IMG/VR virus record: IMGVR_UViG_3300048837_002246 | Span: 1 to 33,118 of that record | Source of the DNA: a virus | Reading direction: 5' to 3' (one strand) | DNA length: 33,118 nt | Shown: positions 1 to 33,118 of the stretch, one piece after another | How the letters are laid out: every line of letters starts with the position of its first letter | Numbering within the stretch: position 1 is the stretch's first letter | The notes under the pieces: generated by a model | Told to the model about the DNA's origin: nothing | Seen by the model: the letters and a program-made list of their open reading frames with translations, nothing else | Database searches by the model: none | Position numbers and translations under genes: made by a program

Positions 1-327
1 ATGCCAATTCTATTGTGGCCTGTTTCAAATAGCGCGAAGCGCAAAATAGAAAAGTGCGTTGAAGAACATCAAGAATTGTACTGGTTCCGTCGTTATAAAA
101 AACAACTTGAACTACGTGCCGTCACAGTTACCTACGAAACTGGAAAATTCAGATCTAAAGCATTATGGACATTTGACGATTTCAACGATGAAGACATCAA
201 CGATGCGCGGCGGCTGGAAAAAGCAATCAGTTCCCTATATCCAGAACGATATAAAAACCTGGCTCCCAGCGGCATAGACAAAATATTGTCAGATATGTTT
301 TTTGATGGCGTTATTTCAAGAACATAG
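1..327 (+). CDS. hypothetical protein, possibly cut by the window edge
   Basis: I do not recognise this 108-residue protein. The first base of the window is the A of an ATG, so this may be the true start or an internal methionine of a longer gene. The product is basic near the N-terminus (a KRK/RRYKK-rich stretch over residues 13-36) and acidic in the middle (the FDDFNDEDIND region around residues 58-68). It has no cysteine cluster and no membrane segment. It ends 8 bases before the GTG/ATG of the next gene, so both probably belong to one early phage operon. The coding frame is open throughout and the spacing fits its neighbours, so I treat it as real, with unknown function. Confidence 0.6.
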   Translation: MPILLWPVSNSAKRKIEKCVEEHQELYWFRRYKKQLELRAVTVTYETGKFRSKALWTFDDFNDEDINDARRLEKAISSLYPERYKNLAPSGIDKILSDMFFDGVISRT

Positions 328-338
328 GCGGTGGTGTG

Positions 339-782
339 ATGAATAAACCCAAGGCTAAATGCAAACGTTGCAATAAAGAGGTTTGTATCACAGAACATTT
401 TCATTTCTACCGCCACAACATTACAAAAGACGTTGTGTGTAAAGGATCATCTGAATCATTTCTCACTCAGACCAAGCCGAAAAATTGGAATATGACACGT
501 ACGGTTGATCTAAAAAAAGAAAACACAATTTCCCTTTTGCAAAGTATCCCTGGTTCTGGACCTGTTGCAGTTGAATCGATTGTGGCTGAATTGATCGACC
601 GTGAGCAGGTGTTTCGGAAAAAGGTCGAAGATGCTTTGAAGGAAATTGAGGAAGACGAACGCCTTGGGTATCCGACGGCGACAGTGGTCGAAAATGCTCC
701 ACTTGCGTTGGTGCAATGTGGGCTGGAAAACCAATTGCGAGCGCTTCGTTGGGTTTGTTCCATTATGGAGGGCAAACGATGA
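339..782 (+). CDS. hypothetical protein with N-terminal zinc-finger-like motif
   Basis: The protein has about 147 residues from the ATG at 339; a GTG at 336 directly upstream is an alternative start. Residues 8-11 form a C-x2-C knuckle, followed by several His residues and another Cys near residue 33, which suggests a small metal-binding module. The rest is helical and charged, with a KKVEDALKEIEEDE stretch typical of a short coiled coil. The stop codon overlaps the ATG of the next micro-gene (ATGA), so the two are translationally coupled. I cannot name a family. A nucleic-acid or protein adaptor role would be a guess from the zinc knuckle alone. Confidence 0.6.
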   Translation: MNKPKAKCKRCNKEVCITEHFHFYRHNITKDVVCKGSSESFLTQTKPKNWNMTRTVDLKKENTISLLQSIPGSGPVAVESIVAELIDREQVFRKKVEDALKEIEEDERLGYPTATVVENAPLALVQCGLENQLRALRWVCSIMEGKR

Positions 783-850
783 ATGCAGAGGCATGGATTA
801 TCGCTGGGTTGGCACTGTTTTTTATATTTTTCCTTTTGAAGTTTTCATAG
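779..850 (+). CDS. micro-protein, single membrane-spanning peptide (23 aa)
   Basis: The ATG overlaps the upstream stop codon (ATGA at 779-782), and the frame runs 23 codons to a TAG at 848-850. After a short polar start the peptide is almost entirely hydrophobic (IIAGLALFFIFFLLKF), so it would form one membrane helix. The next gene starts 9 bases later behind a strong AGGAGG-type ribosome site. The tight overlap on one side and the exact fit before the next ribosome site suggest a real micro-gene. The alternative is a chance hydrophobic ORF, which cannot be excluded at this length. Confidence 0.4.
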   Translation: MNAEAWIIAGLALFFIFFLLKFS

Positions 851-859
851 GAGGCGGAG

Positions 860-1840
860 ATGGCAAAAGAGAAGTTTGTTGATCATAAATTCAGCGCATC
901 GAGCCTGGTGTTGATCGATACCGCGAACGGGATTTTGAATGAATATCGTCGCATGGGTTATCGGTTGAGCCTGCGCCAGTTGTATTACCAGCTTGTAGCA
1001 CGTGACTATATCGAGAACTCACAGCGGTCCTATAAACGCATCGGAAATTTGATCAGTGATGCTCGCCTGGCTGGCATGATTGATTGGGAAATGATTGAGG
1101 ACCGCAACCGCGAGACCCTTATCCCTGCAGCATGGAATTCCCCTGCCGAGATCGTCCGGGCGGCTGCACGTCAGTTCCGTGTGGATCGTTGGGAAGGTCA
1201 GACCAATTATGTGGAGGTCATGGTCGAGAAGGATGCGCTGAGCGGTATTCTCGAACCGGTGTGTAGAGAGTTCCATGTTCGCTTTACTGCGAATAAAGGC
1301 TACTCATCATCCTCTGCAATGTATGAGGCAGGCAAGCGCATTCGCAACATGCTGTTAACGGGGGATAACGAGATCAACCAGGTGCATGTCTTTTATCTTG
1401 GCGACCATGATCCAAGCGGCATTGATATGACACGGGATATCAAAGAACGTCTGATTCAGTTTTCAGACCTCGATGTCTATTTTGAACGCAAGGATTCGTA
1501 TACCGCAGATGATTTTCTTCATGTTCATCGCCTGGCATTGAATTACGACCAGGTCGAGACATGGCAGCCGCCTGAAAACCCAGCCAAACAGACCGATAGT
1601 CGCTTCGAAGCCTATGAAGCTGAGTTTGGTCAATCGTCCTGGGAATTGGATGCGGTCGAGCCACGCACACTGGTAGATCTGGTCCGTGATGGGATCGAGA
1701 ATCTGATTGATCAGGACCAATGGGAATCTGTCGCTTCGAAGGAAAAGCAGATGCGTGATGAACTCATTGGCTTTGCTGAAGAGTACGAGCTGAAGGAAGC
1801 GGCTCCCAAGAAGGCAGCCAAGAGAAAGAAGGGCAAATGA
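860..1840 (+). CDS. Spo11 / topoisomerase VI subunit A-like DNA-cleaving protein
   Basis: The 326-residue product matches the two-domain plan of topoisomerase VI subunit A and Spo11. The N-terminal winged-helix part carries an R-x-x-Y-Y motif (R39, Y42, Y43), where the family has its catalytic tyrosine. It is followed by a Y..IGNLISDARLAG block and D-x-N-R near residues 81-84. The Toprim half has VEKDALSG (E123, K124), a GYSSSSAMY block near 147-155, and the metal-binding GDHDPSG (D182, D184). The C-terminus is a Lys/Ala-rich tail. A strong AGGAGG ribosome site precedes the ATG. No subunit B ATPase is visible in the window. The family makes double-strand breaks through a tyrosine-DNA link; its phage role is not settled, so function here is inferred. 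Confidence 0.8.
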   Translation: MAKEKFVDHKFSASSLVLIDTANGILNEYRRMGYRLSLRQLYYQLVARDYIENSQRSYKRIGNLISDARLAGMIDWEMIEDRNRETLIPAAWNSPAEIVRAAARQFRVDRWEGQTNYVEVMVEKDALSGILEPVCREFHVRFTANKGYSSSSAMYEAGKRIRNMLLTGDNEINQVHVFYLGDHDPSGIDMTRDIKERLIQFSDLDVYFERKDSYTADDFLHVHRLALNYDQVETWQPPENPAKQTDSRFEAYEAEFGQSSWELDAVEPRTLVDLVRDGIENLIDQDQWESVASKEKQMRDELIGFAEEYELKEAAPKKAAKRKKGK

Positions 1841-1971
1841 ATCTGCATGAGCGTTTGATGGTGATGGTATTGACGGCGAAAGATCGCCTGATGGATGTGG
1901 TCACTTTCGGGCTGTGGAGCAAGGTCCGCGGCGAGGTGACGTGGCGAGTGATGAAGGTCAAAGGAGAATGA
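1837..1971 (+). CDS. small basic hypothetical protein (44 aa)
   Basis: The ATG overlaps the stop codon of the Spo11-like gene (ATGA at 1837-1840). The frame is open for 44 codons and ends two bases before the ATG of the next gene. The peptide is basic and partly amphipathic, with repeated Met/Val residues near its N-terminus (LMVMVLTAK). Its final codons (GTC AAA GGA GAA) supply the AAAGGAG ribosome site of the following gene. The exact fit between two genes and the overlapping start support it. No family is recognised. Confidence 0.45.
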   Translation: MNLHERLMVMVLTAKDRLMDVVTFGLWSKVRGEVTWRVMKVKGE

Positions 1972-1972
1972 C

Positions 1973-2839
1973 ATGAGCAACAAAATTCCAGAAATAGTCG
2001 AAATCATTATTGGTGAATATCAAGAAGCACGGCTTATTGAAAACGAAAAGAAACAGCAGGAAGAGCAGCGCAAAACGGAAGAGAGAAATGTAAAAGGCAA
2101 AGCGATTGCAGATGAATGGATCGAGAAGGCTTTTTTAAGTATCCCTGAATGGTTACGTCAATATTACTGTTCTGAAGCAACTTCATTGGACTATTACCGC
2201 ATCGTGCAAGGATGGGAAAGTTCCAGAGATCTTACTTTGACGTTCAAGATACCTGGTTTGGCTCAAATCCAATATCAAGACGGTCAATGGCGTTCTGAGC
2301 AATGTGGTTGGAACCGTGGATATGAAGATTCTGAACCTTATATCCATTTTGGAAGAGATAGTTATTGGCAATCCAGTCTTGAAGCTACTCTTGTATATGC
2401 GAAGAGTGAAATGGAAGAGCATCAAAGCAATCTCACTGAATATGCCGCTGAACAAGAGCGTCTTGCCAAACGTGCCACTGAAGAAGCTCAAATGGATAAC
2501 CAAATCGAGCAGAAGATCAAGAAAGAAAAGGAAGAACAGAAAGCGGCTGAGCAGGCAGAAGAAGAGGCATTGTTGCTGTCTATCAAGAACGATCCGGTCG
2601 CCATTCATATGTTGAAAGCCTTCATCTTGTTACGTGATGAGCGCAGTACGTTTGAACAACACCTCGATGAATTGGGCGAGGAAATGTATAGCATCGAAAA
2701 TCACTGGTCCCGCAAAGCCGCCGATCTTCGTCGCCAGGCAGATGAGGCAAAGCGCCACGCACGTGATGAGCAATCCCGTTTGCAGAGCGATCTTGATGAC
2801 GCGGAAGCCAAACTGAAGAAGTCTAAGCGAGGCTGGTAA
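1973..2839 (+). CDS. coiled-coil protein of unknown function
   Basis: The protein has 288 residues. Residues about 15-45 and about 155-205 are dense in Glu, Lys and Gln and predicted by eye to be coiled coil. A globular, Trp/Tyr-rich core lies between them (about residues 60-140), and a third helical, charged stretch covers about 240-288. AAAGGAG lies just upstream of the ATG. It is the last gene before a 379-bp non-coding region and is followed by a 9-bp inverted repeat. Candidate roles such as a recombination or replication accessory protein rest only on its position between the Spo11-like gene and the primase-helicase. Confidence 0.65.
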   Translation: MSNKIPEIVEIIIGEYQEARLIENEKKQQEEQRKTEERNVKGKAIADEWIEKAFLSIPEWLRQYYCSEATSLDYYRIVQGWESSRDLTLTFKIPGLAQIQYQDGQWRSEQCGWNRGYEDSEPYIHFGRDSYWQSSLEATLVYAKSEMEEHQSNLTEYAAEQERLAKRATEEAQMDNQIEQKIKKEKEEQKAAEQAEEEALLLSIKNDPVAIHMLKAFILLRDERSTFEQHLDELGEEMYSIENHWSRKAADLRRQADEAKRHARDEQSRLQSDLDDAEAKLKKSKRGW

Positions 2840-3218
2840 CCAGTTCGACCCAGCGTGATATTAGCCGTCAACATCCCGCTGGGTCAGCCCTCCCCGCCCG
2901 CCGCGCATCCACTGATAAAGCAGTAGAAGAAAAAATCCCAATGTTCACCAAATACATGGGCGCAGCGGTCTACGGGCAAGGGCACTACCAGAAAAGCGCG
3001 CCCATGTCAGTAATAAGCATTATGCGACATAAAGGCATGGTTGGCTGGTGATTTTGGCGGTTGGAATGGGCGATAAGGCATGTTTTTTTTGTCGCATATG
3101 GCGAGCAGGCAGGGGGGTAGGGGTCTTCGGGGATTTCGTTTGATGTGTGCGGGTAGGCTTGCGGCGGGCAAGCTCGAATTGTTAGAAAAATTCTGGAAAA
3201 ACGCTGGAGAAATGGTCA
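2840..3218. other. 379-bp intergenic region with inverted repeats upstream of the primase-helicase
   Basis: No convincing gene fills this stretch. It holds a 9-bp perfect inverted repeat (GACCCAGCG at 2847-2855, CGCTGGGTC at 2877-2885) whose loop contains a degenerate copy of the repeat found at 9261 and 9289. A second 9-bp inverted pair follows (TATGCGACA at 3021-3029, TGTCGCATA at 3090-3098), next to an eight-T run. Two short frames are open (2941-3051, 36 codons; 3080-3226, 48 codons). The second overlaps the primase start by 8 bases, but its ribosome site is weak. I saw no good sigma70 promoter. Its position ahead of the replication gene makes a control or origin region plausible. Confidence 0.5.
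2847..2885. repeat. inverted repeat just after the coiled-coil gene
   Basis: A perfect 9-bp stem (2847-2855 with 2877-2885) encloses a 21-nt loop, 7 bases after the stop codon. There is no T-run after it, so it is not a standard intrinsic terminator. The loop carries the degenerate third copy of the 19-bp repeat seen at 9261 and 9289. Confidence 0.5.
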
Positions 3219-3226
3219 ATGAGTAA
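3080..3226 (+). CDS. possible small leader ORF overlapping the primase start
   Basis: The frame is open from an ATG at 3080 (second ATG at 3098) to a TAA at 3224-3226, and overlaps the primase-helicase ATG at 3219 by 8 bases in an ATGAGTAA arrangement seen elsewhere in this genome (6847-6854). The peptide is Arg/Gly-rich, then helical (LELLEKFWKNAGEMV). The ribosome site is weak (AAGG close to the ATG). The overlap geometry is the only real support. It could equally be leader sequence without coding function. Confidence 0.25.
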   Translation: MFFLSHMASRQGGRGLRGFRLMCAGRLAAGKLELLEKFWKNAGEMVNE

Positions 3227-6200
3227 TGACTTCGTGGCAGAGTTGAAAAAGCGGATCAGGATCGAGGATGTAATCAGTGAGACCGTCGAGTTACAGAAAG
3301 GCGGACGGCGTGGATACATTCGCGGCGCAAAGCGCGGCGCTGGTGAGCACGGTTTGGTTGTTGATCTGGACGGTCAGCGCTTTGCATGGAATGGCAACCC
3401 TGAATATGGCGGCGGTCGCTATAACGATGTCATCTTTTGGGTGATGGTGCGTGATCGCGTTGACTTCAAGCGTGCTTTAGAAATCCTCGCTCGTAAGGCA
3501 GGCATGGAATTGCCAAAGTGGAGTGAAGAACAACAGGTCAAATATGCCGCCGTCCGCAAGCAGGAAGATGTGCTTGAGGTTGCCCAGCGTGTTTTTGCCG
3601 AATGGCTTTGGAAAGATGAGAAGGCATTGGCGTATGTGCGCGGACGCGGTTGGTCAGATGAAACAATAAAGGCGGCAGGGCTTGGTTTTACGGGCTGGGG
3701 AACACCTGCCGAGTATGAAGAGATGAAGAACGCTATTGCTACTACTGGGGATCTGCATTCGGCGGCGGCGGTTGCGATCCTTGGGCTGCGCGGCGGCGTG
3801 CAAGCCTGGTGCGAGAAGCGCAGCATCGAGCCGAGAGCAAATTGGATCGAGAAGGATTTCATCGCTTCGATGTTGGGTTGGAAAGATAAGTTCGGTCTTA
3901 TTTACCCCTGCATTTATTTTGGGCGCACGACATACCTTTATCGTCGCCATTTGATGTTGAATAGTGATGGGGTGTTGATCGGTTCGGATGAGCCGAAGAG
4001 TTACAACTTGCCCGAAGTTCTGGTTGGAAAGCGTCAATTGTATTTCAACCATGTTTATTCACCGCGCGCTGAGCGGGTTGTGTTCGTTGAAGGTCCTGGC
4101 GATGCTGTGACGCTTGGTCAATGGGGGGTGGATGCAGTGGCAATCGCTGGAACCGCCTGGGAAGACCATGCGGAAGATCTGCGCGGGTTGAAAGATATGA
4201 AGTACGGCAACGAGCCAGCGCATGAGGCACTCTATATCGCGCTCGATGCGGATAAAGCTGGTGAAGCTTCAGTGACTGGAAAGAATGGCGAGTTTCCCCT
4301 GGTGGAGATCGTTGGGGCGATGTGTCGTGTGATCCGTTGGGATGAAAAGGATGCCAACGACTGGTTGCAGGCGATGAACCGTGACGGGGTAAAGCATGAA
4401 GACCAAGTGAAAAAGGTCAATGAGGTGATCGGGGAAGCGAAACCGCTTGCCATCGAGGTTGCGAAGTGGGCTGGCTCACAGAAGGATGATCACAAGGCGA
4501 CCAAGGCGTTGAAGCGGGCATTCGAAGTGATTGCACAGATGGGTGAAGAAAACACCATCATGCGTTATGCCCCTGAATTTTTGAGCGCGTTCAAGCCATT
4601 GGGCGATGCTGTAAAGGGTGTGCGTGAGTTCTCGCGGCTGTTGAAGAAGGCTCAGGGTAAGGGGGATGAGGATGGTGAGAAAAAAGAAGATGTGATCCAT
4701 ACCTATGGTGGCAGGATTGGCGACTGGCTGCTTGAGTATTGCTATGACCCTGAAACGGGCAAGGCGCATTTTGCATATCGTGACCCAAGTGGAAAGGTGG
4801 ATGAAGCGCCGGATCTGTTGATTGAAGGAAAACGTTACAAGCCTGAATTGCCTACTGACCGCATGATCTTGAAAGGCGCGATCAACTTCCCGTCTGGATT
4901 GGCTCGAAAGTCTGATGGCTCAATTGACCGACGCTCTACCAGCCAGTTGACAAACGATATCGCGTTCATCTTGCGCAAGAATTACTACTTCAGGGACCCG
5001 AAGTGGGCAACGTTATCGGCGTATTGGATTTTGGGCACCTGGCTGTACGACAATTTCAAGTCGTTGGTGTATTTGCGTTTTGTGGGGGATGCGGGTGCTG
5101 GTAAATCGGCATTGCTGAATCTTATTGGGTTGATGAGCTATCGATCTATCAAAATGTCTGGAGCGGATTCTGAGGCAACCTTCTTCCGCACAGTCGATGA
5201 TTTTCGCGGAACGATCTTGTTCGAGGAAGCCGATCTTCCAGATGGCAGTGGTGCAGATAATCCTATCGTCAAATTCGTGAACCTGGGGGCGATGCGTGGA
5301 AATTTTATCTACCGCATGGAAGAATACGTGAAGCATGATGGTTCCAAGGGCTGGAGACCGACGCCATTCGAGACGTATTGTCCCAAGGCATTTGCGATGC
5401 GCGGTGATTTTATGGATAACGCGGTTGCCAGTCGTTCCATATCGATCAAATTGACATCGGCTGAGACCACTGAGTTGCGCGATGCAAATGGCGGTGCGGG
5501 TATTCCGCTGGATCTGACCGATGCGACGCGGGCAGTGCTGCGCAACGTGCGAAACCTGTGCCTGACATGGCGATTGTTCGAATATAGCCTAACCGAACGC
5601 CAATTGAGTTGGGATCTGGTGGATGTTGAGATCCCAGCACGCTTCAACCAGGTGACGATCCCCATGAAATCGTTGGCAACAAATTTGGATGGCACGCGTG
5701 ATGAGGTGTTCCTGAATCAGGTGACTTTATTATTGCGCGAACATTATCAAGAGATCGTGGGGGATAACTCGACTACTTGGGAAGCACGCGTAGCAGAGGC
5801 ATGTTGGAAGATGTACATCTACCCGGACCTGCGCAATCGGCTGGAAGTGCGCCCGGATGGAACCATCCTGATGAAGATCGGGGATGTGACCGCGCTGGCA
5901 AACAATATTGCAGATGAAATGAATGAGGAAGGGGCTGACCTGCGGATCAAACGCGATGATGGCGGCGAAGATGGGGATAAGAAAAAATACAAGAAGAACT
6001 ATGAATTGGGCGCTCAAAAGGTCGGGAAGATCATCCGGGATGTGTTCCAGCTTCATACCCCACCGCGCAAGGGCAAGGGTGTGTTCTTTGAGTTCGAAGA
6101 AATGAAGATGATCGCCATTGGCAAGAAATATGCGGCGCTGCCACCGGAAGACAAGATTGAGGCGGCTCGCCAGGCGTTTGCTCTGCTGCGGGCGAAAGGC

Positions 6201-6275
6201 GGGCAGGCTGCCAAGGCTACGGTGAACGTACCGGAACAGGTTCCTATGCCTGAATTCCCGCCAGATGCGGAGTGA
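3219..6275 (+). CDS. phage primase-helicase (Toprim plus P-loop ATPase)
   Basis: At 1018 residues this is the main replication protein in the window. Residues 1-95 align by eye with the N-terminal zinc-binding domain of DnaG (IRIEDVISETVELQKGGR, ending in a DFKRALEILARKAGMEL-like helix), but the zinc-binding cysteines are absent. A Toprim domain follows, with VEGPGDA (E291) and ALDADKAG (D343, D345). The C-terminal half has a P-loop, GDAGAGKS (G623-S630), and a Walker B-like TILFEEAD (E669, E670). GGAG lies about 10 bases before the ATG. Such proteins lay primers and unwind DNA at the fork. Fusion of the two activities in one chain is common in phages and plasmids. Exact helicase superfamily cannot be set by eye. 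Confidence 0.85.
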   Translation: MSNDFVAELKKRIRIEDVISETVELQKGGRRGYIRGAKRGAGEHGLVVDLDGQRFAWNGNPEYGGGRYNDVIFWVMVRDRVDFKRALEILARKAGMELPKWSEEQQVKYAAVRKQEDVLEVAQRVFAEWLWKDEKALAYVRGRGWSDETIKAAGLGFTGWGTPAEYEEMKNAIATTGDLHSAAAVAILGLRGGVQAWCEKRSIEPRANWIEKDFIASMLGWKDKFGLIYPCIYFGRTTYLYRRHLMLNSDGVLIGSDEPKSYNLPEVLVGKRQLYFNHVYSPRAERVVFVEGPGDAVTLGQWGVDAVAIAGTAWEDHAEDLRGLKDMKYGNEPAHEALYIALDADKAGEASVTGKNGEFPLVEIVGAMCRVIRWDEKDANDWLQAMNRDGVKHEDQVKKVNEVIGEAKPLAIEVAKWAGSQKDDHKATKALKRAFEVIAQMGEENTIMRYAPEFLSAFKPLGDAVKGVREFSRLLKKAQGKGDEDGEKKEDVIHTYGGRIGDWLLEYCYDPETGKAHFAYRDPSGKVDEAPDLLIEGKRYKPELPTDRMILKGAINFPSGLARKSDGSIDRRSTSQLTNDIAFILRKNYYFRDPKWATLSAYWILGTWLYDNFKSLVYLRFVGDAGAGKSALLNLIGLMSYRSIKMSGADSEATFFRTVDDFRGTILFEEADLPDGSGADNPIVKFVNLGAMRGNFIYRMEEYVKHDGSKGWRPTPFETYCPKAFAMRGDFMDNAVASRSISIKLTSAETTELRDANGGAGIPLDLTDATRAVLRNVRNLCLTWRLFEYSLTERQLSWDLVDVEIPARFNQVTIPMKSLATNLDGTRDEVFLNQVTLLLREHYQEIVGDNSTTWEARVAEACWKMYIYPDLRNRLEVRPDGTILMKIGDVTALANNIADEMNEEGADLRIKRDDGGEDGDKKKYKKNYELGAQKVGKIIRDVFQLHTPPRKGKGVFFEFEEMKMIAIGKKYAALPPEDKIEAARQAFALLRAKGGQAAKATVNVPEQVPMPEFPPDAE

Positions 6276-6572
6276 ACAAGTGAACAGGAATTTCCCATTC
6301 TGCTACAAGACATTTTGTTTTGCGGCGCGGGCGGTGAAATCCATTCACCTGTTCATTTTGAAGGAAAAACAGCGATTTTTAGCGGTTTTTTCAAAATATT
6401 GCCAGTTTTCTTATATGCTCACTAGTTATTTATTTATGAATAAGTGAGTAGTAAGTAATGACAATGTAAGAGTATTTGACAATTTGCCTTGTTAGGAATG
6501 AACAAGTGAACAGCAATTTTCGAGCATGTTCATTCATGTTCATTAAATGGTCAGACAAAGGAGTAGGTAGGC
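6271..6572. other. intergenic region with TGAACA repeats, candidate operator or iteron cluster
   Basis: No gene is supported from 6276 to 6572. Seven TGAACA hexamers occur here: plus strand 6273-6278, 6281-6286, 6499-6504 and 6507-6512; minus strand (as TGTTCA) 6350-6355, 6527-6532 and 6537-6542. The 15-mer TGAACAAGTGAACAG is found twice, at 6273-6287 and 6499-6513, each followed by a similar AATTT stretch. The first copy overlaps the primase stop codon. The middle of the region is AT-rich. A TTGACA lies at 6476-6481 but no good -10 follows. The pattern suggests a repeated protein-binding site; an origin or an operator are both possible. Confidence 0.55.
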
Positions 6573-6854
6573 ATGAAAGGTCATTTTTTAGGTCAAGACC
6601 AAAATTCGGGCGGGGCTTCTTCCGCTCGTGGGTCATCTTTGGCGGTGCGGCAGTTTGTGGAGCTGGCGTTTGGCTGGGTGCCGGTTCATAAACCCACTAC
6701 TCCATTCCGGGTAGAGGCGGTGGAGGTGGAGGAGCGCTATTGCTTGAAATGCTACGCCATTCATTGCTTCGACGTGGTGCGAGGTAATGGTCGTGAGGCG
6801 GCGTTCTGCAGATGCTGTGGCGCTGAATTTGGGATTGGAGGGTCGAATGAGTAA
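6573..6854 (+). CDS. small zinc-ribbon protein
   Basis: The 93-residue protein has a four-cysteine zinc ribbon in its C-terminal half (C57-x2-C60 and C79-x2-C82, with C81 adjacent). The N-terminal 25 residues are Gly/Ser-rich and probably disordered. AAAGGAG precedes the ATG. The gene starts 30 bases after the last TGAACA repeat and ends in an ATGAGTAA overlap with the next gene. Zinc ribbons of this kind in phages usually bind nucleic acid or RNA polymerase, but nothing here identifies the partner. Confidence 0.65.
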   Translation: MKGHFLGQDQNSGGASSARGSSLAVRQFVELAFGWVPVHKPTTPFRVEAVEVEERYCLKCYAIHCFDVVRGNGREAAFCRCCGAEFGIGGSNE

Positions 6855-7212
6855 TTGGGTCAGGCATTTTTGTCTATTGTTTGAACCCGCGCCATCTGGA
6901 TGGTGGAAGTTTTGGCGCATGTACCGGCGACATGTCAAACCTGAAAAATGCGTTCCGACCACACTGGAGCAACATGATGAGGGGTTGGCTGGGAAGGTTT
7001 CGATGTGGACGTATGACGGTGTCAATTATTGGTGGCTGGATGGACGGTTGTACTCTTGCCGCGACCGGACTGATGAGGAGCGCGGAATCAGCAGACCATG
7101 GTCGGATGAAGAAAGGCGACAAATCGAAATGGCATTTTGGATCATGCGTTTTGTGATTGCAATAATTTTGTTTATCGATGGATTAGTGATTTGGTTGGCA
7201 TTTGGAGGATGA
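6847..7212 (+). CDS. membrane-anchored hypothetical protein, C-terminal transmembrane helix
   Basis: I chose the ATG at 6847 because a GGAGG site precedes it and the ATGAGTAA overlap with the upstream stop is typical of this genome; the frame itself stays open further upstream to 6787. The 121-residue product is Trp-rich (GWWKFW, YWWLDGR) and ends with one hydrophobic helix (WIMRFVIAIILFIDGLVIWLAF). It therefore looks like a tail-anchored membrane protein with a cytoplasmic domain. The last codons supply the GGAGG for the next gene, which also encodes a membrane protein. No family is recognised. Confidence 0.6.
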   Translation: MSNWVRHFCLLFEPAPSGWWKFWRMYRRHVKPEKCVPTTLEQHDEGLAGKVSMWTYDGVNYWWLDGRLYSCRDRTDEERGISRPWSDEERRQIEMAFWIMRFVIAIILFIDGLVIWLAFGG

Positions 7213-7213
7213 A

Positions 7214-7897
7214 ATGTATGAATTGAAGATTTGGAATTGGATGTTGCCCGGTATGGCGGCTGGTATTTTGTTGGGACTGGCTGCATGGATGAGTCGGTCT
7301 CAATCTGAGATGGCATTTTATTGTGCTGGCTCGCTCCTGTTCATTGCGGTGATCCTGTTGGTACAGGCGTCCAGCGGGTATCGCGCGTTTTACCGTCAGA
7401 TTGAGGTGGACCAACTTTCGCAGAAGCGCACGGCGCTGGCAGATACGGCTGAGGTGCGCCTGGCTGAGTTCATGCGGCAGATGCACCCTGAGACGGTGCG
7501 GTTGTTTTTGAAGCATCGTTTGGAAGTGTGGCGAGTGCGTGAAATGAAAGGGCACGAACTGGTGACATGGGTGCTGGATGCGGACCCGAGGATCAATCAT
7601 GAGTTCGTTGAATATGTTTTACGCCATTCCAATTTCTATAACGTGATGCCGAAGAGGTTGTTCAGCGACAAGGCATATAGCTTCGACCCGATGGGCGTGG
7701 TGACGGATTATGAGCAATATGACGCGCTGATCGCTCTGATGCAACGGCGTGGCTGGGTGACGGAGGGATATGGTAATCAGCCCCCGGTGTGGATCGAGCC
7801 GTGGAAACCCGAGTTGGCGGCGAGGCGGTTCGGCTTGGATATTTCGGCTGAGGAAGATGAGCAGTCGGTCGATGGTTCGTTAGAAGTTCAAAAATAA
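7214..7897 (+). CDS. hypothetical protein with two N-terminal transmembrane helices
   Basis: The ATG at 7214 follows GGAGG by 5 bases and is preferred over an in-frame TTG at 7202. The 227-residue protein starts with a hairpin of two hydrophobic helices (about residues 9-27 and 33-52), followed by a soluble domain of about 170 residues rich in charged and aromatic residues. It lies directly before the actin-like gene and directly after another membrane protein, so a membrane-associated role linked to segregation is conceivable, but only by position. No catalytic motif is visible. Confidence 0.6.
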   Translation: MYELKIWNWMLPGMAAGILLGLAAWMSRSQSEMAFYCAGSLLFIAVILLVQASSGYRAFYRQIEVDQLSQKRTALADTAEVRLAEFMRQMHPETVRLFLKHRLEVWRVREMKGHELVTWVLDADPRINHEFVEYVLRHSNFYNVMPKRLFSDKAYSFDPMGVVTDYEQYDALIALMQRRGWVTEGYGNQPPVWIEPWKPELAARRFGLDISAEEDEQSVDGSLEVQK

Positions 7898-7913
7898 AAA
7901 GGAGAATAAAAAA

Positions 7914-8912
7914 ATGGCAACAAAACTTGGAGTAGATTTTGGTCAGAGTTCTGTAAAGATCGTTGGTGCGGCTGGGAATGTGCAGTTCCTTTCGCAGGTT
8001 GCGTTGATCGGCGATATGAGCGTGGATGTGCCTGCTATGGGTCGCCGTGCGAAACGCCCAATGGTGGTCGAAAATGGGGTGGGTCCATATTTTGTGGGAC
8101 CGAAGGCTCACCAATGGGGTACGCCCATCGAGAATATCAATTATGAACGTTTAGCGGACGCGACCTCGGGAATGAAGGCGATCTTCCACGGCGCGTTGAC
8201 CGAATATCAAAATAAATTTGGGCGCTTTGAAGAACCGCTTGAGGTTGTAGTGGGTCTGCCGATGCAGATGATGACTGGGGAAAATAAGGATAAATACGAG
8301 CGGCAGGTGAAGGCGTGGGTTGGCGGCGAACATCGCTGGAATGCAAATGGTGTGCAGCACGAATCCATAATTACCAAAGTAGGTCTTGTGCCGCAGGCGA
8401 TGGGTGCAGTGGTGGATTATGCGTTTGACCATGATGGGAATGCTGTAAGCGCCGAGAATAATAAGGCGTTGACGCAAGAATGTGCGACGATCTGGATCGG
8501 GTCTTCCACTGTTGAATTGGCTGTTACGAAACGATCTGAGGACACCAAACGTTTCAATGGATCATCGCCAGTGGGTGTGAAGTGGTTGCACAACCAAGTG
8601 GACCCGACTGGGGCGTGGAAATTTGGCGAGTTCGATGAAATGCTGAGGGTGAACGATCTGCCAGACGGGATGGATATCGCCAAGTTCATGGATGCCTGGT
8701 ATGCGGTCATCAATGGTTTTATTTCCAGCCGCTGGATGCAGGATGGTGCAGATGCCACGAAACGTTTTTATCGCATCTTTGTGGGCGGCGGTGGAAGTTT
8801 GCTGTTGCGCGAGCAGATGCAGGCAAGGTTCGGCTCGAAGGTGATTTTCCCGAAGGACCCGATCATGTCTATTGCGAATGGCTTGTATAAGGCTGCTCTG
8901 CGAGGTAAGTAA
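7914..8912 (+). CDS. parM: actin-like ATPase, ParM-type plasmid segregation protein
   Basis: The 332-residue length fits ParM-type actins. The N-terminus has the phosphate-1 loop (GVDFGQSSVKIVG, residues 6-18). VVVGLPMQMM around residue 107 matches the block before the second phosphate region. VGGGGSLL near residue 291 is the adenosine motif. The C-terminal DPIMSIANGLYKAA resembles the ParM family ending, where the name-and-place motif reads D-P-x-x-A-x-G. Family members form dynamic filaments that push DNA copies apart, together with a small DNA-binding ParR and a centromere. A 3-bp TAATG overlap links it to the small gene downstream. AAAGGAG stands in front of the ATG. Symbol given by family resemblance. 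Confidence 0.75.
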   Translation: MATKLGVDFGQSSVKIVGAAGNVQFLSQVALIGDMSVDVPAMGRRAKRPMVVENGVGPYFVGPKAHQWGTPIENINYERLADATSGMKAIFHGALTEYQNKFGRFEEPLEVVVGLPMQMMTGENKDKYERQVKAWVGGEHRWNANGVQHESIITKVGLVPQAMGAVVDYAFDHDGNAVSAENNKALTQECATIWIGSSTVELAVTKRSEDTKRFNGSSPVGVKWLHNQVDPTGAWKFGEFDEMLRVNDLPDGMDIAKFMDAWYAVINGFISSRWMQDGADATKRFYRIFVGGGGSLLLREQMQARFGSKVIFPKDPIMSIANGLYKAALRGK

Positions 8913-9181
8913 TGGCCCCAAAAAAACGCGAAATTCCCAGTGAGCGCGTGAGGTTGGACGGATACCAGCAGTTTCCAATTGTTGACCCGCGTGAACAGAA
9001 ATTTTGGGATTGGTATTTGGAGAATCGTAAAAATAGACGCGCTTTTACGATGGCGAAGGTATTGATTATTGCGGCGCTGCACGGAGAGATGGGTTCGCAG
9101 ATTCAGCAGGCAGTTGAACATGGCGACACTGAGGAAGCAACTGCTGCGCTGGATGATCTGCTGGATACATATATGACGTGA
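8912..9181 (+). CDS. small protein in the ParR position, possible DNA-binding partner of the actin
   Basis: The 89-residue protein overlaps the actin-like stop (TAATG at 8910-8914). It has a basic N-terminus (KKREIPSERVR), then a stretch with a short strand followed by two helices (VDPREQKFWDWYLENRKNRRAFTMA, then KVLIIAALHGEMG). This is the general layout of ribbon-helix-helix ParR-type adaptors. ParR binds repeated centromere DNA and the end of the ParM filament, and its gene normally lies straight after parM, as here. Direct repeats that could serve as centromere start 80 bases downstream. Sequence similarity to known ParR is not demonstrable by eye, so the call rests on context, size and layout. 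Confidence 0.5.
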   Translation: MAPKKREIPSERVRLDGYQQFPIVDPREQKFWDWYLENRKNRRAFTMAKVLIIAALHGEMGSQIQQAVEHGDTEEATAALDDLLDTYMT

Positions 9182-9420
9182 CCCCCTCTGCCCTGGCGGG
9201 CATCTCCCCCAAATACCCTTTCAGGGCACTCGTACCCTGCGGGATATTTAGGGGAGAGACGATATTAACCGCCAGCATCGCGGAAATTGATATTAACCGC
9301 CAGCATCAAACTCCCCCACCCCATTGTGTTGAAGAGTGTGCGCTCGGTGTGGATGTTGAAATGGACATCCTCCCATGATGGGGGAGGGGAGAAGAAATGC
9401 GAAATGATTAAGGATGAATT
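9182..9420. other. intergenic region with direct repeats and palindromes after the parM-like operon
   Basis: No gene is supported in these 239 bases. A long imperfect palindrome lies at about 9205-9260: the outer arms are TCTCCCCCAAATA and TATTTAGGGGAGA, and the inner stem pairs CAGGG with CCCTG. The two 19-bp direct repeats follow. A second GC-rich imperfect palindrome spans about 9310-9395 (CTCCCCCACCCCAT against ATGGGGGAGGGG). The composition resembles the C-rich/G-rich hairpins at 21081, 21409 and 26939. An AAGGA lies shortly before the ATG at 9421. Confidence 0.5.
9261..9307. repeat. two perfect 19-bp direct repeats, candidate centromere or iteron
   Basis: GATATTAACCGCCAGCATC occurs at 9261-9279 and again at 9289-9307, separated by 9 bases, giving a 28-bp period. 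A third copy with three transitions sits at 2857-2875 on the same strand, inside the loop of a hairpin. The repeats lie just downstream of the actin-like and ParR-like genes. Confidence 0.7.
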
Positions 9421-9879
9421 ATGCGGAAGATGACTGTGAATGAATTGACTCATGATGGATGGAGACGATTGAAGATCGTTGGTGATGCAGTGATCGATGT
9501 GGAGCCTTATATGCGCCTGGTGCCATTGGTGGCGCGTGAACATTTGGTCACTAACCATGGTCATGATGAACTGCTGAGTTTATTTTCGCTGGAGATTTTG
9601 TATCCCGTTTATGGTCCCTATCAAGTCATGATTCATGGTCCTAAGAAATTCCGCAATTTGATGTTTGTTCACCATGTGTATTCCAAACGTGTGAGTGAGT
9701 GTATTGACCTGGCAAGAGTTGAGTTTTTTGCTGGCACGCGCTTTGCGCCCATCTACGCATATGTTCAAAAACTTCCCAAGGGCGCGGAAGATGGGATGGA
9801 TGTGCATGGCTGTATTTTGCTGGCGGCTGAGTGGATGCCTGCCAATTGTGTTGCGACTGGAGGTTGCGATGGTTATTAA
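9421..9879 (+). CDS. hypothetical phage protein
   Basis: I do not recognise this 152-residue protein. It looks like a compact alpha/beta fold with many His residues in its middle (HGHDELLS, MFVHHVYSKR) and three Cys residues, two of them close to the C-terminus. There is no signal peptide or membrane helix. It begins a run of small overlapping genes up to 11579, all with good ribosome sites, and its last 11 bases overlap the start of the next gene. The ATG at 9421 is preceded by AAGGATGAATT. Confidence 0.55.
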   Translation: MRKMTVNELTHDGWRRLKIVGDAVIDVEPYMRLVPLVAREHLVTNHGHDELLSLFSLEILYPVYGPYQVMIHGPKKFRNLMFVHHVYSKRVSECIDLARVEFFAGTRFAPIYAYVQKLPKGAEDGMDVHGCILLAAEWMPANCVATGGCDGY

Positions 9880-10198
9880 AAGCACAAGACCGATGAAGCC
9901 GTTCAGGTGCAAGAATGGTCATATCCTTGGCTACGTGCGCTGGAACGATGATGATATTCCGCAGTTGATGGTGCTGCGGGAGAGCATGGACATGGAAGCG
10001 GAACGACCCGAGGAAGTGGATTATTTAGGTCCGCTGGATGGGAATATGCCGATCCGTTGCAAGTGTGATGAGGTAATGGTGTGGCGGATCAGTGTAGATA
10101 GCCTGTTGGCGATCTTTGCGCAGTTGGATGACGCGAAGGTATTTGAGTTTTCGCGGCGGCTGTTGGAGATGAGTCGGAAAGGTGAAGGTGTGAAATGA
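9869..10198 (+). CDS. hypothetical protein with cysteine pairs
   Basis: I chose the ATG at 9869 because TGGAGG precedes it and the 11-bp overlap with the upstream gene is normal here; the frame stays open upstream to 9695 only as a shadow. The 109-residue product has FRCKNGHILG (C14, H17) and IRCKCDE (C64, C66), a spacing that could hold one zinc ion, followed by a helical, charged C-terminus. It is probably a small zinc-binding protein of the phage accessory set. It overlaps the next start by 4 bases (ATGA). Confidence 0.55.
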   Translation: MVIKSTRPMKPFRCKNGHILGYVRWNDDDIPQLMVLRESMDMEAERPEEVDYLGPLDGNMPIRCKCDEVMVWRISVDSLLAIFAQLDDAKVFEFSRRLLEMSRKGEGVK

Positions 10199-10446
10199 TC
10201 GAAGTGCAACAAAAAAATAATCAAGTGATTCTGCGCGTTGATGTGCATCCTATTGGTTACTACTTCAACTTTACTTATGACGCAGGCTCTGAATGGGCTG
10301 CGAAGGCTTTGTTCAAGATCCTGAATGAAGCTTTGATGGAGAGAGTGCGTGGCATTCGGAAGGATGAATATGAACTGGGTTTGAAGGATGCCCGCAAGTT
10401 GAAGAAGGATCGCAAGGATTGGTTTTCTGGTTGGTTGGTAAAGTGA
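10195..10446 (+). CDS. small basic hypothetical protein
   Basis: The ATG overlaps the previous stop (ATGA, 10195-10198). The 83-residue protein begins with a beta-rich part (QQKNNQVILRVDVHPIGYYFNF) and ends with long basic helices (LKDARKLKKDRKDWF). A DNA- or RNA-contacting role is possible from the charge alone. No family is recognised. Confidence 0.55.
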   Translation: MIEVQQKNNQVILRVDVHPIGYYFNFTYDAGSEWAAKALFKILNEALMERVRGIRKDEYELGLKDARKLKKDRKDWFSGWLVK

Positions 10447-10451
10447 GGTCC

Positions 10452-10673
10452 ATGATGCCATATTTGAAAATTGTAAAGAGACCTCATGAATGTGTGAAAC
10501 CAACCAGCATTCTTGGTCATCGCGGCTCAAGGGGAATTTACATTGGCACTGTTTGGGAGTGCCCAATTTGCAAAAAGCAATGGATAGTTGATGCTGAGAA
10601 AAATACATCTATGAATCTTTTCTGGCGAGAAACAAAAAATGATGAAATGATCATTCAGAAGGAAGGTGCGTGA
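10452..10673 (+). CDS. small zinc-knuckle-like hypothetical protein
   Basis: The frame is open further upstream to 10419, but the double ATG at 10452/10455, five bases after the previous stop, gives the better start. The 73-residue product has C14 and a C37-P-I-C40 knuckle in a WECPICKKQW context, which resembles half of a treble-clef or rubredoxin-type zinc site. The rest is basic and polar. A GTGAGG sequence in front is a weak ribosome site, so translation may be coupled to the upstream gene. Confidence 0.5.
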   Translation: MMPYLKIVKRPHECVKPTSILGHRGSRGIYIGTVWECPICKKQWIVDAEKNTSMNLFWRETKNDEMIIQKEGA

Positions 10674-10891
10674 TGGCAAAACTTACAGATGACGAAAAAC
10701 GACAAGTTGGTGACCTGGCGAATACATCCATTGAAGATATGAAGTCTTCGCTGAATTGCATGCCTGGTCATTACAGCCTAGTTGTGTTACGAGCAGTGTT
10801 GAGGATTGCAAAGCGGCGGAATGAGAAGACGCGCATTCGGGTGATCGAGTCATCGATCAAGAAATTGTACATTGGGGTGTGTGATGATTAG
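10673..10891 (+). CDS. small helical hypothetical protein
   Basis: The ATG at 10673 shares one base with the previous stop; a GTG at 10670 is an alternative start. AAGG lies upstream. The 72-residue protein is mostly helical, with an acidic N-terminal half (LTDDEKRQVGDL) and a basic C-terminal half (RIAKRRNEKTRIRVIESSIKKL). No motif identifies it. Its last bases form an ATGATTAG overlap with the next gene. Confidence 0.5.
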   Translation: MAKLTDDEKRQVGDLANTSIEDMKSSLNCMPGHYSLVVLRAVLRIAKRRNEKTRIRVIESSIKKLYIGVCDD

Positions 10892-11579
10892 CCAGGCTAT
10901 CTATGATGCAATGCGACCTATGCCAGTATTCAAGCCAGAGATGCGGAAGGCGAATCGGGATGGTCGGAAGAGCCAGACGCGGCGGGTGATCAATCCGCAG
11001 ATCGATTGGCAGGAGGACATTTTTCAGCGGCGTAGGTCTGGCACGATTGACCAGTTTACATATTCTGAATTTATGGATACTTGTCCCTATGGTAAATCTG
11101 GAGATTGTTGCTATATGCGTGAGCCGCTTTATCACGGGTTTGGTGGTATTGCTTATTACAGGGACGATCTTACAATGGTCCGCCATGCGTTGACGGGTGA
11201 GCCCATCACCTGGCGTTGGAAGAAGGATGTGCTGACAAGCATCGTTATGCCGAAGGAAGCAGCGCGATCTATCTATCAGTACAAAGAGATACGGGTTGAG
11301 CGGGTGCAGGAGATCTCGCGTGATGATGCCAGGGCTGAAGGCGTGAGCGGAGTTTGGAAAAATCCACCTGAAAAAGAAGAGCATTATTTGCGCGTTTTGC
11401 TCAATCCCTATGTTGCGAATTACAGTGTGCTATGGGATGAAATCAATTCGGAACGTGGTTATCCGTGGGATGCAAATCCGTGGGTATGGGTGCTTGGCTA
11501 TAAGCCAATAAAAATTGGAAATGATATAGCTGGCTTACGGCATAACCTTGTTATATTCGATGACTTTTTAGGAGTATGA
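10884..11579 (+). CDS. ASCH-like phage protein
   Basis: The 231-residue protein has the hallmarks of a widespread phage family. There is an early KPEMRKANRDGRKSQTRRV block (about residues 17-35, corresponding to the usual KPEM..ai..GrKTQTRR). A PYGKSGDCCYMREPL block matches PYG-x-GD-x-LWVRE. IRVERVQEISRDDARAEGV is followed by a LWDEINSERGYPWDANPWVWVL ending. Families of this kind carry an ASCH domain, a PUA-like fold thought to bind RNA or modified nucleotides. The exact role in phages is unknown. The ATG at 10884 overlaps the previous gene by 8 bases. It sits next to a Gp37/Gp68 protein, a frequent neighbour in phage genomes. Confidence 0.75.
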   Translation: MISQAIYDAMRPMPVFKPEMRKANRDGRKSQTRRVINPQIDWQEDIFQRRRSGTIDQFTYSEFMDTCPYGKSGDCCYMREPLYHGFGGIAYYRDDLTMVRHALTGEPITWRWKKDVLTSIVMPKEAARSIYQYKEIRVERVQEISRDDARAEGVSGVWKNPPEKEEHYLRVLLNPYVANYSVLWDEINSERGYPWDANPWVWVLGYKPIKIGNDIAGLRHNLVIFDDFLGV

Positions 11580-11580
11580 G

Positions 11581-12516
11581 ATGGCTAAAGATTGGTGGAC
11601 TTATAGTTGGAACCTTGCGGTGGGATGCTCGAAGGTGAGCACGGAATGTCAGCACTGCTGGGCTGAGGTGATGGCGAAACGCCTCAAAGCGATGGGGCGG
11701 GCAGAGTACCAGGATGTGGTGAATGACCACGGTCATTGGACGAACCGTGTGACGCTGGTTAATGATCGGATCGGGGAGCCATTGCGGTTGAAGAAGCCGC
11801 GCGTGATCGCAGTCAATTTGATGGGAGATCTGTTTCACCCTGCAGTGCCGCTTGATTTTCAGGAGAGCGTGTTCGATGTGATGCGCCAGGCGAATTGGCA
11901 TGTGTTCCTGATTTTGACGAAGAGACCTGAGCAAATGCTGGCGGTTGTGAATCGGCTTGGATTGAAGGCAGAGAATTACGTCAATGTGTGGCTGGGGACA
12001 AGCGCGGGCAACCAGGCTGGAGCGAATGAGAGGCGCGATAGCATGTGGGCACTTGCGCAAATGGGTTTTAATACGTGGGTCAGTTCAGAGCCGCGCATTG
12101 GCGAGATCGATTGGACTGGTTGGGAGTTTTTGAAATGGATGGCGACTGGCGGTGAAAGTGGAAATGATTCGAGACCGATGGACCCGAATTGGGCAAGGTC
12201 GGATTTGGATTGGTGTCGTGCGCATGATGTGAAATTCATGTTCAAACAATGGGGCGAATATGTGCCGTTGGACCATTTGAAAGTGAGTGAACGAACGACG
12301 TTCAAACATCGCCCTGTTGAGGTTGGTGGGACGGTGATGGTGCGGGTTGGTAAGAGCGCTGCCGGGCATGTGTTGGATGGGAATGTGTATCGATGGTATC
12401 CGAGCCCTGCGGATATGCGGATCTGGCACAAGACGAAATATTGCCCTCAATGTAGCAGTGTTTGGGACGGTTTTTTTTGCGCACAGTGTGGATATTGCAA
12501 ACCGCCGCGCCAATAA
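11581..12516 (+). CDS. Phage Gp37/Gp68 family protein (DUF5131)
   Basis: The 311-residue protein opens with WWTYSWNLAVGCSKVSTECQHCWAEVMAKRL. The three cysteines C16, C23 and C26 sit where this family has its conserved G-C-x6-C-x2-C-(Y/W)-A motif, reminiscent of an iron-sulfur site. Further family blocks are VNLMGDLFH, VFLILTKRPEQM, NVWLGTSAGNQ, FVSSEPRIGEID (read here as WVSSEPRIGEID), and TGGESGNDSRPM. These are shared across phages and prophages; the biochemical activity is not established. A zinc-ribbon-like tail (C-x2-C...C-x2-C over the last 25 residues) is an addition I do not associate with the core family. AGGAG lies 7-8 bases before the ATG. Confidence 0.85.
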   Translation: MAKDWWTYSWNLAVGCSKVSTECQHCWAEVMAKRLKAMGRAEYQDVVNDHGHWTNRVTLVNDRIGEPLRLKKPRVIAVNLMGDLFHPAVPLDFQESVFDVMRQANWHVFLILTKRPEQMLAVVNRLGLKAENYVNVWLGTSAGNQAGANERRDSMWALAQMGFNTWVSSEPRIGEIDWTGWEFLKWMATGGESGNDSRPMDPNWARSDLDWCRAHDVKFMFKQWGEYVPLDHLKVSERTTFKHRPVEVGGTVMVRVGKSAAGHVLDGNVYRWYPSPADMRIWHKTKYCPQCSSVWDGFFCAQCGYCKPPRQ

Positions 12517-12552
12517 AAAGGTAACTATATAACCTGGAAAGGATATCTGAAA

Positions 12553-12786
12553 ATGGAATGCTACGAACATGATCGTGTACCAACCCATTGCATTAATTGC
12601 GGTGGGTTCTTAGGTGAAGTCTGCGAGATCTGCGGAGATTTATCGGATGGTGGCGACTGGATGGCATCTCAGACGGATGCATGGTGTAAATGCAATAATT
12701 CCATTAGTGACTATGGTCGAGAAGATCCAGACGAAGAAGAACAAGACGACTATCATCATTCTCGATATATGGACGGAGCTGAATAG
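12553..12786 (+). CDS. small cysteine-rich, acidic protein
   Basis: The 77-residue protein has seven cysteines in its first 47 residues: C3, C13-x2-C16, C24-x2-C27 and C45-x-C47. The arrangement suggests one or two zinc sites of double-knuckle type. The C-terminal 30 residues are strongly acidic (DPDEEEQDD). A GGAAAGGA ribosome site precedes the ATG. This composition fits an adaptor or inhibitor that touches a basic partner, but no family can be named. Confidence 0.55.
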   Translation: MECYEHDRVPTHCINCGGFLGEVCEICGDLSDGGDWMASQTDAWCKCNNSISDYGREDPDEEEQDDYHHSRYMDGAE

Positions 12787-12793
12787 GTGCATC

Positions 12794-13012
12794 ATGATGA
12801 TATCTATAAAAGCCTATGGTGATGAAAAATTCTATATCAACACCGATCTAATTGAATCAATAATTGAGAGACAAGGAAATACATCTGAGATCAGATTGAC
12901 CAATGGACATATTTATACTTCAATCGAATCGCCTGAAAAATTATCTAATCGTATATCAATGGCTCAGATGTCATCTCAGCTTGCAAAACCTAAAAGCAAC
13001 TTGACAACTTAG
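12794..13012 (+). CDS. FlbD-like small protein
   Basis: The 72-residue product resembles the flagellar FlbD family (PF06289): a short beta-strand start, then FYINTDLIESI, EIRLTNGHIYTSIESPEKL and a C-terminal helix, in the order and spacing of FlbD's 'f.lNadlIe.Ie...DtvItLtnGkk..V.es.eev' plan. FlbD family proteins are linked to flagellar operons in bacteria, but short copies appear in phages too, where their role is unknown. The frame is open further upstream to 12614, but the ATG at 12794 matches the family start. Its last codons contain the TTGACA of a strong promoter, and the stop codon lies in the spacer. Confidence 0.55.
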   Translation: MMISIKAYGDEKFYINTDLIESIIERQGNTSEIRLTNGHIYTSIESPEKLSNRISMAQMSSQLAKPKSNLTT

Positions 13013-13029
13013 AACGACTGTTCTAAAAT
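13001..13029 (+). promoter_or_regulatory. strong sigma70-type promoter with a palindrome in its spacer
   Basis: TTGACA (13001-13006), a 17-bp spacer, then TAAAAT (13024-13029), one base from consensus. The spacer holds AGAACGACTGTTCT (13011-13024), whose core is GAAC-N4-GTTC, the pattern of Gram-positive LexA boxes. A repressor bound here would block RNA polymerase. The promoter overlaps the end of the FlbD-like gene and points at the first TerS-like gene. Confidence 0.65.
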
Positions 13030-13037
13030 ATTTTATA

Positions 13038-13080
13038 GAACAACCGGCATGCGGGTGCCCGCCCTGCATGCCGGTTGTTC
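13038..13080 (+). promoter_or_regulatory. 5'-end stem-loop of the transcript from the 13001 promoter
   Basis: A perfect 15-bp stem (GAACAACCGGCATGC, 13038-13052, with 13066-13080) encloses the loop GGGTGCCCGCCCT. It begins within about 2 bases of the predicted transcription start. No clear T-run follows, so it may be an RNA control element rather than a terminator, although terminating read-through from upstream is possible. Confidence 0.6.
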
Positions 13081-13120
13081 GTTTGTCGGGCAGCGCATTG
13101 ACTTTGGAAGTTGAGGATGA

Positions 13121-13750
13121 ATGCCCGTATCAAAACCTATTTACCAATTGCCATTGATCTTGGATCTGCCTGAGGCGGATGATCTGAATATCTCTGCGGA
13201 GGATGCGCGGATCAAAGCAGAGGCGGCACGTAAAACATTAGAGGGGATGTATGGAAAGATCGGTTCCCCCAAGTGGCTTGAAGACTATAACGAATTGGTG
13301 CGAGGCGGCTGGCATTGGCGGGTGGCAGCGTATATTGCCTGGGCATCGAGCCCGCGTTTTGGAAGAGAACCAAAGACACAGGATGAGTTGGCTCGCTTTC
13401 ACCTGGGATTGAATAGTGATCGGGTGATCGCCACCTGGCGCAGGAAGAACCCTGCCATCGATGAGACGGTGCGTCTGCTGCAGGCGGCTCCGCTTTTCAA
13501 GCATCGAGCGGAGATCTACACGGCGCTTGTGGCTGTAGCAGTGAAGCCTGAATATAAAAGCCATAATGACCGCAAGTTGGCTTTAGAGTTGTTGGGCGAT
13601 CATGTACCCACTTCAAAGCTGCAGGCGGAATTGAAACGCAGGGGAATCAGCATGGATGATATTAGCGAGCTGAGCGATGCTGAGTTGATGGAGATCTCAC
13701 GCGCTGCAGAAGATCGTTTGCAGCCGATGAATGGTGAGGGTGAAGAATAA
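13121..13750 (+). CDS. TerS-like protein 1 (terminase small-subunit paralog)
   Basis: The 209-residue protein is a clear paralog of the one at 16141-16860. Shared blocks include LVRGGWHWRVAAYIAW, TQDELARFHLGL-x-SDRVIATWR, the HNDRKLALELLGDHVPTSK region (about residues 146-164) and DISELSDAELMEI near the C-terminus. The repeated HTH-like layout, the NADRKLLLE/HNDRKLALE ending and the link to a large terminase downstream for its sister point to the phBC6A51-type terminase small subunit. This copy lies apart from TerL, directly before the ParB-like/methyltransferase gene, with which it overlaps by one base. GAGGATGA precedes the ATG. It may act in packaging recognition or as a DNA-binding partner of the methylase. 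Confidence 0.65.
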   Translation: MPVSKPIYQLPLILDLPEADDLNISAEDARIKAEAARKTLEGMYGKIGSPKWLEDYNELVRGGWHWRVAAYIAWASSPRFGREPKTQDELARFHLGLNSDRVIATWRRKNPAIDETVRLLQAAPLFKHRAEIYTALVAVAVKPEYKSHNDRKLALELLGDHVPTSKLQAELKRRGISMDDISELSDAELMEISRAAEDRLQPMNGEGEE

Positions 13751-15069
13751 TGGAAATCAAACATGACCAGCATAATGCCAATAAGGGAACGAAGCGAGGC
13801 AAGGAGTTATTGAATCAGTCGCTGCGCGAGTTGGGAGGCGGGCGGTCTATTCTGCTTGATAAGGATGGGAACATCATCGCTGGAAATAAAACGTATGAAG
13901 AAGCACAGAAGCTTGGGTTGAAGGTGCGGGTGATCGAAGCTGGCAAGGATGAGCTTGTGGCGGTACAACGGGGAGATCTGGATCTGAATGATGGCACAGG
14001 GGATGCGCGACGCCTGGCGTATTTGGACAACCGTGTTTCGGAGTTGGATCTAGCTTGGGATGAGGACCAGCTCGCGTTTGATATTGCGGCGGGGCTGGAT
14101 CTGTATCCGCTTGGGTTCAATGAGAACGAGTTGTTTCTTATCATTGGGGAGCCAGAAGAAGAGGTGGATGCGAAACCGGAGTTTGATAAAGCGGATGAAT
14201 TGCGAAACAAGTGGAATGTGCAAACCGGACAGATGTGGAGGCTTGGCAACCATTATCTAATTTGCGGAGATTGCACAGCGGCATACGTTGTGGAGCGGGT
14301 CCTGCAAGGCAGTAAGTTTGATTTGCTTTGCACGGATCCGCCATATGGGGTCAATGTTCATGGTGGTGAAGGCGGCGAAATGGTGATCGCTAATGATTCG
14401 CCTGAGGATGTGCCGGATCTGTTATTGAGTGCGTTTCGCCTGGCGGTGAAATGGGCGGAGAAGAAGTCAGCTTTCTATATTGCGGGTCCGCATGGACCGC
14501 AGTCGCATGAGTTCTCGAAGGCAATCCTCGCCGCAGGGATGGATTGGAAACAAACGTTGGTATGGTCCAAGAATAATATTGTGCTGGGGAGGAGTGATTA
14601 TCAACAAAAGCATGAAATATTTTTCTATGGAAATTTCGGGCATGGTCGAGTTTGGAATGGTGGACGAAAGCAAAAGAGCGTGACTGAAGAGCAGCAGAAA
14701 CTGTTGAGTTTTATCGATGAGAATACGGTGCAGGTGATGCTTGGCACTGAGATGTACGCCATTCAGGGTGATAACCTTGAGGTTTCGCAAATCGAGCCGG
14801 ATGTGATGCGAGTGGAGAAGCCGCAGAAAAGCGAGTTGCACCCGACGATCAAGCCGATGAAGTTGATCCGCAGAATGATACGCAATAGCACGGAACGAGG
14901 TGCAGTTGTTTATGATCCATTCAGTGGTTCAGGGACGACGATCTTGGCATGTGAGAATGATAGTCGCAGGTGTTGTGCTGTTGAGCTATTGCCAAAATAT
15001 GCGGCGGTGAATTTGCAACGGTGGTTTGATGCTACCGGTGTGTTGCCTGTTTTGCTTGACAATTCATAA
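13750..15069 (+). CDS. ParB-like N-domain fused to DNA methyltransferase
   Basis: The first about 95 residues resemble the ParB-like/sulfiredoxin-type domain often found in front of phage methylases (SILLDKDGNIIAGNKTYEEAQKLG, then DLDLNDGTGDARRLAYLDNRVSEL). The methyltransferase part begins with QMWRLGNHYLICGDCT, has the catalytic DPPY at residues 196-199, and the S-adenosylmethionine loop DPFSGSGTT at 389-397. Catalytic motif before SAM motif marks the beta class. DPPY points to N6-adenine (N4-cytosine is less likely). No restriction enzyme is near, so it is an orphan methylase, perhaps for protection from host restriction or for marking DNA for packaging. The 3' end carries the TTGACA of the next promoter. 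Confidence 0.85.
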   Translation: MEIKHDQHNANKGTKRGKELLNQSLRELGGGRSILLDKDGNIIAGNKTYEEAQKLGLKVRVIEAGKDELVAVQRGDLDLNDGTGDARRLAYLDNRVSELDLAWDEDQLAFDIAAGLDLYPLGFNENELFLIIGEPEEEVDAKPEFDKADELRNKWNVQTGQMWRLGNHYLICGDCTAAYVVERVLQGSKFDLLCTDPPYGVNVHGGEGGEMVIANDSPEDVPDLLLSAFRLAVKWAEKKSAFYIAGPHGPQSHEFSKAILAAGMDWKQTLVWSKNNIVLGRSDYQQKHEIFFYGNFGHGRVWNGGRKQKSVTEEQQKLLSFIDENTVQVMLGTEMYAIQGDNLEVSQIEPDVMRVEKPQKSELHPTIKPMKLIRRMIRNSTERGAVVYDPFSGSGTTILACENDSRRCCAVELLPKYAAVNLQRWFDATGVLPVLLDNS

Positions 15070-15083
15070 AAAGAATCTATAAT
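15056..15083 (+). promoter_or_regulatory. near-perfect sigma70 promoter
   Basis: TTGACA (15056-15061), a 16-bp spacer and TATAAT (15078-15083) match both consensus hexamers exactly. The stop codon of the methyltransferase lies in the spacer. The predicted start is A15090, the first base of the following stem-loop. Confidence 0.8.
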
Positions 15084-15089
15084 GCAGAC

Positions 15090-15296
15090 ATTGACCGTCA
15101 GGGTGCCCCCCTCACCCTGGCGGTCAATGCTTTAAGGAAGATTAGAATCTCTGTTCTGACTCTTGTTAAATTTTTTAAATTGTGTTAAAAATGGAGAGTA
15201 CAACTCAATACATTTTGCACCGCCCGCCCAATGTGGCAGGCATGTTTCGGAGATAAGCGCCCGATGACCATCAACGGTCATCGGGCGCTTTTTTAT
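15090..15296 (+). ncRNA. candidate ~205-nt leader RNA, lambda 6S-like position
   Basis: The stretch starts at the predicted start of the 15056 promoter and ends at the T-run of a strong terminator. It begins with a 16-bp stem (15090-15105 with 15113-15128, one G-U pair, loop of CCCCCCT). It continues through an AT-rich middle and ends with the 15-bp terminator stem. Only tiny frames without ribosome sites are open (17 codons from 15082; 21 codons from 15191). In lambda, promoter pR' makes the 194-nt 6S RNA ending at tR', and the Q protein lets polymerase continue into the late genes. The geometry here is the same, with the late genes straight after the terminator. No Q-like protein is recognised in the window. 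Confidence 0.6.
15255..15296 (+). terminator. strong Rho-independent terminator before the late genes
   Basis: A perfect 15-bp stem (AAGCGCCCGATGACC at 15255-15269 with 15276-15290) has a 6-nt loop and is followed by TTTTTTATTTAT. It would end the transcript started at 15090 unless polymerase is modified. Confidence 0.9.
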
Positions 15297-15334
15297 TTAT
15301 CCCACATCGTGGGTATTCAAAAAAGGAGATTTAC

Positions 15335-15808
15335 ATGAAAAGGTTCTTCCAAGTTTTTTTTGTTGTTATGCTGATTGCCGCTTTTTTTGCGGTGCCGGTT
15401 TTTGCGCAGGGTTTGGCGCAGGATGAGCAGCCACTTGACCTGACTGGTGCTTTACAGGCTGCGGGTCAATTTGTGCTTGGCAGTCTGGCAATTGCCGCTG
15501 CTGCCACCTTCGTGACCAACACATTCAAGTCCGCTGGATTGGTTACGGACACTCAAGCCATTACCTGGGTAAGCACGATCAATTTCATCCTCATCATCGC
15601 GGTTTTCCTATTGAAACTTTTCGCGCCAACCTTCGACCTAGGCATTATCGAGAAAGTCGCTGATGGAATTGCGAAGCAGGGTCCAGGCTTCATCCTTCCG
15701 CTGATGCCGCTGTTGGTGGCATTCTCGAAGTGGATTCACGGCGCGGTCAAGGGCGCGAAGTGGATTGGTACTTCGAACAGCTTGAAGCTGGCTGCCGCGA
15801 AGAAATAA
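15335..15808 (+). CDS. multi-pass membrane protein with signal-like N-terminus, holin candidate
   Basis: The 157-residue protein starts with a signal-like segment (MKRFFQVFFVVMLIAAFFAVPVFAQ) with a possible cleavage site after VFA. At least two more hydrophobic helices follow (about residues 45-62 and 82-98), plus a further hydrophobic stretch near 120-135, and a Lys-rich tail. AAGGAG lies 7-8 bases before the ATG. It is the first gene after the terminator and stands before the terminase genes. Position and membrane character fit a holin or another lysis/entry membrane protein, but no endolysin is present in the window, so this is not proven. Other choice: a structural membrane protein. Confidence 0.55.
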   Translation: MKRFFQVFFVVMLIAAFFAVPVFAQGLAQDEQPLDLTGALQAAGQFVLGSLAIAAAATFVTNTFKSAGLVTDTQAITWVSTINFILIIAVFLLKLFAPTFDLGIIEKVADGIAKQGPGFILPLMPLLVAFSKWIHGAVKGAKWIGTSNSLKLAAAKK

Positions 15809-15824
15809 GAATATCCAAGGATAG

Positions 15825-15853
15825 TAGGGGCGGGGATAAAAACCCTGCCCCTA
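15825..15853 (+). terminator. GC-rich hairpin between the two membrane genes
   Basis: TAGGGGCGGGG (15825-15835) pairs with CCCTGCCCCTA (15843-15853), an 11-bp stem with one G-U pair and a 7-nt loop, directly followed by TTTAG and the next start codon. The T-run is too short for an efficient terminator, so it may lower read-through or block 5' access to the next start. Confidence 0.35.
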
Positions 15854-15860
15854 TTTAGTG

Positions 15861-16139
15861 ATGCTTATGGATTCATCCACTCTCAACCTTTTATTGCAAA
15901 TACCACTTGCCGGTGTGGTGGTCTTTGTCGTTGTTGTGTTCCTGAAACATTTGCGGGAGACCCAAACGCAGATGATCACTTTCATGAGCCAGCAGGCAGA
16001 AACGAACCGGCAATTCCTTGCTACGCAGCGCGAGCAGATGAACGCGGCAATTGCTCGCATGGCTGAGGAACTAAAACTCATGCGCGAAAACTTCGCGGAA
16101 TATCGTGGCGTAACTCGCAAGCGCAATAGGAACGTGTGA
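15861..16139 (+). CDS. membrane protein with coiled coil, BhlA/holin-like
   Basis: The ATG at 15861 is taken; GTG at 15858 and ATG at 15867 are close alternatives, and no strong ribosome site is seen. The 92-residue product has one N-terminal membrane helix (IPLAGVVVFVVVVFLKHL, about residues 13-31) followed by a long charged coiled coil (about 32-85) and a basic end. This is the layout of BhlA/UviB-like small holins and of phage spanin-like or membrane-anchored coiled-coil proteins. The gene ends just before the second TerS ATG (one base apart). Confidence 0.55.
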   Translation: MLMDSSTLNLLLQIPLAGVVVFVVVVFLKHLRETQTQMITFMSQQAETNRQFLATQREQMNAAIARMAEELKLMRENFAEYRGVTRKRNRNV

Positions 16140-16140
16140 A

Positions 16141-16860
16141 ATGACCAACGGACGATTGGACCAGCCAGTTTATCAACTCGAAATGCAGTTAAAGGACGTG
16201 GTGGAAGCAATTCAATATCAGGAATTGACTTCCCGTGAAACCGCGCTTGCGGCTCTTTCCGCGTTGAGGGCTAAAGAACCCATCGTCGAAACCTATCGTG
16301 AGAAGGATGACAAAAGTAATAAGGTCATTGAGAAGACTCTTGTCGTGGGCGAGCGTGAGATCGTGCCACGCTGGATGGATTTATTCAAAAAACTTGTAGA
16401 AGGAGGTTGGCGCTGGGAAGTTGCCGTTTATATCGCCTGGCGATCCATGCCAAAGAAATACCGCTACCCTGAAACGCAGGAAGAACTTGCCACCCAATGC
16501 TTAGGATTGAAATCTGACCGCGCGATTGCTACATGGCGGAAGAGCAATCCATTTATCGATGAATACATTACCGTTTTGCAGGGTGAGCTGGTGTTTGATC
16601 GCATCCCGGATGTATTGGATGCAATGACTGAGGTCGCCTCTACTCCAGATTACAAAGGTAACGCGGATCGAAAACTTTTGCTGGAGATGACCGGACGATA
16701 TACGCCTTCATCGAAGATTACAGCAGAGATGGCAAAGAGGCTGGTCAACAGTAAGCCCGAGGATTTGGAAGAATTGAGCGATGACCAACTGCGGCAAATC
16801 GAAGAGACTGCCAAATACGCACGTATCCATCGACCCCAAAATGAGGAGACGGCAGAATGA
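16141..16860 (+). CDS. terminase small subunit (TerS-like protein 2)
   Basis: The 239-residue protein is followed directly by the large terminase with a 4-base overlap, the classic TerS-TerL order. The conserved part (about residues 77-220) has the same blocks as the paralog at 13121: LVEGGWRWEVAVYIAW, TQEELATQCLGLKSDRAIATWRKSNP, NADRKLLLEMTGRYTPSSK and DLEELSDDQLRQIEE. The N-terminal 75 residues are not shared. TerS proteins bind the packaging site and start cutting by TerL. The paralogs diverge mostly in their ends, which suggests different partners or DNA targets. Confidence 0.7.
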   Translation: MTNGRLDQPVYQLEMQLKDVVEAIQYQELTSRETALAALSALRAKEPIVETYREKDDKSNKVIEKTLVVGEREIVPRWMDLFKKLVEGGWRWEVAVYIAWRSMPKKYRYPETQEELATQCLGLKSDRAIATWRKSNPFIDEYITVLQGELVFDRIPDVLDAMTEVASTPDYKGNADRKLLLEMTGRYTPSSKITAEMAKRLVNSKPEDLEELSDDQLRQIEETAKYARIHRPQNEETAE

Positions 16861-18449
16861 ATTCAGTTTCTGTCAGGGCGCATGATCCACAAGCGGCTCG
16901 TGGAGAACGCGCAAGACGTGAATTGGCTCGCCGCCACTTGATCGATTACAGCAAGTATGTGGCTCCGTGGTATCAGCCTGCACGGCATCATATATATCTT
17001 GCTGAAAAGCTCGAGCAGGTGAAGCTTTATATCGAGACAAAAGGCACGACCGGCATCGGACGATTGTTGATCTGCGAACCTGCGCAATATGGAAAGACCG
17101 AACAGGCAAGCCGTTTATTCCCTTCGTGGCTATTGGGCGATTTGCCAGATACGCGCATCATTCTTTGTTCTTATGGCGCTGACTTGGCTACAGAAAACAG
17201 CCGGCATACCCGCAATTATGTTGGGAGTGAAGCGTATGCCAGAATCTTTGGCAATCGTTCAGCTGTAGATGAACCCGTCGAACTCAGCCCCGAGAGCAGA
17301 TCGATTGTGTCCTGGAATTTGAAGGACCATCGAGGATCTGTTTTCGCGGCTGGTGTTGGCGGTGGTATTACCGGGCGACCTGCAAACCTGATCGTGATCG
17401 ACGACCCGTTCAAATCACGCGAAGACGCGGAGAGCGAAACCTACCGCAAGAAAGTGATGAGCTGGTATCGCTCAGTCATTTATCCGCGTATTGCAAATAC
17501 GCCAGGCGCGGCGATCATCATCATGCACACGCGTTGGGATCAGGAAGACCTCGCGGGGCAACTGCTGACGCAAATGGTAAGCGACCCGGAAGCCGATCAG
17601 TGGGAGGTTGTTTTTTTGCCCGCTTTGGCATTGCAGGATGAACAATATCCAAAGACCGAAGCGGAATACCGCGAGAATTTATTGCGCGGCATTTACATCC
17701 CGATGACGGGTGACCCGCTAGGGCGCAAGCCAGGTGAAGCACTATGGCGGGAACGCTCGGATGAGAAGAAGCTCGCATCGACTCGCGCCAACATGATGGA
17801 TTACGACTTCGAGGCGATCTTCCAGCAGTTACCGCGCATGGCTGAGGGTGAGTTCTTCGATGAGAAGGATTTTGAAATCATCGAGAAGGGTCCCGAAAAT
17901 TTGCAGTGGTATCGCTACTGTGATCTCGCGTTAGGTGAGACCAAAACCAGCGATAGCAATTCCACTTTAGCCGTTGCACTCGATGAAAAAACAGGCGATT
18001 TGCATTTGAGAGACCGCATCAAGGTGCGCAGCTTGGATGAATTCCTTGCGCAGGTTGGCACGGCGATGCTTTCCGATTCTGAGAACGGAACAGAATGGGG
18101 CTTTGAGGATGTCGCTTTTCAAAAGCTGGTCATCAAGGAATTTTTGAAACAAAAGAAATTTACAAAGGTGCGGATGCGGTCCGTGAAACCGAACGGTGAC
18201 AAGGTCGAGCGGGCACGTCCGTGGCAATTGAGAGGCAAACAAGGTCACGTGAAGTTATGGCGCGGAGCGTGGAATCGGGATTTCTTGCGTGAGGCAACAT
18301 CATTTCCAAAGGGACGCCATGACGATGATGTGGATACCGTCAGCGGCGGTGTGCAGATGATCGCTGAGGATGGCGGCGACCAGAAGACGGCGAGTAGTGA
18401 AGCGGTGGTGGTTTCCATCGAATCAATGTTTCAAGGAGTAATGCAATGA
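16857..18449 (+). CDS. terL: terminase large subunit
   Basis: The 530-residue length is normal for TerL. The ATPase half has a Walker A variant, PAQYGKTE (K80, T81), the SYGADLATENSRHTRN block (about 105-120), and a Walker B, NLIVIDDPFK (D182, D183), followed by IIMHTRWDQEDLAG, the motif III region of this family. The nuclease half begins near residue 354 with CDLALGE, then YRYCD supplies a metal-binding Asp, and a late HDDDVD cluster (about residue 487) supplies more. TerL cuts concatemer DNA and drives it into the procapsid through the portal. Its stop overlaps the next ATG (ATGA). Confidence 0.9.
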   Translation: MNSVSVRAHDPQAARGERARRELARRHLIDYSKYVAPWYQPARHHIYLAEKLEQVKLYIETKGTTGIGRLLICEPAQYGKTEQASRLFPSWLLGDLPDTRIILCSYGADLATENSRHTRNYVGSEAYARIFGNRSAVDEPVELSPESRSIVSWNLKDHRGSVFAAGVGGGITGRPANLIVIDDPFKSREDAESETYRKKVMSWYRSVIYPRIANTPGAAIIIMHTRWDQEDLAGQLLTQMVSDPEADQWEVVFLPALALQDEQYPKTEAEYRENLLRGIYIPMTGDPLGRKPGEALWRERSDEKKLASTRANMMDYDFEAIFQQLPRMAEGEFFDEKDFEIIEKGPENLQWYRYCDLALGETKTSDSNSTLAVALDEKTGDLHLRDRIKVRSLDEFLAQVGTAMLSDSENGTEWGFEDVAFQKLVIKEFLKQKKFTKVRMRSVKPNGDKVERARPWQLRGKQGHVKLWRGAWNRDFLREATSFPKGRHDDDVDTVSGGVQMIAEDGGDQKTASSEAVVVSIESMFQGVMQ

Positions 18450-21061
18450 CAAAAAAAATTAGCAAGGGCAAAGCCATCGAGGAGCTGGTGAAGGGCAGCC
18501 TGGACTACACCATGCGCATGATCCGCACTGCATTTGAGACGCAATTCCCCTGGAGGGAAGGCGGACCCAACTATTACGTGGATGAGGTCTTTTCGGATTA
18601 TGTGATCGTGAAGACCTACAGCGGCGAATTGAAGACCGATGAATATTTCATGGTGACATATTCGCGCAGCGGAGAAACCATCACGTTTGCGGGGCTCGAT
18701 GCATGGGAGATCGTGGAGTTGACCTACCAGCCACAGACAACGATCACCGAGAGCAAGAAGAAAAGCGGGCGGCGCATCGAGGAAGCGATTGCGCCAGGGA
18801 AAGTTGCTCTTCTTGAAGCGAAAGATGAAACGAAGAAGACCCGTCGCATTCGGATCAATGATCTGATGGTGGCGAATGAAGTGAATGGGAATAAACGTCT
18901 CTACAGCCGCGAGGTGATCGAGGCTATGGTTGCCGATTGGCAGCCGTATCTCCGCGAATCACGCGGGCAGGGACGATTGATGATCCTGACTGGCGAAGTG
19001 GAGCATCCATCCGACAAAAAGAACAAACGCCCCGAATATCTTGAAACGGTCGTGCGATGGGATGAACTTGATTGGAATGGCAAGAGCCTATCCATTGAGG
19101 GTGATCTCATACTGACAAGCAAAGGTCGTGACGTGGAAATCTTGATGGAGGCTGGTGTCAACCCTGGCGGCAGTATTCGGGGTATCGGTGAAAGCAAGAT
19201 CGAAAAGGTTGGCGGTGAAAAAGTCGAGCGTGTGGAATGGGTCTCGATGAATGCGGCTGACCTGGTTGGAGACCCGTCGTTCGTAAATGCGGCGGCGCTA
19301 CAAGAATCAATCAATCAACAAGGAGATGAAGAAATGTTAGAAGAACTCAAAAAATTACTTGCGGAACATCCTGAATTATTCAGCAAGGGCATGACCGAAG
19401 CACAACTCGAAGCGTTGGGTGAAAAGCAGTTGAAGAAACTGATGGAATCCCTGCGTGCTGAATTGGGCATTGGTCCCGAAGGTAACATCGTTGAATCGGT
19501 AAAGGCGAATGCTGAAAAGGCTCGTAAGTTCGACGAGAGCCAGAAGCGCACCGAAATTGAAGCGGCGATCACCGAAGCAACCAAGGACCTGCCGTTTGGC
19601 AAGGAACTCAACGAAGCCTTCACCGAATCCATCAAGGATGGCAATTTCGAAAGCGCAGAGGCAGTCAAGACTTTTGCTGAAAGCCAGCGCAAAGTGTTTG
19701 GCAAACTGGCTGCGGGTAAGAAGTTGAAAGGGATGGGCTACCAGGCTGGCGCTGGAGTACAGGTGATCGGCACTGTACTTGAGACCGAGACCGACACCCC
19801 TGAATTTGCGCGTGGCGCGTTCGAGATCGCTGAAAGCATGCGACGCGTGGATAGCAAACCTACCCGCGACTGGCATAAGGTCAATACGATCAACGAAGAA
19901 TTTGCCAAGCGCGTCTTGGGTCGCTTTGATACCTTTTTCAAGCGCGAGTTGATGCTCGAATCGAAAATGATCGAGGAAGCTGGCACGGTGAGCGATCTGA
20001 ACCTACCGTATTCGACCGCCCGCGCTGTGACCGAAGAAGCGTTCCCGGATCTGATCGCCAGCGGCATCTTTGATTTTGACGTGATCGATACGGTCATTAT
20101 CCGCTTGTACTTTGAAGCGTTCAGCGGTGAGACCAACTATGCCCAGACTGTGACCGATGAAGTAGTGGTTGCCGATCATGGCGCATGGGTTTCCCTGGCG
20201 AACCAACGCCTAACTCCCGGCACTGTAGTGGTGACAAACTCTGCAGGCACAACCACTTATGTGGAAGACACCGACTACCTGGTGGATTATGCCAACGGCA
20301 GAATCTATGCCCTTGCCAGCGGCGCGATTACGGATGGTCAAAGCCTGAAGGCTGACTACGGTTGGACGGCGATCCGCAAGGGTGAGATGCAGGGCATCGA
20401 ACGTGGAAAGTTGACGCTCTCCTATATCACTGTGGAAGCGAAAGCAGACCGCTTGGCTGACCAGATCAGCAAGGAATCCATCTTGTTTGCTCAGGCGCAG
20501 ATGGGTTGGGATGTACGTGCGAAGACATTGGCAAACCTTGCCAAGCAGTTGAAGCGCAAGATCGACCAGGGCGCGATGTATATGGCGCTCTCGGCTGCCA
20601 AGACTGTTGCCTCGAATGTGGTGGGCACCTGGACCGCCGCAAGCGATACCGAATTGGCGTTCGTCAAGCTCATGGGCAAGGCTCGCGTGAAGGTTGCCAA
20701 GCGCTATTACGAACCGACCTTCGGTTTGCTCAGCACTACCAATGCTGATTTGATCGCCAATTGGGATGGCTTCACTGCAGCTGGCAAACGCCCAGATGCG
20801 GACCTGAAAGCCAATGGGTACATTGGTCGCTTGAAGGGTTTGGCGATCTTCGATGGCACCGAGTTCAGCGATGGATACGGTCTAGTTGGCAACCGCGAAT
20901 TGGTGCAGCACCGCGTTTTCAAGCCGCTTTCGTTCCAAGGTCCATTGCCCTCTTACGATAGCAATGGCAAGGTGATTGCCGCTGAGCAGTATTACGCGGA
21001 AGAGTTCAACCTGACCGAAACGCCTGTGCCTGGCAAGGGCGCGTTGGTCAAGATCGCGTAA
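18446..21061 (+). CDS. fused prohead protease-scaffold-major capsid protein
   Basis: The single 871-residue frame joins parts that are usually two or three genes. Residues about 130-290 resemble T4 gp21-type prohead protease: VNGNKRLYSREVIEAM, GEVEHPSDK (candidate catalytic His), then SIEGDLILTSKGRDVEILMEAGVNPGGSIRGIG (candidate Ser) and MNAADLVGDPSF. Residues 297-440 are charged and helical, scaffold-like (LEELKKLLAEHPELF...). From about residue 455 on the sequence looks like a HK97-type major capsid protein with an inserted domain near 575-660. An internal ATG at 19334 (residue 297) has AAGGAG 8 bases upstream, so a separate scaffold-capsid chain may also be made. TerL overlaps the ATG by 4 bases. 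Confidence 0.75.
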   Translation: MTKKISKGKAIEELVKGSLDYTMRMIRTAFETQFPWREGGPNYYVDEVFSDYVIVKTYSGELKTDEYFMVTYSRSGETITFAGLDAWEIVELTYQPQTTITESKKKSGRRIEEAIAPGKVALLEAKDETKKTRRIRINDLMVANEVNGNKRLYSREVIEAMVADWQPYLRESRGQGRLMILTGEVEHPSDKKNKRPEYLETVVRWDELDWNGKSLSIEGDLILTSKGRDVEILMEAGVNPGGSIRGIGESKIEKVGGEKVERVEWVSMNAADLVGDPSFVNAAALQESINQQGDEEMLEELKKLLAEHPELFSKGMTEAQLEALGEKQLKKLMESLRAELGIGPEGNIVESVKANAEKARKFDESQKRTEIEAAITEATKDLPFGKELNEAFTESIKDGNFESAEAVKTFAESQRKVFGKLAAGKKLKGMGYQAGAGVQVIGTVLETETDTPEFARGAFEIAESMRRVDSKPTRDWHKVNTINEEFAKRVLGRFDTFFKRELMLESKMIEEAGTVSDLNLPYSTARAVTEEAFPDLIASGIFDFDVIDTVIIRLYFEAFSGETNYAQTVTDEVVVADHGAWVSLANQRLTPGTVVVTNSAGTTTYVEDTDYLVDYANGRIYALASGAITDGQSLKADYGWTAIRKGEMQGIERGKLTLSYITVEAKADRLADQISKESILFAQAQMGWDVRAKTLANLAKQLKRKIDQGAMYMALSAAKTVASNVVGTWTAASDTELAFVKLMGKARVKVAKRYYEPTFGLLSTTNADLIANWDGFTAAGKRPDADLKANGYIGRLKGLAIFDGTEFSDGYGLVGNRELVQHRVFKPLSFQGPLPSYDSNGKVIAAEQYYAEEFNLTETPVPGKGALVKIA
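19320..19336 (+). promoter_or_regulatory. internal ribosome site and in-frame start within the capsid ORF
   Basis: AAGGAG at 19320-19325 is followed after 8 bases by ATG 19334, in frame with the long ORF. Translation from here gives 575 residues, the scaffold plus capsid part without the protease. This site decides whether the fusion is the sole product. Confidence 0.6.
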
Positions 21062-21080
21062 CTCCTAACCTCACCCCCGA

Positions 21081-21104
21081 CCCCTCTCCTATAGAGGAGA
21101 GGGG
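21081..21104. repeat. GC-rich hairpin after the capsid gene
   Basis: CCCCTCTCCT (21081-21090) pairs perfectly with AGGAGAGGGG (21095-21104) around a 4-base loop, with a C-rich left flank (CCTCACCCCCGA). It lies between the capsid stop and the next ribosome site. Same family in looks as those at 21409 and 26939. Confidence 0.65.
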
Positions 21105-21127
21105 AGTATTGAAAGCGAGAATAAATC

Positions 21128-21394
21128 ATGTCAGAACAAACCGTTGAATTGAAATTTGTTGGCAAGGGTCCGCGTGTGGTGTTCGGTAGTTATATCGACA
21201 CCGATGAGACGCGCAAGTTCACTGTGAAGCAGGCGGAACAGCTTGTTTCCGAATCGCCGAAGGATTGGCAGGTTGTCGGTGAAGCGCCGAAGGGTTTTGG
21301 CAAGCCGAAGAAATCTGCCGCGCCGAAGAAAGATGATGGCGAAGGCAAACAACCGCCCTTGAATGAGGGCGAGCAGACGCCGCCTGTTGAGTAA
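21128..21394 (+). CDS. small head-associated protein candidate
   Basis: The 88-residue protein follows the capsid. Its first half is a compact beta-type domain (VELKFVGKGPRVVFGSYIDTDETRKFTVKQAEQLV), its second half is a Pro/Lys/Gly-rich tail (KPKKSAAPKKDDGEGKQ), probably disordered. Short proteins of this position and build are frequent between capsid and connector genes in siphophages. The function, such as capsid decoration or fine-tuning of the neck, cannot be told. Starting base composition of the flanks (GC-rich hairpins on both sides) is unusual compared with the tight overlaps elsewhere. Confidence 0.6.
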   Translation: MSEQTVELKFVGKGPRVVFGSYIDTDETRKFTVKQAEQLVSESPKDWQVVGEAPKGFGKPKKSAAPKKDDGEGKQPPLNEGEQTPPVE

Positions 21395-21408
21395 ACCCCC
21401 ACCCCTAA

Positions 21409-21433
21409 CCCCTCCCCCTAAATGGGGGAGGGG
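21409..21433. repeat. GC-rich hairpin before the connector gene
   Basis: CCCCTCCCCC (21409-21418) pairs perfectly with GGGGGAGGGG (21424-21433) around a 5-base loop. The flank ACCCCTAA resembles that of the copies near 21070 and 26930. The G-run ends 12 bases before the next start codon. Confidence 0.65.
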
Positions 21434-21445
21434 AAAAGGATTGAT

Positions 21446-22087
21446 ATGACCACTCTTCCAAATCTTTTATCCCAACTGCAGTCGGAAGTTCCGGCGGTGA
21501 ATTCTGTTCCGAGCGAGGATCAATATAAGCAGGCAATCAAAGATGCTGTAGCTGAGTTTTCACGTCGCTGTGGGTTGACGAAGTTTACGGAGTTGATCAT
21601 CGTTTCTGGAACTGCATCCTATAACCTGCCCGCTGATTTCTTGAAACTGGTGATGCTGGAAGGGATTGCCAGCGCGGATGGTGTGATCATCTCAAGCCAG
21701 GGAATTATTCCGGTTTCTGCGAATTGGGAAGAGACGTATCAAATCGTGAACAAGGTTATTACGTTCAAACCGACCCCCATGTATTCGTTGACTCGAGATC
21801 TACGCTATAAGGCGGCTTGGGTCTTGACCGGCTCGGAAGGCAATGAGACCTACGCGGATATGGGCGATGATGAGGCGGAGATCGTGATGCTGAAAGCCAA
21901 GAGCATTGCGAAGGAAAAGGTATCCAACTCCATGTCGACGAGCGGTTCGATGAAATATTCGTTCGGCGCAGTGAGCGTGGACAAAGGCTCTGGTGTGGAT
22001 ACGGTATTGAAAGAGGTCTATTCGCTGCAGGGTCAATTCATCGAGGCGTGTGAAGCCTATAACGGCACGAGATTGGAGATTTCGTAA
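21446..22087 (+). CDS. head-tail connector/adaptor candidate
   Basis: I chose the ATG at 21446 behind AAAAGGA; an upstream in-frame start at 21422 would lie inside the hairpin. The 213-residue protein begins with helices (TLPNLLSQLQSEVPAV..., then EDQYKQAIKDAVAEFSRRCG), then a beta part with SYNLPADFLKLVMLEG. This is the build of head-tail connector proteins of gp6/neck type, which attach below the portal. The middle and end contain KSIAKEKVSNSMS and a C-terminal helix. It overlaps the next gene by one base. Confidence 0.5.
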   Translation: MTTLPNLLSQLQSEVPAVNSVPSEDQYKQAIKDAVAEFSRRCGLTKFTELIIVSGTASYNLPADFLKLVMLEGIASADGVIISSQGIIPVSANWEETYQIVNKVITFKPTPMYSLTRDLRYKAAWVLTGSEGNETYADMGDDEAEIVMLKAKSIAKEKVSNSMSTSGSMKYSFGAVSVDKGSGVDTVLKEVYSLQGQFIEACEAYNGTRLEIS

Positions 22088-22536
22088 TGGCAAAGCTGAT
22101 ACGAAGAAGCGGCACGAAACCTGTTGCCTCTTTTGATGGCGGTGAAGTCCGTGCTGTGATCACAGGTAAAACAATTTCCGTCAGTACACCTGCACTGAAT
22201 GGCGTGACCCGCAAGCAGTTGGCAGATTTCAAAGATGCCATCAATCTGCTGGGACGTCACATTGCCAGCGTGCTGGATAAATCCTTTTCCCCTCGAGGAA
22301 CAAAGACCGACCCGGACGAACCGGAACAGGTCCCTGAAGCAAACCTGACGGTTGTTTATCAGATCTACCCAAAAGACACACGACATAAACTGGTATTCAC
22401 TCGTTATTACGAAAGTGGAAAAGTCCTGGCTTATTTGAAAGCAATGACTTTCAGGGATATTCCAAGTTTCGTTCAGGTTGGGTTCATTGCCAATATTGCC
22501 GCTGATTTGATGCGGAGTTACGAGGAATTAGGATGA
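22087..22536 (+). CDS. hypothetical head/neck protein
   Basis: The ATG shares its first base with the stop of the preceding gene (TAATG). The 149-residue product is mixed alpha/beta: a beta-rich start (SFDGGEVRAVITGKTISVST), a helix (KQLADFKDAINLLGRHIASVL), a charged linker, and a strand-helix end (HKLVFTRYYESGKVLAYLK..., then IANIAADLMRSYEEL). Its place within the connector cluster suggests a head or neck component. No family name is given. Confidence 0.5.
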   Translation: MAKLIRRSGTKPVASFDGGEVRAVITGKTISVSTPALNGVTRKQLADFKDAINLLGRHIASVLDKSFSPRGTKTDPDEPEQVPEANLTVVYQIYPKDTRHKLVFTRYYESGKVLAYLKAMTFRDIPSFVQVGFIANIAADLMRSYEELG

Positions 22537-22850
22537 CATTCAACTGGGTTGCCTCGGCTGAGGATATGCGGGCGATCCGCAAGGACAATGAAGTATCGCT
22601 GGCGATTCGGCGGAATGATACGACCTTGTCTGCGCAGTTGATGCGGATCGAGATCGCAGGCACACGGGCAATGATGGCGATGAGCGATGCAGCACGGCAG
22701 GCAAAGCAAGCGGCATATATCCTGGGTGAGCCTGATATGAATATTATGATTGATGACCGGTTGACCTATAACAACATTTTGTTAAGAGTTGTTTTTATAC
22801 AGCCCAACCACATGGCGGCTACTATCGCTGAGGCTGTGGTGGTGGAGTAA
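22533..22850 (+). CDS. head-closure (stopper) protein candidate
   Basis: The 105-residue protein overlaps the previous gene (ATGA). After an N-terminal helix it has the small beta-barrel type pattern seen in stopper proteins: VSLAIRRNDTTLSAQLMRIE, then a D-D-R-L-T-Y-N-N-I-L-L-R-V block and AATIAEAVVVE at the end. Size and position between connector and tail-completion gene fit SPP1 gp16-like head closure. Evidence is positional plus general fold impression. Confidence 0.45.
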   Translation: MTFNWVASAEDMRAIRKDNEVSLAIRRNDTTLSAQLMRIEIAGTRAMMAMSDAARQAKQAAYILGEPDMNIMIDDRLTYNNILLRVVFIQPNHMAATIAEAVVVE

Positions 22851-22852
22851 CG

Positions 22853-23287
22853 ATGACCAGCGGATTTCAATGGGTTGTCTCACCAGAGGTAATCGCCAAA
22901 GGCATCGAGGACTATGGCAATAAAGCCTTGGTTGCCATTCAAGCGGCGGCTAATTACTGGGGACAACTCAATCAGGATGAGGCTCGGCAAGGCGCGATGT
23001 GGGAAGACCGTACAGGCAACGCGCGAGGCGGAATCTTTTTCGCAGTGGATGGTTTTGATTTACAACCACTCACTGGTGAAGTGACACCTGAAGCTAAGAG
23101 CGAAATGACCGATGTGGCGGTCGAGAGTGGTGATGCAAACACGTTAATCATCACCCTGGGTCATACTGTTTTTTATGGCAAGCATTTGGAATTATCAAAT
23201 GGCGGTCGTTACGCCATCATTATGAGCACGTTGGAAAAAAACATGCCGGTTCTTGAGCGCATGGTGCAGGACATTTTCAGAGGCTAA
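22853..23287 (+). CDS. HK97 gp10-like tail completion protein
   Basis: The 144-residue protein shows the hallmark order of the HK97 gp10 family: an N-terminal helix with IAKGIEDYGNKALVAIQAAANYWGQLNQDEAR, a W-x-D-R-T-G-N-A-R-G-G block (about residues 50-60), a strand TLIITLGHTVFYGKHLELSNGGRY and a C-terminal helix (LEKNMPVLERMVQDIF). These proteins join tail and head. It starts two bases after the upstream stop (20-base spacing to the ribosome site is poor, so coupling is likely) and ends 3 bases before the portal start. Confidence 0.65.
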   Translation: MTSGFQWVVSPEVIAKGIEDYGNKALVAIQAAANYWGQLNQDEARQGAMWEDRTGNARGGIFFAVDGFDLQPLTGEVTPEAKSEMTDVAVESGDANTLIITLGHTVFYGKHLELSNGGRYAIIMSTLEKNMPVLERMVQDIFRG

Positions 23288-23290
23288 ATC

Positions 23291-24574
23291 ATGGCATCTT
23301 TGCGAGATCGAATAAATGCATTTATCAACCCCCCTATTACCTCAGGCGAGACGACCGCTGAGGTCAAGGTTTCTGCATCTGGAGATGCAAGTATTGCTGT
23401 TTATGAAAAGATGAAGGCGGATCGTGACCGCGTTGCTATTATCAAGACCTGCCGCATCATGTACGAAACCGACCCCCGAGTAAAGAAGGCGCTGCGGACC
23501 TATGCTACGGATGTGGTGCGTTCCGGTTATTTTGTGAAGACCGAAGATAAGCAGGCATTGGAAATCGCACAAGCATTGCAGAAGCGGCTGGGTTTGAATA
23601 AGAAACTGCAGGATGTAACACGCCTGACTGGGCGCGATGGTGATTCGTTCTACGAGATCGTAGTAGACGACAACTTGGATATTGTCAAACTTTCTCGCAA
23701 GCCTACCTTGCAGATGCATCGTGCGAGCAATTCATACGACGAATTCGATAACCCACAAAGGGCGTTTTGGTTGGGCAGCGATCACCAGATGACTCTTGAA
23801 CCGCCCAAGGATGCTGTGTGGTTTGCGAGCTGGCAGATCATCCACTTGCGCTTTGACCATGACGATGAGAAGCGTTACGGCACACCTATGTGGGCATCTG
23901 CGACCGGCGCATTCAAACGAGTAAGTGAAGGGGAGATCGATATCTCTGTGCGGCGTAAGGTCCGCGCTGGGATGATCCTGCACCACGTGGTGGAGGGTTC
24001 GCCATCGGATATTGATGCATACAAAGAAAAGAATGCGGCGGCAGAGAATAACCCTTTTGCGGCAGTGCGAAATTATTACACCAATAAGCCTGGCTCAATT
24101 AGTGCAATTCAGGGTGATGCGCACTTGAACGAGATCGCCGATATTGTGCATCACATCGAAACCATGTTCACAGCGAGCGACATTCCGATGGAGCTGGTGG
24201 CTTACGGCGGGGATCTGAACCGTGATGTACTCGGAGAGAAGAAGGAAGAATACGACGAAACGCTCGATGACGGGCGTGAATGGCTCAGCGAAGAATTCTT
24301 GAAACCCCTACATGAATTGCAGTGGATGTTGAAGGGCATTTATCCACAGGATCTTGATTACAAATTTATATGGCGCAAGGCGAAGAGCCTGACTCCTGTG
24401 ATGCTTAGGGACCTGGCAGATGCACTGATGCGCTTGCGGGTGTTGGGCGTCAAAGAGGAATTGATTCAATCGCTTCTGGCTCAGTTTGTGCCTGGCATTG
24501 ATCTGGATATGCTACTGGGCGATGGTCTGGATAGCACGGCATTTGCAAATAACCTGAAGGGTTTGAGCATCTGA
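23291..24574 (+). CDS. portal protein
   Basis: The 427-residue protein has portal-like features: an N-terminal KADRDRVAIIKTCRIMYETDPRVKKALRTYATDVVRSGYFV block, the VTRLTGRDGDSFYEIVVD strand pair, KDAVWFASWQIIHLRF with YGTPMWASATGAFKR (about residues 195-220), and MFTASDIPMELVAYGGDLNRDVLG (about 290-315). The order is that of T4 gp20-like and related portals, in line with the T4 gp21-like protease. Twelve copies form the ring through which DNA passes. It lies after the connector genes rather than between TerL and protease. It overlaps the following gene by one base. Confidence 0.75.
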   Translation: MASLRDRINAFINPPITSGETTAEVKVSASGDASIAVYEKMKADRDRVAIIKTCRIMYETDPRVKKALRTYATDVVRSGYFVKTEDKQALEIAQALQKRLGLNKKLQDVTRLTGRDGDSFYEIVVDDNLDIVKLSRKPTLQMHRASNSYDEFDNPQRAFWLGSDHQMTLEPPKDAVWFASWQIIHLRFDHDDEKRYGTPMWASATGAFKRVSEGEIDISVRRKVRAGMILHHVVEGSPSDIDAYKEKNAAAENNPFAAVRNYYTNKPGSISAIQGDAHLNEIADIVHHIETMFTASDIPMELVAYGGDLNRDVLGEKKEEYDETLDDGREWLSEEFLKPLHELQWMLKGIYPQDLDYKFIWRKAKSLTPVMLRDLADALMRLRVLGVKEELIQSLLAQFVPGIDLDMLLGDGLDSTAFANNLKGLSI

Positions 24575-25701
24575 TGAACAAAAACAAATTGCTTACACGA
24601 TTGGATGAAGTAGCTTTGGACATGCTGGATAAAGCAGCATTCAAGGCGCTCTTGCGCATGCAGGTGTACTTCACAGGGCGGACGCATGAGTTGTTGATCC
24701 AGTTTGGAAAGCAGGCGGCGGCTGTGTTGTTGAAGCATGGCGATGATGAAGGCAAGCTGGACGGTTTGCGTGGTTTCCGCGCACAGGGTGATCTGCTCAA
24801 ACTGTGGAGCGATACGTTTACAACGTGGCAGGCTGAATTCTTATCGGCGCGGCGGGAGGCGGTGAGTCTTCCGTATGGTGTGCTGGCGGTGAGGCATGAA
24901 CGGTTCGTTCGACCATTGACGATGGACAATAAACAATTGACCGAAGCCATTGAGGATGGGGTATTCAAACCGCAGATCGATGTGTTGTTGAAGGTCGCTG
25001 AGGAATATTTGTACGGTGATGGCATCACATTGGACGGACGCATTTGGCGCATCGATGCGGCGGGGCGTGAGGCGATCAATAACGTCATCATGCAGGGCAT
25101 TACGGATGGTGATTCAGCGTGGAATATCGCCAAGAAATTGCAAGGTCAATTGGGTGCGGGTGAGAATTGCCCGCGCTGGACTTCAACGCGTTTGTATGGA
25201 CGCACTGCCAGCGATAAGGCGGCGGGTGATCCGACTGGACTTTTATCGGGCAATGACTGTGATGGGCGCGGCGTGGCATATAAAGCCTTGCGCCTGGCGC
25301 GGACTGAAATTCAGAAGATCCATGCGCTGGCGACGGACAAGCTCATGGCGCAGCAGCCCTGGGTGGAGCAGGAACAATGCCATCTCTCTGCAGCGCATCC
25401 CGAACCAGACGAATGCGATGACGTGATCGCAGGCGGCGAAGGCGGCAAGGGCATCTACCCAGTCGGGACGATTGAATACCCGCTTCATCCGAATTGTTTT
25501 TGTTACAAGACTGCCGTGCTGATGAATCAAAAAGAATTCACCAGCCAGTTGAATGGCTGGTTGAAAGGGGAACAGGATTGGGCGGAGATGGACGCATACG
25601 CCAATACCATCGGTGTGGATGTTTCGTCATCGCTCATGCCCGATGCAGTCAGTCTGGCAGTCTGGTTATTCGGTAATGAATTGGAGGGCGTGCTGAAATG
25701 A
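24574..25701 (+). CDS. phage head morphogenesis protein, SPP1 gp7 / Mu F type
   Basis: The 375-residue protein directly follows the portal, where minor head proteins of the Mu F/SPP1 gp7 type normally stand. Its N-terminal half is helical (residues about 1-160). The typical C-terminal part follows: ALRLARTEIQKIHALATD, then CHLSAAHPEPDECDD (about residue 269) and LHPNCFCYKTAVL (about 304-316). The conserved H-P-x-C-x-C element is the family hallmark. These proteins sit in small number inside the head and help procapsid assembly or DNA ejection. The last 60 residues form a helical end without clear match. ATGA overlap to the next gene. Confidence 0.75.
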   Translation: MNKNKLLTRLDEVALDMLDKAAFKALLRMQVYFTGRTHELLIQFGKQAAAVLLKHGDDEGKLDGLRGFRAQGDLLKLWSDTFTTWQAEFLSARREAVSLPYGVLAVRHERFVRPLTMDNKQLTEAIEDGVFKPQIDVLLKVAEEYLYGDGITLDGRIWRIDAAGREAINNVIMQGITDGDSAWNIAKKLQGQLGAGENCPRWTSTRLYGRTASDKAAGDPTGLLSGNDCDGRGVAYKALRLARTEIQKIHALATDKLMAQQPWVEQEQCHLSAAHPEPDECDDVIAGGEGGKGIYPVGTIEYPLHPNCFCYKTAVLMNQKEFTSQLNGWLKGEQDWAEMDAYANTIGVDVSSSLMPDAVSLAVWLFGNELEGVLK

Positions 25702-26111
25702 CATTATCAAGCGATATCAAGGCGGTCTTGACTGCGAACGTGGATTTGATGGCAGTGCTGACTGGCGGCATTTTTGTGGATGTTGAAGAAATCTCGATTC
25801 AGAAAACTTCCAGCGCGTTTGATTCAAATAAAGAAATCAAACCCTGTGCGTTGATCAAGGTCCCAAACGAAGTGCCCGCGGGTCCATATAAAACCAGCGT
25901 GCGCACGACCTTTGTTGTTTATTTGTATCAGCGTTCAGGGTATGACCAGATCGCTGCGGCAATGGTCTATATATATGGCGAATTGAACGAGAAGAAGATC
26001 GGGACGAAGGTATGGAACATCGAGCATGTTAATTCGGTGCATCAACAGCGAGACCAGGCATTGGATTGTCCGCTTGGCTTGCTGAGATTTTTGGCTGTAC
26101 GTCAACTATAA
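25698..26111 (+). CDS. tail terminator candidate
   Basis: The 137-residue protein overlaps the Mu F-like gene (ATGA) and precedes the tail tube by 14 bases, the standard position for tail terminators. It starts with a helix (LSSDIKAVLTANVDLMAVLTGGIF), followed by strands with CALIKVPNEVP..., RTTFVVYLYQRSGYDQIAAAMVYIYGELN, and ends with WNIEHVNSVHQQRDQALDCPLGLLRFLAVRQ. That strand-helix order is the usual one of the gpU-like family, but identity is judged by position and outline. Confidence 0.55.
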   Translation: MTLSSDIKAVLTANVDLMAVLTGGIFVDVEEISIQKTSSAFDSNKEIKPCALIKVPNEVPAGPYKTSVRTTFVVYLYQRSGYDQIAAAMVYIYGELNEKKIGTKVWNIEHVNSVHQQRDQALDCPLGLLRFLAVRQL

Positions 26112-26125
26112 AAAGGAGAAGAAAT

Positions 26126-26926
26126 ATGAGCAAGCCTTACGGAATCAATCAGATCAAGATCAAACGCGGAACGCAAGTTGTGCAGTTCCCGGTCGCGCAG
26201 ACGCTTGAGTTCGAAGAGCGCATTGTCTCTGGCGAATTGCCAGGCGATGATGGGTTGCAGGCGGTTGCCTCACATACCAACGGCGTGACATGGAAAATCA
26301 AAGCAGGTGGCATCTCACTGGATGCTTATGCGCTGATGACGGACCGCACCGTGAACGAGACTGGCACTACGCCAAACGTAGTGCGGACGCTCGAAAGCGG
26401 CGGTGTTGGAAAACGGATGCCGTATTTTGAAATCTACGGCAAGAGCCTCGGCGATGGGGATGATGATGCGTGGATCCACATCGTCAATGCCAAAATCACT
26501 GATGGCATCAAAGGCACGATGGGCGATAAGGAATTCTTCGTCAGCGAAATCGGCGGCATGGCTCTTGATTGGGAAAAGGTCGAGCATGAAACCGCCGCGG
26601 ACCTGCCCTCTGGCGGAACCCCGCCCGCATTTACGCTCTCCAGCTCGCCCGCGGATGCAGCAAGCGGCGTAGCTGTTGGCGCAGATGTGGTACTCACCTT
26701 CAGCAATGCCCTGGCGTATGGCGCGGAAGATGCGATCATCCTCACCACAGCGGCTGGCGTGCCTGTGGCTTGCGCCCGCACCATCAATGCGGCTCGCACA
26801 ATTGTGACGCTCAACCCGAACTCGAACCTGGATGCGGCAACTGATTATCTGGTCATCGTCCCGAACGTCCACGACAAATACGATCAGGCGCTCGCCGATA
26901 CCGTGATCAACTTCACCACGGCGTAA
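26126..26926 (+). CDS. major tail tube protein with C-terminal Ig-like domain
   Basis: I chose the ATG at 26126 behind AAAAGGAG; the open frame upstream to 26066 lies inside the terminator gene. Residues about 1-160 form the tube domain (IKIKRGTQVVQFPVAQTLEFEE..., then YFEIYGKSLGDGDDDAWIHIVNAKI). Residues about 165-266 form an Ig-like domain of the Big_5/SbsA type: FTLSSSPADAASGVAVGADVVLTFSNAL, ... TIVTLNPNSNLDAATDYLVIVP ... INFTTA. The tube domain stacks into hexameric rings; the Ig domain would sit on the outside of the tail. A hairpin and the chaperone gene follow. Confidence 0.75.
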   Translation: MSKPYGINQIKIKRGTQVVQFPVAQTLEFEERIVSGELPGDDGLQAVASHTNGVTWKIKAGGISLDAYALMTDRTVNETGTTPNVVRTLESGGVGKRMPYFEIYGKSLGDGDDDAWIHIVNAKITDGIKGTMGDKEFFVSEIGGMALDWEKVEHETAADLPSGGTPPAFTLSSSPADAASGVAVGADVVLTFSNALAYGAEDAIILTTAAGVPVACARTINAARTIVTLNPNSNLDAATDYLVIVPNVHDKYDQALADTVINFTTA

Positions 26927-26938
26927 AGACCATCACCT

Positions 26939-26966
26939 CAACCCCTCCCCATTAAGGGAGGGGTTG
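26939..26966. repeat. GC-rich hairpin between tail tube and chaperone genes
   Basis: CAACCCCTCCC (26939-26949) pairs perfectly with GGGAGGGGTTG (26956-26966), loop of 6 bases, no T-run. It resembles the elements at 21081 and 21409 in sequence and in lying just before the next ribosome site. It may damp transcription after the tube gene, whose product is needed in excess. Confidence 0.65.
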
Positions 26967-26982
26967 AAGAATAGGAATCAAT

Positions 26983-27474
26983 ATGAGTGTGCAATCATTG
27001 AAACAATCTCAAAAGGCAAAACGTTCAAACCTTGCCGCATGGCGTGCCGCGCGGGTACATGATCTTGATTTACCAAGTGGCTTGAGAGCCGTTGTGCGTG
27101 ATGCAGATATGACTGACCTGCTCCTCAGCGGGCGTCTCCCGCCTGTCATTATTGAAATGGCGAAGCAAGCGGCAGAGGAAGGAAAGGGTGATCTTGACCT
27201 TCAAAAAATTGGCACCGAGTTAATGGAGAAGAATTCACAAGACTTCCTCCAGATGCTCGATACGATAGCAAAAGCCGTATTGGTTGATCCTCAAATTGGA
27301 GATATTGCGGACGATGACCACATCACGCTGACAGAGCTGCCAATGACAGACAAGATAAAAATCATGGAGTTCATCAATAGGGGGGCAGAACAACTGCATC
27401 CCTTTCGTGGACAATCCAACGAATTTGTGGAGGCTTCACAATCTGGCAACGACGTATCGGTTGCGTCCAAGTGA
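26983..27474 (+). CDS. tail assembly chaperone G-like protein
   Basis: The 163-residue protein lies between tube and tape measure. It has an N-terminal ARVHDLDLPSGLRAVVRDADMTDLL block and helical body (MAKQAAEEGKGDLDL..., then ...QMLDTIAKAVLVDP), the outline of gpG-like chaperones. Such proteins keep the tape measure soluble before tube assembly. The sequence AGGGGGGCA at 27379-27387 (codons AGG GGG GCA) is a candidate slippery site giving the longer GT form, which continues in the +1 (= -2) frame. AGGAATCAAT precedes the ATG. Confidence 0.65.
   Translation: MSVQSLKQSQKAKRSNLAAWRAARVHDLDLPSGLRAVVRDADMTDLLLSGRLPPVIIEMAKQAAEEGKGDLDLQKIGTELMEKNSQDFLQMLDTIAKAVLVDPQIGDIADDDHITLTELPMTDKIKIMEFINRGAEQLHPFRGQSNEFVEASQSGNDVSVASK
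27380..27385 (+). promoter_or_regulatory. candidate programmed frameshift site (six G)
   Basis: The run GGGGGG at 27380-27385 lies in codons AGG GGG G(CA). Frame 2 is blocked by a TAA at 27356-27358 and open from 27359 to the TAA ending at 27682; the G frame ends at 27474. A -2 slip or +1 skip in this window would fuse both. Confidence 0.5.
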
Positions 27475-27682
27475 TATCTTTCACTGCGAAACCGAACTGG
27501 CAGCATGGCAATTGGACGAAGCCTGTTTAATCACAGGACGGCGTGTGGAAAACAATATTCAACAGAATAAATTGCCGTTTGATGGTTTGGATATACCTGC
27601 GACAACAACCCCCAACGGCTACCGTAGCACAAGTCATATCGCTGCGAAAAAGGTACAAATCAAAGAAGACGGAACCTGGTAA
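27383..27682 (+). CDS. T-like extension of the tail assembly chaperone (made by frameshift)
   Basis: This frame, +1 relative to the G-like gene, has no good ribosome site of its own; the first possible start is a GTG at 27407. Starting after the G-run it encodes about 99 residues: LATTYRLRPSDIFHC-ETELAAWQLDEACLITG, which fits the T-domain outline (a P-x-[DE]-hydrophobic motif followed by a W/D-rich helix) and a polar tail. The T part binds the tape measure in lambda. Coordinates mark the second-frame part only; the start depends on where slippage occurs. Last base overlaps the tape measure ATG. Confidence 0.55.
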   Translation, partial: GQNNCIPFVDNPTNLWRLHNLATTYRLRPSDIFHCETELAAWQLDEACLITGRRVENNIQQNKLPFDGLDIPATTTPNGYRSTSHIAAKKVQIKEDGTW

Positions 27683-29427
27683 TGGCAATTCAACTTGGAA
27701 GCGCATACGGAAAAGTTAATCTTGATGTAAAAGGCTTGATCGATGGGGTTCGACAAGGCAAGCTCAGTTTGCAATCCCTTGCCGCTGCAGGACAGGCAAT
27801 GGGTCAGACCTTGCAAAATGTGGGCAGAACTCTCTCATTAGCATTGACTATTCCGATTCTTGCGATGGGCGCGGCATCCATCAAAGCGGCAAGCGATTTT
27901 GAGGAAACAAAAAACAAAGCAATTGTCGTTTTCGGGGAAATGTCTGATTCGGTTGTATCAAATGCAGACCGTGCAGCTGCGGCTTTGGGTGTAAGCAAAA
28001 CACAATACTTGGATTATGCATCATCCATTGGCGCGGCGTTGACTGCTGGTGGCATGGGAGTTAAGGAAGCAACTGAACTATCTGAGCAGGCAGTTCAGCA
28101 TTTTGCAGATCTCGCGTCGTTTCACAATACGCAAGTGGAAGACGCCGCGCTTGCCTGGCAATCTGCCATCCGTGGTCAGTTCGAGCCGATCCAAAAATAT
28201 TTCCCGTTCATTACCCAACAATATTTACTAACCTATGGCACAGCTAATGGACTGATTGACGCAAATACCAAACAACTTACAGCCAATCAACGCGCCATCA
28301 TTCTTAATGCAATTGCACTCGACGAGCAGTTGAACCCTGCACTCAACGATTTTGCCGAAACATCAGGCGGACTTGCAAACCAACAGCGTATTTTAAAGGC
28401 CCAATTTCAGGATTCATTGATCATGCTGGGTCAGAATCTGCTCCCAATTGCTCTGGAGGTTGTGCAAGGGATGAATAAAATGTTGGAGGCCTTCAACAAA
28501 ATGCCGCCGTCCGTTCAAAAGGCTATCATTATTTTCGCTGGACTGTTGGCTGCGCTCGGACCCCTGCTTTCCATCCTGGGTACGGTAATCTCATTCATTT
28601 CAACGATTGTTGGCTTTGCTAATACGTTGGGCGGTTTGGGTATTTCTCTTGGGTCTATTGCGGCTGCGGCTGGCGCGGCTGGCACAGCCTTGGTGGGGCT
28701 TGCCGCCTCTGCATTGACGGTGATACTTCCGCTATTGCTAATCATTGCCACGATTGCCCTGGTGTATCTTGCCTTTAAGAATAACTTTATGGGCATTACC
28801 ACTACAGCGAAGCAGTTGTGGTTCATCATCAAATGGGGTTTCGCGCAGATGTGGGCAGCGCTTAAATCTGGCGCGGCGGAAGCATTAGCGAACCTGCGAT
28901 CAGGGTGGGATGCGTGGGTGCAGCAGAATAAAGCGACCTTTACAGGCTGGGCGACATGGATTCAAAACGCCTGGGAGAATGTTCTCAAATTCTTTGCAAA
29001 AGCGCGAGACTACATTGTGCAGGTCTTCCAACGCATGAATTGGTCACAAGTTGGGAAATACGTGATGCTGGGTCTTGCAAATGGAATTTTGATGGGTATC
29101 CCTGCCTTGATCGCGGCAGGAGTGAAAGCTGCAAGCGAGTTGATGAAAGCATTTGATAAAAAATTAGATATTCGTTCGCCATCGGGTGAATTTGAGAAGC
29201 GCGGCAAATATAGCTGGCAGGGTTATATGCGCGGCTGGGGCACACTTGACCCCAATAACATGGCAAAGGCAATGGCAAACCCAGTCTTGAACCAGAATTC
29301 GTCGAACCAGCAAAACACTTCCTTCCATTTTGCCAGCGGTCTCACCATCCGCCAGGCGCAGGAAATGATTGCAGAGAATAACGACCGCATGTTCGGGCGG
29401 CTTTCCGAACGATTGGCAGGAGCATAA
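27682..29427 (+). CDS. tail tape measure protein
   Basis: The 581-residue protein starts with the typical GKVNLDVKGLIDGVRQGK..., then a coiled, glycine-rich hydrophobic stretch (TLSLALTIPILAMGAASIKAASDFEETKNKAIVVFGE), which marks tape measure proteins of siphophages. Residues about 285-380 are strongly hydrophobic (several membrane-like helices), useful for crossing the host membrane. The end (KLDIRSPSGEFEKRGKYSWQGYMRGW...) is the common RSPS motif region. Using about 0.15 nm per residue, the tail would be close to 87 nm, short for the type. The first base is shared with the upstream stop. Confidence 0.85.
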   Translation: MAIQLGSAYGKVNLDVKGLIDGVRQGKLSLQSLAAAGQAMGQTLQNVGRTLSLALTIPILAMGAASIKAASDFEETKNKAIVVFGEMSDSVVSNADRAAAALGVSKTQYLDYASSIGAALTAGGMGVKEATELSEQAVQHFADLASFHNTQVEDAALAWQSAIRGQFEPIQKYFPFITQQYLLTYGTANGLIDANTKQLTANQRAIILNAIALDEQLNPALNDFAETSGGLANQQRILKAQFQDSLIMLGQNLLPIALEVVQGMNKMLEAFNKMPPSVQKAIIIFAGLLAALGPLLSILGTVISFISTIVGFANTLGGLGISLGSIAAAAGAAGTALVGLAASALTVILPLLLIIATIALVYLAFKNNFMGITTTAKQLWFIIKWGFAQMWAALKSGAAEALANLRSGWDAWVQQNKATFTGWATWIQNAWENVLKFFAKARDYIVQVFQRMNWSQVGKYVMLGLANGILMGIPALIAAGVKAASELMKAFDKKLDIRSPSGEFEKRGKYSWQGYMRGWGTLDPNNMAKAMANPVLNQNSSNQQNTSFHFASGLTIRQAQEMIAENNDRMFGRLSERLAGA

Positions 29428-29798
29428 TGTATTTTGGCATTGGAACTTCCGCAGGCACGATCACCGATCTGCAAGATTTGGCTGTGCCGATCACCTATCC
29501 AAAATCCACGTACCTTCCAACGGCTGTCACCAAGAAAACGGGAGCGAATACAAAACGCGGTTTTGGTCTGCCGGTCGCCTATTGGACATTCCCATTGATG
29601 ACGCTCGAAGAGCGCAACCAGTTGAAATCGTTTTGCTCCGGTTATTCTGCAACTGTGTACATCCGCACGAAAAAAGACGATGACACCTATGCCGATTATC
29701 AATGCACGATGAACTGGGCGGATGATGATACCTCCGGCAGGTGGTTTGGCGAGCGCAAAGAGATCGTGATCGAGTTCGTCAACCTGGTGGGGGTGTAA
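29427..29798 (+). CDS. minor tail protein, distal-tail position
   Basis: The 123-residue protein follows the tape measure with a one-base overlap and precedes the large tip protein. It is beta-rich with a conserved-looking pattern: VPITYPKSTYLPTAVTKKTGANTKRGFG, then WTFPLMTLEERNQLKSFC and ADYQCTMNW. Minor tail proteins of gpM-like or Dit-N-like type occupy this place and close the tail tube. Judged by order and general build. Confidence 0.55.
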   Translation: MYFGIGTSAGTITDLQDLAVPITYPKSTYLPTAVTKKTGANTKRGFGLPVAYWTFPLMTLEERNQLKSFCSGYSATVYIRTKKDDDTYADYQCTMNWADDDTSGRWFGERKEIVIEFVNLVGV

Positions 29799-32716
29799 TG
29801 GCGCGTGCTTTAACATCCGATGAGCTGGTATCTCTGCGAAGCGACCAGGCTTCGATTCTTTGGCTGGACGTGGACGTTCCGCCAGTGGTTTTTGCGTGCC
29901 AGGTGAATCAGACATTTGCAACACTGGATAAAGTGATCGAAGTGGCCTACGATACTGTCACGGCAGGCGCGTATGGGGATGTGCTGCCAGGTATGACGGT
30001 TCTGGTTGGGTCCGCGGCGGGTCTGGCGGATATTGGCATTTGCCGCAATCGCAAGAGCGCCACATCTACCAAATTGTTCCTGGGCGAGCATGCGGATATC
30101 GCCTGGGCGAATAATATCCATATCACCGTCCTCGATGACTTTGGCATTTGGGATCGAGAGAAACGAACGCTCGCAGACGGCACGCAATATATGGATAGTG
30201 AGATCGCTTATAGCGACCAGCACACCGCGTTTTATCCCATCGTCAATGCGGGTCCTGCGCGGCGCGTGGCAAAACTCAGCGGATCGTATGTGGATTTGCA
30301 ATTCAATCTAACGGGTTCATGGGTCTTGGGTTCGACGCTCTCGACCTATTCCGTGAGCGCGCCTGGCTCGGTCTCTGTGACTGGTGGGACGACAGCCACA
30401 CCAACGATCCGTTATAACGCAGCGGGCAGGTATCGCGTGGCGTTTACGGTCACTGCGGCGAACGGGAAGAGCACCACGGTGTATCGTACTGTGCGGGTGT
30501 GGTCAAATGCCTCTCCGCTCATTTCAGCATTCACACTGGATGCGTGCCGAGGCTCGTATGACAACGGTGGCTGGGAATTTTCGGTCGCCATTCAGGGTGC
30601 GGACGCAAATATCCGCGAACGGGCGATGATTACGGTTGTGTCGCAGGATTTTTATGATGGCGATGAGGTCAGCATTGGTCCCATCGTTGGGTATGAGAAT
30701 ATCGTCGCCATCGGGTGGGTGAGCAATGAACCCATCGAGTACGACCCGAATGGAGGGAAGACAAAGTTCGAAGTGAAGGGTCCGCATTGGTGGATGAACC
30801 AGCTCACAGGGTCGGATGTGGCGCTGGTCAATGTTGGCACGACTCCCGCAAAATGGAGCGAGATGTTCGGGTTGACAATCGACAAGGCAATCTATCATCT
30901 TGTTTATTGGCGCTCGACGATTGCATTCATTATGGATGTATATAAGAGTGGCGATCCGCGCCTTGCGCCTGAGCTGACGGAGCCGATCAGCTCGCTGTGG
31001 CAGAAACTCGCAAACTTTGCGGATAAGATCCTCGCACGTCCATGCTGTGATCGGTATGGTCGTCTGTTCGTGGAGATCGATCCGCAGTTGACGGAGGTAG
31101 CAGATCGTTCGGATGTGATCGTGATGACGCTCCAGAAAGGGGACTGGCTCGACAATGGGTTGGATATCAAACGCAGGTACGTTTCGAGCGATGCGCGGAT
31201 CGACCTCACGACGTGGCTGGTGGAGGGCGGCTCGGAACCGAAGACCTTATACAGCCTGGCACCAGGTCATAATTTCAAACGCTGGGGTCAGAATATCCCG
31301 CTCGATAATTATCTCGCCGCAAGCCAGGCGCAGAGTAATGCGATGGCGGGCTTGATCCTTGGTGCGAACAACCACGTGTTCGATTTTGATTTCTCGCTTG
31401 CAATGAATAACCGCATGGTGGATATCGTTCCTGCACAATATGTGGAGGTTGATATTGCTGAGGGAGATACTTCACGCGGGATTGCTTATAGCGGCAACGT
31501 CGTCGTGCGTGAGGTGGAACTGCTGCAGGACAATCGCGGGTTCCTCTTGACGGATTGGAGTGCCGAGCAGGAGAGCGTGCCTGAAAATTCGACCAATGGT
31601 GATATCCCAGATGGTGAAGGAGGATTCGACGATCCGCCTGACGTGCCGCCGCTGGATTTTTCCATGCCATCCCTGCCGTCCATTCCTATGCCGCCAACAA
31701 CGGATCCATTGTCTGTAAAAACAGTGGTGTTGATGATCAAAGATAAGGGCGTGTTTTATACGAAGGATTTCGATGCCAAATCTCCGCATTGGTTTGCGAT
31801 GAATTCAGGTTTGCCAAGTTTTGCTAATTTGGTGAATTTGGAAATCTCTGCCAGCGGTAAATTATTTTTACAGATTGGGGGCAGCGCTATTTATTATGCA
31901 CCATCCCTTGGATCTGCCTGGCAGTCGATATTCGATACTACGTTAATCGGCAACCCGCAGGGGTATGCATTTCCACGCGACCCAGAGATCATGGGCTTTG
32001 GCATCAATCGCAACGGGGATGACGATATCATCATCATTGCAGGATTGGTCGTCACCATCTTTTCAACCTGTATTGTTTATCCGTGGCGCGGATCTCATTC
32101 GTCGTTATCGCAAACGTCTGGCACATATATACTTATACCCTCTGCGGCCAGTCGCCGCGGCTTTCTGAACCTCAAAGGCGATAAATGGTTATGGTCTTTT
32201 GTAAATACTTCAGAACAAGTTTCTGCTGCAACGCTCAGTAAGAATGGCGCGGTTGTCGTGGACGTCACTGCCATGCCTGGCGGTGGGTATCCGATCCTGG
32301 CACAATCTCGCTTTGCCACTGATGCCGCAACCGTTCTTGCGACGAAACCTCGATTAACTCTGAATGGCGGCGCATCATGGTCGGAATTGACAAGCGCTCC
32401 AACGCCATTTGGTTCGTTCGGTGATTTGTTTCAATCAGTTGCCCCTAATAGTGATGGTCAGAAAATCGTGATCGGGGTCAATGATGTGATTGGCTTTCGT
32501 CGCTCATCTGATTTTGGTGCGACGTGGGGCATGACCAGCATTGCGCAGGTGGTTACATCGGTCTGGCATGTTGGAAAGGATTCATGGATTTTTGCTGGCG
32601 CAAACCAGATCAAGATTACACACGATATGGGGGATACGGTGGAACAAAAAACAGGCGATCTGCAATCGTGGGTGACTGCCTTTTTCAATGTACTGGCGAT
32701 CCGCCACCTTCCATGA
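29798..32716 (+). CDS. large tail-tip protein with PKD domain and Asp-box propeller end
   Basis: I chose the ATG at 29798, which overlaps the previous stop by one base; the frame is open to 29741 only as a shadow. The 972-residue protein has several parts. Residues about 1-170 look like a baseplate/hub start. Residues about 182-240 form a PKD-like domain (SAPGSVSVTGGTTATPTIRYNAAGRYRVAFTVTAANGKST). Residues about 245-600 are a hub-like region. A Pro/Asp-rich linker follows (about 600-640). Residues 645-972 have Asp-box-like repeats (NGGASW near 857, SSDFGATW near 903, THDMGDTV near 940), the signature of sialidase-type propellers, so the end probably contacts the host surface. Confidence 0.7.
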   Translation: MARALTSDELVSLRSDQASILWLDVDVPPVVFACQVNQTFATLDKVIEVAYDTVTAGAYGDVLPGMTVLVGSAAGLADIGICRNRKSATSTKLFLGEHADIAWANNIHITVLDDFGIWDREKRTLADGTQYMDSEIAYSDQHTAFYPIVNAGPARRVAKLSGSYVDLQFNLTGSWVLGSTLSTYSVSAPGSVSVTGGTTATPTIRYNAAGRYRVAFTVTAANGKSTTVYRTVRVWSNASPLISAFTLDACRGSYDNGGWEFSVAIQGADANIRERAMITVVSQDFYDGDEVSIGPIVGYENIVAIGWVSNEPIEYDPNGGKTKFEVKGPHWWMNQLTGSDVALVNVGTTPAKWSEMFGLTIDKAIYHLVYWRSTIAFIMDVYKSGDPRLAPELTEPISSLWQKLANFADKILARPCCDRYGRLFVEIDPQLTEVADRSDVIVMTLQKGDWLDNGLDIKRRYVSSDARIDLTTWLVEGGSEPKTLYSLAPGHNFKRWGQNIPLDNYLAASQAQSNAMAGLILGANNHVFDFDFSLAMNNRMVDIVPAQYVEVDIAEGDTSRGIAYSGNVVVREVELLQDNRGFLLTDWSAEQESVPENSTNGDIPDGEGGFDDPPDVPPLDFSMPSLPSIPMPPTTDPLSVKTVVLMIKDKGVFYTKDFDAKSPHWFAMNSGLPSFANLVNLEISASGKLFLQIGGSAIYYAPSLGSAWQSIFDTTLIGNPQGYAFPRDPEIMGFGINRNGDDDIIIIAGLVVTIFSTCIVYPWRGSHSSLSQTSGTYILIPSAASRRGFLNLKGDKWLWSFVNTSEQVSAATLSKNGAVVVDVTAMPGGGYPILAQSRFATDAATVLATKPRLTLNGGASWSELTSAPTPFGSFGDLFQSVAPNSDGQKIVIGVNDVIGFRRSSDFGATWGMTSIAQVVTSVWHVGKDSWIFAGANQIKITHDMGDTVEQKTGDLQSWVTAFFNVLAIRHLP

Positions 32717-32722
32717 GGCGCT

Positions 32723-33118
32723 ATGAAACGAGCAGAAAAAAACTTTTTCGAAACGCTATCCAATAAACTTTCACGTTACCAGACGCGTTCGGTCATATAT
32801 TCTGGTTTTCTTGGAAAACGGGATGGGACCATCGAAGTGCCTGGCTTGAGCGGCTATGTTTATATCCGCATGGCGAATGGCGAGGTTCTCAGCGCCTTCA
32901 ACCAACGTGTGCCGAACATTTTCAATTTGCCGATCTATTTTGGGTATGACCCAGCGGCACCGAAATTATTCCAGGTCTTGTCCATCCGACCCGTATTTGT
33001 GACGCAGCCGAATCAGGATGTATCCCTGCCTGAGATTCCCGATCACAACCATACCTGGCCCGCCAGGCTTACCACATGGGTGCGAGGCGAGCAGTTTTTG
33101 CCTGGGTTGGTGCAGGCA
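32723..33118 (+). CDS. tail-associated protein, 3' end beyond the window
   Basis: The ATG at 32723 starts a frame that stays open for 132 codons to the window end. The N-terminus is basic (MKRAEKNFFETLSNKLSRYQTR), followed by beta-rich sequence (GTIEVPGLSGYVYIRM..., then NLPIYFGYDPAAPKLFQVLS) and a segment with HNHTWP. The gene starts 6 bases after the tip protein's stop, so it is probably another tail-tip component. The rest of the gene is not visible. Confidence 0.6.
   Translation, partial: MKRAEKNFFETLSNKLSRYQTRSVIYSGFLGKRDGTIEVPGLSGYVYIRMANGEVLSAFNQRVPNIFNLPIYFGYDPAAPKLFQVLSIRPVFVTQPNQDVSLPEIPDHNHTWPARLTTWVRGEQFLPGLVQA

Follow-up and report, generated by a model that had tools for sequence, protein, structure and literature searches.

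A putative two-module RNA control block before the late genes of a presumed Anaerolineales phage

The put RNA of phage HK022 brings about protein-free antitermination via the zinc-binding domain of the polymerase beta' subunit. It consists of a pair of hairpins that closely follows a phage promoter (PMC9378689). Two tandem hairpins are likewise the targets of the ANTAR antiterminators such as NasR and EutV, where the second hairpin overlaps and excludes the terminator (PMC7496416). At the late promoter of phage lambda, antitermination by Q requires a DNA element together with a sigma-dependent pause (PMC7171158). Among small RNAs, the actinobacterial 6C RNA, mycobacterial B11 (RF01066), is a hairpin RNA with a C-rich loop, sometimes present in several copies per genome and also found on plasmids (PMC9569102).

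The window analysed here is the whole stretch of 33,118 nt, positions 1 to 33,118 of the IMG/VR virus record IMGVR_UViG_3300048837_002246, and belongs to a phage whose host is presumably an Anaerolineales bacterium. To our knowledge, little is known about gene regulation in Anaerolineae and their phages. The region found no match in a phage nucleotide database, and 29 TerL relatives were detected in IMG/VR, before whose late genes a similar promoter/leader/terminator arrangement recurs. A first-pass annotation had read the region ahead of the late genes as a lambda pR'/6S RNA-like switch, that is a promoter, a gene-free leader RNA of about 205 nt and a terminator, and had proposed looking for this arrangement in related phages. 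Its outline holds: no plus-strand ORF of at least 50 aa lies in 15070-15334, the gene at 15335 does open the late block and is followed by the TerS-like gene and TerL, and dozens of related phages carry a promoter, a leader RNA and a terminator before membrane-protein, TerS-like and TerL genes. The assignment to the pR'/Q class is not supported, with no Q-family protein found in the record and a different conserved geometry. The positions of all features are collected in Table 1.

Table 1. Features of the putative control block and of the beginning of the late genes (positions in the window)
Feature	Positions	Strand	Remark
P_A, TTGACA-N16-TATAAT	15056..15083	+	12/12 sigma-70 match
Module A hairpin, 17 bp, core TGCCCCCCTCA	15089..15129	+	apparent member of an Anaerolineales small-RNA family
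LexA-like dyad GAATCTCTGTTC	15145..15156	+	7/8 matches to GAACN4GTTC; just upstream of P_B
P_B late promoter, TTGTTA-N17-TAAAAA	15163..15191	+	aligned with relatives
Module B leader hairpin 1	15222..15241	+	covarying stem in alignments; fold
Linker UCGG, 5' side of proposed antiterminator helix	15247..15250	+	pairs with 15261-15264
CCGA in terminator 5' arm, 3' side of proposed antiterminator helix	15261..15264	+	truncated-leader fold
Predicted intrinsic terminator stem-loop	15255..15290	+	T-rich tail to ~15300
Late block start	15335..18449	+	two small membrane-protein genes, TerS-like gene, TerL
First late gene	15335-15808	+	
TerS-like gene	16141-16860	+	name from position
TerL	16857-18449	+	

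The perfect 15-bp stem at 15255-15290 with its T-rich tail, which the earlier reading had already described, is the strongest terminator-like site in the record, and no other strong one stands directly ahead of the late operon. Within the 17.8 kb of late region in the window there is neither a promoter of at least 10/12 matches nor a terminator of this strength. The sole other terminator candidate in that region is a strong 12-bp hairpin at 15824-15854 (15823-15855, with a G-rich 5' arm AGGGGCGGGG), located directly before the second late gene, whose G runs could pair with the loop of module A described below. Strong terminators are few per genome in the related phages, so a local switch would suffice in each of them. 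A pattern search with the product of the first late gene (15335) found no relatives. Elsewhere in the window, 13121-13750 and 16141-16860 are paralogous genes within one phage, the former beside a DNA methyltransferase and the latter next to TerL, and 7914-8912 encodes an actin-like (ALP/ParM type) partition protein with relatives in 9/15 related phages.

Sequence comparison resolves the 205-nt unit into two separable RNA modules, A (15056-15136) and B (15163-15300), and it is this comparison that demonstrates both modules, their covariation, their distribution and their position. This stretch ahead of the late genes folds far better than its shuffles (z -8.9) and contains four elements missed at the first reading, namely the hairpin at 15089-15129, the LexA-like dyad at 15145-15156, the second promoter at 15163-15191 and the leader hairpin at 15222-15241. 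The promoter at 15056, from which the unit had been taken to start, is real, but the conserved unit begins at the second promoter (~15163). P_A and its hairpin are optional: they are absent from 13 phage loci that possess the terminator leader of module B, and they also occur alone in host genomes. Where the two stand together, module B follows module A after 0-82 nt (23 loci, one of which, L208, lies in a host MAG). We consider it fairly probable that these elements form a late-operon control block made up of attenuator B and a phage-carried small-RNA gene A, with the dyads hinting at a tie to DNA damage.

TTGACA-N16-TATAAT at 15056-15083, the promoter already singled out in the first-pass annotation, is the sole 12/12 sigma-70 promoter in the window, where shuffles let us expect 0.005, and the best among 14 promoter candidates in the 10-20 kb region. 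In the host group inferred here, TATAAT does represent a genuine -10 element, since it is 30-fold enriched within at most 25 bases upstream of ORF starts in one Anaerolineales chromosome (G001, first 800 kb, L278-L317). The enrichment near ORF starts in G001 suggests, as an aside, that many mRNAs there are leaderless or nearly leaderless. L016 carries, at 473-575, a further TTGACA-N18-TATAAT promoter, after which come a hairpin containing G8 and a strong terminator.

The 17-bp hairpin of module A starts at the predicted transcription start site, and promoters like P_A, perfect or nearly so, precede the hairpins of its family by a few bases, at equal distance in phages and hosts. Its core reads UG-CCCCCC-UCA. 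A pattern scan of IMG/VR yielded 45 stretches, of which ~30 are real judging by promoter and stem, and the pattern plus a -35 element gave 29 stretches over 84,980 species genomes. All but one of the latter (28/29) lie in records named Chloroflexi, Anaerolineae, Anaerolineales or a member of these; the remaining stretch, in a Bacteroidota MAG, is probably contamination, because the sequence on which it sits nearly equals that of Leptolinea tardivitalis. Across 52 aligned copies, 97% of the cells are paired and 185 are double-changed, compared to 50 in shuffles, and pairing drops to 37-45% in the slid controls; the frequent G-U pairs match RNA made from the promoter (+) strand. As the search patterns demanded the core, its invariance is partly built in. 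A covariance model built without the promoter and used at E <= 1e-6 found matches in 146/201 Anaerolineales genomes, at 1-7 copies each, and in 35/400 evenly drawn Chloroflexota, and in 0/147 Bacteroidota apart from one probably contaminated MAG. The copies that the pattern had missed also tend toward a sigma-70-like promoter at the same distance. An Rfam search at gathering and relaxed thresholds returned chance matches only, and module A is apparently a host small-RNA family carried by phages that has not been described before.

The neighbour genes of the host copies are varied and the downstream gene is often convergent, so that host module A looks like a stand-alone small-RNA gene and not like a leader. 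In some host genomes it stands in tandem, in two or three copies; such tandem genes (L197, L198, L200, L202, L222 and L255) have promoter-like sequences of their own and differ in their stem letters. A role of hairpin A as a cis leader in hosts was rejected on the grounds of these neighbours and of promoters downstream, which are barely above background in hosts, unlike in phages: a promoter of at least 9/12 follows 21% of the host copies (13% in shuffles) and 67% of the viral copies (11% in shuffles). Targeting of Shine-Dalgarno sequences by the C6 loop was also discarded, as sequence complementary to the C-rich loop shows no enrichment ahead of host genes at ribosome-binding sites. Module A most likely works as a small RNA, by way of its exposed C-rich loop. 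The first-pass alternative of an RNA acting in trans suits module A better, and suits the whole 205-nt RNA less.

The short distance between the two modules in the 23 loci, together with the T-rich, terminator-like tail of some module A copies, would also fit a cis element, either an additional late promoter with a 5' hairpin that shields the late mRNA or a terminator against upstream transcription. We consider this explanation unlikely, though worth keeping in mind, given that the host copies have varied neighbours, an often convergent downstream gene and little promoter excess downstream, and that 13 phages carry module B without module A.

Module B has the general promoter form TTGAC-N17-TTAAAAT, with TTGACA/TTGACG-N17-TAAAAT/TAAGAT in the relatives at the position of P_B. 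A scan by 14 fixed bases returned mostly unrelated matches and was abandoned for a covariance model. Module B was found in 1/151 Anaerolineales genomes and is hence essentially a phage feature, located mostly directly upstream of membrane-protein and terminase genes. Around hairpin 1, a crossing CCGC:GCGG pairing was seen by eye; it is partly covarying, with awkward loop lengths.

In 36 sequences, the linker between hairpin 1 and the terminator is complementary to the proximal portion of the terminator 5' arm, with letters differing between phages: AUCAG/CUGAU, CGAAG/CUUCG, GAUGG/CCAUC and AUCGAG/CUCGAU were observed besides UCGG/CCGA in the window. The mean helix measures 4.17 bp over all sequences and 2.96 bp with the arms permuted among phages, and 4.18 bp against 2.75 bp for the 17 distinct arm types; 0/20000 permutations were as good as the observed pairing, and reversed arms, used as a control, gave no signal. 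When leaders are cut just after the 5' arm, the minimum-energy fold contains the linker:arm hairpin in 24/34 phages and lacks it in 10/34, whereas the full-length leaders form the terminator in 34/34. The loops of the linker:arm hairpin span 5-10 nt, mostly 9-10. In the window the antiterminator helix has 4 bp and is clearly weaker than the terminator at equilibrium folding. By its predicted folds, module B has the anatomy of a two-state transcription attenuator, and as this attenuator mostly precedes membrane-protein/terminase genes, late control by terminator read-through is supported in outline.

We infer that both RNAs are transcribed and propose the following course of events. Polymerase would start at P_B or read in from P_A, which in this phage probably also feeds the leader because the tail of the module A hairpin is weak. 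Hairpin 1 would form, and the linker would pair with the terminator 5' arm once this arm emerges. Synthesis of the 3' arm would then let the terminator, which is much stronger, displace the linker:arm pairing, and polymerase would stop before the late genes. Late in infection, the antiterminator shape might be held by a protein of phage or host, or by contact between the RNA itself and polymerase, which would permit transcription of the late genes. Module A would be the phage version of a small hairpin-RNA gene present in most of the sampled Anaerolineales genomes.

A switch of the lambda kind would assign the leader structure no role: a Q-like protein unrelated in sequence would bind promoter DNA and let polymerase ignore the terminator. 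The conservation of promoter, leader and terminator before the late genes agrees with such a protein, yet covariation between linker and arm is not expected if promoter DNA alone matters, and we find this explanation improbable. The first reading had recognised no Q-like protein, and searches with the Q-family profiles PF06530 and PF03589 gave no match in the record, which may be a fragment; unrelated Q families exist, however, so this negative result weighs little. Among the relatives, no gene lies consistently just upstream of the late promoter, which also speaks against a lambda-like switch, and no universal early gene was found among 16 relatives, several of which are fragments. The most widespread small candidate for a switching protein is a small zinc-ribbon protein (CKNGH...CKC) encoded at 9695-10198, present in 10/15 related phages; its true start is probably internal, and neither Pfam nor NCBIfam gave a match for it.

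In every full-length fold the terminator greatly exceeds the alternative pairing in stability, as one would expect of a plain insulator that blocks early read-through with some constitutive leak, the linker similarity being a by-product of terminator history. To this reading we give little credence, as an insulator has no need of the dedicated promoter that stands just upstream in dozens of phages, and as the linker tracks the arm through many sequence changes. Termination resistance without any protein, by direct binding of hairpin 1 and the linker:arm hairpin to polymerase, would match the tandem hairpin pair close behind a phage promoter, an arrangement also seen in HK022 putL, and the lack of a universal regulator gene, but is very doubtful, since the terminator lends its own arm to the second hairpin, and resistance that needs no protein would leave no evident off state.

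Apart from read-through of the attenuator, initiation at P_B might be regulated as well. LexA-like dyads occur at 15/36 late promoters, of which 13 have theirs at either of two fixed positions, against 1.9% in shuffles; the one next to P_B is an imperfect match, and over half of the late promoters have none. The one perfect GAACN4GTTC of the record (13012-13023) is located in the promoter that precedes the 13121 gene and the methyltransferase. There, the unit at 13001-13079 consists of a promoter with this perfect LexA-type box in its spacer, directly followed by a 17-bp hairpin and the 13121 gene, and about ten related phages have such a unit ahead of the homologous gene. A perfect box is also found upstream of a lexA-like gene of one Anaerolineales chromosome. 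LexA control of the late promoters is plausible on this basis, and the presence of dyads at the P_B of some phages hints that DNA damage may also govern initiation there.

Module A offers a clean RNA family for testing: a very small gene of promoter and C6-loop hairpin, which about three quarters of the genomes sampled from the order contain. An attenuator supported by covariation and placed before phage late genes makes late control in uncultivated phages directly testable, and the locus illustrates that a promoter-leader-terminator array resembling lambda pR' can differ in detail. The proposal that A represents a small-RNA family not described so far and present almost throughout the order Anaerolineales, and that B is a new late-attenuator class whose factor is unrelated to Q, N or ANTAR, is put forward tentatively. 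If it is true, phages would have captured module A and positioned it beside their late promoter, where it would influence gene expression in host or phage. A small RNA of the host at a phage late promoter raises the question whether it steers the host or the phage's own late genes.

In comparison with the described systems, module A has only the C-rich hairpin loop in common with actinobacterial 6C RNA, being a single hairpin of ~45 nt right at the start site; the RF01066 model had 0 matches in 61 Anaerolineales genomes and scored below threshold in the window and in 12 host loci. Module B resembles the ANTAR leaders in its two hairpins, the second overlapping the terminator. It differs from them in its second-hairpin loops, which vary in length where ANTAR sites have hexaloops with A1 and G4, and the ANTAR profile (PF03861) has no match within the window. 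Unlike in HK022 put, the second hairpin here uses the terminator arm and stands directly before the terminator. With lambda pR'/6S RNA/tR' the locus shares a promoter, a short leader and a terminator before the late operon, whereas P_B is the conserved promoter here, the P_A module is optional and also present in hosts, and the covarying two-state RNA adds an RNA-RNA switch that is no part of lambda pR'/Q. The locus thus seems to be like lambda pR' in outline, and its predicted anatomy to be closer to the two-hairpin leaders of the ANTAR or put type.

Follow-up and report, generated by a model that had tools for sequence, protein, structure and literature searches.

The 33,118-nucleotide window analysed here, positions 1 to 33,118 of the uncultured virus record IMGVR_UViG_3300048837_002246, contains a gene that we read, with a probability of roughly 0.78, as a nested head gene encoding two proteins: a 96-kDa full-length form bearing a protease, and a 63-kDa form that would serve as the bulk capsid precursor. 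The use of an internal start at codon 297 is strongly supported by the comparison of related sequences. The internal product is probably the bulk form, and the arrangement would set the copy ratio of the two proteins and deliver the protease to the shell. Fusions of protease and capsid have precedents, as do nested in-frame head genes; the variation that is new is their joint occurrence, with a protease of the T4 type and a nested product that spans scaffold and capsid.

One open frame for protease, scaffold-like region and capsid protein

The ORF occupies positions 18446 to 21061 of the + strand and comprises 871 codons with an ATG start and no internal stop, so that protease, scaffold and capsid parts lie in a single frame exactly as originally predicted. 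Its start is preceded by a Shine-Dalgarno (SD) sequence (AAGGAG-N7-ATG, 18433..18448, +) and forms an ATGA overlap with the stop codon of the terminase gene (16857-18449). Because of this overlap, synthesis of the full-length product may be coupled to that of the terminase gene. Residues 1-110 (18446..18775, +) form an N-terminal domain that has no Pfam match and is missing in some relatives and longer in others.

The protease domain follows at residues 111-287 (18776..19306, +). Within it, residues 136-264 match Peptidase_S77 (PF03420) with an E-value of 5.8e-9 and 36.2 bits against a curated cut-off of 27, and the same profile matches all 53 family members tested at E <= 0.01. The protease part also matches PHROG 207, the head maturation protease family (E 4.5e-20). 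A plain phmmer search of the PDB returned weak matches only; a profile built from the 53 relatives found the T4 gp21 structure 5jbl with an E-value of 3.1e-10. For residues 1-300, the AlphaFold model (mean pLDDT 80) gave 5jbl as its sole significant fold match in Foldseek (E 3.3e-9, probability 1.00). The catalytic residues H187, S243 and D272 are identical in 63 of 63 representatives of the family, and H187 and S243 align to positions that would correspond to H85 and S140 of T4 gp21. Both of these positions are Ala in the crystallised 5jbl chain, which suggests that it is an inactivated mutant. By profile and by modelled fold, the gp21-like blocks first noticed in this region are assigned to a real T4 gp21-type serine protease (S77). 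No HK97-type (S78) protease domain was found in the window protein or in the family members, for which Pfam gives S77 only.

The region between protease and capsid, residues 297-463 (19334..19834, +), is scaffold-like and resembles a delta domain. It is mostly helical by prediction and about 33% charged, in agreement with the charged helical scaffold described before, and contains many (L/I/F)xE motifs. Residues 464-871 (19835..21058, +) form the predicted mature major capsid protein of 45 kDa, with a T4 gp23-gp24-like HK97 fold. The AlphaFold model of residues 297-871 has a mean pLDDT of 82, and its capsid part is best matched by the T4 head (7vrt_he, Z 19.0 over 242 residues, rmsd 2.9), with a Z of 16.6 to HK97 2gp1. 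On the strength of this model, the capsid part that had been proposed is assigned as a real HK97/T4-fold capsid protein, whose status as the major one is predicted. Within the capsid part there is an Ig-like insert at residues 563-647 (20132..20386, +; PHROG 807), a feature that had been overlooked.

We searched for related contigs with full-length, capsid-only and protease-only queries, keeping for each the best 80 of 127, 226 and 201 candidate contigs, respectively; frames of the protease-only set were read solely where it overlapped the other two. The same fusion is present in about 90 related contigs. Its frame is open from end to end in all but two (L011 and L072), which carry local frame-breaking indels away from the protease/scaffold junction. 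The additional contigs retrieved with the capsid-only query are also fused, barring records that end at a contig edge. Separate protease and capsid genes were found in none of the contigs from the three queries (best 80 each), and more distant split-gene forms may exist. Judged from these contig sequences, members of the fused-gene family are widespread. The profile search that gave the 127 candidates also matched six contigs from Anaerolineales/Chloroflexota genomes, which suggests that hosts of the family belong to this group.

A full-length homologue with 52.5% identity is gp30 of virus Rctr41k (KX853513, APU89242), annotated as a "putative phage capsid protein and protease". Rctr41k derives from a methane-oxidising enrichment culture, and the paper describing it names just a prohead protease (PMC5099504). 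It shares with the window the protein family, the gene order beside the terminase and an AAGGAG-N8-ATG, which lies at codon 293 in Rctr41k, but its annotation lacks the internal start. That two genes were joined by an assembly or sequencing artefact can be practically dismissed, and we rejected it, since the same open frame recurs in this published phage record and in many contigs that are independent and stem from different samples. For the same reason, a stop or frameshift at the protease-scaffold junction is very unlikely.

A conserved ribosome site at the protease/scaffold junction

The AAGGAG at 19320..19325 (+) is followed by an 8-nt spacer (19326-19333) and an in-frame ATG at 19334..19336 (+), which is codon 297. 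The original prediction had placed this AAGGAG-N8-ATG (19320-19336) in frame at the junction between protease and scaffold, and its position is exact. The predicted product of the internal start extends from 19334 to 21061 (+). We aligned the family and inspected the nucleotides aligned with codon 297 in 63 representatives less than 80% identical to one another. A start codon is present at the junction in all 63, as ATG in 60 and GTG in 3. In L054, L086 and L094, the start is displaced by about 20 alignment columns; we attribute this to noise of the alignment in a linker with many gaps. The Met column has an entropy of 0.44 bits inside a linker that is otherwise variable.

An SD sequence, defined as a match of at least 5 nt with a spacer of 4-11 bases, precedes the junction start in 57 of the 63 representatives, compared with 42 of the 1110 other in-frame ATGs of those genes. 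These SD sequences occupy all three codon phases (40/20/3), so no single amino-acid motif accounts for them. The coding constraint was assessed by redrawing the eight upstream codons synonymously with the codon usage of each gene. This recoding predicts 21.7 SD sequences in 63 against the 57 observed, with a Poisson-binomial tail of about 2e-25 that ignores shared ancestry beyond the identity cut. Coding constraint alone was thus rejected as a full explanation of the SD. Folding of the mRNA is weakest around the internal start, with a mean z of +1.55 at the start codon and about 0 more than 45 nt downstream.

These data bear on a simpler reading, in which the full-length polyprotein is the only product, protease and capsid are made 1:1, and the internal SD and ATG are a relic of a split gene or a by-product of the acidic linker. 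The frame is indeed open throughout, and the acidic linker favours SD-like DNA more than average coding sequence does, with a chance of about 0.34 per sequence by recoding. Against this stand the members less than 50% identical, in which 11 of 12 carry the SD and 1.7 are expected (about 2e-10, again ignoring shared ancestry beyond the identity cut), together with the replacement of ATG by GTG at the start, the three codon phases and the unfolded mRNA. A relic would have decayed, so the conservation of SD and start argues against one. We regard a full-length product alone as improbable, and the earlier proposal that the internal start is used as strongly supported by the start codon, the SD and the unfolded mRNA of the relatives.

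It is still less probable that the internal product arises chiefly from a separate transcript, initiated at a promoter within the protease region in the manner of herpesvirus UL26.5 within UL26. A scan of the + strand from 17901 to 19334 found no sigma-70-like promoter, which is weak evidence against such a transcript, the scan being a simple one; phage promoters of Anaerolineales are uncharacterised, and nothing positive speaks for it.

The relative output of two translational starts is less easily read from sequence. In 43 of the 58 members compared, the best start near the ORF beginning has an SD no stronger than the internal one. In the window, the SD strengths of the two starts are similar, at -8.0 and -10.1 kcal/mol, so that sequence alone does not prove dominance of the internal product.

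Candidate cleavage sites and a model for assembly

The T4 protease prefers (L/I)xE sites. S77 proteases cut C-terminal to Glu, and gp245 of SPN3US, which cleaves at A-x-E, undergoes a measured C-terminal autocleavage 25 residues past its catalytic Asp (PMC5694885). By analogy with gp245, LQE287|S (19298..19309, +) is a candidate site for self-cleavage at the C-terminus of the protease. E287, an invariant residue that Ser follows in most sequences, stands in a gp21-like x-x-E287|S context and is located 15 residues past D272 and 10 ahead of the internal start.

A candidate capsid maturation site, IAE463|S (19826..19837, +), is conserved across the 63 representatives, with Glu at position 463 in 63 of 63, Leu, Ile or Phe at P3 in 63 of 63, and Ser or Ala at P1' in 60 of 63. 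We therefore prefer residue 464 as the putative start of the mature capsid protein, rather than the range of 440-460 proposed before. E446 and E505 remain alternative candidates. The former has Val at P3 in 62 of 63 sequences and fits the motif less well than E463; the latter has a variable P3 and is Asp in one sequence. The structure alignment begins near residue 510, so mature starts at 464 and 506 are inseparable by structure. The frequency of (L/I/F)xE per 100 residues is 5.4 in the scaffold region, 4.1 in the protease part and 1.4 in the capsid part. As the protease part is also rich in these motifs, their density in the scaffold region is suggestive, and we rejected it as unspecific for a proof of scaffold cleavage.

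In the two-product model, initiation at 18446 would yield a minority of protease-scaffold-capsid polyprotein and initiation at 19334 a majority of protease-free scaffold-capsid precursor. The two forms could co-assemble through their common scaffold-capsid part, and every full-length copy would then bring a protease along into the prohead. Once assembly is over, cuts made by the S77 protease behind Glu at (L/I/F)xE sites would release the protease itself at E287, break up the scaffold and free the mature capsid protein at E463, possibly in that order. Fusion would thus guarantee encapsidation, and internal initiation would hold the protease in the minority. The T4 head contains about 55 copies of gp21 and about 580 of the gp22 scaffold (PMC9958956), and a minority protease is thus to be expected for this head type.

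Both starts might also be used and the fusion cut before assembly, in which case fusion would merely tie protease expression to that of the capsid, with no role in delivery. We consider this unlikely. The conserved candidate site E287 lies exactly at the protease end, as such cutting would demand, but the S77 protease of T4 stays inactive up to completion of the prohead (PMC9958956), and that the fusion has been retained over the long term speaks for a structural role. In the preferred reading, with cleavage after assembly, one gene appears to handle delivery, with the protease fused to the shell protein, as well as dosage, by a second ribosome site. Phages need tens, not hundreds, of proteases per prohead.

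Related head genes and HK97-type fusions

The window gene resembles T4 gp21-gp22-gp23 in the S77 fold and catalytic residues, the gp23/gp24 capsid fold and candidate sites of the (L/I)xE type, but these are three separate genes in T4 and one frame in the window. In lambda C/Nu3 and Mu I/Z, the start of the scaffold is nested in frame within the protease gene. The analogy with lambda C/Nu3 drawn in the original prediction holds for the nested in-frame start and fails for the product: the nested products of lambda and Mu stop after the scaffold, whereas the nested frame of the window runs on past the scaffold and takes in the capsid fold up to 21061. The proteases also belong to different families. 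In herpesvirus UL26/UL26.5 and retroviral Gag-Pro, a minority protease fusion co-assembles with a majority protease-free form, and their ratio depends on a nested transcript or on frameshifting/readthrough. The ratio in the window, by comparison, is probably set by internal initiation.

Cultured actinophages and phages of Bifidobacterium, Faecalibacterium and Lactococcus contain an HK97-type protease fused to a capsid protein, and such actinophage genes carry the label of capsid-protease fusions (PMC10927632, PMC9671004). Internal initiation in protease-capsid fusion genes could, with about even chances, be a general and independently retained means by which tailed phages control the number of proteases per capsid, occurring in no fewer than two protease families that are unrelated, S77 and HK97-type. 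If true, it would be a translational counterpart to the ratio control of retroviral Gag-Pro. The label "capsid-protease fusions", standard for hundreds of phage genes, probably covers two proteins each, which bears on virion proteomics, on capsid structural work and on gene calling. Since cultured phages carry HK97-type fusions, this view is directly testable. In the literature searched, mostly outside subscription journals, we came upon no previous account of an internal start within fusions of this kind.

The sequences of the HK97-type fusions are consistent with this view and also favour the nested reading of the window gene. Fourteen diverse members have an internal start and SD-like DNA at one position, within the motif EG..NM.xNVF. 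In 13 of the 14, the start (ATG, GTG or TTG) falls on the aligned column, and 12 of these have an SD of 5 or more bases, compared with 18 of 176 other in-frame ATGs. In JoyLin, the internal start is a GTG two columns off. Like the window, Djungelskog (OR521078), Anseraureola (ON108642) and Lactococcus phage 1706 (orf10) have one ORF for protease and capsid with a conserved internal SD and start before the capsid; their protease and capsid are of the HK97 type, not S77 and gp23-like, and tblastn with the window protein gave no match to the HK97-type fusion phages. The small cluster-EE type has a start at the same junction, with an SD that is weaker or stronger.

Variation among protease-capsid fusions

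Several relatives of the fused protease-scaffold-major capsid protein differ at their N-terminus. Some carry an additional domain of 100-200 residues before the usual start of the family (sequences L061, 5029-5434; L009, 4561-4900; L010, 2138-2468; and L083), and searches of this domain against Pfam and PHROG returned no match. The first ~100 residues of the fusion are missing from L049, L050 and L080. The frame of the fusion is broken in two relatives, at 2380-2420 and 3260 of L011 and at 3990 of L072; sequencing indels are the probable cause, both contigs having low coverage. L011 nonetheless keeps its internal start intact.

A conserved internal start with a Shine-Dalgarno sequence is also observed 5' of the capsid part in unrelated, HK97-type protease-capsid fusions of cultured phages (L095-L109, L096, L110, L111). 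Some of these harbor a second such start farther upstream, as at codon 246 in Djungelskog.

Ig-like insert and head-gene order

The Ig-like insert of the capsid protein (window 20132-20386) matches PHROG 807, whose annotation derives from tail proteins, which suggests that this domain has been swapped between head and tail proteins. Many tailed phages follow a terminase-portal-protease-capsid order, whereas the portal-like and head-morphogenesis genes of the window (23291-25701) lie downstream of the capsid gene.

Features upstream of the head genes

In a gene-poor stretch ahead of the head genes, a promoter-like site, with a perfect TTGACA-N16-TATAAT, is followed 3' by a terminator-like hairpin of 15 bp with a T tail (15056-15290). 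Together they could represent a small RNA or an early/late boundary. A single ORF (13750-15069) combines a ParB-like domain with an N6_N4 DNA methylase, and a DUF5131 protein is encoded at 11581-12516 (E 2.8e-65). Finally, an actin-like partition protein (7914-8912; ALP_N / PHROG 691) suggests either that the prophage exists in a plasmid-like state or that a filament forms inside the cell.
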